From Clostridia bacterium (GTDB lineage Bacteria > Bacillota > Clostridia > Peptostreptococcales > Anaerovoracaceae), in NCBI GenBank assembly GCA_902363595.1, contig CABJAP010000002.1:1-64000 (forward strand): a stretch of 64,000 bases of DNA. The letters are read 5' to 3'. Position numbers and translations under genes: made by a program. This document shows, in pieces, positions 1 to 64,000 of the stretch. How positions within the stretch are numbered: position 1 is the first letter of the stretch; each line of letters begins with the position of its first letter. The notes below the pieces were generated by a model. The model saw only the letters and a list, made by a program, of their open reading frames with translations. It did not search any database and was not told the DNA's origin.

Positions 1-36
1 GAAGCTGAGAGGTACTAATCGGTCGAACGCTTGACC
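1..36 (+). rRNA. 23S rRNA, 3' end (partial)
   Basis: The first bases match the universally conserved end of bacterial 23S rRNA (GAGAGGTACTAATCGGTCGA, then CGCTTGACC). The gene runs off the left edge of the window. The 5S gene and a tRNA follow, as expected for the tail of an rrn operon. The exact 3' end is an estimate. Confidence 0.9.
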
Positions 37-126
37 AATGGTTTCAAGGAAGAAGCGTGTAAAGGAAGAAAGACACTTGACATTATTCAGTTTTGAAGGT
101 ACAATACTTTCAGATGAAAAGAAAAT

Positions 127-240
127 CCGGTGACTATAGCGAGGAGGTCACACCTGTTCCCATCTCGAACACAGAAGTTAAGCTCCTTAGCGCTGATGAT
201 ACTTGGCGGGCGACTGCCTGGGAAAGTAGGACGTTGCCGG
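127..240 (+). rRNA. 5S rRNA
   Basis: The terminal helix is visible: CCGGTGAC at the 5' end pairs with GTTGCCGG at the 3' end. Internally, the conserved CACACCTGTTCCCATCTCGA and GAAGTTAAGC blocks are present. Length is about 114 nt, normal for Clostridia. It lies about 90 bp after the 23S end and 8 bp before a tRNA, so it belongs to the same rrn transcript. Confidence 0.93.
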
Positions 241-248
241 TTTTTTTA

Positions 249-323
249 GGCCCTATGGTCAAGCGGTCAAGACACCGCCCTTTCACGGCGGTAACCCGGG
301 TTCGATTCCCGGTAGGGTCACCA
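249..323 (+). tRNA. tRNA-Glu (anticodon TTC)
   Basis: A full cloverleaf can be drawn. The acceptor GGCCCTA pairs with TAGGGTC, the anticodon arm is CCGCC-CTTTCAC-GGCGG with anticodon TTC, and the T arm CCGGG-TTCGATT-CCCGG is present. The CCA end is encoded. It directly follows 5S and is probably cotranscribed with the rRNA operon. Confidence 0.96.
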
Positions 324-328
324 AAGAT

Positions 329-374
329 AATCCACGTTAAAAGTATAGGCTGCTTTTAATCGTGGATTTTTATT
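329..374 (+). terminator. rrn operon terminator
   Basis: A long hairpin (AATCCACG-TTAAAAG pairing with CTTTTAA-T-CGTGGATT, one bulged base) is followed by a T-rich run. It ends the rRNA/tRNA transcript. Because it covers an ATG at 362, it argues that the next gene starts further downstream. Confidence 0.85.
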
Positions 375-418
375 ATATGAAAGATATTTTAGTGCTATAT
401 GCGAGGGATCAGGAAACT

Positions 419-1588
419 ATGAATAACAGTAAGGGTAAGATTCGGTTTGTTTTAGAGTTACTAATTGTATGTGTATTATCATTACTCTTCATAATGATCG
501 GCAATCGAACTTGCGGCTATATACCAGGGGGCGCTGGAGAAACGGATGTCGAAAGCGCAAAGGTCATTAAACTAGTAGATATTCGAGAAGAGATAATTGA
601 AGGCCTTCAAAATACCGTAATTGTCTTTCAAGCAGAAATGCTTACAGGAGACGAAAAGGGACAAGTCCTCGAAATGGAACAAATCATCAATGATGTAACG
701 ATTGATAAACCCAATCCGGTAGAAGTAAAGGATCGAATACTTGTCTCCAATACAGATCTCATGGGTAATGCAACAGAAGATGCCCAGTGGTACTATTTAC
801 AGCAGGATAGAATTCCCGGGATGCTGTGTCTTGCAGCCATATTTTTGATATTGTTGTTGATTATCGGGAAATTAAAAGGGCTGACAACGATTATTTCTTT
901 AGCCTTTACGGGAGCGGCAGTATTCTGTGTATATATTCCAGCGATCCTATCCGGGAAAGATGTCTATTTGACTACTATTATTATTACTATTTACATTATT
1001 TTTTCCAGTTTGATTCTGCTCAATGGATTTAATAAAAAAACGCTGTGTGCAATCGTTGGCAATATTGGCGGGATATTAGCGACCGGAGTCCTGGCTTTCG
1101 TTGTAAATTATGCTTTAAAAATCACAGGGATGGTCAATGAGGATTATGTCTTTTTAGCTGCAATTGGAGACGATTCTTCTATAGATCTTCGTGCCATCGT
1201 TTGGAGTGGAATTATGATTGGCTCCTTAGGAGCGATTATGGACGTTTCAATGTCCATTGCCTCGGCCATGCAGGAATTAGCTGTTGAAATGAAAGACCGC
1301 ACCTTTAAAAGAATGGTTTCTTCCGGAATGAATATTGGAAGGGATGCAATCGGGACAATGACTATTACCTTGATCCTGGCCTATGCAGGCAGTTCGATCG
1401 CCTCTATTCTACTCTTTACTTTGAATAATCGTAACCTGCTGATTCTCATGAACTTTGAAATGATTGTGGTAGAAGTGATACAGGCTATTGTGGGAAGCCT
1501 GGGAATTCTTTTAGCGGTCCCAATTACCGTATTATTTGCCGGAGCAACCTTTAATAAGAACAAGAAGGCCCCTGGACAGTTTGACTAA
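419..1588 (+). CDS. YibE/F family membrane protein
   Basis: A 389-residue integral membrane protein of the YibE/F family, whose molecular function is not established. One N-terminal membrane segment (about residues 10-30) is followed by a soluble extracytoplasmic stretch of roughly 100 residues. About seven hydrophobic helices then run to the C terminus, which is the usual YibE/F layout. An earlier in-frame ATG at 362 lies inside the rRNA terminator hairpin. The ATG at 419 has GAGGG/AGGA upstream and starts right before the first membrane helix, so I chose it. The gene stands alone between the rrn terminator and the tRNA-Leu promoter. Confidence 0.8.
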   Translation: MNNSKGKIRFVLELLIVCVLSLLFIMIGNRTCGYIPGGAGETDVESAKVIKLVDIREEIIEGLQNTVIVFQAEMLTGDEKGQVLEMEQIINDVTIDKPNPVEVKDRILVSNTDLMGNATEDAQWYYLQQDRIPGMLCLAAIFLILLLIIGKLKGLTTIISLAFTGAAVFCVYIPAILSGKDVYLTTIIITIYIIFSSLILLNGFNKKTLCAIVGNIGGILATGVLAFVVNYALKITGMVNEDYVFLAAIGDDSSIDLRAIVWSGIMIGSLGAIMDVSMSIASAMQELAVEMKDRTFKRMVSSGMNIGRDAIGTMTITLILAYAGSSIASILLFTLNNRNLLILMNFEMIVVEVIQAIVGSLGILLAVPITVLFAGATFNKNKKAPGQFD

Positions 1589-1628
1589 AAATTGATTGTT
1601 TCGTTTTTACTTTCCATTTGAAAAGTAC

Positions 1629-1657
1629 TTGCAAAATGAAACTTGGTATAGTATAAT
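1629..1657 (+). promoter_or_regulatory. Promoter of tRNA-Leu
   Basis: TTGCAA (1629-1634) and TATAAT (1652-1657) are separated by 17 bp. Transcription would begin near 1664, about 40 nt before the mature tRNA. This is the only strong sigma-A-like site in the gap. Confidence 0.7.
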
Positions 1658-1704
1658 CTAATCTGTTGATTCGCATTTGAATGTTGAAATTTGAATGTTT
1701 ATAC

Positions 1705-1787
1705 GCGCCTGTGGTGGAATTGGCAGACACGCTAGATTTAGGTTCTAGTGGGCGACCGTGGGGGTTCAAGTCCCTCCAGGCGCACCA
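1705..1787 (+). tRNA. tRNA-Leu (anticodon TAG)
   Basis: The acceptor GCGCCTG pairs with CAGGCGC. The anticodon arm is CTAGA-TTTAGGT-TCTAG, giving anticodon TAG. A variable arm longer than in most tRNAs and the GGTTCAAGTCC T arm fit a class II tRNA. The ACCA end is encoded. Length is 83 nt. Confidence 0.95.
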
Positions 1788-1810
1788 CAATCTATCCGAA
1801 AAGGGCAGGA

Positions 1811-1852
1811 AACACATTGAAATCGGGAAGATTTCAATGTGTTTTGTTTTTT
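1811..1852 (+). terminator. tRNA-Leu terminator
   Basis: A perfect 14-bp stem (AACACATTGAAATC with GATTTCAATGTGTT, 5-nt loop) is followed by TTTTGTTTTTT. It lies 24 nt after the tRNA. Confidence 0.9.
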
Positions 1853-1871
1853 GCGGAGCTAAAAAAGAGGG

Positions 1872-2280
1872 TTATACTCTCTCAATGACATCCAATAGGA
1901 AGCGGGCGCCGACCCAATTGACTGCCCCTTGACAAAGTGTAGGCAAGAAAACTCAGCCCAGCTCGGCCGTGACTTTCGCAATTCCTTTGCCGAATACGTA
2001 ATACGCGCTGTAATACCACGGGGCGGTCCCAAAAGGATGCTCAGAAATACACAGGTGTTGTTTTGATTTCTCCACATCATCTGTGATTTTTAGAAGTATG
2101 GTCTTCTCCGCGGGTAAAGGCTCCGATCTCCCCAAGGCCGTAGACTTCAATATATAGATTACCGTGCGCATAACAAGTTGGCAGCACTCTCGCGCGCAGA
2201 CAGATTCGATCATGAGTGTCCTGCTGGAACGGACTGTCTTGAAGCGACGTGTCCAAGCCGGAAGAAAGGAATTCTTTACT
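1872..2280 (-). pseudogene. Decayed coding remnant, family not recognised
   Basis: On the minus strand, two reading frames join into one protein-like sequence. The upstream part reads ...YAHGNLYIEVYGLGEIGAF... and breaks off at a stop near 2083. The neighbouring frame continues with ...LLKITDDVEKSK... and ...SEHPFGTAPWYYSAYYVF.... An in-frame TGA at 1953-1955 interrupts it, after which a protein-like tail (GAVNWVGARFLLDVIERV) reaches a stop at 1872. So at least one frameshift and one nonsense mutation are present, and no credible start codon with a ribosome binding site is seen. I cannot name the family. It may be a remnant of a catabolic gene related to the neighbouring amine/amide region, but that is a guess. 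Confidence 0.42.
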
Positions 2281-2581
2281 TGTTTTTGTGCTTTTCGTTT
2301 ATTGCTTTCATTGTTTCGTATATAATAAAAGAAAAGATAAAGAAGAATGTGATTTGATAATAAGTTGTGTTCTTTTTTATTTTACCTTCGTACATCTCAT
2401 TGATCAGCCCAAAATAGGATGAAGGTTCATTAGAAAAAGCGTTCAAAACGAAAAAACTGTACCTAGGTACCATATGAATAATTTTTTAACAAATGTATAA
2501 TATTCATAATTAATATCGCTATGAACGTAGCCGTGTACTTGATTTATATGGATTAATTATTGAAGAATCAAAGGAGCTATT
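2281..2581. other. AT-rich intergenic region upstream of the LuxR gene
   Basis: No convincing gene is present. The region holds a 12-bp perfect palindrome GTACCTAGGTAC (2459-2470) and a TATAAT (2496-2501) with no good -35. Either may belong to the control region of the LuxR-nitrilase-permease operon that starts at 2582. Confidence 0.4.
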
Positions 2582-3358
2582 ATGAATAGTCATTTAACTT
2601 CTAAAGACTGGAAACGCATTAACGATATTATTCTGGAGATGAATTACGAAAGTGATATTTTGAAAGCGCTCAATTTATTTCTAGTTGGGATCGATAAGAT
2701 GGTGCCATATGAAAAGGCGACAGTCTATTTTTACACGCTAACAAGGAATAAAGTGAATGTCGACACCCGAATCAGCCAGGGGTTTGACAAAAGAGATCTT
2801 GAAACATACGATGAATACTATTGTAAAATTGATGATATCGTTGAAAAAATGCTTCCTACCAAACTGACTACGGTTAGGAGCAGCGATATTTTCAACCTTA
2901 AAGAACGGAAGCAAACCGAATACTATAACGATTATATTCGGCCGGTGCGAACACATTTTTCCCTGGATTCAAATTTTAGGTGGAATAAAACGGTAAAGGA
3001 GACAAGTTTTGGTTCCCTTGACCTTTTCAGAACGGAAAAGGAGCGGGATTTTACGGATAAGGAAGTTGAAATCTGTAAAATTCTGCAGCCGCACCTTGAA
3101 ACAAAGGCTTCCCAGTATGTATTTTCATTTGTTGATTCGCTGGAAGATATTCTAAGTAAATTTTCCTTTACAAAAACGGAAAATGAAATCGCGCGCTTAA
3201 TATTACGTGGATATACAAATGAACAAATATCCAGAGAAAAATTTATCACTGTATCAACTGTAAAAAAGCATGTGACCAATATTCTGGAAAAATCCAAGTC
3301 CATTTCCAGGATTGAGTTTATATGCAAAATAAATTTTGATGGAAAGGATATATTATGA
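2582..3358 (+). CDS. LuxR family transcriptional regulator
   Basis: A 258-residue regulator. Residues 1-190 form an unrecognised sensor region of GAF-like character. Residues about 195-255 form a LuxR-type helix-turn-helix (FTKTENEIARLILRGYTNEQ, then STVKKHVTNIL). The start has a clear AAAGGAG site at 8-nt spacing. The stop overlaps the next start by 4 bases (ATGA), so it is translationally coupled to the nitrilase-family enzyme. It very likely controls the enzyme and permease that follow, perhaps by sensing their substrate. No receiver domain is visible, so this is not a classical two-component regulator. Confidence 0.87.
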   Translation: MNSHLTSKDWKRINDIILEMNYESDILKALNLFLVGIDKMVPYEKATVYFYTLTRNKVNVDTRISQGFDKRDLETYDEYYCKIDDIVEKMLPTKLTTVRSSDIFNLKERKQTEYYNDYIRPVRTHFSLDSNFRWNKTVKETSFGSLDLFRTEKERDFTDKEVEICKILQPHLETKASQYVFSFVDSLEDILSKFSFTKTENEIARLILRGYTNEQISREKFITVSTVKKHVTNILEKSKSISRIEFICKINFDGKDIL

Positions 3359-4254
3359 AATACGAAAAAGATGTTATGAATGTCGCGGTTGTGGACTTTA
3401 AAGTATATGCAGGACAAAAGGAACGCAACCTTAAAAGAATGAATGAATACTCGATCGCTGCCGCAAAGCGCGGTGCCGACCTTGTTCTGTTTCCGGAACT
3501 GAGCTTGAGCGGATATGATTATTTTATTGATGATAACATCAGCCTGGAAGAAAAGAGAGCCATGGCTGAAACGATACAGGGACCATCTTGTTCCTATATG
3601 GCCGAAACGGCGAAGAAATATGGCATATATATTGTGTTCGGTTTGGCAGAAAAAATGGAAGGCGATGAAGATAAAATATACAATTCCGCTGTGGCAATTG
3701 GGCCTGCGGGCGTGATCGGTTCCTATCAAAAAATCCACCCTTTTGATTTGGAAAATAAGTTTTTTAGCAAAGGGGAAACGCCCTTTATGTTTGATACGGA
3801 GTGGGGCCCCATTTCCATCGGGATCTGTTATGATACATATCAATTTCCAGAACTGATGCGGTATTATGTTGCAAAGGGTTCCAGGCTTTATTTAAATCCC
3901 ACAGCGGTAGTAGAAGAAATTTCAAAGCAAGGCAGCAGACAAGCATTTATTGATTATTATGCTCCCACACTGGAATACGGCGTATTGTGCAATACGATTT
4001 TTATTGCCAGCGCAAACTTGACCGGCTTTGATGATATCAGCTACTTTGGCGGGGGAAGTGCAATATTAGGTCCCAAATTAACACCATTTTTTGAGACCAA
4101 TGTGTACTATTATGCTGGGAGCAAAGAAAACACACAAGAAGGAATCAGCCTTACAACTATCGATCTTTCATTGGCCAGAAGACGGCTGATGGATTGTTCA
4201 GGAGCTGCTGGAGAGCCGGATTACAGACCGGATTTATATAAACAGTTTATTTAA
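3355..4254 (+). CDS. Carbon-nitrogen hydrolase (nitrilase superfamily)
   Basis: A 299-residue cytoplasmic amidohydrolase of the nitrilase superfamily. The Glu-Lys-Cys triad is visible: Glu in LVLFPELSLSGYDY, Lys in YQKIHPFDLENKFF, and Cys in ISIGICYDTYQFPELMRYY. Length matches omega-amidase, N-carbamoylputrescine amidase and aliphatic amidase relatives; the exact amide substrate cannot be told. It overlaps the LuxR gene by 4 bp and is followed after 28 bp by an APC permease. The three genes read as an uptake-and-hydrolysis module for an amide or N-carbamoyl amine. Confidence 0.88.
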   Translation: MKYEKDVMNVAVVDFKVYAGQKERNLKRMNEYSIAAAKRGADLVLFPELSLSGYDYFIDDNISLEEKRAMAETIQGPSCSYMAETAKKYGIYIVFGLAEKMEGDEDKIYNSAVAIGPAGVIGSYQKIHPFDLENKFFSKGETPFMFDTEWGPISIGICYDTYQFPELMRYYVAKGSRLYLNPTAVVEEISKQGSRQAFIDYYAPTLEYGVLCNTIFIASANLTGFDDISYFGGGSAILGPKLTPFFETNVYYYAGSKENTQEGISLTTIDLSLARRRLMDCSGAAGEPDYRPDLYKQFI

Positions 4255-4282
4255 TTATTACTATTTTAAAGGAGGAAACACA

Positions 4283-5623
4283 ATGGATTCTCAATTACAA
4301 AATGCTCCAACATTTAAGCGGAGCCTGAAGCTCTACCATTTGACCATCTTGGGCGTGGCTTATATGACACCAATGATCGTCTATGGTATGTACGGTGTTA
4401 TTGCGGTCACTTCACATGGGCAGGCGGCAGGTGCCTTTGCGATCGGCGTTGTAGCTATGTTTTTTACCGCGTACAGTTATTGCCACATGGTAAAAGCATT
4501 TCCGATCGCAGGCTCTTCTTACACCTTTACCCGTCAGGGACTCAATCCAAAGCTGGGATTTATGACCGGATGGATGATCCTTCTGGATTATCTCTTTATC
4601 CCTATGGCGATCTGGCTGATTGGCTCTTCATACTTTGAAGCGGCGATTCCTGCAGTGCCTCGTTGGGCGTGGGTTTTGATTTTCATATTTGTTACATCGG
4701 CTCTTAACATTATTGGCATGAAAATTGGGGCTAATGTAAATATTTTTATGGTATTAATCCAAATTATGATTATTTTGGCATTTATCATTTTTTCCGTTAA
4801 AGCAGTCATGGCCGGTATGGGTGAGGGAAGATTCACACTAACTCCCTTCTTCAATCCGGACGTTCCGTTTGACTTTGTTGTTGCCGGCGCGGCGATATCG
4901 TGTTATTGCTATTTAGGGTTTGACGCGATCACGACGTTTGTTGAGGAAGCGGTAGAGCCGGAAAAAAATATCCCGAGGGCTATTATGCTGACTCTGTTAA
5001 TCTGCGGGCTCGCATTTGCTGGCGCATCCTTTTTCACAACGCTGGCGCATCCGTCCTATGATTTTGCAAATGTCGATAATGCATCCTATGAAGTGGCGAA
5101 AATAATTGCACCTCCAATTTTTGCCTCAATTCTATTGATCGGTGTAATTATCGCGCAGTTTGCCTCCGGCGTATCTGCCCAAGCGAGCGGAGCAAGATTA
5201 TTGTACGCAATGGGCCGCGATGGCGTGCTGCCGAAAAAAATCTTCGGGGTGTTAAATGGAAAATTCAATACTCCGGTAAGAAGTATCATCGTCACCGGCA
5301 TCATCGCTTTGCTGGCTACGACGCTTGATGTGGCCACCTCTACTTCATTTATCAACTTTGGCGGCTTTATCGCATATATCTTTGTTAATCTGTCTGTAAT
5401 TTTCCATTACTTTGTCAGAAAAAAAGCGAGAGGGATTGGCTCTGTGATAAAATATCTGATTTGCCCGGCTTTGGGAGCGCTCTTTGTATTCTACTTACTG
5501 ATCCATCTGGATAAGTCCGCCATTATTTTGGGATGCAGCTGGGCTGTCGTTGGATTTATTATTCTCCTTTACCTGACGAATATGTTTAAGAAAGAACCGC
5601 CTGAAATGACGATCGACGAATAA
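4283..5623 (+). CDS. APC superfamily amino acid/amine permease
   Basis: A 446-residue membrane protein with about twelve hydrophobic helices. The N-terminal helix motif (LTILGVAYMTPMIVYGMYGV) and the AGSSYTFTRQGLNPKLGF segment are typical of APC permeases near the putrescine importer PuuP. A GGAGG site precedes the ATG. It is the third gene of the LuxR-nitrilase operon and is followed by a terminator. It probably imports the substrate of the hydrolase. Substrate is inferred from context only. Confidence 0.88.
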   Translation: MDSQLQNAPTFKRSLKLYHLTILGVAYMTPMIVYGMYGVIAVTSHGQAAGAFAIGVVAMFFTAYSYCHMVKAFPIAGSSYTFTRQGLNPKLGFMTGWMILLDYLFIPMAIWLIGSSYFEAAIPAVPRWAWVLIFIFVTSALNIIGMKIGANVNIFMVLIQIMIILAFIIFSVKAVMAGMGEGRFTLTPFFNPDVPFDFVVAGAAISCYCYLGFDAITTFVEEAVEPEKNIPRAIMLTLLICGLAFAGASFFTTLAHPSYDFANVDNASYEVAKIIAPPIFASILLIGVIIAQFASGVSAQASGARLLYAMGRDGVLPKKIFGVLNGKFNTPVRSIIVTGIIALLATTLDVATSTSFINFGGFIAYIFVNLSVIFHYFVRKKARGIGSVIKYLICPALGALFVFYLLIHLDKSAIILGCSWAVVGFIILLYLTNMFKKEPPEMTIDE

Positions 5624-5640
5624 ATAAGTAATCAAAAGCA

Positions 5641-5676
5641 AACACCTGATTTACATGAGTGAATCAGGTGTTTTTT
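5641..5676 (+). terminator. Terminator of the LuxR-nitrilase-permease operon
   Basis: An 11-bp perfect stem (AACACCTGATT with AATCAGGTGTT) is followed by TTTTTT, 17 bp after the permease stop. Confidence 0.92.
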
Positions 5677-5731
5677 GATGAAATTAATTTGGCTTAGGCT
5701 GTAAATAAACACTTAGCTAAACAATTTTATC

Positions 5732-5781
5732 TTGACAGAAGATGAATTGTTGTATATAGTAAAACTAACGAACGGTCGATA
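5732..5781 (+). promoter_or_regulatory. Promoter and TetR-type operator of the ureohydrolase gene
   Basis: TTGACA (5732-5737) and TATAGT (5755-5760) have 17-bp spacing. Five bases after the -10 begins a 16-bp palindrome, TAACGAACGGTCGATA (5766-5781), matching TANCGANCGNTCGNTA. The same palindrome lies just after the -10 of the second permease promoter (7645-7660). The TetR gene lies between them, so it is the obvious repressor. Confidence 0.82.
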
Positions 5782-5861
5782 GATAAAATAACCCATCGAT
5801 TTGGCAAACAAACTTTGAGATATTTGCCGATTTAGACTTGTTTAGCAGAGGAGGAAATAAT

Positions 5862-6821
5862 ATGAATAAGTGTAGTTTTTTGGAAACAGCAATGCAATGC
5901 GGAGTCAGCCATTCTTTTTTAAAAAGTGATTATGTATCATTTGACAATGCCAGCTTCTCGCTGGAGCAGGCCGATTACGCAGTGATCGGCGCTCCATTTG
6001 AACAATGCTGTGTTTACCGGCCGGGAAGTGGATTTGGGCCCCAATCGATTCGTATCGCATCAGAGCAGTTTTCAACCTATAATATTGAACTGGATGTGGA
6101 GATTACCGACCACTTGAAGTTGGTTGATGCAGGCGATGTTGCAGTGATTCCCGGCAATCGGGATAAAAGTTTGGAACGCATTGAGGAAGCGGTGGAACGT
6201 ATTTATCGGCATGGGACCATTCCTATTTTGCTGGGAGGGGATCATTCTGTTACTCTACCGGCGGTTAAGGGGATTTTAAAGAATTTTAACGGAAAACTGG
6301 GAGTGATTCATTTTGATACGCACCTGGATACGGGGGATGAATATGCGGGCGAGAAAATCAGCAACTGCACACAGATGCTTCGGATTTCGGAATTCGATCA
6401 AGTGGATGGATCAAATATCGTACAGATTGGAATTCGTGGATGTTTAAACCCTAAGGAAGAGTATGAGTTAGCTAAAAAAGCTGGGATTCATACAATTCTC
6501 ATCAACGAAGTTTTGAAGCGTGGAATGGATTCTGTTGTAGAAGAAGCAATTCGACTGGCGTCAGAAGGAACGGATGCTATTTATTTAACGGTTGACATCG
6601 ATGTCTTGGATCCTATTTATGCGCCAGGAACTTGTGCGCCAAGTCCGGGAGGACTGTCAATCCGCGAATTAATCGATGCAGTAAGGAAAATCGGAAAAGA
6701 AAAAGTAGTCGGATTTGACTTGGTAGAGGTGGCCCCTCAGTATGATTTGGGCGGTGTAACACAACGCTGTGCGGTAAGCACGATTCTAGAATTCTTATCC
6801 GCTTGCGCTATTGAAAAATAA
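5862..6821 (+). CDS. Agmatinase-family ureohydrolase
   Basis: A 319-residue ureohydrolase (arginase/agmatinase fold), expected to release urea from a guanidino compound using two metal ions. The metal ligands are seen in GGDHSV, in HFDTHLDT (the usual DAHxD with Thr in place of Ala) and in TVDIDVLDPIYAPG. The substrate-loop segment CVYRPGSGFGPQSIR matches agmatinase-like enzymes rather than arginases. The ATG at 5862 follows GAGGAGG; an in-frame ATG 24 bp upstream has no site. Agmatine, guanidinobutyrate or guanidine are all possible substrates. It is controlled by the palindrome at 5766 and ends at a bidirectional terminator. Confidence 0.88.
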   Translation: MNKCSFLETAMQCGVSHSFLKSDYVSFDNASFSLEQADYAVIGAPFEQCCVYRPGSGFGPQSIRIASEQFSTYNIELDVEITDHLKLVDAGDVAVIPGNRDKSLERIEEAVERIYRHGTIPILLGGDHSVTLPAVKGILKNFNGKLGVIHFDTHLDTGDEYAGEKISNCTQMLRISEFDQVDGSNIVQIGIRGCLNPKEEYELAKKAGIHTILINEVLKRGMDSVVEEAIRLASEGTDAIYLTVDIDVLDPIYAPGTCAPSPGGLSIRELIDAVRKIGKEKVVGFDLVEVAPQYDLGGVTQRCAVSTILEFLSACAIEK

Positions 6822-6843
6822 CCTTTTGAATATTACGTTTATG

Positions 6844-6891
6844 AACAACGCTGTTTCCAAATTATTTATTGGAAACAGCGTTGTTTATCGA
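6844..6891. terminator. Bidirectional terminator between ureohydrolase and TetR gene
   Basis: A perfect 17-bp stem (AACAACGCTGTTTCCAA with its complement, 8-nt loop) lies between the convergent ureohydrolase and TetR genes. It overlaps the TetR stop codon by one base. It can serve both strands, although the T tracts are short. Confidence 0.8.
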
Positions 6892-7514
6892 TCTTGTTTC
6901 ATCATCTGCCAAGCAGTATCCCAAATGATCGTAATACGCTTTTGAAATTGTTCCGGTGAGTAGTAATGGTACTCCAAAGCAACGCCGTCCATAAGACAAA
7001 AATAGTAGTCAATCAGAGATTCAATAGCAATCGGTAGGATCTCTTTCCGCTCGATACCCTGCTTCAAAATCGATGCTATGATTTCCGATACATCTGCTTC
7101 ATATTCCATGAACGTTTCCTGCATGGCGCTCTTTAAGGCCGGAGGCTTAAACTGACAGAAGCGATCGAAGAAATACATTTCCATTTCAAATTTTGCATTT
7201 CGTTCGCCATAGTATTTTAGAAATGCAAATAATTGATCCTCAACCGGCAATTCTTTCACAGCTTCATAGAGCTGCTGCATTCGCATAAGATCAGAATCGA
7301 TAACGCTGTTATAAATACTCATAAACAACTCTTCTTTGTTTTTAAAGTGAAAATAAATAGTAGAGGCACGGATACCGACCTTTTCTGCAATATTTCGAAT
7401 GGAGGCCCCTTCATAATCGTATAAGGCAAACTCTCTTAGTGCACACTCTTTAATGCGCTGCGCTGTATCGCTGGTATTTTTTTGTTCCGTATTAATCAGA
7501 GCTGTTTTTCCCAT
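6885..7514 (-). CDS. TetR/AcrR family repressor
   Basis: A 209-residue regulator. The N-terminal TetR helix-turn-helix is clear (IKECALREFALYDYEGASIR, then NIAEKVGIRASTIYFHFKNK). The remaining 150 residues form a helical ligand-binding domain of unknown specificity. The start at 7514 has GGAGG at 9-nt spacing; an ATG at 7547 has none. It lies between the ureohydrolase and the permease at 7706, both of which carry the same 16-bp palindrome at their promoters. It is therefore predicted to repress both until an amine or guanidino ligand binds. Confidence 0.9.
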   Translation of the reverse strand: MGKTALINTEQKNTSDTAQRIKECALREFALYDYEGASIRNIAEKVGIRASTIYFHFKNKEELFMSIYNSVIDSDLMRMQQLYEAVKELPVEDQLFAFLKYYGERNAKFEMEMYFFDRFCQFKPPALKSAMQETFMEYEADVSEIIASILKQGIERKEILPIAIESLIDYYFCLMDGVALEYHYYSPEQFQKRITIIWDTAWQMMKQDR

Positions 7515-7608
7515 TGTAAATTCCTCCAGTATAAATAATACTAACATATTTAGCCTAATGATACAATTGCCGTTTAAAAGGAGATAATATGACTAATTAA
7601 TTTCTTGA

Positions 7609-7660
7609 TTGACAAGGGTCAGGTTCTTGTGTACAATATAAACATACCGATCGTTCGTTA
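7609..7660 (+). promoter_or_regulatory. Promoter and TetR-type operator of the second permease
   Basis: TTGACA (7609-7614) and TACAAT (7632-7637) have 17-bp spacing. The palindrome TACCGATCGTTCGTTA (7645-7660) begins 7 bp after the -10. It matches the same TANCGANCGNTCGNTA pattern as the ureohydrolase operator, in the same position relative to the promoter. Confidence 0.82.
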
Positions 7661-7705
7661 GGTTAATTATCGTTTTGCTATTCTCCAAGGAGAGAAAGGG
7701 AAAAA

Positions 7706-9082
7706 ATGAGTTTTTTTAACTTTATCGGATATGATCAGGACGGCAGTATTCAAGAACTGAATACCAATCTTGAAAAAAATCAACTTTCTACATGGCATAT
7801 CATTTTGGCTTCTATGGGCTGGAACGCGCCTGCCTGGGTAGCAGCATCCTCCATACCACTGCTGTATGCTGCAGCAGGACATGCGGGCCCTCTAGTTTTA
7901 CTCGTAACCTTTCTTTGTTCCACGTTGATCATTATGTTTTGCATGGTATACCTTGTCAGACAGGCGCCCTCTGCAGCTGGAGTTTTTACCTTTACAGAAA
8001 AATTTGTGAATCACGATATAGCTACAGTAATCGGTACAAGCTATGTGATTTGCGCTATGATTATTTTGGGAATGACTACGAATGTGGCAGGCACTTATAT
8101 AAAAGCGCTATTTCCTTTCATTAAGGGGGAATACTCAGGGCAGATCGTAGGAACCTTCTTTATTTTGATTTTATTGACAATTGCATTACAGGGTGTCGCG
8201 CTCAATGCCAAACTATCTGCGGTTTTCCTGGCAGTTGAAGTTACGATTGTAGTCGGACTGGGTATCTGCGGAATTGTGAATCCGCGTATTGAAGGAATTT
8301 CTCTAGCGGAATGCTATTCAATTGAGGAAGTAGGCGGCATCGGCGGTTTGGTCAGCGGTGTACTAATTGGAATCTTTATCATCTGCGGATATGACACCAC
8401 GATTAATTTTATTGAAGAAGCGAAAAAACCAGTACGTTCTGTACAGAGGTCATTGATGATTATTGTTTTTGTCATTTTCGCTATTTACACCATTGCTACA
8501 ATTGGATGGCAGCGAGCTGTACCATTGGAAGTTTTGACTCAATTTGAAAATGGAGACGGCGGACCAATCGCCTCGGTTGCAGCAGCGTATTTGCCGGCCT
8601 CCATGCAATGGATCGCCATTTTTGTTGTCATTACTTCCACCTATGCCGGATTTCAAGTAGCTTTGATGTCTGGAGCCAGAGCAGCGTATCGTATGGGAGA
8701 AGAAGGCTGCCTACCGCCTGTTTTCCGATTGCTGAACAAGCATAAAACCCCGTGGTTCTCGACAGTACTGATTGCAGGCGTAGGGCTGTTGTTTATTTGG
8801 ATCAAGCCCATGTCAGAACTGGACTGGTATCTGAATATTATTTCCATCGGGTTGATCCTATCATTCTCAGCAACATTGATTGCGTTCATCTTTGCAGTAT
8901 TTAAACAGAAAAAACGGGCGCATGCTATTGCTGCTTCTCTTCTTCCAGCCTTTGCGGTATGCTTCATGGTCTATGCTGCGTATGCATCAGGCGCGGGAGC
9001 ATGGAAATCAGGACTTGTGATTGTATTGATCGGTATAGCATTCATTGTTTGTGGAAAGACGATCGGCAAAAAATATATATGA
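7706..9082 (+). CDS. APC superfamily amino acid/polyamine permease
   Basis: A 458-residue, roughly twelve-helix permease of the APC superfamily. Diagnostic segments include SAAGVFTFTEKFVNHDIATV and GYDTTINFIEEAKKPVRSVQ, the usual acidic loop after helix 6. A purine-rich site (AAGGAGAG) precedes the ATG. Its promoter carries the same TetR palindrome as the ureohydrolase gene, so it probably imports the guanidino or polyamine substrate of that enzyme. It is clearly diverged from the permease at 4283, so this is not a recent tandem duplication. Confidence 0.88.
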   Translation: MSFFNFIGYDQDGSIQELNTNLEKNQLSTWHIILASMGWNAPAWVAASSIPLLYAAAGHAGPLVLLVTFLCSTLIIMFCMVYLVRQAPSAAGVFTFTEKFVNHDIATVIGTSYVICAMIILGMTTNVAGTYIKALFPFIKGEYSGQIVGTFFILILLTIALQGVALNAKLSAVFLAVEVTIVVGLGICGIVNPRIEGISLAECYSIEEVGGIGGLVSGVLIGIFIICGYDTTINFIEEAKKPVRSVQRSLMIIVFVIFAIYTIATIGWQRAVPLEVLTQFENGDGGPIASVAAAYLPASMQWIAIFVVITSTYAGFQVALMSGARAAYRMGEEGCLPPVFRLLNKHKTPWFSTVLIAGVGLLFIWIKPMSELDWYLNIISIGLILSFSATLIAFIFAVFKQKKRAHAIAASLLPAFAVCFMVYAAYASGAGAWKSGLVIVLIGIAFIVCGKTIGKKYI

Positions 9083-9165
9083 GAATTTGGTTGCATTAAT
9101 ATGGAAAGGTTTGATATATTCGGCTGCGCAGCCGACTGCGCCAGAACGCGGAAGGTTTTCTGATA

Positions 9166-9315
9166 TGGAGAACAACACCGAACAATCCTGACAGCTGGGA
9201 TATAGCTGGCGGCGTCTGGGGAGATAATTGCGATTTTATGTTTGGTTATGATTCCTGTAAACTGGATACAGGCCTAAGGACGGCAGCCAGTCTTGTGCTG
9301 TCAAGGCAGAAGTAA
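9166..9315 (+). pseudogene. C-terminal fragment resembling a DUF6273-type domain
   Basis: An open stretch of 49 codons reads WRTTPNNPDSWDIAGG, then GYDSCKLDTGLRTAASLVLS and a stop. The order (W-R-T-P near the start, then GLRTAASLVLS like the GVRPAL-L ending) resembles the end of DUF6273-type domains in Clostridia surface proteins. There is no start codon, ribosome site or upstream coding part, so I read it as a remnant. The identification is weak. Confidence 0.25.
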
Positions 9316-9345
9316 AGTAGCTTATATATTAAGGCTAATACTCAT

Positions 9346-9381
9346 GCACCAATTTTGCTGTTTTCAAAATTGGTGCAATTT
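9346..9381 (+). terminator. Hairpin terminator upstream of the GDPD gene end
   Basis: A 12-bp stem (GCACCAATTTTG with CAAAATTGGTGC, 7-nt loop) is followed by AATTTT. It lies about 260 bp after the permease stop and 85 bp before the end of the convergent GDPD gene. Confidence 0.65.
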
Positions 9382-9465
9382 TAATACTTTCGATGGTTAA
9401 AGATTATGCTTTATTCCGATCAAATATGGGATAAAGTGAGCTTTTCTTTTTCCCGGAAGTCTGTC

Positions 9466-11325
9466 TTATTTTATCATGCTCTCAACATATTCATCCACGA
9501 CTCCGCGAGCCAGTTTGGGCTTGTCGGTTATAATACCCATGGCCCCCATTTTTAAATAAGACTCCATAGACTGCTTTTTATCCACCGTCCAGACATATAC
9601 CGGAAGATATGCACGATTGCATTCAGCAATAAAGCTATTGGTAGCCATGCTCTCCTCAATGATGAGAAAATCTACATTAAGCTGACGCAGCGAGTTGAGC
9701 CTTGCTTGCCCCAGATTACCATATACACAGTATCCTACGGTATATTCGGGGTAATGCGTCTTCAAATCTTCTACAAGGCCGTACTCAAGAGACATGATCT
9801 CGCAGTTTTTTTGGAAATGGTTTTGTTCGACGACTTGCGTGACGGCTTTGACAATATTTTTCTTCTCATGGCCGTGGAGCTTCAATTCAATCAGCAGGTC
9901 AATTTTCCCCCGGGAATAATCGATGACCTCATCTAATGTAGAAATCTTTCCAGCCTTATCATTCTGTTTCAAATTAATTTTTTTCAATTCACGAGCCGTC
10001 AGATCATATACGTTGACGTTTTCTCCGGAAAGCCGTTTTAAGTTATCATCATGGATGACCATGGGGATCCCGTCTTTGGAAAGAAGAATGTCAATTTCCG
10101 CATAATCTGCTTTTGTATCGATTGCGCCTTGAATAGCTTCCACGGTATTTTCGACTCCATATTCACTGCCTCGATGACCGACCACCACCTGGTCGTAGGA
10201 ATTGGGCTGGCTGTAAAGAATTCCAAATACCCCGAGAAATGCTAATATGCAGATTATAGTCCAAATGGGTTTTTTGTGATTTTGATAAAAGGGCCGTCTT
10301 TGAACCCAGCCGGCAATCGCCGAAGCGATCGTTTTCAAGGCATTGTAAATCTTTGACGCCGCCCCCTGCGTCTTTCTCAGCCTGCGATCGATCGTCGGCA
10401 TGGCTTCTTCGTTGAGGCTGACCCTGCCGCGGCATTGGAGATACAGAGCCACCAGAAACGATAGCAGCAGTAAAATCAGACAGATTTGTAGGCATTCTGT
10501 TAATAAAAGCTGTAGTAAACTTTTCCAAGAAAAAAAGAAATTTCCTAATATTTCTACAATCCCTGTATCCGAGATACCGGCATAATAAGTCGGAAGAACG
10601 CCTGGATAAAGGAATAGGACACACCAAACTACGAAGATGATAATTAAGGGTATGGCATTTCGCAGCTTCATCGATAGCAGCAGAGCTAAGCTGCTTCGGC
10701 AGGCCCGGCCGAATTTGCGGCGGCGCAGGACCATGGAGGGCAGCACGAAAATCAGGCAGAAGAACAGCAGATACATAAGAACATAAAAGAACACCATCAG
10801 AATACTGCCGAAGGTAGATTTGTACAGCTCACCGCTGATAAAATTGGGAATATCCCCGTCGGGACGAATAGACGGCGCGATCCCCATCCCCACGAGAGGA
10901 AGCAGGCCAAGGGCATATAGGATGAATCCAATGGTGCCAAAGCTTTTGAGACTCCTGAAGGTGGTCAAAGCCATTTTTGCCGCATTTACCAGCGTTATCG
11001 GCGTACCGGAATATCGGTAGTAAATCATGATAATTATGACCGAAAATTCATAAAATGCAAGGAACGCTCCCAGAATGCATAATAAGATAGTAGCGATGAT
11101 TCCTGCCGCATTGGTGAAGAAGCCTGCGATATCTCCATTAAAAACCACCTCGTGGCCGCTGATATGGAGGGCCTGCTGCATAATCAGCGATAATAACGGG
11201 CGGAATATCAGGGTACAAATCAGTTTATAGATAATTTCAAAAAATAGAAGCGCCGGCAGCACGCGTATGAAGGTCAAGGCTGCTGTTCCAATCATATTTA
11301 AAGTTGGTGATTTAACGTGTTTCAT
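9466..11325 (-). CDS. Membrane-anchored glycerophosphodiester phosphodiesterase
   Basis: A 619-residue protein with two parts. Residues 1 to about 365 hold around seven to eight membrane helices (GDPD membrane domain). The last 240 residues are the catalytic GDPD barrel. Catalytic motifs are VVGHRGSEYGVENTVEA (HRG and ENT), DYAEIDILLSKDGIPMVIHD (E-x-D and H-D), and LLIELKLHG. The enzyme splits glycerophosphodiesters to glycerol-3-phosphate and an alcohol, probably from membrane lipid or teichoic material. The start is ambiguous: ATG at 11325 (weak GGGG site) or 11352. Longer starts would run into the divergent gene at 11441. Confidence 0.85.
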   Translation of the reverse strand: MKHVKSPTLNMIGTAALTFIRVLPALLFFEIIYKLICTLIFRPLLSLIMQQALHISGHEVVFNGDIAGFFTNAAGIIATILLCILGAFLAFYEFSVIIIMIYYRYSGTPITLVNAAKMALTTFRSLKSFGTIGFILYALGLLPLVGMGIAPSIRPDGDIPNFISGELYKSTFGSILMVFFYVLMYLLFFCLIFVLPSMVLRRRKFGRACRSSLALLLSMKLRNAIPLIIIFVVWCVLFLYPGVLPTYYAGISDTGIVEILGNFFFSWKSLLQLLLTECLQICLILLLLSFLVALYLQCRGRVSLNEEAMPTIDRRLRKTQGAASKIYNALKTIASAIAGWVQRRPFYQNHKKPIWTIICILAFLGVFGILYSQPNSYDQVVVGHRGSEYGVENTVEAIQGAIDTKADYAEIDILLSKDGIPMVIHDDNLKRLSGENVNVYDLTARELKKINLKQNDKAGKISTLDEVIDYSRGKIDLLIELKLHGHEKKNIVKAVTQVVEQNHFQKNCEIMSLEYGLVEDLKTHYPEYTVGYCVYGNLGQARLNSLRQLNVDFLIIEESMATNSFIAECNRAYLPVYVWTVDKKQSMESYLKMGAMGIITDKPKLARGVVDEYVESMIK

Positions 11326-11440
11326 AAAATTACCCCAATCGTTTCTTTCCATTATAGGCTCTGTAACAGAAGAATTCAAGACCGTTATCAAAGAGGTATT
11401 AGATCCCCCCTTTCGGGAATACTGAAAGCAGGAGGAGTGA

Positions 11441-12352
11441 ATGAGAAACGGCGGGTACAAATGGTTTCGCATTTTTTTATATGGCCTGTTTTGTGTTGGA
11501 GTCACAGCTGTATTGGCAGTAAGTCTGCCTCAGATGCTGCTTCACTTTTATGACGCGGGGTACCAAGATCGCTGCGGTGAGAAGGTGTCCTTATCTAAAA
11601 TTTTGGAAAAAAACCGACTAAGCAGCAATGACTACCAAATCATCTTTGAACAAACTGGACTGGGGCGGCAGGCGGTAGAATCCCTAAGAGATCGGCAGGG
11701 TTATCAAAAAGATGAGATTCAAGCTTTTCAGACGGCAATTTTTTCAAAAATAAAGATAGAATGCAGAGCTACGAGCCCAATTACCAGACAGGATCGATGC
11801 TGCTCAGCAGAGGGGAAAAAACTGCCGATTGCGCCGATTGAAGATGGTGACATCCTGATTTCTTTTTCTTCTCACACCTTTGGGTGGAGGCATGGGCACG
11901 CAGGGATCGTGGTGGACGCGCAAGAGGGGCTTTGTCTGGAAGCGCTTACGCTGGGCAGCGAGTCAGAGCTAAAGGATCTGGATCATTGGCGGGAATATTC
12001 CAATTTTGCTGTTTTACGGTTGAAGAACACCGATGCACAGGAACGGAAAGTCATTGCCCAATATGCAAGGGATTGTTTAAACGGTGTCCCTTACAGCTTG
12101 TTGAGCGGCCTACATGGAAAAAAAGAGGCTGTTTCTAACTGCTGCGGTCAAGCCCAGTGCGCCTATCTAATCTGGTATGCATTTGCTCATTTTGGATATG
12201 ACTTGGATAGCGACGGAGGCCGGATTGTTACTGTAGCTGACCTTGCAGCCAGTTCTTTGCTGGACGTTGTTCAGAGTTTTCATATCAGTCCTGAAGCTTT
12301 CTATAGATTCGAAGACGATAAACGGTCAAAATCAGTCAAAATACGTGAATGA
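11441..12352 (+). CDS. YiiX-like permuted NlpC/P60 family hydrolase
   Basis: A 303-residue protein with one N-terminal membrane anchor (about residues 7-27) and an extracytoplasmic domain. From residue 130 it shows the permuted papain-like order: GDILISF, a His in RHGHAGIVVDA, then a Cys in CCGQAQCAYLIWYAF and a late Asp. This is the layout of YiiX/YebB-type hydrolases, which act on lipids, peptides or cell wall. An AGGAGG site precedes the ATG. It is divergent from the GDPD gene across 115 bp. The substrate is unknown. Confidence 0.68.
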   Translation: MRNGGYKWFRIFLYGLFCVGVTAVLAVSLPQMLLHFYDAGYQDRCGEKVSLSKILEKNRLSSNDYQIIFEQTGLGRQAVESLRDRQGYQKDEIQAFQTAIFSKIKIECRATSPITRQDRCCSAEGKKLPIAPIEDGDILISFSSHTFGWRHGHAGIVVDAQEGLCLEALTLGSESELKDLDHWREYSNFAVLRLKNTDAQERKVIAQYARDCLNGVPYSLLSGLHGKKEAVSNCCGQAQCAYLIWYAFAHFGYDLDSDGGRIVTVADLAASSLLDVVQSFHISPEAFYRFEDDKRSKSVKIRE

Positions 12353-12368
12353 GTTTGAGAGGAATTGA

Positions 12369-12396
12369 TTGACTTTGGAAGAGATTGTGTTATAAT
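12369..12396 (+). promoter_or_regulatory. Promoter of the DeoR-PfkB operon
   Basis: TTGACT (12369-12374) and TATAAT (12391-12396) with a 16-bp spacer lie 22 bp before the DeoR start codon. Confidence 0.72.
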
Positions 12397-12418
12397 AAAA
12401 GCGCTAGGAGGCAAAGCG

Positions 12419-13171
12419 ATGTTGCAGGATGAACGGCATGAAAAAATTTTAAACGAGCTGAAGATCAAACACGCTGTTAAAGTAACCAGCCTGGCCAAGG
12501 AACTGGGAATCAGCGAATCCACAATAAGGCGCGATATCAACGAATTACATCAGATGGGAAGGCTGAAGCGAGTATTTGGCGGAGCAGTCTCCGTATCCGC
12601 AGATATGGCTTCAAGAGAAACCGATGTTGCTGCCAGATCCCAAATCAACATAGAGGAAAAAGAGCGGATTGCCAGATACGCGGCAACGATGATCAACGAC
12701 AATGACTTTGTTTTTATTGATGCAGGGACAACAACAGAAAGGATGATCGGGTATCTGGAAAAGAAAAACGTTACATATGTTACCAACGGCATTGTTCATG
12801 CGAAAAAACTAATTCAAAAGGGGTTTAATGCATATATCATAGGAGGTCTGCTGCGGCCCTCTACGGAAGCTGCTATTGGTACGGCCGCCATCGCTTCAAT
12901 GAGCAGATACAACTTTACCAAGTGCTTTATGGGAACCAACGGCATTGATATAGAAAGGGGATTTTCAACGCCGGACATTGGAGAAGCAGCCGTAAAGACC
13001 GAAGCGATGAAGCAATCCTATGAATCGTTTGTTCTAGCCGATCATGCGAAATTCGGATTGATCTCTTCTGTCACGTTTGCCGGCCTGGAAGATGCCTGCA
13101 TTCTTACCGATTGGACACCGGATGCCAGGTATCGCCAGTTTACGATTATCAAGGAGATCGAGCGCTTATGA
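12419..13171 (+). CDS. DeoR family transcriptional regulator
   Basis: A 250-residue DeoR/GlpR-type repressor. The helix-turn-helix is at residues 20-55 (SLAKELGISESTIRRDINEL). The sugar-phosphate sensing DeoRC domain follows, with the characteristic IDAGTTTERM and VTNGIVHAKKL segments. The ATG at 12419 has AGGAGG 8 bp upstream; an earlier in-frame ATG at 12365 lies upstream of the promoter. It overlaps the PfkB-type sugar kinase by 4 bp (ATGA). The pair resembles fruR-fruK, so the effector is probably fructose-1-phosphate or a related sugar phosphate. Confidence 0.9.
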   Translation: MLQDERHEKILNELKIKHAVKVTSLAKELGISESTIRRDINELHQMGRLKRVFGGAVSVSADMASRETDVAARSQINIEEKERIARYAATMINDNDFVFIDAGTTTERMIGYLEKKNVTYVTNGIVHAKKLIQKGFNAYIIGGLLRPSTEAAIGTAAIASMSRYNFTKCFMGTNGIDIERGFSTPDIGEAAVKTEAMKQSYESFVLADHAKFGLISSVTFAGLEDACILTDWTPDARYRQFTIIKEIERL

Positions 13172-14091
13172 TTTACACAGTTACCTTCAGTCCAGCCATA
13201 GATTATATAATTCATATGGATGCACTGACGCAGGGAGAAATCAATCGATCGAAACGGGAAACGTGCCATTTCGGCGGCAAAGGTATCAATGTATCCGTTA
13301 TGCTGGAACGTTTGGGCGTTAGAAATACGGCGATGGGTTTCATCAGCGGCTTTACGGGGAGGGCGCTGGAAGAAAGCCTTTGGAAGGCAGGAATAGATAC
13401 AGATTTTGTTTATCTGGATGAAGGCATTACCAGAATCAATATTAAGATTAAAACTGATCAGGAAACAGAGATAAATACGCAGGGAGCCTCCATTTCCCAT
13501 GAAAAGCTGAAAGAACTGTTTCTTAAACTGGACGCACTGAAAGAGGGAGACATACTGATTGTTTCCGGCAGTGCTCCCAGCACAATTCCTGAGGGCAGCT
13601 ATGAAACTATGCTGGACAGGCTAGAAGGAAAAGGAATCCGCTTAGTAATCGATACAACAGGGCCGCTTTTAAAAAAATTGCTGAAATACCGTCCCTTTCT
13701 CGTTAAGCCTAACAAAAAAGAGCTGGAAGAGCTGGAAGGAAGCAAGATTAGGAGCGATCAAGCATTGGAAGACAGGGCCGGTGCACTGCAAAAACAGGGT
13801 GCGCGGAATGTCCTAGTTTCACTAGGGGCAGAGGGTGCATATTTACTCAGCGAAGATACAAGAGCTTATAGAATGCAGTCTCACAGCGTGAGTGTTGTAA
13901 ATACGGTGGGTGCCGGAGATTCTATGGTAGCGGGTTTCTTGGCAGGTTACTTGAAAACCGGCGATTACCCATTTGCGCTGCGCCTTGGTCTTGCGGCAGG
14001 TTCTGCAACAGCTTGCAGTGAAGGATTGGCCAGCCTGGAAAAAATTAAGCGTTTTATGAATCCATTTGATCGATTGGATTTAGGGAGATGA
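13168..14091 (+). CDS. fruK: 1-phosphofructokinase family hexose-phosphate kinase (PfkB)
   Basis: A 307-residue PfkB-family kinase. Family signatures are the N-terminal TVTFSPAIDYIIHMD, FGGKGINVSVMLERLG, the mid-protein KPNKKELEEL, and the C-terminal catalytic VNTVGAGDSMVAGFLAGYL with the base Asp. This pattern fits 1-phosphofructokinase or tagatose-6-phosphate kinase. It is coupled to the DeoR regulator by an ATGA overlap. No fructose PTS gene follows, which is unusual for fruK operons; instead GAPDH comes next. The 1-phosphofructokinase assignment is therefore likely but not certain. Confidence 0.82.
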   Translation: MIYTVTFSPAIDYIIHMDALTQGEINRSKRETCHFGGKGINVSVMLERLGVRNTAMGFISGFTGRALEESLWKAGIDTDFVYLDEGITRINIKIKTDQETEINTQGASISHEKLKELFLKLDALKEGDILIVSGSAPSTIPEGSYETMLDRLEGKGIRLVIDTTGPLLKKLLKYRPFLVKPNKKELEELEGSKIRSDQALEDRAGALQKQGARNVLVSLGAEGAYLLSEDTRAYRMQSHSVSVVNTVGAGDSMVAGFLAGYLKTGDYPFALRLGLAAGSATACSEGLASLEKIKRFMNPFDRLDLGR

Positions 14092-14142
14092 TTTACCACG
14101 TCAAAAAGGAGACGGAGGCGAGAAAGGTTTTAAAGCCTGAAG

Positions 14143-14170
14143 TCGCAATTTCGTAAAACTTTCATATAAT
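14143..14170 (+). promoter_or_regulatory. Probable gap promoter
   Basis: TATAAT (14165-14170) is preceded at 16 bp by a weak -35 TCGCAA (14143-14148). It sits 30 bp before the GAPDH start, after the kinase stop. Confidence 0.5.
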
Positions 14171-14200
14171 AAATGATGTAATTCAAGGAGGATGAGCACA

Positions 14201-15217
14201 ATGACAAAGATTGCAATTAATGGGTTTGGGAGAATCGGAAGATTGGCGTTTAGAAAGGTTTTTGACAATCAAGACTTTGAGGTGGTAGCCATTAATGATT
14301 TGACAAAACCGGATATGCTGGCTTATTTATTAAAGTATGACAGCGTGCAGGGCGCTTACAGAGGCCATACTGTGGAGCATGATGAGGAATCTCTGATCGT
14401 AGACGGAAAGCGGATCAAAATCTATAAAGAGTCTGATCCTAAAAACCTTCCCTGGGGGAAACTGGACATTGATATTGTATTGGAATGCACAGGCTTCTTT
14501 ACTTCTAAGGCAAAATCGCAGGCACATCTAGAGGCAGGAGCTAAAAGAGTGCTGATCTCCGCGCCGGCCGGTAACGATTTGCCGACGATTGTATATGGTG
14601 TAAATCATGAAAAGCTGACAAAGGATGACCATATCGTATCAGGCGCATCCTGTACAACCAATTGTTTAGCACCGATGGCAAAAGTCCTCAATGAATATCG
14701 AGAACTGAGAACCGGGTTTATGACCACGATCCATGCTTATACCGGAGACCAGATGATTCTGGACGGCCCTCACAAAAAGGGTGATTTCAGACGTGCAAGA
14801 GCCGGGGCTATAAACATTGTTCCCAACAGCACCGGTGCAGCGAAAGCAATCGGCCTGGTCATTCCGGAGCTGGCGGGCAAACTGATTGGATCCGCCCAGA
14901 GAGTACCAGTACCCTCTGGTTCAATCACCATTCTTGATGCAACCCTGAAAGATGAAACAGAAAGTGTCAGTGTGGAAGGAATCAACGAGGCGATGAAGGC
15001 GGCTGCCAACGAATCCTTTGGGTATTCTGAGGAAGAATTGGTGTCCAGCGATGTAATTGGCATGAGCTATGGCTCTTTATTCGATGCTACACAGACATTG
15101 GCGGAGCGGTGCGGCACTAAAATTTACGAAGTCCGTATTGTCGCCTGGTATGATAATGAAATGAGCTATGTTTCCCAACTATTGAGAACCTTGGGCCATA
15201 TGGCAAGCTTGCTGTAA
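14201..15217 (+). CDS. gap: Glyceraldehyde-3-phosphate dehydrogenase, type I
   Basis: A 338-residue glycolytic GAPDH. The Rossmann start [15 protein letters not shown], the NAD-adenosine Asp in VAINDLT, the catalytic [15 protein letters not shown] with the active Cys, the His in [10 protein letters not shown] and the C-terminal [15 protein letters not shown] are all present. Length is normal. The ATG at 14201 has AGGAGG at 9-nt spacing; the ATG at 14192 abuts the ribosome site and is unlikely. It has its own promoter and a probable terminator at 15403. It is not followed by pgk or tpi here. Confidence 0.97.
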
Positions 15218-15402
15218 CCTATTGACCATTTTCCGCGTCCCATCTCGGCCTAAATTTGGGTTCCAACTCCAGGTTTTAGCTTAGGGCATTCATATGCGCA
15301 TCTGGCCTAGCGATGCTCCGAAAATCAATACGCAATAAAATCAAATGGCAGCGAAGGCGATTCAGCACAGTGCTGTCAGATAAAATTAAACGAATAAGGG
15401 TG

Positions 15403-15449
15403 AGGGCTTTCGGTTTACAAAGATAGAACGGAGGCCCTAGCTCTTTTTT
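15403..15449 (+). terminator. Probable gap terminator
   Basis: AGGGCTTTCG pairs with CGGAGGCCCT (10 bp with wobbles, 16-nt loop), followed after 5 nt by TTTTTT. It is about 185 bp after the gap stop. The 15218-15402 stretch between them shows no gene, only a small CAGCAC/GTGCTG hairpin near 15363. Confidence 0.6.
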
Positions 15450-15529
15450 GTGGTGTTTAAGATGAGGATTTTGATTTGTCGACTCGACGATTGCTTGTGA
15501 ATGTGGTACACTTTTAAAAGGAGAAACTC

Positions 15530-16141
15530 ATGATAGATAAAGAATTCCGGTTGAAAAATTATAGAGTGCAGAGACAGGCCCTGCTCAACGCCGGATATCG
15601 GGAATACGTGGGAACGATATCTATTTTAAAGGCCAATTTGTGGGCCTTGGCGACTGCCGGTCCATTCGCGATTCTGGCGGCAGTGATCTATATAATAAAA
15701 TGGGGAGCATTATCCATCCAGCTGAATCTTTGGAATGTGGTGCTTTTCTTACTGCTGTTTCTGATATCGATTCCCGTACATGAAGGGTTGCATGGTCTGA
15801 CCTGGGGAATTTGTTGCCGGAATCATTTTAAAAGCATACGATTCGGGATTATGAAAGATTCGGGTACTCCGTATTGTCACTGTATGGAGCCCCTGCATTT
15901 CGGCAGCTACATAGCGGGAGGACTAATGCCGTTCTTCCTTTTAGGGATCATTTTGTTTTTGATCAGCTTGTTGTTGCATTGTTTCTTATTGCTGCTGTTA
16001 AGTATGATTAATATTTTGTGCGCGGGCGGCGACACCACGATCGCGTTAATGCTTTTTCGCTATCGGGATGCAGAGATTCTGGATCATCCTACAGATTGCG
16101 GATTTGTAGCATTTCGCAAGGAGAAAGGAAGGGAAAGATAG
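15530..16141 (+). CDS. DUF3267 domain membrane protein (HExxH-type)
   Basis: A 203-residue protein with about four membrane helices. The motif PVHEGLHGLTWG is an HExxH-type zinc metalloprotease signature placed at the end of a membrane helix, as in DUF3267 proteins, which resemble site-2 proteases. The rest of the active site cannot be judged by eye. An AAAGGAG site precedes the ATG. It overlaps the next gene by one base. Confidence 0.72.
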   Translation: MIDKEFRLKNYRVQRQALLNAGYREYVGTISILKANLWALATAGPFAILAAVIYIIKWGALSIQLNLWNVVLFLLLFLISIPVHEGLHGLTWGICCRNHFKSIRFGIMKDSGTPYCHCMEPLHFGSYIAGGLMPFFLLGIILFLISLLLHCFLLLLLSMINILCAGGDTTIALMLFRYRDAEILDHPTDCGFVAFRKEKGRER

Positions 16142-16935
16142 TGAGTAAAAAAAATATTTGGGCCATGTATTTCAGCCCAACAGGTACAACAGAAAAGATT
16201 GTTCGCTGCGTTGCGGATGTTTTAGCGGACAGCGGGCAGACACAAGTCTTTGATTTTACGCTGCCGCAGGCCAGGACAGAGGGAAAATCGTTTACTCAGG
16301 ATGATGCGGTAGTCTTCGGCGTTCCAGTATATGCAGGAAGAGTGCCTAATGTGCTCCTGAAATATTTAGACACAGTGCAGGGATGCGGTGCGCTGGCGGT
16401 TCCCATTGTTTTATATGGAAATCGAAATTACGATGATGCTTTAATTGAGCTGCGGAATATTTTGGAGAAAAACGGTTTTCGAACAGTGGCGGCAGCCGCC
16501 TTCATTGGAGAGCATTCCTTTTCCAAAATATTGGCGGCGGGACGACCCGATGAAGCTGATATGAAACTTGCCCGGGATTTTGCATCCAAGATCGTTCTTG
16601 AGGATCGGGGCATGATCCAAGTAACAGGAGAAGACCCTATTCGAGGATATTACCAGCCGCGGGACCGGAAGGGGGTATTCATCGATATTCGTAAAGTAAA
16701 GCCTCTTACCGCAGACTCTTGCGACAATTGCAAACTTTGTGCGCATGTGTGTCCGATGGGTTCAATTTCTATGGAAAATGTAAGGGAATTTACTGGAATT
16801 TGTATAAAGTGCGGAGCATGCATTAAAAAGTGCCCTCAGGGTGCTAAGTATTATGAAGACGAGGGTTATCTATATCATAAGCGCGAACTTGAAGAAGGAT
16901 ATACTCGCCGGGCCGAGCCAGATTTGTTTTTGTAA
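16141..16935 (+). CDS. EFR1-family flavodoxin/ferredoxin fusion protein
   Basis: A 264-residue redox protein. Residues about 5-165 are flavodoxin-like (YFSPTGTTEKIV for FMN phosphate binding). Residues about 190-240 carry two 4Fe-4S motifs: CDNCKLCAHVCP and CIKCGACIKKCP. This is the EFR1 layout common in Clostridia; it would carry electrons in the cytoplasm. The most likely start is GTG at 16141, which overlaps the stop of the DUF3267 gene by one base and has GGAAGGG upstream. A T-rich weak hairpin follows at about 16940-16977. Confidence 0.87.
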   Translation: MSKKNIWAMYFSPTGTTEKIVRCVADVLADSGQTQVFDFTLPQARTEGKSFTQDDAVVFGVPVYAGRVPNVLLKYLDTVQGCGALAVPIVLYGNRNYDDALIELRNILEKNGFRTVAAAAFIGEHSFSKILAAGRPDEADMKLARDFASKIVLEDRGMIQVTGEDPIRGYYQPRDRKGVFIDIRKVKPLTADSCDNCKLCAHVCPMGSISMENVREFTGICIKCGACIKKCPQGAKYYEDEGYLYHKRELEEGYTRRAEPDLFL

Positions 16936-16980
16936 GATAAAGGCAGGCTGGCAGACTGCAGTCCCTTTTTTGTGTTTTCT

Positions 16981-17616
16981 TTATACGAACAGCTCATAGA
17001 TACCAAGGATTACGATGAGAATGCCGGAAATTAGCTCTGAGTAGGCGCCTAATCGATTATTGGTGAACGTAAGCCCTATTTTCACACCAATAATTAGCAG
17101 AACCATGCTAAAAATAAGGGTACATAAGGATGTGAGAATAATTGGAAGCCCGGCAATATTGGCCCCAATACCAAAGCCCATGTTGTTGATCATTAGCACC
17201 AAGGCAAGGCCAAGACTTTGCCGAGTACTCATCGAAATTCTGTACCCGCTGCCTTGGACAGAAGCTTGCCCCTGTGCTTTATCATCGGCATTATCATTTG
17301 GGCCAGAGACGGATTCTGTTCCTGTTCTTTGATTAGAGGATGCCTTATGCTTTTTTCGAAAAAAGCCGGCGACGAGCCATAATCCCATGATAATGAGAAT
17401 GCTGCAGCCGATCAGTGCTGCAGTCTCTTTTTTTAAAAACAGGGTGATTATTGTACCAAGGGACATAGAAATGAACGTACCGGCACTGGTGATCAGCGCG
17501 ATTAATAGGTTGCGGGCAAAGTTGATCCTGATTCCGCGGATTCCGTAGGCGATCCCCAGGGGAATATTGTCCATGTTGGCAGATATGGCGAACAGGACGG
17601 CTGAAATAACATGCAT
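16981..17616 (-). CDS. YtaF/MntP-like membrane protein
   Basis: A 211-residue membrane protein with six predicted helices in two halves. Each half has a motif of the MntP/YtaF type: AISANMDNIPLGIAYG near the N terminus and LMINNMGFGIGANIAGL in the second half. A charged linker rich in Gly, Ser and Asn (about residues 88-130) joins the halves. The layout matches YtaF, a sporulation-associated membrane protein related to manganese exporters. A CGGAGG site supports the start. It is divergent from the MGMT-like gene. Confidence 0.78.
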   Translation of the reverse strand: MHVISAVLFAISANMDNIPLGIAYGIRGIRINFARNLLIALITSAGTFISMSLGTIITLFLKKETAALIGCSILIIMGLWLVAGFFRKKHKASSNQRTGTESVSGPNDNADDKAQGQASVQGSGYRISMSTRQSLGLALVLMINNMGFGIGANIAGLPIILTSLCTLIFSMVLLIIGVKIGLTFTNNRLGAYSELISGILIVILGIYELFV

Positions 17617-17684
17617 AAATGACCTCCGTTTTTTGACACTACGTTATATATATGAATCAATAACAGAAGAAGGTTCGAGAAAAT

Positions 17685-17999
17685 ATGGAAAATATGTTTG
17701 AACAAGTCTATAAAATTGTAGCAGAGATTCCGACCGGCAAAGTAACGACCTATGGGCGGATTGCCAAAATGCTGGGCAATCCCCGGCTGTCAAGAGCAGT
17801 CGGATACGCGCTTTCTGTCAGCCCGAGCAATCTGCCCTGTCATAGAGTGGTCGACAGGAATGGGAAATTGGCAGATGCCTTTTTTCATGACGGAATCAAT
17901 GAGCAGCAATTGCTTCTTGAGGAAGAAGGCGTGCCTTTTACTGAGCAGGGATTGGTGGATTTGGAGGCTTGCATCTGGGATAGTAGTAGGCGGGTATGA
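17685..17999 (+). CDS. MGMT-family DNA-binding protein with intact PCHR
   Basis: A 104-residue protein equal to the C-terminal domain of O6-alkylguanine-DNA alkyltransferases. It has the helix-turn-helix part (PTGKVTTYGRIAKMLG) and the arginine-finger region (SRAVGYALS). The motif is NLPCHRVVDRNGKLA. Small alkyltransferase-like (ATL/YbaZ) proteins usually have Trp in place of the acceptor Cys; this one keeps Cys. It may therefore be an active but N-terminally reduced repair enzyme. The start ATG has a weak upstream GA-rich site (GGTTCGAGAAAAT). Confidence 0.82.
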   Translation: MENMFEQVYKIVAEIPTGKVTTYGRIAKMLGNPRLSRAVGYALSVSPSNLPCHRVVDRNGKLADAFFHDGINEQQLLLEEEGVPFTEQGLVDLEACIWDSSRRV

Positions 18000-18051
18000 G
18001 AATAGAAGACAAACATTCTGCGCACAATAACATGCAAGGAGTGTGAAAAAA

Positions 18052-18492
18052 ATGAATGAGAAAAATTATAATGCCGAACTATTGAATTTCGTATATCAAA
18101 ATTCACAGATGGGTGTGGACACCATTACGCAGCTTTTGGAAATCGCGCAGGACGGAGATTTTAAAGATCATTTGCATGCCCAGCTGAAAGAATATCGGCA
18201 GATTCACGATAAGGCGGCGCAAATGCTGGAAGCAAACGGGTTTACGGAAGAGGGCCTGACTGCTTTTGAGAAAATCCGTACCTATTTAATGATTAACTTC
18301 CAAACCTTATCCGATGATTCCACTTCTCATATTGCGGAAATGCTGATGGTGGGGAGCAATATGGGGGTGATCGATGCTATTAAAAATATCAGAAAATATA
18401 AGGATGTGGCAGAAGCAGATATTTTGGAGCTGATGGAACATCTGAAAAAATTTGAAGAAAATAATGTAGAGCGCTTTAAACCATATTTATAA
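18052..18492 (+). CDS. Small helical protein of unknown function
   Basis: A 146-residue, almost entirely helical cytoplasmic protein (for example LLEIAQDGDFKDHLHAQLKE). It looks like a four-helix bundle of DUF2383/ferritin-like character. His and Glu residues sit in several helices, but no certain metal site can be assigned. The ATG at 18052 has AAGGAG at 10-nt spacing; the in-frame GTG at 18043 is too close to that site. It follows the MGMT-like gene by 52 bp and may be cotranscribed. Function unknown. Confidence 0.72.
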   Translation: MNEKNYNAELLNFVYQNSQMGVDTITQLLEIAQDGDFKDHLHAQLKEYRQIHDKAAQMLEANGFTEEGLTAFEKIRTYLMINFQTLSDDSTSHIAEMLMVGSNMGVIDAIKNIRKYKDVAEADILELMEHLKKFEENNVERFKPYL

Positions 18493-18540
18493 ATAAAATC
18501 GCGGTTTCTGTCCCTTTGGGCGGGCCGCGTTTGTTCTAAT

Positions 18541-18580
18541 GAAAAAAGCAAACTTCGTACAACGCGACGTTTGCTTAAAA
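18541..18580 (-). terminator. Terminator of the coiled-coil gene (minus strand)
   Basis: On the minus strand, AAGCAAAC and GTTTGCTT form an 8-bp stem with a 15-nt loop followed by TTTTTT. It lies about 120 bp after the coiled-coil stop. The 18580-18698 stretch holds a further small hairpin (TTAAAAG/CTTTTAA) and no gene. Confidence 0.6.
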
Positions 18581-18698
18581 GAGGGTGCTTTTAAGTTGTT
18601 ATTCGCCTTACTAATAGCGAGGGTTTGCTGCTATGGTCAAGGCCGGTCCCACCCGGCAGCAGCAATCATCCTGCTGAGTCGTTATCAGCGCAGAATGA

Positions 18699-19199
18699 CT
18701 AGACTGCAGCTTTTTTCAGAGCCTCTTTATCGACTTTCTGTTCTTGTAGAAATTTGGACCAGTCAATTGCTGCGCCCAGATCCGTTTCCAGAATTTTGAA
18801 ATTGCGCTGGGCCTGATGATGAAGCTCTGCGGTATTTTGTCTGGAAAAATCGTTGAGCTCGTTCATGGAAACTTCCAGACCAGCAAGTCTCGATTCCAGG
18901 CTGGAAATTCTTTCGCCCATGGAAGATTCCAGGCTGGAAATTCTTTCGCCCATGGAAGATTCCAGGCTGGAAATTCTTTCGCCCATGGAAGATTCCAGAT
19001 TGGAGATTCTATTGTCCATGGAAGATTCCAGGTTGGAGATTCTCGTATCCATTGCTTCCACTTTGTTTTCCAGTAAAGTCGTTCTCTCCAACAGATTGGC
19101 AAAGCCTCTTTCCAGATTGGTGACCCGAACCTTTACTTCCTTCACCTCGTCATAGATCATCACTAGCAGTTCTTTGATTTCACGAATGTTCTGCTCCAT
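18699..19199 (-). CDS. Hendecad-repeat coiled-coil protein
   Basis: A 166-residue soluble protein predicted to be one long coiled coil. The core (about residues 50-105) is built from 11-residue repeats such as RISNLESSMDN and RISSLESSMGE, encoded by 33-bp DNA repeats. Before and after are less regular helices (VRVTNLERGFANLLERTTLL; IDWSKFLQEQKVDKEALKKA). There is no signal peptide or membrane segment. AAAGGA precedes the ATG. It resembles small coiled-coil proteins of Clostridia without known function. The plus-strand reading frames here are mirror effects of the repeats. Confidence 0.72.
   Translation of the reverse strand: MEQNIREIKELLVMIYDEVKEVKVRVTNLERGFANLLERTTLLENKVEAMDTRISNLESSMDNRISNLESSMGERISSLESSMGERISSLESSMGERISSLESRLAGLEVSMNELNDFSRQNTAELHHQAQRNFKILETDLGAAIDWSKFLQEQKVDKEALKKAAV
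18892..19056. repeat. Five tandem 33-bp coding repeats
   Basis: Units begin at 18892, 18925, 18958, 18991 and 19024 with GATTCCAG(G/A)(C/T)TGGA(A/G)ATTCT. The first three are nearly identical; the last two differ more. They encode the 11-residue repeats of the coiled-coil protein, so copy number can change without breaking the frame. Confidence 0.9.
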
Positions 19200-19325
19200 A
19201 ATAAAGTCCTTTCCCCATTGTCCCTGACAATGGCTTTTTTGATTGAATCAATATCCGTATTATAGCATGCACAACACATTGTTGCAAGAGAAAAAATGTA
19301 AAAAAATTACAAATTTAATTGAGCC

Positions 19326-19360
19326 AATTGTAAACTTTACATAAAAAAAGGTTGACAATT
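19326..19360 (+). promoter_or_regulatory. BirA operator (biotin box)
   Basis: AATTGTAAAC (19326-19335) and GTTGACAATT (19351-19360) are inverted half-sites separated by exactly 15 bp, with one mismatch in the palindrome. This is the Gram-positive BirA-box architecture. The right half overlaps the -35 TTGACA, so bound BirA-biotinyl-AMP would block the promoter of bioY-bioB-bioD-bioA. Confidence 0.88.
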
Positions 19361-19379
19361 TGCCCGGCGCAAGTATACT
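19352..19379 (+). promoter_or_regulatory. Promoter of the biotin operon
   Basis: TTGACA (19352-19357) and TATACT (19374-19379) with a 16-bp spacer lie 37 bp before the bioY start. The -35 is embedded in the BirA operator. Confidence 0.85.
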
Positions 19380-19415
19380 AGGCATAGAAGAAACTTTTCT
19401 TGTGGAGGTGTTGAT

Positions 19416-19973
19416 ATGACAAAAGCCTTTTCTGTGCAGAAGATGATTCTGTGTTCCTTGTTTGCAGCTTTGATTGCTGTGGGCGCCTTTATCAAAATAC
19501 CGGTTCCTGTGGTGCCCTTTACTCTTCAATTTCTCTTTACCACATTGGCGGGTATGTTTCTGGGAGCGCGAAACGGGGCTGCGAGCGTGATCCTTTATTT
19601 GATTCTGGGTCTTGCAGGACTGCCGATCTTTGCCCAGGGCGGCGGCCCGGGATATGTCCTGGTGCCCAGCTTCGGCTACTTGATCGGATTTGCAGCAGGA
19701 ACGTGGATCACGGGAAAAATGACCGAATACTGGCCTAGTCCAAACTTGAAACAATTACTGGCAGCGAATTTTTTCGGACTAATGGCTGTGTATGCGATTG
19801 GCATGGCATATTATTATATAATATGCAATTATGTTCTTGGAACACCCATCGCTTTTTGGCCATTGTTTTTGTATTGCTTTTTATTGGCAGTTCCTGGCGA
19901 TCTTTTGATTTGTGTCGTATGTGCGATTCTAGGTCAAAGGCTTTTACCTCAAGTAAGGAGGTTTATAAAATGA
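19416..19973 (+). CDS. bioY: Biotin transporter BioY
   Basis: A 185-residue ECF S-component for biotin uptake with six membrane helices. Typical BioY segments are VPFTLQFLFTTLAGMFLGAR, LPIFAQGGGPGYVLVPSFGY and FAAGTWITGKM. Length is normal. GGAGG lies 8 bp before the ATG. It is first in the operon under the BirA box and overlaps bioB by 4 bp. No ECF ATPase or T-component is nearby, so it must use a shared module or work alone. Confidence 0.96.
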   Translation: MTKAFSVQKMILCSLFAALIAVGAFIKIPVPVVPFTLQFLFTTLAGMFLGARNGAASVILYLILGLAGLPIFAQGGGPGYVLVPSFGYLIGFAAGTWITGKMTEYWPSPNLKQLLAANFFGLMAVYAIGMAYYYIICNYVLGTPIAFWPLFLYCFLLAVPGDLLICVVCAILGQRLLPQVRRFIK

Positions 19974-20896
19974 TAAACAAGGAAGGGCTGATAAAGCTGG
20001 CAGAGCGACCTTTTAAAAAGTTATGCGAGGAAGCGGACCGGCTTCGCTTTGAGATGTGCGGAACCGAGTTTGATCTGTGCAGCATTGTAAACGGAAAGAG
20101 CGGCCGCTGCAGTGAAGATTGCAAATACTGCGCTCAGTCTATGTATTACCAGACGGAAATTCCAGAATATCCATTGATGGATGAAGAGGCGATCTGCAGT
20201 GAGGCAGCATATAATCAGGAGAAAGGCGTGGCCCGATTCTCTGTCGTTACTTCGGGAAAACGCCTATCTGATATCGAGATTGAGCAGCTTTGCCGTACAT
20301 ATAGAAAAATTGCTGCTGAAAAGAAGATTTCCCCATGTGCATCCCACGGGCTTTTGACAGAAGATCAATTCAAAAAACTAAAGGAAGCTGGGGTAGTGCG
20401 CTATCACAATAATCTAGAAGCAAGTGAACGTTTCTTTTCGAAGATTTGTACAACCCATACACAAAAAGATAAACGAGAAGCTCTTAGGCGAGCAAAAAAA
20501 GCAGGTCTTTCCATATGCAGCGGCGGAATCATCGGCATGGGGGAAACGATGGAAGACAGGATCGACCTGGCGCTGGAACTGCGGGATTTAGGCGTAAACT
20601 CCGTTCCTCTAAACATTCTCAATCCAATTCCAGGAACACCTCTGGCCGCTCAAAAGCCGCTGTCAAATGAGGAGGTATGCCGAACAGTAGCGCTTTTCCG
20701 TTTCGCCTTGCCGAAAGCATCAATCCGTCTGGCCGGAGGAAGAGGTCTTTTGCCCGACAAAGGAAGGATGGCTTTCCGATCCGGAGCAAACGCTGCTATT
20801 TCCGGCGATATGCTGACTACCGCCGGTATCAGCATTAATCGTGACTTGGAAATGATTGAAGAACTTGGATATAAGGTGGTGAAATGCAATGACTAA
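19970..20896 (+). CDS. bioB: Biotin synthase BioB
   Basis: A 308-residue radical-SAM enzyme that inserts sulfur into dethiobiotin. The cluster motif GRCSEDCKYCAQS gives CxxxCxxC. Other conserved segments are YHNNLEASERFF, GGIIGMGETMEDRIDLALEL and NPIPGTPL. The ATG overlaps the bioY stop (ATGA) and has AAGGAGG upstream. The last 8 bp overlap bioD. It is slightly shorter than enterobacterial BioB, as usual for Clostridia. Confidence 0.95.
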   Translation: MINKEGLIKLAERPFKKLCEEADRLRFEMCGTEFDLCSIVNGKSGRCSEDCKYCAQSMYYQTEIPEYPLMDEEAICSEAAYNQEKGVARFSVVTSGKRLSDIEIEQLCRTYRKIAAEKKISPCASHGLLTEDQFKKLKEAGVVRYHNNLEASERFFSKICTTHTQKDKREALRRAKKAGLSICSGGIIGMGETMEDRIDLALELRDLGVNSVPLNILNPIPGTPLAAQKPLSNEEVCRTVALFRFALPKASIRLAGGRGLLPDKGRMAFRSGANAAISGDMLTTAGISINRDLEMIEELGYKVVKCND

Positions 20897-21569
20897 AGGA
20901 CTTTTTATTACAGCAACTGGAACCGATGCCGGAAAGACCTACCTGACCGGACTGATGATCAAAAAAATGCGGGAATCCGGGTACACTGCCGGATACTATA
21001 AAGCGGCGCTGAGCGGGGCGGAGCGAAAGGGAGGGGCGCTGATTCCCGGCGACGCAGATCATGTGAAACGAACCGCAGGGCTAACGGAACCCTTTTCGCA
21101 GATGGTTTCCTATATCTATGAAACTGCCGTATCACCCCATTTGGCAGCAGAAATAGAAGGCCCTTTGATATCGGAAGAAAAGGTCCTTGCGGACTATAAA
21201 AAAGCTTGCCTGAAGTATGATTACATAACCGTTGAGGGAAGCGGCGGAATTATATGTCCCATCAGACGGGAAAAGCCCCAGCTGATGCTGACTGATCTGA
21301 TCAAGGCGATGAACTTGGGGGTACTGATCGTCGCGCCGGCCCAATTAGGTACGATTAACAGCACCATTCTAACCATTGAATACGCCCGCACAAAAGGGAT
21401 CCCGGTGCGGGGGGTTATGCTCAATTACTTCCACCCAGGTGATCGGATGGAGGAAGATAACAAGCGATTTATTGAAGAATATACCGGTGTGCCCGTACTC
21501 GCTTGCGTTAAGGAATTGGAACAGGATCTGCCGATGGATGGGAAACTGCTGGCAGAGCTTTATCGATAA
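20889..21569 (+). CDS. bioD: ATP-dependent dethiobiotin synthetase BioD
   Basis: A 226-residue enzyme that closes the ureido ring of dethiobiotin from 7,8-diaminopelargonate, CO2 and ATP. The P-loop variant FITATGTDAGKTYLTGL, the KAALSGA segment and VEGSGGIICPI are present. It overlaps bioB by 8 bp and is followed by bioA after 10 bp. Its ribosome site is weak, consistent with coupled translation. Confidence 0.95.
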   Translation: MTKGLFITATGTDAGKTYLTGLMIKKMRESGYTAGYYKAALSGAERKGGALIPGDADHVKRTAGLTEPFSQMVSYIYETAVSPHLAAEIEGPLISEEKVLADYKKACLKYDYITVEGSGGIICPIRREKPQLMLTDLIKAMNLGVLIVAPAQLGTINSTILTIEYARTKGIPVRGVMLNYFHPGDRMEEDNKRFIEEYTGVPVLACVKELEQDLPMDGKLLAELYR

Positions 21570-21579
21570 GGAGATCATT

Positions 21580-22905
21580 ATGAATTTGAAAAAGGACTAC
21601 ATCTGGCATCCGTGCACACAAATGAAGGATCATGAAGCGTTTCCACTGGTCATGGCTGATCGGGCGGAAGGAATCTACATCTACGATGAAGAGGGGAAAG
21701 CCTACATAGATATCATCAGCTCCTGGTGGTGCTCCCTGCTTGGACACAATCATCCGCGGATAAGCAAAGCGGTAAAAGACCAGCTGGATAAAATGGAGCA
21801 CGTCATGTTCGCGGGATTTACCCACAAACCCGCAGAGGAGCTGTGCAGACGGCTTGCAGGACTGCTGCCTCCAGGGCTGGAGAAATGTTTCTTTGTGGAC
21901 AATGGCTCTGCTGCTGTGGAATGCGCCATGAAGATGAGCTTTCAGTATCATCTCCAGACCGGATATCCAAAGAAACAGAGATTTATGACCCTGGCAGGCG
22001 GGTATCACGGTGAAACACTGGGAGCACTTTCAATGGGCGGTATGGACTATTATTCTGACATCTATCGCCCGCTGCTGCTTTCCGCGATCCATGTGGATGG
22101 TCCGGACTGTTACCGCTGTCCCTATGGAAAAGAACGGGACTCCTGCCAAGCGGAGTGCATTCAGGGAGCGGAGAAGGCTTTTGAACAATACGGAGAAGAA
22201 ACAACAGCCTTTCTACTTGAACCCATGTTTCAGGGAGCAGCCGGCATGCGGATCTATTCCCCTGTCTATTTGAAAAGGCTGCGCCAGTTGTGTGATCGTT
22301 ATCATGTGAATTTGATCGCAGATGAGATTGCGGCCGGTTATGGAAGGACTGGAAAGCTCTTTGCTTGTGAACACGCGGGGATTACTCCGGATTTCATCTG
22401 TCTTTCCAAGGGGCTTACCGGCGGGTATCTGCCAATGGCTATGACGGTGACCACCCCGGAAATTTACCAGGCTTTTTATGCTAATTTCAATGAGAAAAAA
22501 GCATTTGTCCATAGTACCACCTACAGCGGCAATCCGCTTGCTTGCGCAGCGGCCGTTGAAGTATTGAAAGTGCTAGAAGAAGAGGATACTCTTGCGCATA
22601 CGGAGGAAGGTTATCTAAAAAAGGTATTGAATAAGGCTTTGGCAGGCCATCCCCATGTGGGAGAGATAAGGACGATCGGATTAATCAATGCCATTGAGCT
22701 GGTAGAAAATAAAGAGACAAAAAAAGCTTTTGCCCCGGATCAGCGTATAGGGTATCAAATTTATAAAGAGGCTATGATGCGGGGGCTGGTGCTGCGGCCC
22801 ATGGGAGATGTGCCTTACTTCAATCCGCCGCTGAATATCCGGCGGGAGGAGATTGATCAGGCGGTTTTGATCTGCCGGGAAAGCATTGAGGCAATCCTGG
22901 GTTAG
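21580..22905 (+). CDS. bioA: Adenosylmethionine-8-amino-7-oxononanoate aminotransferase BioA
   Basis: A 441-residue class III PLP aminotransferase that makes 7,8-diaminopelargonate from KAPA. The N-terminal IWHPCTQM is diagnostic of BioA. The PLP lysine is in ICLSKGLTGGYLPMA, the PLP aspartate in LIADEIAAGYGRTG, and SWWCSLLGHNHPRI is also typical. The ATG at 21580 follows AAGGAG. It ends the operon. No bioF, bioW, bioC or bioH is present, so KAPA or pimelate must come from genes elsewhere or from uptake. Confidence 0.95.
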   Translation: MNLKKDYIWHPCTQMKDHEAFPLVMADRAEGIYIYDEEGKAYIDIISSWWCSLLGHNHPRISKAVKDQLDKMEHVMFAGFTHKPAEELCRRLAGLLPPGLEKCFFVDNGSAAVECAMKMSFQYHLQTGYPKKQRFMTLAGGYHGETLGALSMGGMDYYSDIYRPLLLSAIHVDGPDCYRCPYGKERDSCQAECIQGAEKAFEQYGEETTAFLLEPMFQGAAGMRIYSPVYLKRLRQLCDRYHVNLIADEIAAGYGRTGKLFACEHAGITPDFICLSKGLTGGYLPMAMTVTTPEIYQAFYANFNEKKAFVHSTTYSGNPLACAAAVEVLKVLEEEDTLAHTEEGYLKKVLNKALAGHPHVGEIRTIGLINAIELVENKETKKAFAPDQRIGYQIYKEAMMRGLVLRPMGDVPYFNPPLNIRREEIDQAVLICRESIEAILG

Positions 22906-23062
22906 CGGTTATCCTTCTAAGGGTGCAGGAGATGATAGAAATGGATTTGCCTCTGAATCTGTGTTATAATAAACCATTATTGCAGCGTGCGGACCGACCT
23001 GGACGGAAGATCGGATTACGACAGACTGCACAATGGCAGATCGAAAAAAGGAGGCAAGGAAT

Positions 23063-23590
23063 ATGAGACAGGAACTTTGGGAAAAAGCAGTCGCGTTTCA
23101 CGGCCACCAATGCGGCGGGATCGCACTGGGTGTTCGGGCCTGTATGGAAGCGATCGACCGGCTTGGAATCACCTTTTCCGAAGATGAGGATCTGGTGTGT
23201 GTAACGGAAAACGATGCCTGCGGCGTAGATGCGGTACAAGCGATTTTGGGCTGCACCCTGGGCAAAGGAAACCTGATCTATTATGGAACGGGAAAAATGG
23301 CCTTTAACTTTTATAACCGCAGAACAGGTGAAAGCTTTCGCATGATCGCCAAACCAAAAAAGGCCGGCGGAAAAAAGGGAAAGGCGTATATCGATGCTGT
23401 ACTCAGCGGCCCTTTGGAGGAAATTTTCGATGTGGGCGAAACCAGATATCCGCTGCCGGAGAAGGCCAGAAGCCTCAACACGGTCCTATGCCAGATTTGC
23501 GGAGAAGGAGCGCCGGAAACCAAGATGCGGATTCAGAATGGAAAGCAGGTCTGCCTGGAATGCTTTAACGATTATACCAGGGGGTGGTAG
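23063..23590 (+). CDS. FmdE-family protein with C-terminal zinc ribbon
   Basis: A 175-residue protein of the FmdE family (named after a subunit of formylmethanofuran dehydrogenase; function in bacteria unknown). FHGHQCGGIALGVRA and TENDACGVDAVQAILGC are family hallmarks, with Cys and His probably binding metal. The C terminus has a two-pair Cys ribbon (CQICGEGAP ... CLECF). AAGGAGG precedes the ATG at 23063; an ATG at 23033 has no site. A TATAAT lies at 22965-22970. It heads a run of close genes including two PH-domain membrane proteins. Confidence 0.85.
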   Translation: MRQELWEKAVAFHGHQCGGIALGVRACMEAIDRLGITFSEDEDLVCVTENDACGVDAVQAILGCTLGKGNLIYYGTGKMAFNFYNRRTGESFRMIAKPKKAGGKKGKAYIDAVLSGPLEEIFDVGETRYPLPEKARSLNTVLCQICGEGAPETKMRIQNGKQVCLECFNDYTRGW

Positions 23591-23595
23591 CGGCG

Positions 23596-24087
23596 ATGGA
23601 TTACATCAAACTTGATAAAAAAGCCATCGCAAGCTGGAGAATCGGCAGAGTCCTATCCTTTGCAATCCTGCTTCTGGCATGCGCAGCCCTGCGTATCATC
23701 AGCGGCAGGATCCCTCAACTGGATCCTTTTCTATGGATCATTACCTTGGCGCTTTCCGTGATTGTACTGTACAAGCTTTTGGGAATTCTTATCTATCCGA
23801 TGATCGAATATCGTCAGTGGGGATATTATATAACGGAAGACAAAGTGGACATTCACCATGGAATTTTTTTCGTGACCAATACCATCGTTCCCATTATCCG
23901 AATCCAGCATATCACCGTCAGCCAGGGACCGATCAATCGCAGACTGGGGCTGTACGATGTGGAGCTTTCCCTGGCCAGCGATAATTTTAAGATCGAATGT
24001 CTGGCAAAAGACGTTGCCGATGAAATTGCCGAGAATCTGAAAAACAAGCTATACACAAGGCTGAAAACCAAGGAGGAAGGCCAATGA
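23596..24087 (+). CDS. PH-domain (bPH2) membrane protein, YdbS-like
   Basis: A 163-residue protein with two membrane helices (about residues 20-62) followed by a bPH2 domain (WGYYITEDKVDIHHGIFFVT, then RIQHITVSQGPINRRLGLYD). It resembles Bacillus YdbS. It begins 5 bp after the FmdE-like gene (ATG 23596; a GTG at 23584 is less likely) and overlaps the YdbT-like gene by 4 bp. YdbS/YdbT pairs are membrane proteins of unknown mechanism, sometimes linked to antimicrobial stress. Confidence 0.86.
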   Translation: MDYIKLDKKAIASWRIGRVLSFAILLLACAALRIISGRIPQLDPFLWIITLALSVIVLYKLLGILIYPMIEYRQWGYYITEDKVDIHHGIFFVTNTIVPIIRIQHITVSQGPINRRLGLYDVELSLASDNFKIECLAKDVADEIAENLKNKLYTRLKTKEEGQ

Positions 24088-25568
24088 GATTCGGACCAAG
24101 ACGCGGCCACTTTCTATTCATCTTTGAACGGTTTTTCCGGGATTTCGGACTCCTTTTGGCAGCTGTAGTCATTTCGCTGGTTCTTGGTGATTATCAAAAA
24201 CTGTTGGAAAACGTTCCTGTGCTGGTTGTAGTGCTTTTTGCACCGATAAGCAGGCTGATCCAATATCTCTTTACCTATTACAGCATCGACGATGAGAAGC
24301 TGCTGGTAGAAAGCGGATGGATCAAAAAGAAAACCCAAGAAATCCCCCTTACCAACATAACCACAGTGGACTTTTCGCAAAATATCGTTTTCCAACTGTT
24401 CAAAGTTTACAGCGTAAACGTGGACAATGCGGGCAGCATCAGCGGAGATTCGGGAAAGGTCAAGATGGCCTTCAAGATGAAGGATGCCATTGCGGTGAAA
24501 CAACTGCTGCTTTCCAAGCGGCAGCAGCCTGATCCGGAGATTCACAATGACCGCATTTCGGAAGATGATAGCGGTAATACCATTTTAGCTGGAACTGGAG
24601 AGATCCTGTTGATGGGGCTTTTGCGTTCAAAAGCGCTGGTGGTGATACAGGTTCTGGCTTACGGCGGTGTAGCTATCAGCCTTATTTCAAGGATTTTTCT
24701 CTCTAAAAACGTGGACGGCCAGGAACTGATGCTGAACTATTTTCTCAGCATTTCTGCGCCCCTGCTGATTGCAGCGCTGATCATCGCCCTTTATTTGCTG
24801 GGAGTAGCCATCAGCGTGATTCTGACTATGATTAAATATTACGGCTTTCGGATTACCAATCGAGAAAATTCGATCTTCATTGAATATGGATTATTGAACA
24901 AAAAAACGTATACTTTAATTAAAGAGAAAATCAGCGGTGTATCCTATAATCAATCGATTCTCATGCGGATTTTCAAAAGAGGGACTTTGGAAGTTTTTGC
25001 AGTGGGCTACGGCAGCAATGAAGAGGATAGTCAGGAAGTGGCTATACTCTATCCTATAATCAAAAAGGACCGGTTAGAATTTTTTTTGAAGCGATTCCTG
25101 CCGGAACTGGAGCTGGAGAAATCACCAATAGGAACTGAAGCAAAAGCCTTTCCATACTTTTTCCTCTGCGGACGTTTCCTTTTCTCTGCACTGCTGCTCC
25201 TTTCCGCAGCAGTATCGACGGTCTTTTTTATTAGATTGCCGATAATCAAAGCTGTGGTGCTGGTTGTCTGCCTGCTGATTTTCCTGAGCGCTCTTGCGTC
25301 GGTAATACTGGAATACGGCAATACGGCGATGGCGGCGGACAGCAGAACCGTTTTTTTGACCTGCGGCGGCTTTACTAAACGCACTGTGCTGCTGAGGACA
25401 GAAACCATCGAATATATTGAGGAGAGGGCGACCACCAGAAAAAAGAGGAAAAGAGGGCTAACGACCATACGTCTGGGTATTCTCGCTCCGCCAGCGGTTT
25501 CACACCAGAGAGTGCGCAACTTGGCAATGGGCGTTTTTGAAGAGGTCAGGGAAAAGCTGACCTACTGA
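24084..25568 (+). CDS. PH-domain (bPH2) membrane protein, YdbT-like
   Basis: A 494-residue membrane protein with three bPH2 units. The first is around YYSIDDEKLLVESGWIKKKT, the second around FRITNRENSIFIEYGLLNKK, and the third, more divergent, follows the membrane segment near residue 380. Pairs of membrane helices separate them. This is the YdbT architecture. Its ATG overlaps the YdbS-like stop (ATGA), so the two are coupled and likely form one complex. Confidence 0.88.
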   Translation: MRFGPRRGHFLFIFERFFRDFGLLLAAVVISLVLGDYQKLLENVPVLVVVLFAPISRLIQYLFTYYSIDDEKLLVESGWIKKKTQEIPLTNITTVDFSQNIVFQLFKVYSVNVDNAGSISGDSGKVKMAFKMKDAIAVKQLLLSKRQQPDPEIHNDRISEDDSGNTILAGTGEILLMGLLRSKALVVIQVLAYGGVAISLISRIFLSKNVDGQELMLNYFLSISAPLLIAALIIALYLLGVAISVILTMIKYYGFRITNRENSIFIEYGLLNKKTYTLIKEKISGVSYNQSILMRIFKRGTLEVFAVGYGSNEEDSQEVAILYPIIKKDRLEFFLKRFLPELELEKSPIGTEAKAFPYFFLCGRFLFSALLLLSAAVSTVFFIRLPIIKAVVLVVCLLIFLSALASVILEYGNTAMAADSRTVFLTCGGFTKRTVLLRTETIEYIEERATTRKKRKRGLTTIRLGILAPPAVSHQRVRNLAMGVFEEVREKLTY

Positions 25569-25584
25569 TTTAAGGATGGAATTT

Positions 25585-26142
25585 ATGACACAACTAACAC
25601 AGCGGGCAATGGCGGCTTCTTTAAAAAAAATGCTGTCAAGAAAAACATTGGATAAGATAACCGTGAAGGAGATTGCGGACGACTGCGGCGTAAAAAGGCA
25701 GACTTTCTATTACCATTTCAAAGATATTTACGACCTTCTGGAATGGACCTTCGTACAGGAAGGGGAGCAGTTCATCGATGCGGAACGGATCTGCAAAAAT
25801 TGGCAGGATGTATATCTGGAGGTATTCCAATATATTGAAAACAATAAAAACTTTACAATCAATGCCTACAATTCCATGGGACGGGAGCACTTGGAACGAT
25901 ATTTTTACAAAATTGTCTATGATTTAATCGCGCTGTTCATCGAAGGCACAAGGGATTCTCATAAAATTTCCCAAGAGGACAAAGACTTCATCTGCAACTT
26001 TTATAAATACGCGCTGGTGGGAATTATCTTAGACTGGATCCGAGGCGGGATGAAGGCGGACCCGAAAGTGATTACCAGTAAGCTGCACAGCCTGCTTAAG
26101 CAGCAGATGCATACAGATCTATTTCCTCTGAGCAGCGATTAA
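25585..26142 (+). CDS. TetR family regulator (DhaS-like)
   Basis: A 185-residue regulator. The N-terminal helix-turn-helix reads KITVKEIADDCGVKRQTFYY, then HFKDIYDLLEW, close to the DhaS-type TetR group with a short C-terminal domain. The ATG at 25585 has AAGG at 9-nt spacing; the ATG at 25576 abuts it. It lies 16 bp after the PH-domain gene, and a terminator separates it from the MMPL exporter at 26262. It most likely controls that exporter. Confidence 0.87.
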   Translation: MTQLTQRAMAASLKKMLSRKTLDKITVKEIADDCGVKRQTFYYHFKDIYDLLEWTFVQEGEQFIDAERICKNWQDVYLEVFQYIENNKNFTINAYNSMGREHLERYFYKIVYDLIALFIEGTRDSHKISQEDKDFICNFYKYALVGIILDWIRGGMKADPKVITSKLHSLLKQQMHTDLFPLSSD

Positions 26143-26157
26143 TTTTTGACAAATCAG

Positions 26158-26193
26158 GAGCAGTGTTAAAATTTTTAACACTGCTCTTTTTTT
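26158..26193 (+). terminator. Terminator after the TetR gene
   Basis: GAGCAGTGTTAAA pairs with TTTAACACTGCTC around a 3-nt loop, followed by TTTTTTT. Confidence 0.93.
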
Positions 26194-26261
26194 GTCTATG
26201 GCACAGCCGGTTTCAAAGGCTTAGAATGAATAAGATTTAAGAGAAAAAAAGGAGGCCGGAT

Positions 26262-28367
26262 ATGTTAAAGTTCGGGGAAAAAGTAGTAAACCACAGGAGG
26301 GTCATCTTAGTCGTTTGCTTGCTGCTTTTGATTCCGTCCGTTCTTGGGATGATCAAAACCAGAATTAATTACGATGTACTGACTTATCTGCCCGATGATA
26401 TTGAGACCATAAAAGGTCAGGACATCCTACTTAAAGACTTCGGCAAAGGTGCTTTTTCCATGGTTATGACTGAGGGTCTTTCTTCCAAGGAGAAGGTGGT
26501 GCTGGAAGATAGGATGAAACAGGTGGATCATGTGGCCTCGGTCATCAGTTACGAGACCGCTTTGGATGCGTCCGTTCCCATGGAGATTCTGCCGGATAAG
26601 TATAAAGCATCCATCCAAAAAGGCGATACATCTCTGATGGCAGTTTTTTTTGACACGTCCACATCCGCCGATGAGACCATGGACGCCATACGGGAAATCC
26701 GCCATTTATCCGCAAAACAATGCTTTGTCAGCGGAATGTCAGCTGTTGTGACGGATACCAAAGATTTGGCGGAGCATGAAGAACCAATTTATGTCATGAT
26801 TGCAGTTGCCTTAGCTGCTGTTGTATTGGGTGTCTGTATGGATTCGTATATTATTCCAATTATATTCCTTTTGGGAATTGGTATGGAAATTCTGTACAAT
26901 TTGGGGAGCAATTACTTTATGGGGGAAATTTCTTATGTGACAAAAGCCCTCAGCGCAGTATTGCAGCTGGGCGTAACCATGGATTATTCCATATTCCTGT
27001 GGCACAGTTACCAGGAAGAATGTGAAAAACTGCCGGGAGATAAACCGGCGGCAATGTCCCAGGCAATCGCCCATACCATAACCTCGGTATCGGGCAGTTC
27101 CATCACCACCATCGCCGGCTTCATCGCTTTGTGCTTTATGACCTATAAGCTGGGGCTGGACCTGGGGATCGTAATGGCCAAGGGCGTTATTTTCGGCGTC
27201 ATCGGCAGCGTCACCATTCTTCCGTCCATGATTCTGGTATTCGATAAATTGATTCAAAAAACTATGCATAGGGAAATCATACCGGAAATGAACCGGCCGG
27301 CAGCCTTTATCATACGCCATGCCCGCCTCTTTGGCCTTCTGTTCCTGATTTTGCTGGTACCGGCCCTGATCGGATATACCAGGACCGATGTCTATTACAA
27401 TTTAGATGCCAGCCTGCCAAAGAATCTGGACAGTATTGCAGCCAATGAAAAGCTGGAAAAAGAGTTTGATATGGGGTCCACCTATATGATTCTGGCCGAT
27501 GCCAACCTTAGTGCCAAGACTGCCGACCGGATGACAAAAGAGATTGAGAAGGTAGACGGCATAAATACTGTTCTTGGTTTTAACTCGGTGATGGGACCGG
27601 CCATACCAAAGGATATGATTCCGGACAGCGTTTTGGATGAACTGCAGGAGGGCGGCCGCCAGCTGATGATTATCAATTCCAAATACAAGGTGGCAACGGG
27701 AGTCGTTTATAAACAGATCCGGCAAATTAACCAGATTACGGAGAAGTATGATCCCAAAGCCATGGTCATCGGCGAGGCTCCATGCACCAAGGATTTGATT
27801 TCCATCACCAACCACGACTTCAAGGTGGTCAGCTTGATTTCCATCATTGCCATCTTCCTGATCATCGCCATCAATTTTAAGTCGGCCTCTTTGCCGGTCA
27901 TACTGGTGGCTGTCATCGAACTGGCGATCTTTATCAATATGGGAATTCCATTTTACACTGGCACCCGCCTTCCCTTCATCGCATCCATCTGCATCGGTAC
28001 CATTCAGCTGGGGGCGACGGTGGACTACGCCATACTGATGACCACTCGATTCAGGCGAGAGCTGCAGCTGGGAAGGGAAAAAAAGGAAGCTGTGCGGATT
28101 GCACTCAGCACTTCCATTCCGTCAATCATCGTCAGCGCGCTATGCTTTTTCGCGGCCACATTCGGCGTTGGCATTTATTCGGATATTGACATCATCAGCT
28201 CTCTGTGCGGCCTGATGGCGAGAGGGGCTCTGATCAGCATGATGATTGTAATCTTTATTCTGCCTGCAATGCTGGTTTTATTCCACCGCATCATATGCAG
28301 CACCAGCATGGGCTTTAAGCATTCAAAGGAGGAAGCAGAAAATGAAAAGAAACTTGAGGCAAACTAG
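26262..28367 (+). CDS. MMPL/RND family transporter
   Basis: A 701-residue RND-superfamily membrane protein of the MMPL/YdfJ type. It has two halves, each with one helix, a large extracytoplasmic domain and five helices. Typical membrane motifs are LGVTMDYSIFLWHSYQEE and LGATVDYAILMTTRFRRE (the proton-relay Asp-Tyr of helices 4 and 10). AAGGAGG precedes the ATG. The next gene, an exported heptad-repeat protein, overlaps it by 26 bp, so the two probably form an export or surface-assembly complex. Cargo is unknown; lipids or drugs are usual in the family. Confidence 0.92.
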   Translation: MLKFGEKVVNHRRVILVVCLLLLIPSVLGMIKTRINYDVLTYLPDDIETIKGQDILLKDFGKGAFSMVMTEGLSSKEKVVLEDRMKQVDHVASVISYETALDASVPMEILPDKYKASIQKGDTSLMAVFFDTSTSADETMDAIREIRHLSAKQCFVSGMSAVVTDTKDLAEHEEPIYVMIAVALAAVVLGVCMDSYIIPIIFLLGIGMEILYNLGSNYFMGEISYVTKALSAVLQLGVTMDYSIFLWHSYQEECEKLPGDKPAAMSQAIAHTITSVSGSSITTIAGFIALCFMTYKLGLDLGIVMAKGVIFGVIGSVTILPSMILVFDKLIQKTMHREIIPEMNRPAAFIIRHARLFGLLFLILLVPALIGYTRTDVYYNLDASLPKNLDSIAANEKLEKEFDMGSTYMILADANLSAKTADRMTKEIEKVDGINTVLGFNSVMGPAIPKDMIPDSVLDELQEGGRQLMIINSKYKVATGVVYKQIRQINQITEKYDPKAMVIGEAPCTKDLISITNHDFKVVSLISIIAIFLIIAINFKSASLPVILVAVIELAIFINMGIPFYTGTRLPFIASICIGTIQLGATVDYAILMTTRFRRELQLGREKKEAVRIALSTSIPSIIVSALCFFAATFGVGIYSDIDIISSLCGLMARGALISMMIVIFILPAMLVLFHRIICSTSMGFKHSKEEAENEKKLEAN

Positions 28368-30132
28368 AATCCTGACTGTGATACTGAGCCTGGTCCTTGC
28401 GGCAGCAGGCAGCACCGCTCCGGTCTTTGCCGCCGAAAAAACGGATGACGCCTTAATTTCCAAGGAGGAAACCGTGTATGTCATGGCCGACGAAAATGGA
28501 GATGCCAGTAAAATTATCGTCAGCGAATGGCTGAAGAACGCTGGTGAGCTCAGTCTAATCAAAGACTATACGGAACTGAAAGAAATTGAAAACGTTAAGG
28601 GAGACGAGTCCTTTGATCAAAAAGACGGCAAGGGAACCTGGAAAGCGGAGGGTAAGGATATTTATTATCAAGGAAAAATAAAAAAGGAGCTGCCCGTCGA
28701 AATGAAGGTCAGCTACTACTTGAATGATAAGGCTGTCACATCGAAGGAAATTGCCGGAAAAAGCGGTAAGGTAAAAATTCGCTTTGACTATACCAACAAC
28801 CAAAAGCTGCACGGCGTCTACGTTCCTTTTGTGGTGATGACCGGCATGAGTTTGGATAACGATATTTTCAGCAAGGTGGAGGTGAAAAACGGCAAGGTGA
28901 TCAACGACGGTCAGAAATCCATGGTTGTCGGCTATGCGCTCCCGGGACTTGCTCAAAGCTTGGAGCTGAAAGATACGGAGGTTGTTATACCAGATTACGT
29001 GGAGGTGACTTGTCAGGCAGAAAAATTTGCATTAGGCGGGACCATGACCGTTGCTTCAAGCAGCTTACTGGATGATCTGGATTTGGGAAGAATTGATTCC
29101 ATGGACGACTTGAAAGCTGCGCTGGATCAGCTTCAGTCAGCGGCAGCTCAGCTGGAGGAAGGCGCTGAAAAACTCCAGAGCGGAGCGGGCGATCTGGCCA
29201 AAGGAACCAGTGATCTCTCGAAAGGGGCGGGGACGCTTTCCAAAGGGACAACGGATTTGTACAAAGGGGCGGGGACGCTGAAAGAAAAAGTGGAGCAGTT
29301 GGGGAATGGACTGAAGGAGGCCAAAGATGGAAGTGCCCGGCTGCAGACAGGCGCCGATCAGCTTCTGAAAGGTGCAGGCGATCTGGAGTCAGGTGCCGGC
29401 CGGCTGAAAGGAGGGATCGGCCAAATCCCGGGTAAGCTTCAGGAAGCCGTAGGCAAAGTATCGGCGGGAATTCAAGGAGCGCAGGGTCAGCCGGGAACCA
29501 TACAGGCGGATGAAGCTGCACTGGCCGCATTAAACAAGATCGATGAAAGTAAGCTGAGCGATGGGGAGAAGACAGCGCTGGCACAGGCGAAAGGCGCCCT
29601 CCAGAAGAGCATAGACGGCCAGAAAAGCATTGTATCAGGGCTGACAAGTGAAAGTGCAAAGATGAAAGACAGCGTGGCAGCCTTGAGTGACGGCGCGGAA
29701 GAGCTGGCGGCGGGAACAAAGGACTTGAAAAACGGCCTGACCGATCTCTCCAGCGGCGCCAAAGACTTGAATACAGGAATTACAAAGGCCTGCGAGGGCG
29801 CAGGACTTTTAAAAGACGGAGCTGCCGATTTAAAAAAGGGGGCCCATCGAGTTAACGATGGTGCAGGCGATCTGAATGCAGGGGCCAAAAAAGTAAATGC
29901 CGGTGCCGGTACTTTGGCGACGGGAGCCAGAGATTTGGCCGGGGGCATTTCCAAGTTCAAGAGCGACGGGGTGGATAAACTGGCAGAAGCCTTTAACGGA
30001 GATCTTTCCAAGGTAGTCGATCGTCTGAAAGCTTTGCAGAAGGCGGCATCCGATTATCAGAGCTTTGCCGGCAAACAGGCACAGACCAAAGGTACCGTAA
30101 AATTTATCTATAAAACCGACGAGATCGAGTAA
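28342..30132 (+). CDS. Exported heptad-repeat protein, MMPL partner
   Basis: A 596-residue exported protein. A signal peptide (residues 1-29, ending APVFAAEK) is followed by a beta-rich domain of about 230 residues. Residues about 260-580 hold many xxLxxGA heptads (for example KLQSGAGDLAKGTSDLSKGA), interrupted by a Gly/Gln-rich loop near residue 385. This is the x-x-x-L-x-x-G repeat family, often found fused to or beside YhgE/MMPL transporters. No C-terminal anchor is seen. AAGGAGG lies inside the end of the MMPL gene, which it overlaps by 26 bp. Confidence 0.88.
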   Translation: MKRNLRQTRILTVILSLVLAAAGSTAPVFAAEKTDDALISKEETVYVMADENGDASKIIVSEWLKNAGELSLIKDYTELKEIENVKGDESFDQKDGKGTWKAEGKDIYYQGKIKKELPVEMKVSYYLNDKAVTSKEIAGKSGKVKIRFDYTNNQKLHGVYVPFVVMTGMSLDNDIFSKVEVKNGKVINDGQKSMVVGYALPGLAQSLELKDTEVVIPDYVEVTCQAEKFALGGTMTVASSSLLDDLDLGRIDSMDDLKAALDQLQSAAAQLEEGAEKLQSGAGDLAKGTSDLSKGAGTLSKGTTDLYKGAGTLKEKVEQLGNGLKEAKDGSARLQTGADQLLKGAGDLESGAGRLKGGIGQIPGKLQEAVGKVSAGIQGAQGQPGTIQADEAALAALNKIDESKLSDGEKTALAQAKGALQKSIDGQKSIVSGLTSESAKMKDSVAALSDGAEELAAGTKDLKNGLTDLSSGAKDLNTGITKACEGAGLLKDGAADLKKGAHRVNDGAGDLNAGAKKVNAGAGTLATGARDLAGGISKFKSDGVDKLAEAFNGDLSKVVDRLKALQKAASDYQSFAGKQAQTKGTVKFIYKTDEIE

Positions 30133-30205
30133 GAGAATTGCTTTTGCTGCCGCAAGTGTGTTAAAATTACACAAAAGTCAATAAATGCGGGAGGAATGAG
30201 ACGAT

Positions 30206-30622
30206 ATGGTAATTGCAGTAGTAGACGGACAGGGCGGAGGTATCGGAAGGGCCGTCGTTGAAAAGATAAAGGCAGCGATGCCGGCAGCACATGTGATCGG
30301 GCTGGGCACCAATTCAGTTGCTACCGGCCAGATGCTGCGGGCAGGCGCTGATGATGGCGCCACAGGAGAAAATGCTATTGTCCACAATATGCAGCATGTT
30401 GATATTGTGGTAGGAGTAATTGGAATACTCAATGCCAACTCTATGATGGGTGAATTGACACCGGCTATGGCCTCTGCCATCGGCGGCAGCCATACCTATA
30501 AAGTGCTTCTACCCATCAATCGCTGTCATATCCATGTGGTAAGCGTCGAAGATGTTCCTTTGGGCAAACATATCGACCATGCCATTGAAGCAATCAGGAG
30601 GTATATTGAGGAACAGGAATGA
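30206..30622 (+). CDS. DUF3842 family protein
   Basis: A 138-residue conserved protein of Clostridia with a nucleotide-binding-like start (MVIAVVDGQGGGIGRAVVEK) and a conserved core (GVIGILNANSMMGELTPAMA). The Gly-rich loop suggests a Rossmann-like fold, but the function is unknown. GGGAGG lies 12 bp before the ATG. It stands alone, with a terminator just downstream. Confidence 0.85.
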   Translation: MVIAVVDGQGGGIGRAVVEKIKAAMPAAHVIGLGTNSVATGQMLRAGADDGATGENAIVHNMQHVDIVVGVIGILNANSMMGELTPAMASAIGGSHTYKVLLPINRCHIHVVSVEDVPLGKHIDHAIEAIRRYIEEQE

Positions 30623-30660
30623 GGAGAAGGCCGCTGCCTGGAAAAACTGAATATCATAGA

Positions 30661-30688
30661 AAAACCCTGCACTGCGGGGTTTTTTAGT
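30661..30688 (+). terminator. Terminator after DUF3842
   Basis: AAAACCC and GGGTTTT flank a short TGCACTGC loop, followed by TTTTTT. Confidence 0.85.
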
Positions 30689-30817
30689 TTGAAGGAAGAC
30701 TTTAGGAGATGTGTCAGACCATGGATTTTCGGGGAACAGAGGAGTAGTAATACAGGCTGTATGGCTCAAGGCAGCAAGCATCAACAGGGATGAACAGCGA
30801 TGGTATTAGAAAATATT

Positions 30818-30862
30818 GGTTACATTAAATGTAATCGAAATGTAACCTTGAACAATTATAAT
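30818..30862 (+). promoter_or_regulatory. TTACAT-type operator and -10 of the surface protein gene
   Basis: GGTTACATT (30818-30826) and AATGTAACC (30839-30847) are perfect 9-bp inverted repeats; a third half-site, ATGTAAT, lies between them (30829-30835). TATAAT follows at 30857-30862. The inverted repeat covers the place of the -35 box, so it looks like a repressor or activator site. The rest of the 30690-30912 gap shows no gene. Confidence 0.5.
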
Positions 30863-30918
30863 AACCTTAACGTAAAAAACAAGGGAGTATTTCCATTTAC
30901 ATAGGGAGGATTTTGTTC

Positions 30919-32505
30919 ATGAAAAAAGGAAAAGGTATTCGAATCGCATACAGCCTGCTCATCGTATGCTTCCTGTTCGCTCAGATGACGACGATGTCTT
31001 TCGCGGAATCCCAAGGCGGGTCTGAAAAAGCGTCGACTGCGGAACAACAGAAAACGGAAAGAACACAGGATAAGAGCAGCAGACAGGCGGATTCGAAAGA
31101 AGTCGGTTATTATACCATCGAATATATCGTTGACCCCGCCTACGATCACTATTATGTGTTAAAGCAAAGCGGCAGCCGCAGCTATACAATGAAGAAAAAA
31201 ACCACCGAAAAGATTACCTCTTTCGGTGTATGGCTGCTAGCAAAAAATCAAACCGGAAACGGAGACATGAACGTAAAGATGACACTGCTCAACACGGCTC
31301 ATGGAAAATGGGGACAAAAGGATGTACGTTTTGCACCGGGCGATGCCATCGATGTACACAAAAATAATCAGGCTTTCGTTAATTATAGCAATGGGTTCGG
31401 ATTTACTAATTTTGATGCGGATTCGACGATTCGTATTATGGTCGGCCCATATAATCCGCCGGTGGAAACAGCTTTACATTCCATTGAATTCCGCGTCAGT
31501 CCCAGAGGCGGCGGAAAATTGACTGGTAAGACGTATTTTGAAGACATTGCTCATGGAACCCTTTTCGGAGATGTGGTAACAAAGCTGCCCGGAGCCGACC
31601 CTGACCCGGGATATCAGTTTGCGGGATGGGATCCTGTAAAAGGGCTGCCTGCAGCGGACAGTAAAGTGGAAGGAAATCTGCATATTGAAGCGGAATTTGA
31701 AGAAACGGAGGCTGCGATCCGCTATCGATCTTCTGATGAAACCGCAGGTACGGTGGATCGTGAGGCTGAATCGGTGAAAGCAGTCAGCGGCAGTACCAAA
31801 GGCGTTGCTGCCAGTGCCAACTCCGGCTTCCGCTTTATCAACTGGACTGATGAGAGCGGAAAAGAAGTAAGCAAAGAAGCAGGCTTTAACCCGCAAAAGA
31901 ATGATGACAGCGTTTATGAAACACAGACCTATACGGCTCACTTTGAAGAAGAGGTGGAACAGTTTTATAAAGGTGAGGAGAATACGTCTTCAACCCAACA
32001 GCAGCAATCCTCTGCCGGAGAACGGCAGCAGAACGAGTACGTTAAGAAGGGAGCTGCAGGGAATACAGCAGAATCCGCCGTTCAGACAAGGGCAAATCGG
32101 AATGCTTCGGTGAATACAAATACGGCGGATGCAGCTGTGGGCAGCGCTGACTCGCAGGATAAAACGGCCCCGGCCGCTGTCTCCATCCAGGACAGTCAGG
32201 TTCCGCTGGCCGCGGGGATATCCAAGGAAAGCGGCTGGGCATTTCTCAACTTGATCTTCGCAGTCTTGGCAGCTTTGATGAGCGTATATGTTCTGGCAGG
32301 CAAAAAGCAGAGCAAAGGCATGTTTAAGGCAGGCAGCGCATTTGCGGCTATCTGTGCAATTATGATCTTTATACTGACGGCTGAGATGAACCTGCCTATG
32401 ATTTTGGCGGATCCGTGGACTGCGCCTATCGGGCTGTTGACGCTTTTAGAAGCAGTGATAACAAGGCTGGCGATAAAAGATGCTGCAAGAAAAAAAGGAA
32501 ACTAA
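30919..32505 (+). CDS. Surface protein with InlB-type B repeats
   Basis: A 528-residue exported protein. The signal peptide spans residues 1-30 (IVCFLFAQMTTMSFAE). Residues about 55-185 form an unrecognised beta domain. Two Listeria/Bacteroides-type repeats follow (GYQFAGWDPVKGLPAADSKV and GFRFINWTDESGKEVSKEAG). A low-complexity Gln/Ser/Asn linker then leads to three C-terminal membrane helices instead of an LPXTG signal. GGGAGGA precedes the ATG. It is probably displayed on the cell surface; binding partner unknown. Confidence 0.78.
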   Translation: MKKGKGIRIAYSLLIVCFLFAQMTTMSFAESQGGSEKASTAEQQKTERTQDKSSRQADSKEVGYYTIEYIVDPAYDHYYVLKQSGSRSYTMKKKTTEKITSFGVWLLAKNQTGNGDMNVKMTLLNTAHGKWGQKDVRFAPGDAIDVHKNNQAFVNYSNGFGFTNFDADSTIRIMVGPYNPPVETALHSIEFRVSPRGGGKLTGKTYFEDIAHGTLFGDVVTKLPGADPDPGYQFAGWDPVKGLPAADSKVEGNLHIEAEFEETEAAIRYRSSDETAGTVDREAESVKAVSGSTKGVAASANSGFRFINWTDESGKEVSKEAGFNPQKNDDSVYETQTYTAHFEEEVEQFYKGEENTSSTQQQQSSAGERQQNEYVKKGAAGNTAESAVQTRANRNASVNTNTADAAVGSADSQDKTAPAAVSIQDSQVPLAAGISKESGWAFLNLIFAVLAALMSVYVLAGKKQSKGMFKAGSAFAAICAIMIFILTAEMNLPMILADPWTAPIGLLTLLEAVITRLAIKDAARKKGN

Positions 32506-32518
32506 AGGTTACAAAATG

Positions 32519-32566
32519 AAAGCTGGGGCTGCTCACATTGCTTGGTGCGGCAGCTCCAGCCTTTTT
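32519..32566 (+). terminator. Terminator of the surface protein gene
   Basis: GCTGGGGCTGC pairs with GCAGCTCCAGC (11 bp, one wobble), followed by CTTTTT. Confidence 0.85.
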
Positions 32567-32660
32567 ATGTTACACGGCTGATGGAAAAGGATTACTAACC
32601 TTAACGAAATAAGCCTGGATCATGCGTACTCCTATGGAAGGTAGTCGAACAATAAAATTG

Positions 32661-32687
32661 TTAGCACTCTACTTGGGTGAGTGCTAA
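32661..32687 (+). promoter_or_regulatory. CIRCE element (HrcA operator)
   Basis: TTAGCACTC-N9-GAGTGCTAA matches the CIRCE consensus exactly. HrcA binds it to repress heat-shock genes. It lies about 100 bp upstream of clpB and 8 bp before the apparent -35, so it is upstream of the best promoter rather than over or after it. Confidence 0.96.
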
Positions 32688-32695
32688 AAAAGTTC

Positions 32696-32724
32696 TTTAC
32701 TTTTTGCTCATGCAGGATTACAAT
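32696..32724 (+). promoter_or_regulatory. clpB promoter
   Basis: TTTACT (32696-32701) and TACAAT (32719-32724) have 17-bp spacing, 62 bp before the clpB start. Confidence 0.7.
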
Positions 32725-32786
32725 ATAGGTGTAAGATAAATTATCCTTGTTAATACTAAGGTTAACAGGCGTGGAGGTGAACATAA

Positions 32787-35378
32787 ATGAACTTAGAAAA
32801 ATACACACAGAATGCCCAGGGGGCCATTATGGATTGCCAGAATATCGCCATAGACGAAGGACATCAGCAGCTTGAGGCAGAGCATCTGCACCTTGCACTA
32901 ATCATGCAGCAGGACGGACTTATCCCGAAACTTCTCAAGTTCATGGAAATAAATGTTGGGGCTGTTATTGGGGATTTAGAGGAAGAGATGGAAAAGCTTC
33001 CGAAAGTAACCGGCGGAGCCGACAACATGTATTCGTCCAGGCGGCTTTCCCAAATCCTGATGAAAGCGGAAAAAATCGCAGAGGAGTTCAAGGATGAATA
33101 TGTCAGCGTAGAGCATATGTACCTGGCCCTCCTCGAAGAAAAAGGGACGCCGTCTTCCAAGATATTCAAGAAGTACGGCATTACAAAGAACAAATTTCTG
33201 GAGGCTCTGGAAAAAGTCAGAGGCAACCAGAGAGTAACCAGCCAGAATCCAGAAGATAATTATGATGCATTGAACAAATACGGCCGTGACCTTGTGGAAA
33301 TGGCAAAAGAGGGAAAGCTGGATCCGGTAATCGGCAGGGACGCGGAAATCCGCCACACCATCCAAATCCTTTCCAGAAGAACGAAGAATAACCCGGTGCT
33401 GATTGGCGAACCGGGCGTAGGCAAGACAGCCGTTGTAGAAGGCCTGGCCCAGCGTATCTTAAACGGCGATGTGCCGGAAGGGCTGAAAGATAAGACCATC
33501 TTTGCCCTGGATATGGGGGCGCTGATCGCAGGCGCCAAATTCAGAGGTGAATTTGAGGAGCGGCTGAAAGCCGTATTGAATGAAATCGAAAAATCAGAAG
33601 GCCGGATCCTGCTGTTTATCGATGAAATCCATAACATTGTAGGCGCCGGCAAATCGGAAGGCGCGATGGACGCAGGCAACCTGCTCAAGCCAAAACTGGC
33701 CCGAGGCGAACTCCACTGCATCGGCGCGACCACGTTGGATGAATACAGAAAGTACATTGAAAAAGACGCAGCTCTGGAGCGGCGTTTCCAAAAGGTACTA
33801 GTGGACCAGCCGACGGTGGAAGATACCATTTCCATTTTGAGAGGCCTGAAGGAGCGTTTTGAGATTCATCACGGCGTACGAATCACGGATAATGCGCTGA
33901 TTGCCTGCACGACCCTTTCCGACCGCTATATCACGGACCGGTTTTTGCCGGATAAAGCCATCGACCTGATGGACGAGGCGGCATCGAAGATTCGGACCGA
34001 GATCGACAGCATGCCGGCCGAGCTGGATGAGATTTCACGAAAGATCATGCAGCTGGAGATTGAAAAACAAGCGCTGGGTAAAGAGACGGACGACGCTTCC
34101 AAGGCCCGGATGGATCATTTGGAAAAAGAATTGTCCCAGCTCAAGGATGAAAGCGCTACTATGCGGGCTCAGTGGGAAAATGAAAAGAAGGCCATCACTG
34201 AGGCCAAGGGGACCAAGCAGCAGATCGAGGAAGTTAAACTTCAGATTGAAGAGGCTGAGAGAAATTACGATTTGGAAAAACTGGCCCAGCTGAAATACGG
34301 AACCCTTCCCGAACTGGAAAAGAAGCTGGAAGACGAAAAGGAGCAGGCCGACGAAGCCAAGGAAAACCGCCTGCTAAAAGAAGAAGTTGGCGAGGAAGAG
34401 ATTGCAGAAGTCGTTGCAGGTTGGACTGGAATCCCGGTGAGCAGACTGGTGGAATCGGAGCGGGAAAAATTGCTGCGTCTGCCGGAAACGCTGCACAAAC
34501 GAGTCGTCGGCCAGGATACGGCGGTGGATGCAGTAGCAGAAGCCGTGCTCAGGGCAAGGGCCGGATTGAAGGACGAAAGCAAACCCATCGGTTCCTTTAT
34601 CTTCCTGGGACCCACCGGCGTGGGCAAAACCGAGCTGGCAAAGGCATTATCAGAAGCCATGTTCGATTCGGAACGCAATATGGTGCGGATTGATATGTCC
34701 GAATATATGGAGAAGCACTCTGTATCCAGATTAGTAGGGGCTCCTCCGGGATATGTGGGCTACGATGAAGGGGGACAGCTGACGGAAGCCGTAAGGAGAA
34801 AACCATATAGCGTGATCCTCTTTGACGAAATTGAAAAGGCTCACCCGGATGTGTTCAACATCCTGCTGCAGCTTCTGGACGACGGCCGCTTGACGGATAA
34901 TCAGGGAAGGACCGTGGATTTTAAAAATACCATTGTTATCATGACGTCCAACATTGGCAGCCAGTATTTGATCGATGGAATCAAGGCCGACGGCACAGTG
35001 GACGATGGCGTAAAACAGCAGGTTGAAGACGAGACGAAAAAGTATTTCCGGCCAGAGTTCCTAAACCGTGTGGATGATATCGTCGTATTCTCGCCGCTGA
35101 CAGAAGACCAGATCGGAAGAATTATCCAGCTGTCCATGGTGGATATTGAAAAGCGGCTGGCGGATAAGAATATCCATCTGACCCTTACAGATGCGGCCAA
35201 GAGCTTTATTGCCCGAGAAGCTTACACACCTGCGTATGGCGCAAGACCTGTCAAACGGTACCTGCAGAAACATGTGGAAACCGAGCTTGCAGGCGAGATT
35301 ATCCGCGGCAATATTAAAGACGGCGACAGCGTTGAGATGAGTACGGACGGTGAAGCTTTGACCTTTATTACAAAATAA
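32787..35378 (+). CDS. clpB: ATP-dependent chaperone ClpB
   Basis: An 863-residue Hsp100 disaggregase. An N domain (1-150) is followed by AAA-1 with Walker [13 protein letters not shown] and Walker [16 protein letters not shown]. The long coiled-coil middle domain (about 405-525) marks it as ClpB rather than ClpC or ClpA. AAA-2 has [14 protein letters not shown] and [14 protein letters not shown]. No IGL/F tripeptide for ClpP docking is evident. GGAGGTGA precedes the ATG. The CIRCE operator makes it part of the HrcA heat-shock regulon. Confidence 0.98.
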
Positions 35379-35380
35379 AG

Positions 35381-35514
35381 ACGTGTGCATAGGAATCTTG
35401 GAGTCCTGGACCGATTGGAAGAAGCCAATCTCAGGCAGGGCCCATGCAAAGAAGGGGCTGTCACAATGTGGCAGATCCCTTCTACTGCGGGATTCCATCA
35501 TGCACACGTTTTTT
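35381..35514 (+). ncRNA. Branched structured RNA / composite terminator after clpB
   Basis: Two bases after the clpB stop codon, ACGTGTGCAT-A-GGAATC (35381-35397) pairs with GATTCC-ATC-ATGCACACGT (35491-35509), followed by TTTTT. Inside this closing stem are two arms. One is GATTGG-AAGAAG-CCAATC (35413-35430), enclosed by CCTG/CAGG. The other is a 15-bp arm, AGAAGGG-G-CTGTCAC with GTGGCAG-AT-CCCTTCT (35450-35483). It can act as a terminator, but is far more elaborate than needed and could be a stable 3'-derived RNA. Confidence 0.55.
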
Positions 35515-35560
35515 AGATGGCATGGGCTTTTTCGTAAAAAACTTAAAATAAATTCTAGTA

Positions 35561-35663
35561 TTTACGCAATTTGCAACGGTTGTGTCCTCTCCAACCGGTG
35601 TTAAAGCAGTTTTGACCGTTCCCGGCCACCATCAGACCCCGCAAACCCACAACTTTGCGTAAA
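35561..35663. other. Inverted repeat in the clpB-helicase gap
   Basis: TTTACGCAA (35561-35569) and TTGCGTAAA (35655-35663) are perfect inverted repeats; GTTGTG and CACAAC extend the pairing inward with an uneven loop. The following bases include AACGTT-TTCG-AACGTT (near 35671). The rest of the 35515-35823 gap is GC-rich with no convincing gene. Confidence 0.4.
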
Positions 35664-35823
35664 AAATAAAACGTTTTCGAACGTTTTCCCGGTTTGGCTT
35701 CCGGGACCTCCCGGATCAGTCAGGCCTGGCCAGGTCCAGCCGCCTGGAGCAGCCATTTGGCACTGCCCCTGTCGTTTTGCCTGTCCAAGCTAATTTCTCC
35801 GCAATCAGAGCAGATTGAAGCTG

Positions 35824-35901
35824 GATTTTATCTGCGGAAACTGATAAAATCTATCGTGGATAGATTGGAATTATAATCTTAGATAGGAGATAGACGATAG
35901 A
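35824..35901 (+). promoter_or_regulatory. Structured leader of the SNF2 helicase gene
   Basis: GATTTTATC (35824-35832) pairs with GATAAAATC (35843-35851). TCTATCGT (35850-35857) can pair with ACGATAGA (35894-35901), which covers the first base of the start codon, leaving AGGAGA (35885-35890) in the loop. A TATAAT (35872-35877) also lies here. If that TATAAT is the -10, the left arms are not transcribed, so it is either an RNA switch or operator DNA. Confidence 0.4.
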
Positions 35902-38900
35902 TGCTTGAACTGGATCAATTAAAGCGCAGCACCTTGGCGCGGTTTTACACCAGAGGAAAACAATTGTACGAACAGGGACATGTGCGCAGCCTGGAAGTTC
36001 AGAGCTTCGGACAGGGCGGCGGAGCGCCCGCTGTCCATGTAAAGGGCGAAGTTCTGGGAAGCAGCGGAAAGGTGTATAAGACCAGCGTGTTTATACGAAG
36101 CGATAAAATGTTTTCCTATGGCTGCACCTGCCCATCAGTTAACCAGTTTCCATATCCCTGTAAACACTGCGTTGCTTTGGCCCTGAGGTACCGGCAGCAG
36201 CAGGAAGATGCCAAGGGAAATACAGGCGTCCTTTTCCTACAGCAGGAACTTCAGAAGCAGGAAGAACCGTTTTCAAGACGGCTTTCGTCTTCCTTTCCTA
36301 TACAAGAAATGATCTATCATTACTCGATGACGGACAAGGCGAGATATTTTCAGGCAGAGATTACCGGTACTATTGATTTAACACCAACCCTTCATAAGAG
36401 TTTTGGATCGCCCTGGCAGGTGGAATTTAAAATCGGAACGGAAAAACGAATGTATGTACTGAAAAACATTGTTGATTTTGTCCGCGCCGTAGAAAAGAAA
36501 GAAACGACGGCTTACGGCAAAAATCTGGAATTTATCCATGAAATCAGCGCCTTTACAGATCGTGCGCAGAAATTTTACATTTTTCTCAGAGAATGTCTGC
36601 AGGAGCGATCTGTAAGGGACAGCCAATATGGATACTCGAGGCGATATGGAGAAATGGAGAAATTGCGCAAGATGATCCTGACGGATAAAAATTTGGCCGA
36701 TTTCTTTTCTATAATGTGGCCTGAACCCTGCCAGGTCAGCGACAAAAACAGTAAGTATATCACGTTTTCGGAAGAAGAACCTAAACTGGAAATGGCATTG
36801 GTGAAATCTGCGGCGGGCGGCTACGATCTGGCTATTCCAAATGTGCAGATGGTCAGCAATGAGCAGGATAATTTTCTGATCAGCGGCGATCAGGTATTAC
36901 GATGCAGTGATGAATTTCGCAGTCATATGGAAGCTCTGTGCAGCGCAGCGGGCCGATACGGAGGAGAAGTTCTTCATATTGGAGAGAAAGATATGCAGGC
37001 ATTTTGCGCCACAGTGCTTCCGGCCGTTCAGGGATTTTCTGAGATTGCAGGTCTTGAAGCTGCTGAACAATATCTGCCCGAGCCATGTCAAATCCGCTTC
37101 TTTTTGGATAAGGAGGACGGCATGTTTGTCTGCCGCCCGGAAAGCCGGTATGGGCAAAAAGAGACGTTCAACCTGCTGCAAAAGCTGGAAGTCAGTCAGA
37201 TGTACCGGGATACGGTCGCCGAGGGAAAGGCGGTCCAGGCCGCGGGCCGGTATTTTCCTGAGCAGTACCGGGACCATCTCTGGCTGGATGAAATGGACGA
37301 GGACCGGGTGTACGATCTTTTTTCCGATGGTATCGCAGACTTGGAGCAGCTGGGGGAAGTCTTTTTATCGGCTGCCCTCAAGAGGATTTCCATTCATCAG
37401 GCACCGGAAGTAGGCATTCATGTGGGAATGGACAGCGGTCTTTTGGATCTGAGCATCGATGCCGGAGATATGCCTCAGGAAGAAATGGAGGATTTGCTCC
37501 AGGCCTATCGGCTGCGCAAGAAGTATTATCGGTTGAATAATGGCGATTTTATGCGTCTTGCGGACAGTGGCCTTGCGGCGGTCTGGGAGCTGGCTGACGG
37601 TCTGGGAGTGAGCGACGAGGAATTGCGGGACGGCCATTTCCATGTGCCTCAATACCGGTCCTTTTATATCGATCAGGTGTTGAAATCCTGTGAAGGTGCG
37701 GTTGTCAGCCGCTCCTCGTCCTTTAAAAATCTGGTGCGCAATATTAAGGCGGTTGAGGACAGCGATTACGAGGTCCCCGCGCCGATCACGCCGGTTCTCA
37801 GAGGTTATCAGAAAAACGGGTACCGGTGGCTGATGACCCTGAGAGATCTGGGATTTGGCGGCATACTGGCGGATGATATGGGACTGGGTAAAAGTTTGCA
37901 GATGCTGACCTTTCTCTATACGTCCAGGGAAGAGACAAGGAAGAACGGAGAGCAGAGAACCAGTCTGCTGGTCTGCCCGGCTTCCCTTGTCTATAACTGG
38001 ATGGAAGAGGTGCTCAAGTTCGCGCCGGATTTAAAAACCCTGCTGGTTACCGGCACTGCTGCCGAACGGGAAGCAATGCTGGAGGAATGGACGCAATATG
38101 ATCTTCTGATTACCTCCTATGACCTGCTCAAGCGGGATGAACACAATTATGAAGAAAAAGCATTCTATTGTCAAATTCTCGATGAGGCCCAAAACATAAA
38201 AAATTATCAGACCAAGGCTGCCAAAGCGGCGAAGAAGATTCGGGCGCAGGTTCGCTTTGCTCTGACCGGCACCCCTATCGAAAACCGCCTCAGCGAGCTG
38301 TGGAGCATCTTTGATTATTTGATGCCCGGCATTCTGGGCTCCTATGCATCCTTCCGAAAAAAATATGAGCTTCCCATCGTGCAGGATGGCAATGGTGAAC
38401 TTTCTTTGCGGCTGCAGAGAATGATCAGCCCCTTTATTTTACGTAGGCTGAAACGGGACGTACTGAAAGAGCTGCCTGAGAAGAACGAAACCATCGTCTA
38501 TGCCAGGATGGAGAAGGAACAAGAAGCCCTTTACAAGGCCAATGCCAAGCAATTATCGGAGACCATCGCCGGTAAAAACGGAGAACAGTTTCGAACCGGA
38601 AAGATTGAAATCCTTTCCGCATTGACCAGGCTGCGCCAGCTGTGCTGCGACCCCCATCTGGTCTATGAAAATTACCAAGGGGCTGCCGCCAAGCTGGAAA
38701 CCTGCATGGATCTGGTGGAGTCGGCCATTGAGTCGGAGCAGAAGGTGCTGCTCTTTTCCCAGTTTACCTCCATGCTGGATTTGATCGCAGATGAGCTGGA
38801 GCGCAGAGGCATTTCCTATTATATGCTCACCGGAGCCACCGGAAAAAAAGAGCGGCTGGAGATGGTCCACCAGTTCAATGAAGGGGATATTCCGCTGTTC

Positions 38901-39197
38901 CTCATTTCCCTGAAAGCAGGAGGAACCGGACTCAACCTGACTGGTGCTACCGTGGTTATCCATTACGATCCCTGGTGGAATGTGGCTGCGGAAAATCAGG
39001 CGTCCGACCGGGCTCACCGGATCGGCCAGGATAAACAGGTCACGGTATTCAAACTGATTATGCAGGGGACCATTGAGGAACGAATCCGCAAACTGCAGGA
39101 ACGCAAAGCCCATTTGGCCGATGAGCTGGTAGGCGGCCAGGGCATGGCATTATCCCAACTGACCAGAGAAGACTTTATGGAGCTGTTGAATGTGTAA
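35901..39197 (+). CDS. SWIM zinc-finger SNF2 family helicase
   Basis: A 1098-residue SWI2/SNF2 ATPase. A SWIM zinc finger is at residues about 72-95 (CTCPSVNQFPYPCKHCVALA). A long bacterial SNF2 middle region (about 130-620) follows. The ATPase has Walker A in LADDMGLGKSLQMLTFL, the box II variant LDEAQNIKN, FALTGTPIENRLSELWSIFD, then lobe 2 motifs SLKAGGTGLNLTGA and ASDRAHRIGQDKQVTVFKLI. Such proteins are thought to act on nucleoprotein complexes or stalled RNA polymerase. It stands alone; its leader is folded. Confidence 0.93.
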   Translation: MLELDQLKRSTLARFYTRGKQLYEQGHVRSLEVQSFGQGGGAPAVHVKGEVLGSSGKVYKTSVFIRSDKMFSYGCTCPSVNQFPYPCKHCVALALRYRQQQEDAKGNTGVLFLQQELQKQEEPFSRRLSSSFPIQEMIYHYSMTDKARYFQAEITGTIDLTPTLHKSFGSPWQVEFKIGTEKRMYVLKNIVDFVRAVEKKETTAYGKNLEFIHEISAFTDRAQKFYIFLRECLQERSVRDSQYGYSRRYGEMEKLRKMILTDKNLADFFSIMWPEPCQVSDKNSKYITFSEEEPKLEMALVKSAAGGYDLAIPNVQMVSNEQDNFLISGDQVLRCSDEFRSHMEALCSAAGRYGGEVLHIGEKDMQAFCATVLPAVQGFSEIAGLEAAEQYLPEPCQIRFFLDKEDGMFVCRPESRYGQKETFNLLQKLEVSQMYRDTVAEGKAVQAAGRYFPEQYRDHLWLDEMDEDRVYDLFSDGIADLEQLGEVFLSAALKRISIHQAPEVGIHVGMDSGLLDLSIDAGDMPQEEMEDLLQAYRLRKKYYRLNNGDFMRLADSGLAAVWELADGLGVSDEELRDGHFHVPQYRSFYIDQVLKSCEGAVVSRSSSFKNLVRNIKAVEDSDYEVPAPITPVLRGYQKNGYRWLMTLRDLGFGGILADDMGLGKSLQMLTFLYTSREETRKNGEQRTSLLVCPASLVYNWMEEVLKFAPDLKTLLVTGTAAEREAMLEEWTQYDLLITSYDLLKRDEHNYEEKAFYCQILDEAQNIKNYQTKAAKAAKKIRAQVRFALTGTPIENRLSELWSIFDYLMPGILGSYASFRKKYELPIVQDGNGELSLRLQRMISPFILRRLKRDVLKELPEKNETIVYARMEKEQEALYKANAKQLSETIAGKNGEQFRTGKIEILSALTRLRQLCCDPHLVYENYQGAAAKLETCMDLVESAIESEQKVLLFSQFTSMLDLIADELERRGISYYMLTGATGKKERLEMVHQFNEGDIPLFLISLKAGGTGLNLTGATVVIHYDPWWNVAAENQASDRAHRIGQDKQVTVFKLIMQGTIEERIRKLQERKAHLADELVGGQGMALSQLTREDFMELLNV

Positions 39198-39345
39198 GTG
39201 TACACACCGCAGGCAATTTCCTATTTGCTTCAAAACGGACCACCGGCCATGAAGCCAAAAGCAAAGAGGGCTGTCGCATGAAGTGTGATTGCCTATGAAT
39301 TTTGGTTTACCGTAATACCAGAACAGCCACATGAACAAATCCGTA

Positions 39346-39392
39346 CGCAAAAAACAAAGGCCCCATATGTCGGTTCATATGAGACCTTGTTG
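39346..39392 (-). terminator. Terminator of the BCCT transporter gene (minus strand)
   Basis: On the minus strand, AACAAGGT-CT-CATATG pairs with CATATG-GGG-CCTTTGTT, followed by TTTTT. It lies 15 bp after the transporter stop. The 39198-39345 gap holds only an imperfect hairpin near 39262 (GGCTGTCGCA), perhaps ending the helicase transcript. Confidence 0.72.
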
Positions 39393-39406
39393 TAAAATAT
39401 GCGGAC

Positions 39407-40909
39407 CTATCTTCCATCCTCCTTAAACCAAGAGAACAAGCCTTTGGTCATACATAGGATAACGACGATAAATGGCAGCGACGTGATGATGGTAATGGTC
39501 TGCATGGTGCTGAGCGGCGCCCCGATGAAGTTCATGCACAGGGGGATCAGCGCCAGCGTCACGCACCAGAGCAGCCGCAGCAGCGGGGATGTGTTCTCGC
39601 TTTCCTTCAGCTCCTTGGTCGATGCGGCCGATAAGGAGAAAGCCGCAGAATCAAGGGATGTTGCCAGAAACAACACAGTAATGACAAGGAAGGCAATAAT
39701 GCCGACTATGCCGAATACGGTTTCATCCAGAATGGCGATAATCGCATTGGCGTTTCCTTCTTCCAGAAGAGTGTCCACAACATTGAGCTGATTCTTCAGC
39801 TCCAAATTCATACTAAAACTGCCATTGATGCCGAAGAAAACGAAGCAGCCGATTCCGCCGCCGAACATGACGCTGCAGATCATTTGCCGCAGAGTACGGC
39901 CTTTGGAGACCTTTGTGATGAAGATCGCCATCAAAGTGGCATAAACGATGCCGAAGGCATAGAAGAAAATGGTCCATGCTTCGGGAAATCCGCCCTGTTC
40001 GACCGGATCGGTCCACAGACTCATACCGATGTAATTCTGCACCATAATGCCCAGGCCGTTGGTGATTTCCTTAATAATGAACTTGGTCGGGCCGGTGAAC
40101 AGCAAAGCCAGTATGAAGATAATCGCTGCATAAACATTGAAGGAACTGAGTTTTTTCATGCCCTTTTCAATGCCCACATAGGAACTGAGGGTAAAGAGGG
40201 CGGCGATGGCCAGGGTTACAATCACATTGGTGGTAAAGGTCGGATCGAAATGAAAGATTCGGCCCAGACCGGTTGCAATGACGGGAATCCCCAGGCCCAG
40301 AGTCACGCTGAGGCCGCCGACAACGCAAAATACGAAAAAGAAATCCACCAGCCGCCCCAGGGGACGGGCATACGGCTTGTCGCCGATCATGTTTTCACAG
40401 ATTGAGCTGAAGCGGAGAGCCGGTATTTTCCTGCAATGATAGCCGTAGGCCACAGGAATTGCCAGAACCACGAACATGGCCCAGGGCGTAAATCCCCAGT
40501 GGAACAAGTTGTATGCCGTCGCCCATTCGGCGGCGGATACGCTGAACGGCTCAATATGCTGTGCCGGACTGGAATAATAGTAGGCCCATTCAACGAAAGA
40601 CCAGATTACGCAAGCAGAGCCCAGCCCGGCGCAAATCATCATCGACAGGTATTGGAACATGGTAAACTCGGGAGCGCCCTCGCCCAAATGGATTTTTCCG
40701 TACCGGCTGAACGCCATAAAACAGCAATACAGAAAGACGAGAAAACCGAACCAGAGTATGGGTGAACCCAGATTATCTGTGATCAAACTGAACAACGAGG
40801 CGATGAAATCCGTCCCGCTTTCCGGGAAAACCGCCAGCAGGACAACGACCACGATAATCAGAAACAAACTGACGATCATTAATGGTAAATCGATATTCTT
40901 ACTTTTCAT
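39407..40909 (-). CDS. BCCT family transporter, CaiT-like
   Basis: A 500-residue, twelve-helix betaine/carnitine/choline transporter. The family Gly stretch and Trp-rich substrate box read MICAGLGSACVIWSFVEWAY, closer to the carnitine/gamma-butyrobetaine antiporter CaiT than to BetP (which has a GMGIG type motif). GFTPWAMFVVLAIPVAYGY is the second conserved box. The N terminus is short, without an osmosensory extension. GGAGG precedes the ATG. It begins 31 bp after the amidohydrolase stop, so both are in the sigma-54-driven operon. Substrate: a quaternary ammonium compound, by family. Confidence 0.88.
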   Translation of the reverse strand: MKSKNIDLPLMIVSLFLIIVVVVLLAVFPESGTDFIASLFSLITDNLGSPILWFGFLVFLYCCFMAFSRYGKIHLGEGAPEFTMFQYLSMMICAGLGSACVIWSFVEWAYYYSSPAQHIEPFSVSAAEWATAYNLFHWGFTPWAMFVVLAIPVAYGYHCRKIPALRFSSICENMIGDKPYARPLGRLVDFFFVFCVVGGLSVTLGLGIPVIATGLGRIFHFDPTFTTNVIVTLAIAALFTLSSYVGIEKGMKKLSSFNVYAAIIFILALLFTGPTKFIIKEITNGLGIMVQNYIGMSLWTDPVEQGGFPEAWTIFFYAFGIVYATLMAIFITKVSKGRTLRQMICSVMFGGGIGCFVFFGINGSFSMNLELKNQLNVVDTLLEEGNANAIIAILDETVFGIVGIIAFLVITVLFLATSLDSAAFSLSAASTKELKESENTSPLLRLLWCVTLALIPLCMNFIGAPLSTMQTITIITSLPFIVVILCMTKGLFSWFKEDGR

Positions 40910-40940
40910 GCCACCCTCCTTTCTTTATACGAATCAGAAC

Positions 40941-42569
40941 CTATTTCTTTTCATAAATCTTTTCGCCGTCCAGCCAGGTTTCCATGACTTTGATGTCCCG
41001 CATCCGCTGAATCTCATCCTCTTTCAGGTCCAGGGGAGACTCACTGAGTATGGCAAAGTCAGCCAGCTTTCCAACTTCGATGGAACCGGCGATATGGCTG
41101 CGTCTCAGTGCCCGGGCCGCATAAATGGTATAAGCCTTCAGGCCGTCTTCAACGGTGATCGCCTGCTCCGGACAAAGAACCGTGCCTTCATTGGTTCTTC
41201 TGGTAACCGCGGTAGAAATCGCTTCCATTGGGTTGGGCGTCGTCACCGGTGCGTCGGAAGAAATGGTGTAGAGGCTGCAATACTTTTTAAAGCGGGCCAT
41301 AGGCATAAATTCTTTGCCTTTTTCCTCCCCAATGGCGTCTACAACGCCGTCGCCGTACAAGTAGAGAAACTCCGGCTGGGTGGAAGGAATCATGCCCAGC
41401 TTGCCCATGCGGATCGCCTGCTCTTCTGTAACCAGACCCGCATGCTCGACCCGGTGGATTGCTTCCGGCCATGGATCTTCTGCCTGGGCTTTTTCGATCG
41501 CATCGATAATGGGATCGACGGCAGCATCGCCGGTGGCATGGGTCAAAGTATGAAGCCGGTTTTTATGGGCCTTAACCAAAATCTCGATCATTTCTTCCGG
41601 TTCATGGTAGTTATAGCCTTCATGGCGATCACTGTCCAGATAACCGGTGCTGACATTGGCGGTTCCCGACAGCAAAGAGGCGTCGGAATAGAACTTGATG
41701 GAGCCGATGGTCAGCCAGTTGTCCCCAAAGGTACTGTTAAAGCCCAGGGCAATTACGTCATCCAGATAATTGGAAAGGAAGGACATTTCCATACGCATCT
41801 TCAGTTTTCCCTGATCCCTTGCCCGCAGGTACGTGTTTAATTCTTGTTTTGTAAGCTGGACTTCGTTTACGGTGGTGATACCGGCCCTTACGAAAAAGTC
41901 CTGCCCCACTTCAAATCGCTGCATCAAATGGTCCGGGCTGTCAGGCATATGAATGTTGGGGCCGTGGTTTTGCGGCTGAACGCCGTCCAGACCCGATAAA
42001 AGATCGTTGGCGCTGTCAAAGAGCTGGCCGTTGGGCTTACCGTCCTTGTCACGTCCCAGCGCGCCGCCTGGAGGATCTGGAGTGTCGTCTGTCACGCCGA
42101 TGGCCCGCAGCAGCTTTGTGTTAACCACATTGCAGTGGCCGCTGGCATGCATGATCTGAACGTAGACGTCGGTAGAAACCTGGTCCAAATCTGCGGCAGT
42201 AGGGTGCCTTCTTTCTTTAAAGTTCCTCTGGTCAAAGGCATAGCCGCGGATGGCCTCGCCTGCCGGAAGGGTTTTGCCGTGCTCCTTTAAAACGCGGATC
42301 AAATCATCAATTCCTGCCACCTTGGGGTAGTCCAGATCGGCCCAAATGCGGCACATCCCAAGCATCATCGGATGAGTATGGGTATCGACAAATCCCGGCA
42401 TCATGCAGCGTCCGTTCAAGTCAACGGTCTTGCAGCCGCTTCCGGCAGCCTCTCTGCATTCGGCCAAAGTGCCGACGGCCTTGATCACATTGTCCTCCAC
42501 ATAAACCGCTTCAACTTGTTTGTTTTCTGCCATTGTGAGAATGGTTCCACCTGTAAAAATCCGTTTCAT
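40941..42569 (-). CDS. YtcJ-type amidohydrolase
   Basis: A 542-residue metal-dependent amidohydrolase of the YtcJ/N-substituted formamide deformylase group. Metal-ligand motifs are VDTHTHPMMLGM, the later His in THATGDAAVDPIID and VEHAGLV, and the Asp in TISSDAPVTTPNPMEA. Length is typical. AGGAGG lies 8 bp before the ATG. It is first in a sigma-54-driven operon with the CaiT-like transporter, so it may cleave an N-acyl or amide derivative that the transporter brings in. Exact substrate cannot be told. Confidence 0.87.
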   Translation of the reverse strand: MKRIFTGGTILTMAENKQVEAVYVEDNVIKAVGTLAECREAAGSGCKTVDLNGRCMMPGFVDTHTHPMMLGMCRIWADLDYPKVAGIDDLIRVLKEHGKTLPAGEAIRGYAFDQRNFKERRHPTAADLDQVSTDVYVQIMHASGHCNVVNTKLLRAIGVTDDTPDPPGGALGRDKDGKPNGQLFDSANDLLSGLDGVQPQNHGPNIHMPDSPDHLMQRFEVGQDFFVRAGITTVNEVQLTKQELNTYLRARDQGKLKMRMEMSFLSNYLDDVIALGFNSTFGDNWLTIGSIKFYSDASLLSGTANVSTGYLDSDRHEGYNYHEPEEMIEILVKAHKNRLHTLTHATGDAAVDPIIDAIEKAQAEDPWPEAIHRVEHAGLVTEEQAIRMGKLGMIPSTQPEFLYLYGDGVVDAIGEEKGKEFMPMARFKKYCSLYTISSDAPVTTPNPMEAISTAVTRRTNEGTVLCPEQAITVEDGLKAYTIYAARALRRSHIAGSIEVGKLADFAILSESPLDLKEDEIQRMRDIKVMETWLDGEKIYEKK

Positions 42570-42583
42570 ATAATCCTCCTTTT

Positions 42584-42674
42584 TATTACGCGGGAAATAT
42601 CATCAGCGATATTTCCGGAGTATCAACAAAGTCTACTTCTTTTAAGAAACGGCGAAGCCGACTTTGTTTTAAAG
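42584..42674 (-). repeat. Structured repeat element, copy A (leader of amidohydrolase)
   Basis: This copy is roughly 90% identical to 55034-55124 in the same orientation. Conserved parts are a 9-bp stem AACAAAGTC/GACTTTGTT (42625-42633 with 42660-42668), the hairpin CGGC-GAA-GCCG (42650-42660) and the hairpin GGAAATATC/GATATTTCC (42593-42601 with 42608-42616). It lies between the sigma-54 promoter and the ribosome site of the amidohydrolase, so it is in the mRNA leader. Confidence 0.85.
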
Positions 42675-42679
42675 AAAAA

Positions 42680-42715
42680 CGCCTTTTGCGTTTATAAAAA
42701 GCAAAAGGCGTGCCA
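42680..42715 (-). promoter_or_regulatory. Sigma-54 promoter of the amidohydrolase-BCCT operon
   Basis: Read on the minus strand, TGGCAC-GCCTT-TTGC (42715 down to 42701) is a full match to the -24/-12 consensus. Transcription would start near 42690. The -12 side is also one arm of a 10-bp inverted repeat, GCAAAAGGCG (42701-42710) with CGCCTTTTGC (42680-42689). The activator gene lies immediately upstream. Confidence 0.9.
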
Positions 42716-42811
42716 ATGGACATATACGGGAAGCTGAAAGGCGTGGGGACCGCTGAAAATAGAAGGATTATTCTTTCTCAAATAAGCGCGGGCGCCATGT
42801 ATGAGCTGACT

Positions 42812-42834
42812 AGATTGAAACCTGTTCTCAATCT
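42812..42834. promoter_or_regulatory. Candidate upstream activator site
   Basis: AGATTGA (42812-42818) and TCAATCT (42828-42834) are perfect 7-bp inverted repeats about 100 bp upstream of the -24 element. That is the usual distance for enhancer-binding-protein sites. The role is inferred from position only. Confidence 0.4.
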
Positions 42835-42892
42835 TGCATAATGGACACAAAACATGAAATTTCAACGCTTAAGGCCAATATGTAAATATCTG

Positions 42893-44290
42893 TTATTCAG
42901 AGTTGATTAGACGGATGGCGTATTTTTTTATCTTACGCGCGGCAGTGGCCTGGCTGATGTTCAAAGCCTGGGCAACCTTGATGGAAGTGCCATATTTCAG
43001 ATAGGCGTGGCGTATGATTTCACCTTCGTATTGATCGAGCGCAAATTGCAGGTCGGAAACATCATAAATTGACGTATGGTTTTGCTGCGGGCCATGACCC
43101 AGGGAATCCATTAAGTCGGCGGGCAGGGCGTCTTTGGTAATAATCTGGTCCTCAGAAGTGACAACCATCCGATAAATGACATTTTCCAGTTCCCGCACAT
43201 TGCCAGGCCAGTCATAAGTATTAAAGGCGTTCATTACATCCTTATCGATCATCTTCTCCAATCCGAATTTTTTGTTTGCCTTTTCCAGGATACTATTGGA
43301 TAAGGTGACAATATCCTCCCGGCGTTCTCTCAGCGGCGGAAGGGTGAAGGTTACTGTATTCAAGCGATAAAGCAGATCCTGGCGGAATCGGTTTTGTTCC
43401 ACTTCCCGGCTGAGATCCTTGTTGGTCGCTGATATGATTCGGCAATCGATTTTGATCGACTGACTGCCGCCGATCCGGCGGACTTGACTGTCTTGGAGAA
43501 CTTTTAAGAGCTTGGCCTGTGATTGCATGGGAAGCTCGGACACTTCATCCAGGAAGAGAGTGCCGCCGTTTGCCACTTCAAAAAGACCCTTTTTACCTTT
43601 CTGGTCAGCTCCGGTGAATGCTCCCCGCTCATAACCGAATAATTCCGATTCGATGAGATTTTCAGGCAGAGCGCCGCAGTTGACTTCTACAAAGCGGCCG
43701 TCTTTGTAGTCGCTCAGCTCATGTACTTTTTTGGCCAGCAGGGTTTTTCCCACGCCGGTTTCCCCCAAGAGCAGCAGGTTGATATTATATTTGGCTGTGC
43801 TTTGCAAGGCTTTCAAGGTTTTCTGAAAGGAGCCGTTATTGGTAAAAAAATTATCGATTACCAGGGATTCATAAGACAGCTCATCCATGGTTTTTTCGTA
43901 CTGCCTAACCTTGTCCATCAGTTCTTCGTACATGTTTTTAATTTTGATATGCTGGCCCATATCCCGGGTAAAGGTAACGACTTTTAAAATCTTTTTGTTT
44001 TGGTCGAAAACAGGGAAGGCGGATACAATGACGTGCTGGCCATCTTTCAGGGTTTGTATGCGGGTGATTTCACTTCCTGTCTTTAAGACGATGGCGGCGG
44101 AAGAAGGGCGGAAATACCCTTCCTCTTCCAAGTCGAATACGCTGCGGCCCAGCAGTAAATCGGCATCCAGACCGTAACTGGCTTTGAAGTTGTCATCTAC
44201 GTAGATTACCATACCTTCGCCATCGGTGATTAAAACGCCGGAAAAGCTGGCGGCCTTAAAGAGCTCTTTCATGATATCCGTGCTGCACAT
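42893..44290 (-). CDS. Sigma-54-dependent transcriptional activator (PAS-AAA-HTH)
   Basis: A 465-residue enhancer-binding protein. An N-terminal PAS domain (about 10-115) is followed by a short coiled coil. The AAA+ domain (about 148-390) has Walker A GETGVGKTLLAKKVHE, the sigma-54 contact loop ERGAFTGAD, Walker B TLFLDEVSELP and arginine-finger region FRQDLLYRLNTVTF. The C-terminal Fis-like helix-turn-helix contains IKVAQALNISQATAARKIKK. It resembles TyrR/PrdR-type activators. AAGGAG lies 13 bp before the ATG. It should activate the promoter at 42701-42715. Confidence 0.93.
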   Translation of the reverse strand: MCSTDIMKELFKAASFSGVLITDGEGMVIYVDDNFKASYGLDADLLLGRSVFDLEEEGYFRPSSAAIVLKTGSEITRIQTLKDGQHVIVSAFPVFDQNKKILKVVTFTRDMGQHIKIKNMYEELMDKVRQYEKTMDELSYESLVIDNFFTNNGSFQKTLKALQSTAKYNINLLLLGETGVGKTLLAKKVHELSDYKDGRFVEVNCGALPENLIESELFGYERGAFTGADQKGKKGLFEVANGGTLFLDEVSELPMQSQAKLLKVLQDSQVRRIGGSQSIKIDCRIISATNKDLSREVEQNRFRQDLLYRLNTVTFTLPPLRERREDIVTLSNSILEKANKKFGLEKMIDKDVMNAFNTYDWPGNVRELENVIYRMVVTSEDQIITKDALPADLMDSLGHGPQQNHTSIYDVSDLQFALDQYEGEIIRHAYLKYGTSIKVAQALNISQATAARKIKKYAIRLINSE

Positions 44291-44334
44291 AATGTTTCAT
44301 CTACTCCTTCCTACTACAGTTCGACTGGGCGCAG

Positions 44335-44382
44335 TCATTAAAAAAGGGGCGCATGCACAAGAGAGATCAAGTACACGCACCC
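44335..44382 (-). terminator. Terminator of the SPFH gene (minus strand)
   Basis: On the minus strand, GGGTGCGTGTAC pairs along all 12 positions (with wobbles) with GTGCATGCGCCC, 12-nt loop, followed by CTTTTTTA. Confidence 0.85.
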
Positions 44383-44396
44383 GGTTTGTTCATTGG

Positions 44397-45353
44397 CTAT
44401 TTTTCTTGGTGGACGACCGGTTTGGCCGGCGGTCTTTTGGATGGCGCACCGCCTTCGGTATCCTTGATGATTTCCGTCAGGGAGCTGGCCAGACCGGCGA
44501 TTCCCTGAATTTCCGATGGAATGATGATCTTAGTCGCTTTTCCGTCCGCCGCGGCCCGGAACGCGTCCAGGCTCTGGATGGTCAAAACCTCCTGTGTGGG
44601 TTCGGATTCGGACAGCATGCGCAGTCCGTCGGCCGTAGCTCTCTGAACCATGCGGATCGCCTCGGCTCTACCTTCCGCTTCTCTGATGGCCGACTGCTTT
44701 GCGGCTTCGGCTTCCAGAATAACCGCTTCTTTCTGTCCTTCCGCGATGAGGATGGCGGATTTCTTTTCTCCTTCAGCGCGCAGAATGGATTCACGACGTT
44801 CACGTTCAGCACGCATCTGCTTTTCCATGGCCATCTGTATATCCCGGGGCGGAGTAATGTTCTTTACTTCCACACGATTGATTTTGATGCCCCAAGCATC
44901 GGTGGCTTCGTCCAGGACAATGCGGATTTTGCCGTTGATATGCTCCCGGCTGGTGAGGGTTCCGTCCAGCTCCAGCTCTCCGATGATGTTACGAAGGGTG
45001 GTGGCAGTCAGGTTTTCAATGGCAGCCATTGGGTTTTCCACACCATAAGCATACAGCTTGGGATCGGTGATCTGAAAATAAACCACCGTGTCGATTTCAA
45101 TGGTTACGTTATCCTTTGTGATAACAGGCTGGGGCGGAAAGTCGATAACGTGTTCTTTGAGGGAAACCTTTCTCGCCACTTTGTCGATGAGCGGAATTTT
45201 AAAATGCAGTCCCACCTGCCAAGTGCAGTGATAAGCGCCAAGACGCTCCAAAACATAGGCGTGCGCCTGGGGCACGATACGGATATTGGTCACGATCAGC
45301 CAGATGATCAGTACGATCAGGATGATCGGAGCAATGATAGACATGATATTCAT
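44397..45353 (-). CDS. SPFH/stomatin family protein (QmcA-like)
   Basis: A 318-residue membrane-scaffold protein. One N-terminal membrane helix (about 5-25) is followed by the SPFH domain (IVPQAHAYVLERLGAYHCTW; VDTVVYFQITDPKLYAYGVE) and an Ala/Glu-rich coiled coil (AEGQKEAVILEAEAAKQSAI). The tail is Pro/Lys-rich. This is the stomatin/QmcA arrangement, usually paired with an NfeD protein, which here lies 14 bp upstream. Together they would form a membrane microdomain or quality-control complex. AAGGAGG precedes the ATG. Confidence 0.93.
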   Translation of the reverse strand: MNIMSIIAPIILIVLIIWLIVTNIRIVPQAHAYVLERLGAYHCTWQVGLHFKIPLIDKVARKVSLKEHVIDFPPQPVITKDNVTIEIDTVVYFQITDPKLYAYGVENPMAAIENLTATTLRNIIGELELDGTLTSREHINGKIRIVLDEATDAWGIKINRVEVKNITPPRDIQMAMEKQMRAERERRESILRAEGEKKSAILIAEGQKEAVILEAEAAKQSAIREAEGRAEAIRMVQRATADGLRMLSESEPTQEVLTIQSLDAFRAAADGKATKIIIPSEIQGIAGLASSLTEIIKDTEGGAPSKRPPAKPVVHQEK

Positions 45354-45367
45354 GTAAGATCCTCCTT

Positions 45368-45835
45368 TTATTTTGTAATCGGTTCTTCAGAAGGAGTTAC
45401 GACCAGCTTTACGCCTTCCACTCGATCGATGATTACCGTTGTTCCTTTTTGAATCGTAGTATGGCTGTCTTTTGCTATGGCAGACCATACGAGTCCGTCA
45501 ACTTTGGCCTGTCCCGAACCGAACGGTTCGATGGTCTCTGTTACCATTGCCTCTCTTCCAACCAGCGCATCCACATTGGTCTTTTCATTTCCGATCTTCA
45601 GCCTTTTTTTGGCCAGAGGCCGGGTAAAGTAGATGAGCAGGATAGAGACGATAAGAAAAACGATAATCTGAATGGGCAGGGAAAACTTAGCCATAGCCAC
45701 AATGGAAGCGATAATCGCCCCGCCGGTGAACCAGATTGTTGTAAGGCCCATGGTGGCAGCTTCGATGATGCCGCACACGGCTGCGATGATCAGCCAGATA
45801 ACCGCCGCGCTCAGGGTAATTCCAAAGATTGTCAT
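45368..45835 (-). CDS. NfeD family membrane protein
   Basis: A 155-residue protein with three to four N-terminal membrane helices and a C-terminal OB-fold NfeD domain (VGREAMVTETIEPFGSGQAK, VDGLVWSA). It lacks the long ClpP-like protease part, as in short NfeD partners of stomatins. The ATG at 45835 has GGGGGAG upstream; an in-frame ATG at 45865 is less supported. It is 14 bp before the SPFH gene. Confidence 0.9.
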   Translation of the reverse strand: MTIFGITLSAAVIWLIIAAVCGIIEAATMGLTTIWFTGGAIIASIVAMAKFSLPIQIIVFLIVSILLIYFTRPLAKKRLKIGNEKTNVDALVGREAMVTETIEPFGSGQAKVDGLVWSAIAKDSHTTIQKGTTVIIDRVEGVKLVVTPSEEPITK

Positions 45836-45903
45836 AAACACTCCCCCTTCTTTATTCATACACAAGCAATACCGGATTAACTTATTTTATCACAGTTTTC
45901 TGT

Positions 45904-46563
45904 TTATTTACATCTTCTTTTTTTGGAATTGTCGATATGTTTCTCCATCGCTTCGGCGCCTGCTTCCACATCCTTCTCCGTAAAGGCCTTAAAGATCATT
46001 CGGTGCTCTTCCAATACGGTGGTCAGATAATCGTCGGCATAGATGTCTTCCTGTAAGCGATATTTAAAATAAGTCTGGTAGGAGGAGAGGAGCTGCCGCA
46101 GCATGCGATTGTGCGATGCTTCGTAAATAATCTGATGAAATCCGGCATTGATGGTAAGCATTTTGTCCACATCGTTTCGCAGCGTATAAAACTCCATAAA
46201 TTCGAAGGTTTCCTCCAGCGCTTCCATTTCATCATCGGTGATCCGCTCAATGGCCCACTTGACCGCCTGAATCTCATAAGCCTTTCGCAGCTCGAACATG
46301 TCCTCAAAATCCTGCTGGGAGAGGCCGATAACAAAAGACCCCCGATTGAGAATGTTCTCCACCAGGCCTTCCGTTTCCAGCTGACGCAGAGCTTCTCGCA
46401 CAGGGGTGCGGCTTACCTTGTACTCCTTGCAGATCGTCTGTTCAGTAAGCTTCTGACCGGGAGCAAGCTTCCCGGTCAGAATATCTCTTTGCAGCTCTGA
46501 AAACAAATTTGTGGAAATTGGCGCATTTGATTTAGGATCATCAGAATGCTTGTAGAGTACCAT
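45904..46563 (-). CDS. GntR family regulator (FCD type)
   Basis: A 219-residue regulator. The winged helix is at residues 15-80 (LSRTPVREALRQLETEGLV-type segment: KVSRTPVREALRQLETEGLV). A helical FCD ligand domain follows, with AGFHQIIYEASHNRMLRQLL giving typical metal/ligand His residues. GGAGAC lies 8-9 bp before the ATG. It is 34 bp after the isocitrate dehydrogenase stop, so it probably belongs to the aconitase operon and may respond to citrate or a related organic acid. Confidence 0.9.
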   Translation of the reverse strand: MVLYKHSDDPKSNAPISTNLFSELQRDILTGKLAPGQKLTEQTICKEYKVSRTPVREALRQLETEGLVENILNRGSFVIGLSQQDFEDMFELRKAYEIQAVKWAIERITDDEMEALEETFEFMEFYTLRNDVDKMLTINAGFHQIIYEASHNRMLRQLLSSYQTYFKYRLQEDIYADDYLTTVLEEHRMIFKAFTEKDVEAGAEAMEKHIDNSKKRRCK

Positions 46564-46597
46564 AACTGTCTCCTTTATTGTTTAGCAAATGTTGCTG

Positions 46598-47728
46598 CTA
46601 TTTCAGATGGCTGATTACAAATTCGGTAAAGTCGTCTGTCGAATTTCCCGTGCTGTTTGAGGTCATGCTGAGGGCGTCCAAAGCTTCGTCCAGTGCCTTG
46701 TCCAGGGCCGCAGCCTGGTCACCGTAGCCGATATGTCTCAGCAGCATAGCTCCTGCTCTTACGATGCTGGAAGGGTTGGCATACTGGCCTCTTCCTTCGG
46801 AAATCATTCTCGGAGCAGAACCGTGGATGGCTTCAAACATGGCGTAACGGCCGCCCTGGTTGATGCTTCCTGCCGTGCCGACGCCGCCCTGAATCTGCGC
46901 GGCTTCATCAGTTATGATGTCGCCGTAGAGGTTGGGCAGAATGAATACGTTGAACTTGCTGTTGGCCGGTTCTTTAATCAGGTTTGCTGCTGTGATATCA
47001 ACGTAATAGTCGTCCACCTGGATTTCCGGGTAATCCTTAGCCACTTCGTAGCAGAGGCTGAGGAATTTGCCGTCGGTCTTTTTCATGATGTTGGCCTTGG
47101 TTACGATGGTGACTCTCTGGTTGCCGTTTGCTTTGGCAAATTCGAAAGCAGCGCGGGCAAGGCGGGTGGTTCCGATGGTGGTAGTGACTTTAAAGTCCAT
47201 GGAAATATCGTCGTTGATATCCACGCCCTGGCTTCCCAGCGCATATTCGCCTTCTGTGTTTTCTCTGAAGAAGGTCCAGTTGATGTTCTTTTCCGGAATG
47301 GATACCGGTCTTACATTGGCAAACAGATCCAATTCTTTTCTCAGCTTTACATTGGCGCTTTCCAAATTGGGCATATTATCGCCTTTTCCCGGGGTCATGG
47401 TAGGTCCCTTGAGCAGAACGTGACAGTCCTTTACAGCTGCCAGCACGTCAGCGGGAACGGTTTCCATTTTTTCAATCCGGTTTTCGATAGTCAAGCCTTC
47501 GATGTCTCTCAGTTCCAGCTTTCCTGCCGCGATCTCGTCCGCCATCAGATGCTCCATGATTTTTTTGCAGGACTGGGTGATGATGGGGCCAATGCCGTCA
47601 CCGTCGATGATGCCTACGATAATTTTATCCAGAGCCTCATAGTCCGTGGACTGGGGAGCGGTTTTCATCCGCTCTGCCCGCTCCAGCTGTTCTTTTACGA
47701 TTGTTTCAAATGCCTTTACATATTCCAT
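46598..47728 (-). CDS. icd: Isocitrate dehydrogenase family protein
   Basis: A 376-residue member of the isocitrate/isopropylmalate dehydrogenase family. The substrate-binding helix SANVKLRKELDLFANVRPV (Ser-x-Asn and Leu-Asp-Leu-x-Ala-Asn-x-Arg) and FRENTEGEYALGS are characteristic of isocitrate rather than isopropylmalate enzymes. GDIITDEAAQIQGGVG holds the metal-binding Asp residues. Coenzyme preference is not clear by eye. It begins 14 bp after aconitase. Together they convert citrate to 2-oxoglutarate, feeding glutamate synthesis. No citrate synthase is in the window. Confidence 0.88.
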   Translation of the reverse strand: MEYVKAFETIVKEQLERAERMKTAPQSTDYEALDKIIVGIIDGDGIGPIITQSCKKIMEHLMADEIAAGKLELRDIEGLTIENRIEKMETVPADVLAAVKDCHVLLKGPTMTPGKGDNMPNLESANVKLRKELDLFANVRPVSIPEKNINWTFFRENTEGEYALGSQGVDINDDISMDFKVTTTIGTTRLARAAFEFAKANGNQRVTIVTKANIMKKTDGKFLSLCYEVAKDYPEIQVDDYYVDITAANLIKEPANSKFNVFILPNLYGDIITDEAAQIQGGVGTAGSINQGGRYAMFEAIHGSAPRMISEGRGQYANPSSIVRAGAMLLRHIGYGDQAAALDKALDEALDALSMTSNSTGNSTDDFTEFVISHLK

Positions 47729-47742
47729 AGTGTTCCACCTTT

Positions 47743-49662
47743 TTAACCTTTCATGTAATTAATCTTGCCGCCCTTTAAGATCAGTGCGATCTCCAGGTCG
47801 GAGAAGTTAGTCTTTGTCTGATATGTTTTGCCTGTATTTTTGTTTTTTACTTCAACCGTGCCGCTCTGCACCTGCTTGGGCGCCTGCTCGATGACCAGCT
47901 CATCGCCGATGGTGAAATCGTCGTAATCAGCCGGATTTTCAAATACCAGAGGCATGATTCCGCTGTTGATCAGGTTGGAGCGGTGGATCCGCGCAAAGGA
48001 TTTTGCCGCAACGAACTTTACGCCCAGATACAGCGGCGCCAGTGCGGCGTGCTCCCGGCTGGAACCCTGTCCATAGTTGTCGCCGCCGATGATGGCGCAG
48101 GTTCCGGCTTCCTTGCATCTTCCCGCGAACTCGCTGTCGACCTTCTCAAAGCAGTAGTTGGCCAGGTGAGGAATGTTGGAGCGATACGGCAGCAGTCTGG
48201 AGTCGGACGGCATGATATCGTCTGTCGTAATGTTGTCGCCTGCATGGAGAGTCACGGTTACTTCCACGGTTTCGGGAAGGGCGGTGTTTCTTGGGAACGG
48301 TTTGATGTTTGGTCCCATGGCCACCGGCGTATTTTCGGTATTGGTTCCTTCCGGGTAAACAATGAAGTTGTCATTTGCGGTAAAGTCGGTGTCTTCGATC
48401 TGCGGCAGGGCCTGGCCGGTTTTGCTGCCGTCTGTCAGCACGCCGGTAACTGCAGAGATGGCTGCGGTCTCAGGGCTTACCAGGTAAACGTCCGCATCCA
48501 GGGTTCCTGATCTGCCTTTGAAGTTCCGATTAAAAGTCCTCAGGGAAACCGCTCCTGATTTTGGCGATTGTCCCATTCCGATGCAGGGGCCGCAGGCGTT
48601 TTCAATGATACGCGCTCCGCTGGCGATGATATCGGCCAGGGCGCCGTTTTCTGCCATCTTAGTGAGAATCTTACTGGATCCCGGTGAAATAACCAAGCTT
48701 ACATCAGGATGGACTTTCTTTCCTTTGAGGATGGCGGCAACCTTCATCAAGTCTGTGTAAGATGAGTTGGTGCAGCTTCCGATGGCAACCTGATCGACTT
48801 TGATTTCGCCGATGTTTGCTATAGAATCCACATTGTCCGGGCTGTGGGGCTGAGCAGCCAGCGGTGTCAGACTGTCCAGATCGACAATCAGTTCCTGATC
48901 GTAAACCGCATCGGCGTCTGCGGCCAGCGGCGTGTAATCGGCCTCTCTGCCCTGGGATTTGAGATATGCTTTTGTATTTTCGTCGCTGGGGAATACGGAA
49001 GTGGTCGCGCCCAGCTCCGCGCCCATGTTGGTGATGGTCGCTCTGTCGGTTACGGAAAGGGATTTCACGCCTTCGCCGGTGTATTCTACGATTTTGCCCA
49101 CGCCACCTTTTACGCTCAGCTGCTGGAGCACGTACAGAATCACGTCTTTTGCCGATGTCCAGGGCTGGAGATGACCGTTCAGCTCGACTTTAATTACCTT
49201 GGGAGCAACTAGGCTGTAGGTGCCTTTTGCCATGGCTACCGCAACATCCAGTCCGCCGGCGCCGATGGCGATCATGCCCAGTCCGCCGCCGGTCGGCGTA
49301 TGGCTGTCTGATCCCAGCAGGGTTTTTCCCGGTTTGCCGTAGTTTTCCAGGTGCAGCTGGTGGCAGATGCCGTTGCCTGGCTTGGAGAAGAGCACGCCGT
49401 GTCTCTGAGCGACGCTCTTGATGAAGGCGTGGTCGTCGGCGTTTTCAAATCCGGTCTGCAGGGTGTTGTGGTCTATGTAAGCGACGGAAAGCTCAGTCTG
49501 TACTTTGTCGACATCCATGGCTTCCAGCTGCAGGTATACCATCGTTCCGGTGGAATCCTGCGTCAGTGTTTGATCGATCTTGATCGTGATTTCTTCACCC
49601 GGTGTCAGATTGCCGCTCACCAGATGATTCTCCAGGATCTTATATGCTAGTGTTTTTCCCAT
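47743..49662 (-). CDS. acn: Aconitate hydratase
   Basis: A 639-residue aconitase. Fe-S ligands are in IGSCTNSSYTDLM and ENACGPCIGMG. The C-terminal swivel domain carries YGQGSSREHAALAPLYLG. The size fits the shorter aconitase type of anaerobes, about 640 residues, not the 900-residue AcnA. The ATG at 49662 has AAGGAGG upstream; in-frame starts further up to 49815 lie in non-coding-like sequence. It leads the operon acn-icd-gntR. Homoaconitase is an alternative but less likely beside isocitrate dehydrogenase. Confidence 0.92.
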   Translation of the reverse strand: MGKTLAYKILENHLVSGNLTPGEEITIKIDQTLTQDSTGTMVYLQLEAMDVDKVQTELSVAYIDHNTLQTGFENADDHAFIKSVAQRHGVLFSKPGNGICHQLHLENYGKPGKTLLGSDSHTPTGGGLGMIAIGAGGLDVAVAMAKGTYSLVAPKVIKVELNGHLQPWTSAKDVILYVLQQLSVKGGVGKIVEYTGEGVKSLSVTDRATITNMGAELGATTSVFPSDENTKAYLKSQGREADYTPLAADADAVYDQELIVDLDSLTPLAAQPHSPDNVDSIANIGEIKVDQVAIGSCTNSSYTDLMKVAAILKGKKVHPDVSLVISPGSSKILTKMAENGALADIIASGARIIENACGPCIGMGQSPKSGAVSLRTFNRNFKGRSGTLDADVYLVSPETAAISAVTGVLTDGSKTGQALPQIEDTDFTANDNFIVYPEGTNTENTPVAMGPNIKPFPRNTALPETVEVTVTLHAGDNITTDDIMPSDSRLLPYRSNIPHLANYCFEKVDSEFAGRCKEAGTCAIIGGDNYGQGSSREHAALAPLYLGVKFVAAKSFARIHRSNLINSGIMPLVFENPADYDDFTIGDELVIEQAPKQVQSGTVEVKNKNTGKTYQTKTNFSDLEIALILKGGKINYMKG

Positions 49663-49871
49663 TGTATATGGACCTCCTTGTCTTATAGAAATATGTAATT
49701 TTGATTGACGTATGTAATTCGCGCCTTTGAGGCGGCGAAATGGCGCGGGTGATCGATGCTGGCTGCGGTGATGTGTGCTGCCGCAGCTGCCTGCCTTCGG
49801 CACCATTGTATACAAGTATACCAGTATGCGGAATTGGGGTCAAGAGGCAGAATGGGGTTTTTTGAGGTGGT

Positions 49872-49906
49872 GGGGCGGGGGAAGGAAGGTGGGGGGTGCG
49901 CAGGGG
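49872..49906 (+). other. G-quadruplex-forming motif
   Basis: Four G runs (GGGG at 49872, GGGGG at 49877, GGGGGG at 49891, GGGG at 49903) lie within 35 bp, about 210 bp upstream of aconitase and 380 bp upstream of the DUF5685 gene. No coding sequence overlaps it. Confidence 0.6.
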
Positions 49907-49951
49907 AGAGGAGCGGGCCCTCTGGGCCCGGATAAATTAAGGCCGAAAAGT

Positions 49952-50122
49952 AAAATCATCGCTGGAGGCTATTTTAGCCTTGGCCCACGATAATTTTTAA
50001 TCGCTGGAGGATGAAAAAAGGAGAATCAGCGATGATTTTCCGCTGGTTTTAGATGGAAAGATGGCAAAAAAGGAGCAAAATCATCGTGGAGAGGGCTGCC
50101 GGAGAGCGATCACGATGATTTG
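49952..50122. repeat. Paired inverted repeats built on AAATCATCG
   Basis: AAAATCATCGCTG (49952-49964) is a perfect inverted repeat of CAGCGATGATTTT (50027-50039). AAATCATCGTG (50078-50088) is one of CACGATGATTT (50111-50121). A further ATCGCTGGAGGA-like copy lies near 49999. The stretch is within a 620-bp gap between aconitase and the DUF5685 gene that holds no gene I can support. Confidence 0.65.
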
Positions 50123-50283
50123 TCCGGGAGCTCTGGAGCCAGCCCAGCCCGGTAAGTCCCAGCATCAGCCTTCCCCGGAGCCCCGGGCCAACAAGAAATG
50201 AAGATTTTATGATATTTTTAGAATCTATTTGAATTTCAAAAGCTGATATGGTACGCTTAGGAACAGAAAGGGGCGCTTTGAGG

Positions 50284-51141
50284 ATGTTAGGATATGTAAC
50301 AGCGGATAGACCGGAATTAAAAATGCGGGAATTCGAAGTTTATAACGGATACTATTGCGGCGTTTGCAAATCCATCGCCCGGCGTTACGGACAGCTGCCG
50401 AGGATGGTGCTCAGCTATGACGCGGCGTTTTTGGCGCTTTTGATCGGCAGCCTCTACAGAGAAGAAGATCAGCCGGCCAGAGAACATTGCATCATTCACC
50501 CCATTAAGAAAAAAACCATTGTCAGCAATGAAGCCATCGATTATGCCGCAGATGTGATGCTGATCCTGGCCTGGCACAAGCTTCTGGATGACGCCAGGGA
50601 TGAGGGAAAGCTGCACGCTAAGGCAGCGGCGAAAGCGTTAAAGCATATCTATCACAGGCTGGAAGCCGCCAGGCCCGGTCTTTGCCTGAGAGTTGAAAAA
50701 GGGCTGCAGGGATTGACCCAGCTGGAAAAAGACAAATGCGCCAATTTGGATCAGGCCGCGGAAGCCTTTGCCAAAATCATGGAAGCGATTTTTGAAGAGG
50801 GCCCTTTGCCGGGCGGATTTAAAGAACAAGAAGTCCTGCGCAGAATCGGCTATCATCTGGGAAAATGGATTTACCTGATGGATGCCATCGACGACATCGA
50901 CGAGAACATTGAGAGCGGAGCCTATAATCCGCTGCTCTACCGATTCAACTACGAGCAGGGAGAAGAGGACTTCCACGGCCGGATCATGGAAACCTGCGAG
51001 TTCAATCTCTACCATTATTTGGGGGAGATAGGGAGGGCCGCTGATTTGCTTGCTATTAAGAAAAATGAAGGTATAATAGAAAATATAATTTACAAGGGGT
51101 TACTTCGAAAAACACAGAATATGACCCAAAAGGAGGAATAA
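50284..51141 (+). CDS. DUF5685 family protein
   Basis: A 285-residue cytoplasmic, mostly helical protein. The start [20 protein letters not shown] and the nearby [14 protein letters not shown] (Cys-x-x-Cys) are typical of DUF5685, a Clostridia family often beside a J-domain protein. Further His/Asp-rich helices ([40 protein letters not shown]) recall polyprenyl-synthase-like helical folds, but this is speculative. ATG 50284 fits the family start; an ATG at 50248 is possible. The stop overlaps the next start. Confidence 0.8.
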
Positions 51142-51737
51142 TGGATCCATATGAAGTACTGGGAGTCAGACAGGGAGCTTCCGAAGCAGAAATCAAAGCC
51201 GCTTATAAAGAGCTGGTAAAAAAATACCATCCGGACAAATATCAAAATAATCCGCTGTCCGACCTGGCAGAAGAAAAACTTCAAGAAGTAAATGAAGCTT
51301 ATGACATACTCATGAAAGGCTCTGGGAAAAATGCCGGAACAGGATATGGACCGGGCTCCAGTCGTGGAAACAATTATGGCCAGGCGCGAACCACACCGGA
51401 ATTCAACCAGGTCAGACGAAATATCGATATGGGAAATTTGCAGGCAGCGGAAGAAATTCTTAACCGGACCCAGAACCGCAACGCCGAGTGGATGTTTCTG
51501 TCGGGGATGCTGTCCTACCGCAAAGGCTGGTACGATGATGCAGTCAGCAAAGTACAGCAGGCAGTCAATATGGACCCGTCCAACCCGGAATACAGTCAGG
51601 CTCTGGGGCAGATGATGAACGTGGGACAGAGCTATCAAAATACAGCCTATGGAAGAGGATATAATTCCACAGAAGACGCTTTCTGTAAAGCGCTGCAGTG
51701 CTACTGTTGCGCAGATATGTGCTGTGACTGCTTCTAG
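51141..51737 (+). CDS. J-domain (DnaJ-like) protein
   Basis: A 198-residue protein with an N-terminal J domain ([20 protein letters not shown], with the HPD motif in KKYHPDKYQ). A Gly-rich linker follows, then a TPR-like helical segment ([20 protein letters not shown]). The extreme C terminus is Cys-rich ([15 protein letters not shown]), which may bind metal or be lipid-modified. It overlaps the DUF5685 gene by one base. It should stimulate DnaK on specific clients; the neighbour DUF5685 protein is a candidate partner. Confidence 0.9.
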
Positions 51738-51753
51738 ATTCAAGGGGGATCAG

Positions 51754-52320
51754 GTGACAAATAAAAAGACCTTCAAGCTTGCACTGGGCGGAATCTGCCT
51801 GGCGCTGTCCGTTGTATTTATGTTCGGCGCCTCTTTCGTGCCTGGAGTGGAACTGACACTTTACGCGCTCAGTTCATTGTTTATCGCCGTGATGATCATT
51901 GAAACCGGCGTCAAAGGAGGAATTCTCCTCTATGTTGCGGCCATTCTGCTGGGACTTTTGATCGTACCCAATAAAATAGGGATTTTGCCGTATGCCTGTC
52001 TATTCGGTCTCTATGGAATCCTGAAATATTTTATTGAAAAGATTAAAAATCCGATTATGCAAGTAGGCCTAAAAGTATTGTTCTTTGCAGGAGTTCTTTC
52101 AGCGGCATTCTACGGCTTTCAGGGACTGCTGCTGGGAAACGTGGATTTGCCGGACTTGCCGGCGGCAGTGCTGCTTGCAGCGGGCATCCTGTTTCTACTG
52201 CTGTATGATTGGATCTATACTTTACTCATTCGCATCTATCGAAAACGATTCGGAAAGCCGGAAATGGCATCCTTTCAGCTATCGGAAAAGAGAAAAAACG
52301 GAAATGACAAGCAGGTATGA
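51754..52320 (+). CDS. Integral membrane protein of unknown function
   Basis: A 188-residue protein with about five hydrophobic helices and a basic C terminus. GVELTLYALSSLFIAVMIIE and LLYVAAILLGLLIVPNKIGI recall small ECF-like or DUF2232-like membrane proteins. The only reasonable start is GTG at 51754, with AAGGGGG 9 bp upstream, because earlier in-frame codons lie within the J-domain gene. Its last 17 bp overlap the diguanylate cyclase gene. Confidence 0.7.
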   Translation: MTNKKTFKLALGGICLALSVVFMFGASFVPGVELTLYALSSLFIAVMIIETGVKGGILLYVAAILLGLLIVPNKIGILPYACLFGLYGILKYFIEKIKNPIMQVGLKVLFFAGVLSAAFYGFQGLLLGNVDLPDLPAAVLLAAGILFLLLYDWIYTLLIRIYRKRFGKPEMASFQLSEKRKNGNDKQV

Positions 52321-53398
52321 AAAAACGCTGGAAAAGGCCTTACTGATCCATATGCAGACCCTTTTGGGTATGGCCGTGGTCGCATTTGCGGCAGAGATTG
52401 TCTTTTATTTTGTGCTGACCGCCCAGGGGACCATGGAGTCAGAGCCAAGCAGATATTTCTTGAAATATGTGGCCCTGCCTACGGGCCTTAACGGAATCTG
52501 TGTATTGACAGCGTGGCTGACATATCGGTCTAATGGTACAAACTTGAAACAAAAAGAATATACCGTGTCACTGCTGGCCGTGGCCGAGGCCTTTATCATT
52601 GCCATTGTCCATGCAACCTTTCCTTCTGTCTATCTGCTGTTCGCCTTCATGATTATTGTTACCGTTTTTTATGGTGACAAGCTTTTGACGACGATCATTT
52701 TCTTCGCAGCACTGATCGGCCGATGTCTGAGTGCAATTTACTGCATTGACCAAAGCGTTTCCTTCTGTGCTGACGAGCTGGCGGATCTGCTGCTGGCTGT
52801 GATTATTTTATGCGGAATTTATGTGCTCTCGTTAACCATTATACGCTTGGAAAATGAAAAAAGAGAAATGATGGTACGCAGTATTGAGGAATGGGGCCGG
52901 ATGAAGGAGACCGCACAGAAGGACCCTATGACAAAACTATATAATGTCAGAGCCTTGGAAGATTTCCAGAAAAAAGTGCAAGAAAAAAAATTGGGAAGAC
53001 TGCCTACCTTTTTTGCCATGTGGGATATTGACGGTTTTAAGGAAATCAATGATACATATGGCCATCTGGAAGGCGATGCGGTATTGAGGTTTCTGGGAGA
53101 AAGATGTTTGGAACCTGCTTGCGGCATGCTATGTTTTCGCTATGGAGGCGATGAATTCAGTGCGTTTCTCTTTGACGATAAATGGGAGGATGGGCAAAAG
53201 AGGCTGAAATTATTGCAAGAACAGTTGAGACAATACACCATAAGCAGTACGGGAGAGAAGTTGCTGCTGTCGATCAGTATCGGGGCTACGCCTTACACTT
53301 CTGATGTGGAGTTGTCAGAATTGATCGCCCGGGCGGATAAAGCATTGTACCAAGTAAAAAAGAAAGACAAAGGAAGTATTCGCTTCATCCAATACTGA
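52304..53398 (+). CDS. Membrane diguanylate cyclase (GGDEF)
   Basis: A 364-residue protein. About six N-terminal helices (residues 12-185) are followed by a GGDEF domain. The catalytic site is intact (FRYGGDEFSAFLF), as are the substrate motifs DPMTKLYNVRALEDF and DIDGFKEINDTYGHLEGDAV. The residues before GGDEF (PACGMLCFR) show no RxxD inhibitory site, so product inhibition may be absent. It should make cyclic di-GMP in response to a membrane signal. The ATG at 52304 overlaps the previous gene. A strong terminator follows. Confidence 0.92.
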   Translation: MTSRYEKTLEKALLIHMQTLLGMAVVAFAAEIVFYFVLTAQGTMESEPSRYFLKYVALPTGLNGICVLTAWLTYRSNGTNLKQKEYTVSLLAVAEAFIIAIVHATFPSVYLLFAFMIIVTVFYGDKLLTTIIFFAALIGRCLSAIYCIDQSVSFCADELADLLLAVIILCGIYVLSLTIIRLENEKREMMVRSIEEWGRMKETAQKDPMTKLYNVRALEDFQKKVQEKKLGRLPTFFAMWDIDGFKEINDTYGHLEGDAVLRFLGERCLEPACGMLCFRYGGDEFSAFLFDDKWEDGQKRLKLLQEQLRQYTISSTGEKLLLSISIGATPYTSDVELSELIARADKALYQVKKKDKGSIRFIQY

Positions 53399-53440
53399 CT
53401 TGGAGCCGCTGCCTGATTAAAAGACTAGGCTGAAAGCATA

Positions 53441-53481
53441 AAGAAGCTGCGAACATTTTTGATTCGCAGCTTCTTGTGTTT
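53441..53481 (+). terminator. Terminator of the diguanylate cyclase operon
   Basis: AAGAAGCTGCGAA pairs perfectly with TTCGCAGCTTCTT (9-nt loop), followed by GTGTTTTT. Confidence 0.9.
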
Positions 53482-53547
53482 TTGCCGGGACCGTTCCATA
53501 TCAGAGGTGCATGCTTGCAGAACCTTGTACGGCTAGCATGATATGGG

Positions 53548-54969
53548 CTAAAGCATTGGCGTCTTATGTTTAATCTTATTGCACTTCACAAATTTTCCGT
53601 CGCCCTTCTTGCCGAGGAATTCGCCGTCTTTGTAAACCAGATTTCCTCTGCTGTAAGTGGCCACAGGATACCCTTTAACCGGTACGCCTTCCCAGATGGT
53701 ATGATCCGTGTCGCCATGCATAGCGTCATTGGTGATGGTGAAGTTTTTCTTCGGATCGTAGATTACGATATCCGCGTCCAGTCCCACCTGAAGAGCGCCT
53801 TTTTGTGTATCCAGTCCGAACAGTTTAGCCGGATTGGAAGCGCACAGTTCAACTGCTTTATTGAAGGTAATTCTGCCCTTGTTTGCCTCAGACAGAACAT
53901 AAGGATACATGTTTTCAATACCGGCGCAGCCATTAGGAATGGTGGTGAAGTTTCCTGGAGTACCGTCCTTCTGGGTGATTCCCCAGTCCTTTTCTGCCTT
54001 TGTGAACGGGCAGTGATCGGTGGCGATGGTGGAGATATCGCCTCTCTTAATTCCTTCCCACAAAGAATCCTGAGATTCTTTCCCCTTCATTGGCGGAGAG
54101 CATACGAAGTCGCGGGCGCGAAGTCCCTGTTCCGGAATGCCTTCCTTATAAACTTTGCTGGTGAAGTACAGATACTGAGGACAAGTTTCTGCAAAAATGG
54201 GATAACCCTGATCCCTGGCTTCTGTTACTGCGTCCATGCCCTGTTTGTTAGCCAAGTGAACGATATAGAGAGAAGTTCCGGCCATTTTAGCCAAATTGAT
54301 GGCTCTTACATCCGCTTCGCCTTCAACAGCCTCGTTTTTAGCCATATAATGCCACCAGGCGTCCGTTTTGCCCTCAGCCAGGTACTGGGCGATGAGAACG
54401 TTGTTGACTTCTCTGTTTTCAGCGTGCACGCCGACCAGTGCACCGATGTCTTTGGCTTTGAGCAGAGTTTTGTAGAACTGTCCGTCATCTACGCCGAAAT
54501 CATATACCATGAATACTTTAAAGGAGGTTACACCAAACTTAACGGCATCCTCCATGGAATCCAGCATTTCATCCGTTGTGACATCACCCACACCAATGTG
54601 GAACGAGTAGTCCACTGCTGCTGTTGGAGCAGCCAGATCATTTCTGCGGTTGATTGCATCCAGCATAGGCTCACCCTGCCCCTGGAGGACAAAATCGAAT
54701 ACCGTGGTCGTTCCGCCGCATGCAGCCGATCTTGTACCGGCATAATAATCGTCGGTGGAAATGGTTCCGCCGAAAGGCATGGCCAGATGAGTATGTCCGT
54801 CAATGGCGCCAGGAAGTACCAGCTTGCCTTTAGCGTCTACCACTTCCGCGCCCTTTTCCGGCTTCAAGTTTGCTCCGATTGCTGTGATTTTACCGTTTTT
54901 TACGGCCACGTCCGCTTTGAAGCTCGACTGTGCTGTTACGACGGTGCCGCCCTTGATTAATAAATCCAT
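53548..54969 (-). CDS. hydA: Dihydropyrimidinase / D-hydantoinase
   Basis: A 473-residue cyclic amidohydrolase that opens hydantoin or dihydropyrimidine rings. Metal ligands are seen in GAIDGHTHLAMPFGGT, the carboxylated Lys in SFKVFMVYDF, the His in VGVHAENREV and IVHLANKQG, and the Asp in IATDHCPFTKAEK. Length is normal. The ATG at 54969 has AAAGGAGG upstream; an in-frame start at 55017 lies within a hairpin. It is downstream of the NCS1 permease, with structured element B between. No carbamoylase follows. Confidence 0.93.
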   Translation of the reverse strand: MDLLIKGGTVVTAQSSFKADVAVKNGKITAIGANLKPEKGAEVVDAKGKLVLPGAIDGHTHLAMPFGGTISTDDYYAGTRSAACGGTTTVFDFVLQGQGEPMLDAINRRNDLAAPTAAVDYSFHIGVGDVTTDEMLDSMEDAVKFGVTSFKVFMVYDFGVDDGQFYKTLLKAKDIGALVGVHAENREVNNVLIAQYLAEGKTDAWWHYMAKNEAVEGEADVRAINLAKMAGTSLYIVHLANKQGMDAVTEARDQGYPIFAETCPQYLYFTSKVYKEGIPEQGLRARDFVCSPPMKGKESQDSLWEGIKRGDISTIATDHCPFTKAEKDWGITQKDGTPGNFTTIPNGCAGIENMYPYVLSEANKGRITFNKAVELCASNPAKLFGLDTQKGALQVGLDADIVIYDPKKNFTITNDAMHGDTDHTIWEGVPVKGYPVATYSRGNLVYKDGEFLGKKGDGKFVKCNKIKHKTPML

Positions 54970-54997
54970 AATACAACCTCCTTTTACTTGGATAAGA

Positions 54998-55027
54998 GTA
55001 GAAGCCCTTGGTTTCAAAGGCTTCTAC
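54998..55027 (-). other. Hairpin in the hydantoinase leader
   Basis: GTAGAAGCC and GGCTTCTAC form a perfect 9-bp stem with a 12-nt loop just upstream of the hydantoinase ribosome site. It lacks a T tract on the minus strand, so it is not a simple terminator. Confidence 0.6.
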
Positions 55028-55033
55028 AGTATC

Positions 55034-55124
55034 ATTATTACGTAGGAAATATCCTCAGGATATTTCCGAAGTATCAACAAAGTCTACTTCTTTAAACAAT
55101 CGGCGAAGCCGACTTTGTTCTTTA
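55034..55124 (-). repeat. Structured repeat element, copy B (before hydantoinase)
   Basis: Second copy of the element at 42584-42674. The outer stem AACAAAGTC/GACTTTGTT (55076-55084 with 55111-55119) and CGGC-GAA-GCCG hairpin are identical. The GGAAATATCC/GGATATTTCC hairpin (55045-55067) is longer by one pair with a shorter loop. It sits between the NCS1 permease stop and the hydantoinase start, on the transcribed strand of both genes. Confidence 0.85.
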
Positions 55125-55148
55125 AGTCTTTGTGAAAACTAATCCTTG

Positions 55149-56741
55149 TTATGCTTCTATTTTTTCGATAGTTTCAAACTCTTCATCAGAGATATTGGAA
55201 TCCTTGGCCATGCTGGTTTTCATCAGCAGTACATATACGACGAAACCAACGATGAAGGACCAAATGTAGTTGATGGAGTTGATGTAAGTAATTAATGTCC
55301 AGAAGCCATTGCTTGCAGTGGCCGGCTGGAAGTAAGTGATCAGCGGAATGATGAATGCTACGACCCAGGCGATGATAGCGGCCTTGTTAAAGCCGTTGCC
55401 ATACCAGTATCTGCCTTCTTCTCCCTTGAACAGTGCTGCGATTTCCACCTTCTTTTTCTTGCAAACGAAGTAGTCTGCGATAAAGATAGCGGCGATCGGT
55501 GAGAGGATTGTTCCGTAAGCGTTCATCCAAGTGAAGTATGCTCCGCCGGAACCATAGATCCACCAAGCCTGCAGGATGAAGAACGCGATCAGGATGGTAA
55601 CAACAACGCCCTTCTTGTAGCTGATCTTCTTCGGGTTGATGTTGGAAATTCCGTTGGCCGGCGCTACTACGTTGGCCGCTACGCAAGTGGTTACGGTAGC
55701 TGCTACTACAGCCAGAGCTGCGATAAATACGATGAGCTTGTTATCGATCCGATAGAATACGGCTGTCGGGTCGAACATGGCCTGGCCGTCAACCAGCTCA
55801 GTTGCTCTTGCAAAGAACGCACCTACGAATGCGCAGAATGCCATTGGAATCGGCATGCCGTACAGCTGGCCTCTGAACTGATCCTTCTGCGATCTTGCAT
55901 ATCTGGAAAAGTCCGGGATATTGAGAGCCATGGTCGCCCAGAAAGCGATGTTGCCCATCAGGCCTCCCAGGTAAACGAGAGCAAACCCGCCGCCCTTTTC
56001 AATCAATGCATCATTGTTCGGTGAATTCAGTACGTCGGAGAAGGAATAGCCTGCTTCTCCCGCATACATTGCGGCCCAGATCAGAAGAGCGATCATAACT
56101 GCGATGAGCAGCGGTCCGCCGATGTTCTGGACCCATTTGATCTGATCCATACCTTTATAAGCTACCCAGCCGATAAAGATGATGAAAATGATGTAACCGA
56201 TGAACTGACCGGCTACAACGGTCTCCATGCCGCCCCAGGAAGGAAGGCTCATTGTCCAGTCTTCATGGGCAAACTTGGGAATCACGCAGCCAATGATGGC
56301 CGCTACGGCACCGCCGCCTACCCAGGCCTGAACGGAAGTCCAGCCGCAGGCGGTGATCGCCCTCAGGATTGCCGGTATCTGGGCGCCTCTGCCGCCGAAG
56401 GTCAGTCTGGCAAAGAGCGGGAACGGGATACCGTATTTGGTTCCGACCTGCGAGTTCAGCTGAATCGGGATCAGAACGATGATGTTACCTAAGGCTACAT
56501 TGATGATAGAAAGCCATGGGGATACACCCATACCGATAAGTCCGGATGCCAGGGAAAGGGATGGGATACAGATCGACATACCAACCCATAACATCGAAAT
56601 GTTGTATGTAGTCCAGGTTCTCTGGGATACTGAAGTGGGAGCCAGGTCTTCATTGTAATACTTGGAAGACAATAGTTCCGCTTTGGCAGTATCCGTCAGT
56701 TCGTATAGTCCGTTGCGAACTACTTGTGTGTGCGTTGACAT
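55149..56741 (-). CDS. NCS1 family nucleobase/hydantoin permease
   Basis: A 530-residue, twelve-helix NCS1 transporter. Family signatures are VSQRTWTTYNISMLWVGMSI near the N terminus, GIPFPLFARLTFGGRGAQIP, and the substrate Trp in RAITACGWTSVQAWVGGGAV. By context with the hydantoinase it probably imports hydantoins, dihydrouracil or allantoin-like rings (Mhp1/PucI relatives). GGAGG precedes the ATG. The minus-strand sequence upstream has a TATAAT near 56800. It is the first gene of the two-gene operon. Confidence 0.92.
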   Translation of the reverse strand: MSTHTQVVRNGLYELTDTAKAELLSSKYYNEDLAPTSVSQRTWTTYNISMLWVGMSICIPSLSLASGLIGMGVSPWLSIINVALGNIIVLIPIQLNSQVGTKYGIPFPLFARLTFGGRGAQIPAILRAITACGWTSVQAWVGGGAVAAIIGCVIPKFAHEDWTMSLPSWGGMETVVAGQFIGYIIFIIFIGWVAYKGMDQIKWVQNIGGPLLIAVMIALLIWAAMYAGEAGYSFSDVLNSPNNDALIEKGGGFALVYLGGLMGNIAFWATMALNIPDFSRYARSQKDQFRGQLYGMPIPMAFCAFVGAFFARATELVDGQAMFDPTAVFYRIDNKLIVFIAALAVVAATVTTCVAANVVAPANGISNINPKKISYKKGVVVTILIAFFILQAWWIYGSGGAYFTWMNAYGTILSPIAAIFIADYFVCKKKKVEIAALFKGEEGRYWYGNGFNKAAIIAWVVAFIIPLITYFQPATASNGFWTLITYINSINYIWSFIVGFVVYVLLMKTSMAKDSNISDEEFETIEKIEA

Positions 56742-56921
56742 TTAAACACCTCCATATTAAATTTTTACAAAGCGTAAATTATTTCATAACCAATTATACT
56801 ATAAATTGTCAGAAATGTAACTAGTTTTTTTTAATTTTTTAGAAAACTCAAAATATTGGTTGGAGTTGAAAACAATATGTTATCCATGTATAATCATACC
56901 CAGACGTAGAGGAGGTATCGT

Positions 56922-57563
56922 ATGAGCTTTACGAAAAAACAGGTAAATGAAATACTGGATAAGTTGGAATTGCAATATCCGGACGCTGATTGCGCATTGG
57001 AGCACGGCAGCGTTTTTCAGCTTTTGGTGGCGGTCGTTTTATCGGCGCAGACCACAGATAAGAGTGTTAATCTGGTAACAAAAAAACTTTTTGAAACCTA
57101 TCCGGACGCCCATGCTTTGGCGCAGGCCTCACAGGAAAATCTGGAGGATATCATCAAACGGATCGGCATGTATAAGAACAAATCGAAGAATATTCTGGCC
57201 CTGGCGAGGATGCTGGTTGAAAAATATGATGGACAAGTTCCAGAAGATTACGACCTGTTGATTGAACTGCCAGGGGTGGGGAGAAAAACCGCCAATGTGG
57301 TGCTGGCAGTGGGATTCGGCCATCAGCGGATCGCCGTAGACACCCATGTTTTCAGGGTTTCCAACCGAATTGGTCTGGTCGATGAAAAGGACGTTTTGAA
57401 GACGGAGATGGCGCTGATGAATAGCTTGCCGGAAGAGCGCTGGTCCCGCTCTCATCACAGCTTGATTTTCCACGGACGTTACTGCTGTCACGCTAGAAAT
57501 CCAGACTGTGAAAATTGTGTAATCGGTTACATATGTAAAAAGAAGGGTGTAAGTGTAAAATGA
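56922..57563 (+). CDS. nth: Endonuclease III
   Basis: A 213-residue DNA glycosylase/AP lyase that removes oxidised pyrimidines. The HhH motif LPGVGRKTANVVL has the catalytic Lys, and VDTHVFRVSNRIGL the catalytic Asp. The C-terminal 4Fe-4S motif is complete: CHARNPDCENCVIGYIC (C-x6-C-x2-C-x5-C). AGAGGAGG precedes the ATG. It overlaps the YbaK-type gene by 4 bp. Confidence 0.97.
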   Translation: MSFTKKQVNEILDKLELQYPDADCALEHGSVFQLLVAVVLSAQTTDKSVNLVTKKLFETYPDAHALAQASQENLEDIIKRIGMYKNKSKNILALARMLVEKYDGQVPEDYDLLIELPGVGRKTANVVLAVGFGHQRIAVDTHVFRVSNRIGLVDEKDVLKTEMALMNSLPEERWSRSHHSLIFHGRYCCHARNPDCENCVIGYICKKKGVSVK

Positions 57564-58066
57564 CAAAGCAGGACGCTCGGCTGGGGGTATACAAAGTGCT
57601 GGATGACTTGGGGGTTTCTTACCAGATTCATGAACATCAAGCTTTTTTCACAGTGGCGGAAGCAGATGAAAAGGGCTATGTGCTGCCAGGTTTAAATCTG
57701 AAAAATCTTTTTATAAAAAACAAGAGGGGACCGGAGCGGTACCTTGTCATATTGGACGACCATCGCAGGCTGGATTTTAAAGCATTTGCCAAGTTTACCG
57801 GCTGGGGCAATAAGGTCACATTTGCGGGAGATGATGAGCTAATGGAATACCTTGGTCTTACTCCTGGATCAGTGAGCCCTTTTGGACTGATTAACGACTT
57901 GCAGCATCGGGTGATTGTGGTGCTGGCAAAATCGATCGGCCAGGCAGCCGGTGATATGACGGTCAATTTTCATCCCAACGATAATACGGCAACGCTGTCA
58001 CTGACTAAAAACGATTTTCTCAAGTTTCTGGAGCATATGGGAAATACCGTGATTTTCGAAGTATAA
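57560..58066 (+). CDS. YbaK/ProX-type prolyl-tRNA deacylase domain protein
   Basis: A 168-residue stand-alone editing domain. It matches the ProXp-ala/PrdX family: YQIHEHQAFFTVAEADE, LNLKNLFIKNKRG with the catalytic Lys, and GLTPGSVSPFGLINDL. Such enzymes hydrolyse Ala-tRNA(Pro) made by mistake. The ATG overlaps the nth stop (ATGA). A strong terminator follows. Confidence 0.92.
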   Translation: MTKQDARLGVYKVLDDLGVSYQIHEHQAFFTVAEADEKGYVLPGLNLKNLFIKNKRGPERYLVILDDHRRLDFKAFAKFTGWGNKVTFAGDDELMEYLGLTPGSVSPFGLINDLQHRVIVVLAKSIGQAAGDMTVNFHPNDNTATLSLTKNDFLKFLEHMGNTVIFEV

Positions 58067-58084
58067 TCGTTTAAATCTGAGCTT

Positions 58085-58146
58085 GGTCAAAGGGATACAT
58101 GGTATAAACGGATTCCCGTCTCCATGTATCCCTTTTTGATCAATTT
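58085..58146 (+). terminator. Terminator of nth-ybaK
   Basis: GATACATGG-type arm: AAAGGGATACATGG pairs with CCATGTATCCCTTT, followed by TTGATC and a further T run. The loop is about 20 nt. Confidence 0.85.
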
Positions 58147-58240
58147 TTTTGGAAAATGTTGCCTTGACAACATACTTTTCTCGTAATCCTTGGTACACTG
58201 GGTGGTGTTATTAAGAAAAAAGAGAAAGGATGTTTACACC

Positions 58241-59020
58241 ATGAAAAAACTAGTTGCTATTGTTATGATGCTGACGATGACGGTCGGTTTGCTTGCTGGA
58301 TGCGGAAGCGGCGACGGAGACAATAAGGAGACAGGCGGAAGCAAGAACCTTGAAGGCAAAAGCCTGATGATTTACTGCGGCGCGGGAATGAAAGAGCCGT
58401 TTCAGAAAATCTCCGATACCTTTCAGGAAAAGACCGGATGTCAAATGAAGGTTACCTTTGCCAATGCGGCACAAATTCAAACACAGATCAACACTTCCAA
58501 AGAAGGTGATATGTTCATTGCCGGATCAGCGGAAGAATTAAAACCGGTAAAGGAAACAGTCAGCAAAAGCGAAGATTTGGTAAAACATATTCCAGTGATC
58601 GCTGTTCAGAAAGGAAATCCGAAAAACATAAAAAGTATCAAAGATTTAGCCGGCCATTCCGTGCGCGTACTAATTGGAGATCCGGATTCCACCCCGATTG
58701 GAAAGATTGCGCAGAAAGCCTTTGCTGATGCCGGAATTAAGGATCAGGTCAAGCTGGCCGCTACAACAACAACTGCTCCGCAGATGACTACGGCCCTTTC
58801 CGCAGGCGAGGCGGATGCTGCCATCGTCTGGAAGGAAAATGTCAAGGGCGACAACGTCGAGATCGCAGAGGTACCGGATATGGAAGCTTACATAAAAACC
58901 ATTCCCGCCGCGTCTCTTTCAACGACAAAGGATGCGGATACGCTGAAAGCGTTCGAAGCGTTTCTTGGAACTAAGGAAGCAAAAGACATCTGGACCGAAT
59001 TTGGATATGAGCTGGTATAA
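58241..59020 (+). CDS. modA: Molybdate ABC transporter substrate-binding lipoprotein
   Basis: A 259-residue exported lipoprotein with the lipobox LLAGC (Cys at about 21). The mature part has the ModA pattern: SLMIYCGAGMKEPFQKI, TFANAAQIQTQINTSKEGDM, and GDPDSTPIGKIAQKAF. The ATG at 58241 follows AGAAAGGA; earlier in-frame codons precede that site. It is followed directly by permease and ATPase genes. Molybdate is most likely; tungstate is an alternative. Confidence 0.88.
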   Translation: MKKLVAIVMMLTMTVGLLAGCGSGDGDNKETGGSKNLEGKSLMIYCGAGMKEPFQKISDTFQEKTGCQMKVTFANAAQIQTQINTSKEGDMFIAGSAEELKPVKETVSKSEDLVKHIPVIAVQKGNPKNIKSIKDLAGHSVRVLIGDPDSTPIGKIAQKAFADAGIKDQVKLAATTTTAPQMTTALSAGEADAAIVWKENVKGDNVEIAEVPDMEAYIKTIPAASLSTTKDADTLKAFEAFLGTKEAKDIWTEFGYELV

Positions 59021-59025
59021 CCCTT

Positions 59026-59829
59026 ATGAAACGCAGATTCCAATTATTTGAATGGTTTGCCATTGGCGTTTTGATTTTGGTAACTGCATTTATTACGATT
59101 AGCTTGCTGGCGGTGATTTTAGGGGGATTTTCCGCTCTCAGGGAATCCCTCTTTTCTGATGAAGTCCAATTTGCTGTCAAATTGAGCTTGGCCACCGCAA
59201 CCATATCCACAGTAGTATGTATGCTTTTGGCGCTGCCCTGCTCCTACGTGCTGACTAGAAAGCGTTTCCCGGGAAGGCAGCTAATTGAAGCTATTATTGA
59301 AGTGCCGTTGTCGCTTCCATATCTTGTTCTGGGGCTATGCCTATTAATTGTTTTCTCCTCTCAAGCAGGACAGCTCTTAAAGGCGGCTGGATTCCGGGTT
59401 GTCTTTGACGCTGCAGGAATTGTGATTGCCCAGATCATGGTCAATCTGCCTTTTGTGATCAAGCTGGTGACATCCGCCTTTTCTGAGGTAGACCTTCGCC
59501 TTGAATTCATTGCAGGGACACTGGGCGCAAGCAGGTGGAAACGCTTTTATACCATTACATTGGGATTGTGCCGGAACGATCTGCTGTCCGCTTGTATTTT
59601 AGCCTGGTCCCGGGGACTGGGTGAATTCGGGGCAACCCTCATGCTGGTAGGGGTAACGCGAATGGTGACGGAGACATTGCCGGCTAGTATTTATCTCAAT
59701 ATCTCCACCGGCGACAACGATATGGCTATGGCTTCCGCAACCATATTGATCGCTATATCTATGGCAACTCTGATCTTCAGCAGCAGGCTGGAGAAAAAGA
59801 ACAAAAGAGTAACGAGGAAAGAAGTATGA
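59026..59829 (+). CDS. modB: Molybdate ABC transporter permease
   Basis: A 267-residue permease with six helices. The EAA loop for ATPase contact is GTLGASRWKRFYTITLGLCR, and SRGLGEFGATLMLVG is characteristic of ModB. It begins 5 bp after the modA stop and overlaps modC by 4 bp. Confidence 0.9.
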   Translation: MKRRFQLFEWFAIGVLILVTAFITISLLAVILGGFSALRESLFSDEVQFAVKLSLATATISTVVCMLLALPCSYVLTRKRFPGRQLIEAIIEVPLSLPYLVLGLCLLIVFSSQAGQLLKAAGFRVVFDAAGIVIAQIMVNLPFVIKLVTSAFSEVDLRLEFIAGTLGASRWKRFYTITLGLCRNDLLSACILAWSRGLGEFGATLMLVGVTRMVTETLPASIYLNISTGDNDMAMASATILIAISMATLIFSSRLEKKNKRVTRKEV

Positions 59830-60542
59830 ACAGAGTAGAAGTCAGGAAGTATCACATTCGGCGGGGCGATTTTTCCCTCAAGTCCATCGATCTTGCGGTG
59901 GATGAGGGGGAAATCTTTGCGGTTGTGGGCAAAACCGGTTCTGGCAAGACGATGCTGCTGGAATCGATTGCGGGTTTCTATGAGGACGGGACAGGCGAGG
60001 TGCTCATAGATGGTATTTCGGTAAGCTCCATTCCGGTGGAAGAACGGCGAATTGGATTTGTTTATCAGGACTACGGACTGTTTCCTCATATGAGCGTATT
60101 AAAAAATATTGCCTACGGACTGACGATGCAGAAACAAAAGAAATCGGAGACTCTGCAAAAGGTTCAGCAAATTGCCGGACTCTTTTCCATTGGACATATT
60201 CTGCACCAATATCCGGGAACATTGAGCGGCGGCGAAAAACAGAGAGTAGCCATGGCCCGGGCGTTAATTACAAATCCCAGACTGCTGCTGCTGGATGAAC
60301 CTTTTAGTGCATTAGATCCAGAAACAAAGAAAGCCCTATACAAACAAGTGAAACATATAAGCGCTCATTATCAATGTCCGATTATTTTTGTTACCCACGA
60401 TTTTGAAGAGGCAGCATTTCTCGCTGACCGTATCGGAATTATGGAAGCAGGAAAGCTGTGCGCCGTCAGGACCCCGGATACGCTTTTTTCTTCCTATGAC
60501 AGCGAGTCAATCCATCGATTTCTTGGAATTAAAGGAGAGTAA
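59826..60542 (+). CDS. modC: Molybdate ABC transporter ATP-binding protein
   Basis: A 238-residue ABC ATPase. Walker A is VVGKTGSGKTMLLE, the Q loop VYQDYGLFPHM, the signature LSGGEKQRVAMARAL, Walker B LLLLDEPFSALD, and the H loop VTHDFEEA. It lacks the C-terminal MOP domain of long ModC proteins, so it may not be allosterically inhibited by molybdate. It overlaps modB by 4 bp. Confidence 0.92.
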   Translation: MNRVEVRKYHIRRGDFSLKSIDLAVDEGEIFAVVGKTGSGKTMLLESIAGFYEDGTGEVLIDGISVSSIPVEERRIGFVYQDYGLFPHMSVLKNIAYGLTMQKQKKSETLQKVQQIAGLFSIGHILHQYPGTLSGGEKQRVAMARALITNPRLLLLDEPFSALDPETKKALYKQVKHISAHYQCPIIFVTHDFEEAAFLADRIGIMEAGKLCAVRTPDTLFSSYDSESIHRFLGIKGE

Positions 60543-60543
60543 C

Positions 60544-61287
60544 ATGGAACAAAGAGAATTTTTTGAATATCTAAAAGCTCGTTTTGAACAAGTGTTAGAG
60601 AAATATGAGCTGAAATCAGAAACCATTGTCATCCGTTCAAAAGCCTTGTCTCCGCTGGAGGCAATCGGTAAAACCCAAAGAAAAGATTATCCGATCCTGA
60701 CAGGAAAGGAGATTATGCTGGAGGCTGACTATAAAGGCGCCAAAGGACAGGCCTTCACCGATGCTCCGGCACAGTTTCAAGGGTCTTTGAAAGAGATTCT
60801 GAGTCTGGGGCTGGCTGATGATTCCCACGCAAGAGGACTGTTCATCGCTGCAATGAATGCAGTGATGCGTTATTTGGGACTTGCAGAAAAGACGGTCCAT
60901 TGTAAAGAACAGGAACCGGAGGAATGTGCAAAGCAGGCTGCATGTTATATAAAAGAGCATTACGGAACTCCCAAGATCGCACTGGTGGGATATCAGCCGG
61001 CCCTTTTGGAAAATCTGTCAAAGGAATATCCGCTTAAAGTGCTGGATTTGAATCCGGAGAATATCGGGCAGCTGCGTTACGGGGTAATGGTGGAGCATGG
61101 AGTTGAGGACTTTCAGGCGGTTGTAAAAGATTGGGCGGAACTGGTACTTTGCACAGGCAGCACCCTTTGCAATGGTACGATCCTGAACTTTTTGAATTTG
61201 GATAAAGAAGTGCTTTTTTTCGGCACGACCCTGGCCGGTGCGGCTGAGCTTTTAGGCTGCAAGCGGATGTGCTTTTGTGCGAAGTAG
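60544..61287 (+). CDS. DUF364 (heavy-metal chelation) family protein
   Basis: A 247-residue cytoplasmic protein. The C-terminal half matches DUF364, a putative heavy-metal chelation domain (KIALVGYQPALLENLSKEYP, then ELVLCTGSTLCNGTILNFL, and VLFFGTTLAGAAELLG). The N-terminal half fits its usual DUF4213 partner domain. AAAGGAG precedes the ATG, which is one base after the modC stop. It is the fourth gene of the modABC operon, suggesting a role in handling the imported oxyanion or a metal partner. Function unproven. Confidence 0.82.
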   Translation: MEQREFFEYLKARFEQVLEKYELKSETIVIRSKALSPLEAIGKTQRKDYPILTGKEIMLEADYKGAKGQAFTDAPAQFQGSLKEILSLGLADDSHARGLFIAAMNAVMRYLGLAEKTVHCKEQEPEECAKQAACYIKEHYGTPKIALVGYQPALLENLSKEYPLKVLDLNPENIGQLRYGVMVEHGVEDFQAVVKDWAELVLCTGSTLCNGTILNFLNLDKEVLFFGTTLAGAAELLGCKRMCFCAK

Positions 61288-61450
61288 GGTGATGGGGACT
61301 GCTTCTTGGCGGGCCAGAAGTTTACCGCGGGTTCTCGGTTTTGGCCGATTGGGGCCGCCAGGCCCAAGGAGCTTTTGCTGCTGTAGAGCAGAGTATCGGT
61401 ATTTAAATAAAACGGCTTCGTTTTTAATACTCTTTCTAAAAACCAATTAA

Positions 61451-61500
61451 AAAAGTATCAGAATCCAATGATTTAAAGATGGATCCTGATACTTTTATCT
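61451..61500. terminator. Bidirectional terminator between mod operon and SEC-C gene
   Basis: AAAAGTATCAGAATCCA pairs with TGGATCCTGATACTTTT (17 positions, one mismatch, 12-nt loop), with A and T runs on both sides. The flanking 61288-61450 and 61500-61648 stretches show no gene. Confidence 0.85.
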
Positions 61501-61648
61501 GCGCAGAGCCCTAAGCAGGTGCATAAAAGGCTGAAAACTATCAAAGTCAAACGATTTTCTCAGCTATTTTGATAACAGCTGCTTCTAGCAGGGCACTCCC
61601 CTCTTGGAGTGGGAGATCCGGGAAAAAGACCGGCATTTCTTATGGCCG

Positions 61649-62143
61649 TTATCTTCCGCAGCACTTCTTATACTTTTTGCCGCTTCCGCAGGGGCATGGG
61701 TCGTTGCGGCCGATTTTTTCACCTTTTACAACGGTCTTTGATTTTTTATATGCCTTAACAATTTCCTGCCGTTTTTCTTCTGACAAGAGCTTTTCCCACT
61801 GAGGCAGACCATACAAATAATCGGCGTCAGCTGCCAGCATATTATAGTAAAGCTTTTCCAGATCAATGTCCAGTTCCACCTGAGAATCTTCGCCGTAGTT
61901 CTCAAAATCGTTGCCCTTACGAAGGCTGGAATTGATTCCGTCTAAAAATCCCATGAAGATAACTGGACGAACCTGATACTTGTCCGCAAGTTCTTTAAGT
62001 GGAGCGGATATTTTTTCCCCAGGGTTGTCCAACAGATCACTGTAAATCTTTGTTTCCGCCTCACTGTATTCTGTCCAAAAATCTTTGAATGAGGCATCTG
62101 TCTGATTCTCAATCAGATCGCGCCATTGTTCGTACAAAGTCAT
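61649..62143 (-). CDS. SEC-C metal-binding domain protein
   Basis: A 164-residue protein. Residues 1-140 are helical and unrecognised. The C terminus is a classical SEC-C zinc motif, [19 protein letters not shown]. That motif in SecA binds zinc and contacts SecB or ribosomes; here it suggests a ribosome- or protein-associated role. It begins 7 bp after homoserine dehydrogenase on the same strand, so the two are one transcript. Function unknown. Confidence 0.85.
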
Positions 62144-62150
62144 GTTCCTG

Positions 62151-63122
62151 TTACCTCCCGCATAATTTTGCTATTTCCAGCACATCGCCCATCACAGCAC
62201 TGCCGGTTGGCAGCGGGCCGGCGCCTTTTCCATAAAACATCAGCTCGTCCACCGCGTTTCCGCGTACAAAGACAGCATTGAATTCATTATTGATCGTTGC
62301 CAGAGGATGTGAATTGGGGATGCGTGTAGGTTTAACGCTGTATTCCAAACCATTTTCTGTTTTTTTAGCAGAAGCAATCAGCTTGATTTTGCAGCCGTTG
62401 ACTGCAGCGTCGGTAATATCGGCTCTGGTAATGTCGGTGATGCCGGTAGTTGGTATATCTTCTGGTGCGACATAGGTATCGAAAGCAAGTGCCATCAAAA
62501 TCGACAGCTTGTTAGCCACATCGATGCCTTCCACGTCAGCCGTGGGATCGGCTTCGGCAAAGCCTTTTTCTTGGGCCTTTTTCAGCACATCGCCATAGGG
62601 CAGTCCGTATTCGGTCATCTGTGTCAGAATATAGTTGGTCGTCCCGTTGAGAATACCAAGGATTTCCTCGAACTGATTGGAACGGAGCACAGTGGTGATG
62701 GCGTTGAGAATCGGGATACCGCCTCCCACACTGGCTTCAAATCGGAAGTCCACATGGTTTTCTTTAGCTGTTTTCATCAAGCGGTCAAAGTTAGCCGCTA
62801 CAGCCGCCTTGTTGGCCGTAACCACATGCTTGCCGTTTTTCATTGCGGAAAGCATGAAGGTGGATGCAGGCTCAATACCACCCAGGAGTTCGATGACGAT
62901 ATCTATTTCAGGATCCTGGAAAATCGAATCCGGGTCCTGCGTGAACTGTTCCGGTACAACCGTTATGTCGCGCTTGCGATCCACATCCCGCTCTAGGATT
63001 TTGGTAATTTCAATTTTGCATTCAGCAGCAGCTTCAATCTGCGCTTTATTCATTTCTAAGGTTTTATATGTGCCGGTTCCAATGTTGCCCAGACCCAGCA
63101 AACCAACCTTTACTATTTTCAT
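62151..63122 (-). CDS. hom: Homoserine dehydrogenase lacking the ACT domain
   Basis: A 323-residue NAD(P)-dependent oxidoreductase making homoserine from aspartate semialdehyde. The N-terminal [17 protein letters not shown] binds the cofactor; [12 protein letters not shown] has the catalytic Lys; [11 protein letters not shown] and [19 protein letters not shown] are family signatures. Usual Gram-positive enzymes are about 430 residues with a C-terminal ACT domain. This one stops right after the catalytic core ([14 protein letters not shown]), with no ACT sequence in other frames. Threonine feedback may therefore be absent. AGGAGG precedes the ATG. Confidence 0.92.
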
Positions 63123-63298
63123 TCAGAATACCTCCTACGATCTCAAAATGCATTGACTAAAATTATATAACAAAAAAGACGATTTGTCTTTAGAAAATTA
63201 GAAATTTTTGCGATTGGTTACAAAGTCATTGACTTTTATCAATCGAGCCGCCACAATGAAAGGAGTTGCGCATAAAAATCTTGAATAGGAGGAACAAT

Positions 63299-63769
63299 AT
63301 GGCAATACACATCGTTCTGGTAGAACCGGAAATCCCGCCTAATACGGGAAACATCGCCAGGTCCTGTGCGGCGACGGGCAGTGTGCTGCACCTGGTAAAG
63401 CCGCTGGGGTTTCCCATTGATGATAAAAGCTTAAAACGGGCAGGACTGGATTACTGGCCTTTCGTAACCCTGAAAGTCCATGAGAGCCTGCAGGTGTTTT
63501 TAGACACATATAAAGGAAGGAATATGTACTTGGCTACCACCAAAGGCCCTAATCTTTATACAGAGGTGGAATACCAGGATGAGGATATGATCCTGTTTGG
63601 AAAAGAGACGGCAGGACTGCCGCGGGATTTTATCAAAGCCAATGAATCCCGGGCCATACGTATACCTATGAGTGAAGACACTAGACTGCGATCCTTTAAC
63701 CTCTCCAACTCAGCGAACATCATCCTATTTGAAGCACTGAGGCAATTAGGTTTTCCTAATTTAAGCTAA
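63299..63769 (+). CDS. trmL: tRNA (cytidine(34)-2'-O)-methyltransferase TrmL
   Basis: A 156-residue SPOUT methyltransferase that modifies the wobble base of tRNA-Leu. Signatures are IVLVEPEIPPNTGNIARSCA, LFGKETAGLPRDF and RIPMSEDTRLRSFNLSNSAN, the knotted SAM site. ATG 63299 has AGGAGG upstream; an in-frame ATG at 63266 is not supported. Size is typical. It is divergent from hom. Confidence 0.95.
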   Translation: MAIHIVLVEPEIPPNTGNIARSCAATGSVLHLVKPLGFPIDDKSLKRAGLDYWPFVTLKVHESLQVFLDTYKGRNMYLATTKGPNLYTEVEYQDEDMILFGKETAGLPRDFIKANESRAIRIPMSEDTRLRSFNLSNSANIILFEALRQLGFPNLS

Positions 63770-63797
63770 AAGCTCTAGAAAAAAAACGTGGTTATGG

Positions 63798-63803
63798 TAT
63801 AAT
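63798..63803 (+). promoter_or_regulatory. Extended -10 of rpoN
   Basis: TGG-TATAAT (TG at 63795-63796) gives an extended -10 about 60 bp before the rpoN start. There is no good -35, which extended -10 promoters tolerate. Confidence 0.5.
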
Positions 63804-63861
63804 TATTGCGTAAGTGTTGTGAAAAATAAAGTGAATTTCTTGATTTGACAGAGGTGTATGA

Positions 63862-64000
63862 ATGAGCATGAGACTTGGATATGATCTGACAATTGAACAA
63901 ACACAAAAACTGGTGATGACCCCTGAATTGATTCAGGCAATTCAAATTCTGCAGTTCAACACCCAGGAGTTGGATTCGTATGTGCAGGAACAATTGCTGA
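63862..64000 (+). CDS. rpoN: RNA polymerase sigma-54 factor (N-terminal part)
   Basis: The window ends inside this gene; 46 residues are visible. They match sigma-54 region I, which contacts activators: LTIEQTQKLVMTPELIQAIQ, then ILQFNTQELDSYVQEQL. GAGGTG lies 5 bp before ATG 63862; ATG 63868 is possible. It supplies the sigma factor needed by the activator at 42893 and the -24/-12 promoter at 42701. Confidence 0.9.
   Translation, partial: MSMRLGYDLTIEQTQKLVMTPELIQAIQILQFNTQELDSYVQEQLL

Follow-up and report, generated by a model that had tools for sequence, protein, structure and literature searches.

Two copies of a dispersed hairpin repeat upstream of amidohydrolase-superfamily genes in a Clostridia bacterium

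Introduction

Group IIC introns prefer terminators. As excerpts of the literature have it, these introns target a DNA stem-loop (PMC10190682). Among short bacterial repeats, the REP/BIME elements associated with RAYT transposases are described, in excerpts of PMC2817692, as extragenic palindromes that form mosaics and whose stems are kept by complementary mutations. In Streptococcus pneumoniae, excerpts of PMC3049150 present SPRITE as a repeat resembling Rho-independent terminators, with AAAA/TTTT ends and enrichment near gene 3' ends, and BOX as a modular short interspersed repeat; the same excerpts report that no insertion-sequence parent was found for SPRITE.

Here, we analysed an element that occurs twice in the window, i.e. 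the whole 64,000-nt stretch of DNA under study, and for which a preliminary description had offered two readings, namely a novel RNA that regulates amide/amine catabolic genes in cis, or a mobile palindromic repeat. Titles and abstract openings of the open-licence literature yielded no description of this repeat, which we regard as a genuine, ordinary family of repeats.

Results

Two copies of the element in the window

A BLAST comparison within the 64-kb window revealed two copies in the same orientation with 78 of 86 positions identical (91%; E 6e-29), and a repeat finder likewise grouped copies A and B as one two-copy family. This agrees with the repeat of approximately 85–90 bp and about 90% identity described previously, while the bounds then given for copy A (42584–42674) were shifted to 42583–42668. 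The copies and the modules of copy A are as follows:

42583–42668, minus strand: copy A, 86 nt, situated in the amidohydrolase leader (BLAST; covariance model, 94.2 bits, with copy A in the model; fold z-score −4.7)
55035–55119, minus strand: copy B, 85 nt, flanked by the stop of the permease and by the intercistronic hairpin that precedes the hydantoinase (BLAST; covariance model, 96 bits, with copy B in the model; orthologous site empty)
42625–42668, minus strand: 5' module of copy A, the imperfect hairpin AACAAAGTC ... GACTTTGTT (fold; outer-stem covariation across genomes)
42593–42616, minus strand: 3' module of copy A, the hairpin GGAAATATC ... GATATTTCC, after which comes the end CGCGTAATAA at 42583–42592 (fold; 3' end conserved in other genomes)

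The covariance model was built from 18 copies, both window copies among them. All of its further matches in the window scored below 25 bits, and the best of these (24.7 bits) lay on the opposite strand and overlapped copy A. A weak match at 6808–6885 on the minus strand (23.2 bits, E 0.0067) may represent a decayed copy or chance. Elsewhere in the window, the repeat finder detected a tandem repeat at 18859–19056 with a period of 33 nt, returned as five overlapping 66-nt matches at 33-nt spacing.

In the minimum-energy fold, a long, imperfect hairpin with AACAAAGTC/GACTTTGTT as its closing stem is succeeded by a second, shorter hairpin, GGAAATATC/GATATTTCC, after which comes TACGTAATAA or CGCGTAATAA. 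Among the helices proposed in the preliminary description, AACAAAGTC/GACTTTGTT was recovered as the closure of the one long hairpin, and the CGGC-GAA-GCCG hairpin was unformed in this fold. The fold z-scores of the two window copies were −4.7 and −5.0 on the minus strand and −4.6 and −6.3 on the plus strand, and none of 200 dinucleotide shuffles performed as well in any copy/strand test. The element spans approximately 86 nt from the 5' end AACAAAGTC to the 3' end TACATAATAA; these ends are not inverted copies of each other, i.e. terminal inverted repeats are absent. The U-run of the window copies is interrupted (TTTGTTGATA).

Screening against Rfam 15 at the gathering score gave no match to the element, in keeping with the previous remark that no known riboswitch was recognised in it; the window returned only 5S rRNA and two tRNAs, and eight element loci returned nothing, introns included. 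Sub-threshold matches around copy A were weak and off-family (best E 0.23). Two further candidates were rejected, a hammerhead-like core suggested by eye by CTGATGA in the loop of copy A, where copy B has CTGAGGA, and an attC site, as the element's ends lack the motif expected of such sites.

Gene context of the window copies

The features surrounding the two copies are the following:

42701–42715, minus strand: sigma-54 −24/−12 site TGGCAC-N5-TTGC, upstream of copy A (motif scan)
40941–42569, minus strand: amidohydrolase (Amidohydro_3), downstream of copy A (domain match)
53548–54972, minus strand: dihydropyrimidinase/D-hydantoinase, downstream of copy B (TIGR02033, 484.8 bits, cut-off 393.25)
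55149–56741, minus strand: nucleobase/allantoin permease (PF02133), upstream of copy B (domain match)
54998–55027, minus strand: intercistronic hairpin GTAGAAGCC ... GGCTTCTAC, adjoining copy B (also present in orthologous loci without the element)

The distance from the end of copy A to the start of the Amidohydro_3 gene is 13 nt, and, as the preliminary description had it, the copy is positioned between the sigma-54 site and the ribosome site, that is, in the predicted leader. The TGGCAC-N5-TTGC motif is the sole exact match in the window, in which 0.22 matches are expected and at least one was found in 20 of 100 shuffles. A hairpin with a T-run (ACGCCTTTTGC...GCAAAAGGCGT; 42680–42715, minus strand) overlaps the −12 part of this site, and by eye the hairpin, T-run and −12 element of the orthologous locus L204 in genome G005 overlap in a similar way. 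Both downstream genes belong to the amidohydrolase superfamily, and since the copies lie in the sense of these genes, a leader regulator looked likely. Judging from the sequence, both copies may be transcribed as parts of the leaders.

Orthologous leaders

Protein searches of 20 genomes for the corresponding loci (E ≤ 1e-60) gave hydantoinase matches in 16 and amidohydrolase matches in three, many of them distant homologues. The hydantoinases of G005, G001 and G003 are 97%, 91% and 78% identical, respectively, to that of the window, and in all three genomes the upstream sequence matches the window permease and the hairpin is present. Copy B was found by eye to be absent from the window's site in each of them. 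When the flanks of copy B were joined, they aligned closely to G005, leaving a gap of 2 nt at the junction, and the G001 and G003 hydantoinase leaders gave no significant match to the covariance model. The permease–hydantoinase hairpin itself (window 54998–55027) has some stem bases changed in G005, G001 and G003 and may be a conserved intercistronic element.

Copy A is absent from the sole amidohydrolase orthologue of G005 (73% identical), whose leader (L204) retains the sigma-54 site (TGGCAC-GGTAA-TTGC, by eye) together with a hairpin, a T-run and a ribosome site. A model search of all 23 loci thus obtained gave a single match at E ≤ 0.01, a decayed copy of 34 bits in the G005 hydantoinase leader, situated at another site than copy B of the window and immediately before the ribosome site. 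The different place of this decayed copy is turnover, and copies A and B are not conserved regulators of their downstream genes; repeated landing in the hydantoinase leader leaves room for local co-option.

Dispersal among genomes

An exact 19-nt pattern of the 5' end, scanned over one genome per species for 84,980 species, was found in 17 stretches. Full copies were present in three MAGs, G001–G003, of Clostridia, Clostridiales and Bacillota bacteria (CAJTER, JALEQY and JAUNDC), and the remaining lone matches appeared chance-like by eye. Matches at E ≤ 0.01 numbered 12 in G001, 13 in G002 and 23 in G003, counts that take in incomplete matches as well as some cases of a copy matched again on its opposite strand; some contigs of these genomes break off within a copy. 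Centre genomes counted, model matches occurred in five of 60 genomes around G001 and nine of 81 around G003, two samples that overlap in part, and the 5' pattern, one mismatch being allowed, occurred in two of 391 genomes drawn from the class, one being the centre genome.

The 3' end, ATATTTCCTRCATAATAAAA, was matched with at most three mismatches 51 times in G013, 37 in G005, 18 in G001, 13 in G002, 15 in G003 and seven in G033, numbers that will contain some chance matches at this tolerance; reversed ATATTTCCTRCATAATAAAA, employed as a control, gave 0 to 2 matches in the same genomes. Plasmids searched with copy A, phages searched with copy B and viral contigs searched with two exact patterns gave no match. 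A cousin of the repeat was observed in G004 (WQRI, a Bacillota MAG), with 10 matches to the 5' end (loci L021, L025, L029, L033, L037, L041 and L045); in several of its copies the first hairpin possesses A6/T6 tracts and looks terminator-like.

Stem covariation

The covariation check proposed in the preliminary description gave a divided answer, negative among the closest copies and positive for the outer stem when genomes were compared. In the set of the 18 closest copies, none of 23 pairs showed two-sided change. Alignment A3 comprised these 18 and eight copies from G157, G033, G005 and G003, i.e. 26 elements, with one of 27 matches (the opposite strand of L026) omitted. One of its 23 pairs displayed two-sided change, with six such changes in that pair. 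The covariation score, which relatedness can inflate, was reached by none of 500 shuffles, and the count of pairs with two-sided change was reached by 441 of 500.

The outer stem was then surveyed in 49 elements, two from the window and 47 from 13 genomes. This chosen subset of matches comprised the 26 elements of A3, 15 of a further 16 elements (L235 omitted), five of nine G013 model hits and three G004 copies. The 3' arm was anchored on the linker and not on pairing, and most starts were taken from the model, with a possible lean to pairing. At stem position 3, the 49 elements had C-G (30), A-U (11), G-C (5), U-A (1), U-G (1) or no pair (1), so that all four Watson-Crick pairs were seen; at position 7, they had G-C (43), G-U (3), A-U (2) or no pair (1). 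Position 8 was the least kept, being paired in 42 of 49. Such outer-stem covariation across genomes argues for selection on a hairpin, which, as far as these alignments go, seems to be maintained by compensatory change. The simplest reading is that the folding of the single strand is what counts, whether as RNA or as DNA in mobility, the changes being compatible with either.

Placement near gene ends and hairpins

Genes were called with a custom ORF caller in the fetched loci only (22 of G005, 18 of G001–G003 and 40 of G013, with three G013 pattern matches outside them), and tandem 3' ends were counted singly. Seven of the 96 ends could not be scored; 68 of the other 89 face the 3' end of the neighbouring gene (binomial p 6e-7). 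The gene arrangements of the 89 were −/− (52), +/− (16), +/+ (11) and −/+ (10). Both window copies, which are outside this set, are in the +/+ arrangement, so the leader arrangement of the window recurs at 11 of 89 ends elsewhere. The preliminary description had held that copies at random intergenic positions without covariation, or mostly downstream of genes, would point to a plain interspersed repeat; this is largely how the copies were found, yet the outer stem covaries across genomes.

On the opposite strand, a gene is usually followed by a foldable stretch, then by the element and the next gene. The 45 nt after the 3' end had a median of −11.8 kcal/mol at 94 distinct ends, compared with −7.2 in 470 control windows from the same loci, and 66% versus 29% fell below −9 kcal/mol (p 9e-13); these windows were drawn without matching to gene ends and leave targeting and tolerance unseparated. 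Another foldable stretch lies beside the element at 62 of 94 ends, and at least five A are found among the next eight bases at 49 of 94, such that the A-run is not universal. The association is weaker among the 26 closest copies, with a strong hairpin on the 3' side of 12 and on the 5' side of seven, relative to 18% of background windows (p 0.014 versus background and 0.08 versus the other side). Insertion tolerance near gene ends could be the cause of this placement. No target-site duplication was detected in 18 copies (permutation p 0.85 loose and 0.66 strict), in a test whose power is weakened by the A-rich flanks.

Mosaic loci and a second repeat

The 3' module is coupled to differing 5' hairpins in several loci. 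Approximately 140 nt separate the two modules of one G003 copy (L048, 1721–1943), part of the second hairpin is missing from some G005 copies, and copies are arranged head-to-tail in G013. By analogy, this mosaic make-up resembles that of BIMEs and BOX elements in kind.

A second repeat, of approximately 230–270 nt, was observed in G013, in L126 (about 2663–3216) as well as in L130, L132, L134, L145, L147 and L157. It is 75–84% alike between most of its loci and gave no Rfam match in L126, L130, L132 and L157. In L126, L130 and L134, a common stretch of 282–548 nt couples this second repeat to a copy of the 86-nt element. An all-versus-all DNA comparison of 40 G013 loci surrounding 3' ends, for stretches of at least 130 nt, revealed no recognisable transposon as an autonomous parent. 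Locus L146 of the same genome contains a 1-kb duplication.

Search for a mobilising gene

Y1 transposase (PF01797), RVT_1 and Transposase_20 were each searched in eight genomes, which returned 20 loci. Y1 matched in G001, G002, G003 and G033 and had no match in G013, G005, G041 and G004, genomes of unstated completeness. RVT_1 was present in G001–G004, fell below the cut-off in G157 and was missing from G013, G005 and G033; Transposase_20 was present in G001, G003, G005 and G157 and missing from G013, G002, G004 and G033. Thus, G013, the richest genome in 3' ends and also of unstated completeness, returned none of the three, and its copies might be fossils.

Neither the motif scan nor the covariance model (best match E 0.49) found the element's ends in the 20 loci. 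This applied to five Y1 loci, four of which end early at contig ends, to seven RVT_1 loci and to eight Transposase_20 loci, save for one 3' end with three mismatches in L229. A single, weak BLAST match of 17 nt to the element's 5' end was obtained in the G001 Y1 locus L070. Thirteen of the 18 copies of alignment A1 carry the tetranucleotide GTAG before the second hairpin, as read on the reverse strand; it is missing in copy A, L023, L027, L039 and L046.

Discussion

The element is very probably a non-autonomous, hairpin-based interspersed repeat, presumably copied in trans, and its window copies are not conserved regulators. The mobile palindromic repeat envisaged previously accords with the many dispersed copies, the empty orthologous sites and the mixed gene orientations. 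Mobilisation in trans is proposed because there are no terminal inverted repeats, no target duplication and no tested mobiliser bearing the element's ends. Copying would be performed by an enzyme that reads the hairpins, in the form of single-stranded DNA or RNA, together with the 3' sequence ATATTTCCTACATAATA, and the hairpins would be joined to the A/T-rich side of a terminator, a step that is a guess since target-site duplications were not detected. Both window copies happen to lie in leaders, where they may alter mRNA stability or translation. Several observations weigh against this reading. The Y1, RVT_1 and Transposase_20 searches gave no mobilising gene, target-site duplications were not detected, the A-run is not universal, the hairpin association is weaker among the 26 closest copies, and one of 23 pairs in A3 shows two-sided change. 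Moreover, both window copies are found in leaders, one of which holds the decayed copy in G005, as co-option would predict.

A bolder version, which we put forward tentatively and consider doubtful as a whole, is that mobile DNA hairpins home to terminators, at their A/T-rich side, and that they do so with neither terminal inverted repeats nor target duplication and independently of the transposase and reverse-transcriptase types searched here. Selection would act on the single-stranded fold and on a 3' signature of approximately 20 nt, and each new copy would be a terminator-like hairpin that receives the next, giving rise to tandem arrays.

Among the alternatives, it is unlikely that the element is a host-maintained 3'-UTR or terminator element, SPRITE-like and of old spread, whose RNA hairpin insulates transcripts or ends transcription. 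Position by gene ends and compensatory changes would suit such a role, as would the first hairpins with A6/T6 tracts of many G013 and G004 copies, which resemble bidirectional terminators. However, another foldable stretch is already beside the element at 62 of 94 ends, the U-run is interrupted in the window copies, and the leader copies and head-to-tail arrays are harder to explain in this manner.

A REP/BIME element moved by a REP-associated Y1 transposase, or an IS200/IS605 derivative, would account for the intergenic palindromes, the mosaic composites, the compensatory stem changes and the lack of terminal inverted repeats. GTAG is often found before the second hairpin on the reverse strand, and Y1 genes are present in G001, G002, G003 and G033, with the weak 17-nt match to the 5' end in L070. 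We nevertheless rate this explanation as rather improbable, given that Y1 had no match in G013 and G005, which have the most 3' ends, nor in G041 and G004 (completeness unstated), that the five Y1 loci lack the element's ends, and that GTAG is inconstant.

A cis-regulatory RNA of amide/amine catabolic genes, i.e. a riboswitch or attenuator, is very improbable. It was suggested by the position of both window copies upstream of amidohydrolase-superfamily genes, that of copy A downstream of a sigma-54 site, the decayed G005 copy immediately ahead of the ribosome site for the corresponding hydantoinase and a G157 copy (L210) seen by eye directly before a ribosome-site-like sequence. Orthologues without the element at the window's sites speak against it, as do the other copies in all four gene arrangements with 68 of 89 3' ends facing a gene 3' end, the Rfam search with no match at the gathering score and only weak off-family ones below it, and the 23 pairs of the 18 closest copies, in none of which both sides have changed. 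No support was obtained for the riboswitch reading, and the preliminary interpretation as a whole is partly supported.

A group IIC intron-like retroelement derivative that inserts beside a stem-loop can be largely discounted. It would suit the common reverse-strand order of hairpin, T-run and element and the DNA stem-loop target described in excerpts of PMC10190682, but RVT_1 is missing from G013, G005 and G033, the seven RVT_1 loci elsewhere lack the element's ends, and no Rfam intron matched in the window or in eight loci.

The reading as an interspersed repeat removes a false riboswitch candidate and puts a dispersed repeat family in its place. It also calls for caution, in that strong folding and two copies beside related genes do not amount to evidence for a regulatory RNA. 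If a hairpin really did home to terminators with no known enzyme involved, small DNA repeats would have an added way to spread.

Comparison with known systems

An IS110-type derivative finds little correspondence, with no Transposase_20 in four carriers and eight loci elsewhere devoid of the ends, save for the 3' end in L229. Group IIC introns share insertion beside a DNA stem-loop, as given in excerpts of PMC10190682, but the present element is far too short, three carriers lack RVT_1 and Rfam gave no match. With MITEs, as defined in excerpts of PMC3049150, it has in common that it is short, AT-rich, highly paired, non-coding and dispersed, with empty sites; it differs in having no terminal inverted repeats, no detectable target duplication and no parent insertion sequence that was found.

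The extragenic palindromes, mosaic composites and complementary stem changes are shared with REP/BIME elements, whereas no Y1 gene flanked by the present repeat was found, GTAG is inconstant and the hosts are clostridia-like. Unlike SPRITE and BOX, the element consists of two hairpins with a conserved 3' end and without terminal inverted repeats, often adjoins a further foldable stretch, and is missing from the corresponding sites of relatives; the likeness to these short interspersed Firmicute repeats is one of type only and not sequence-based. By analogy, it is best read as an element of REP/BIME-like or SPRITE/BOX-like kind, assigned to neither.
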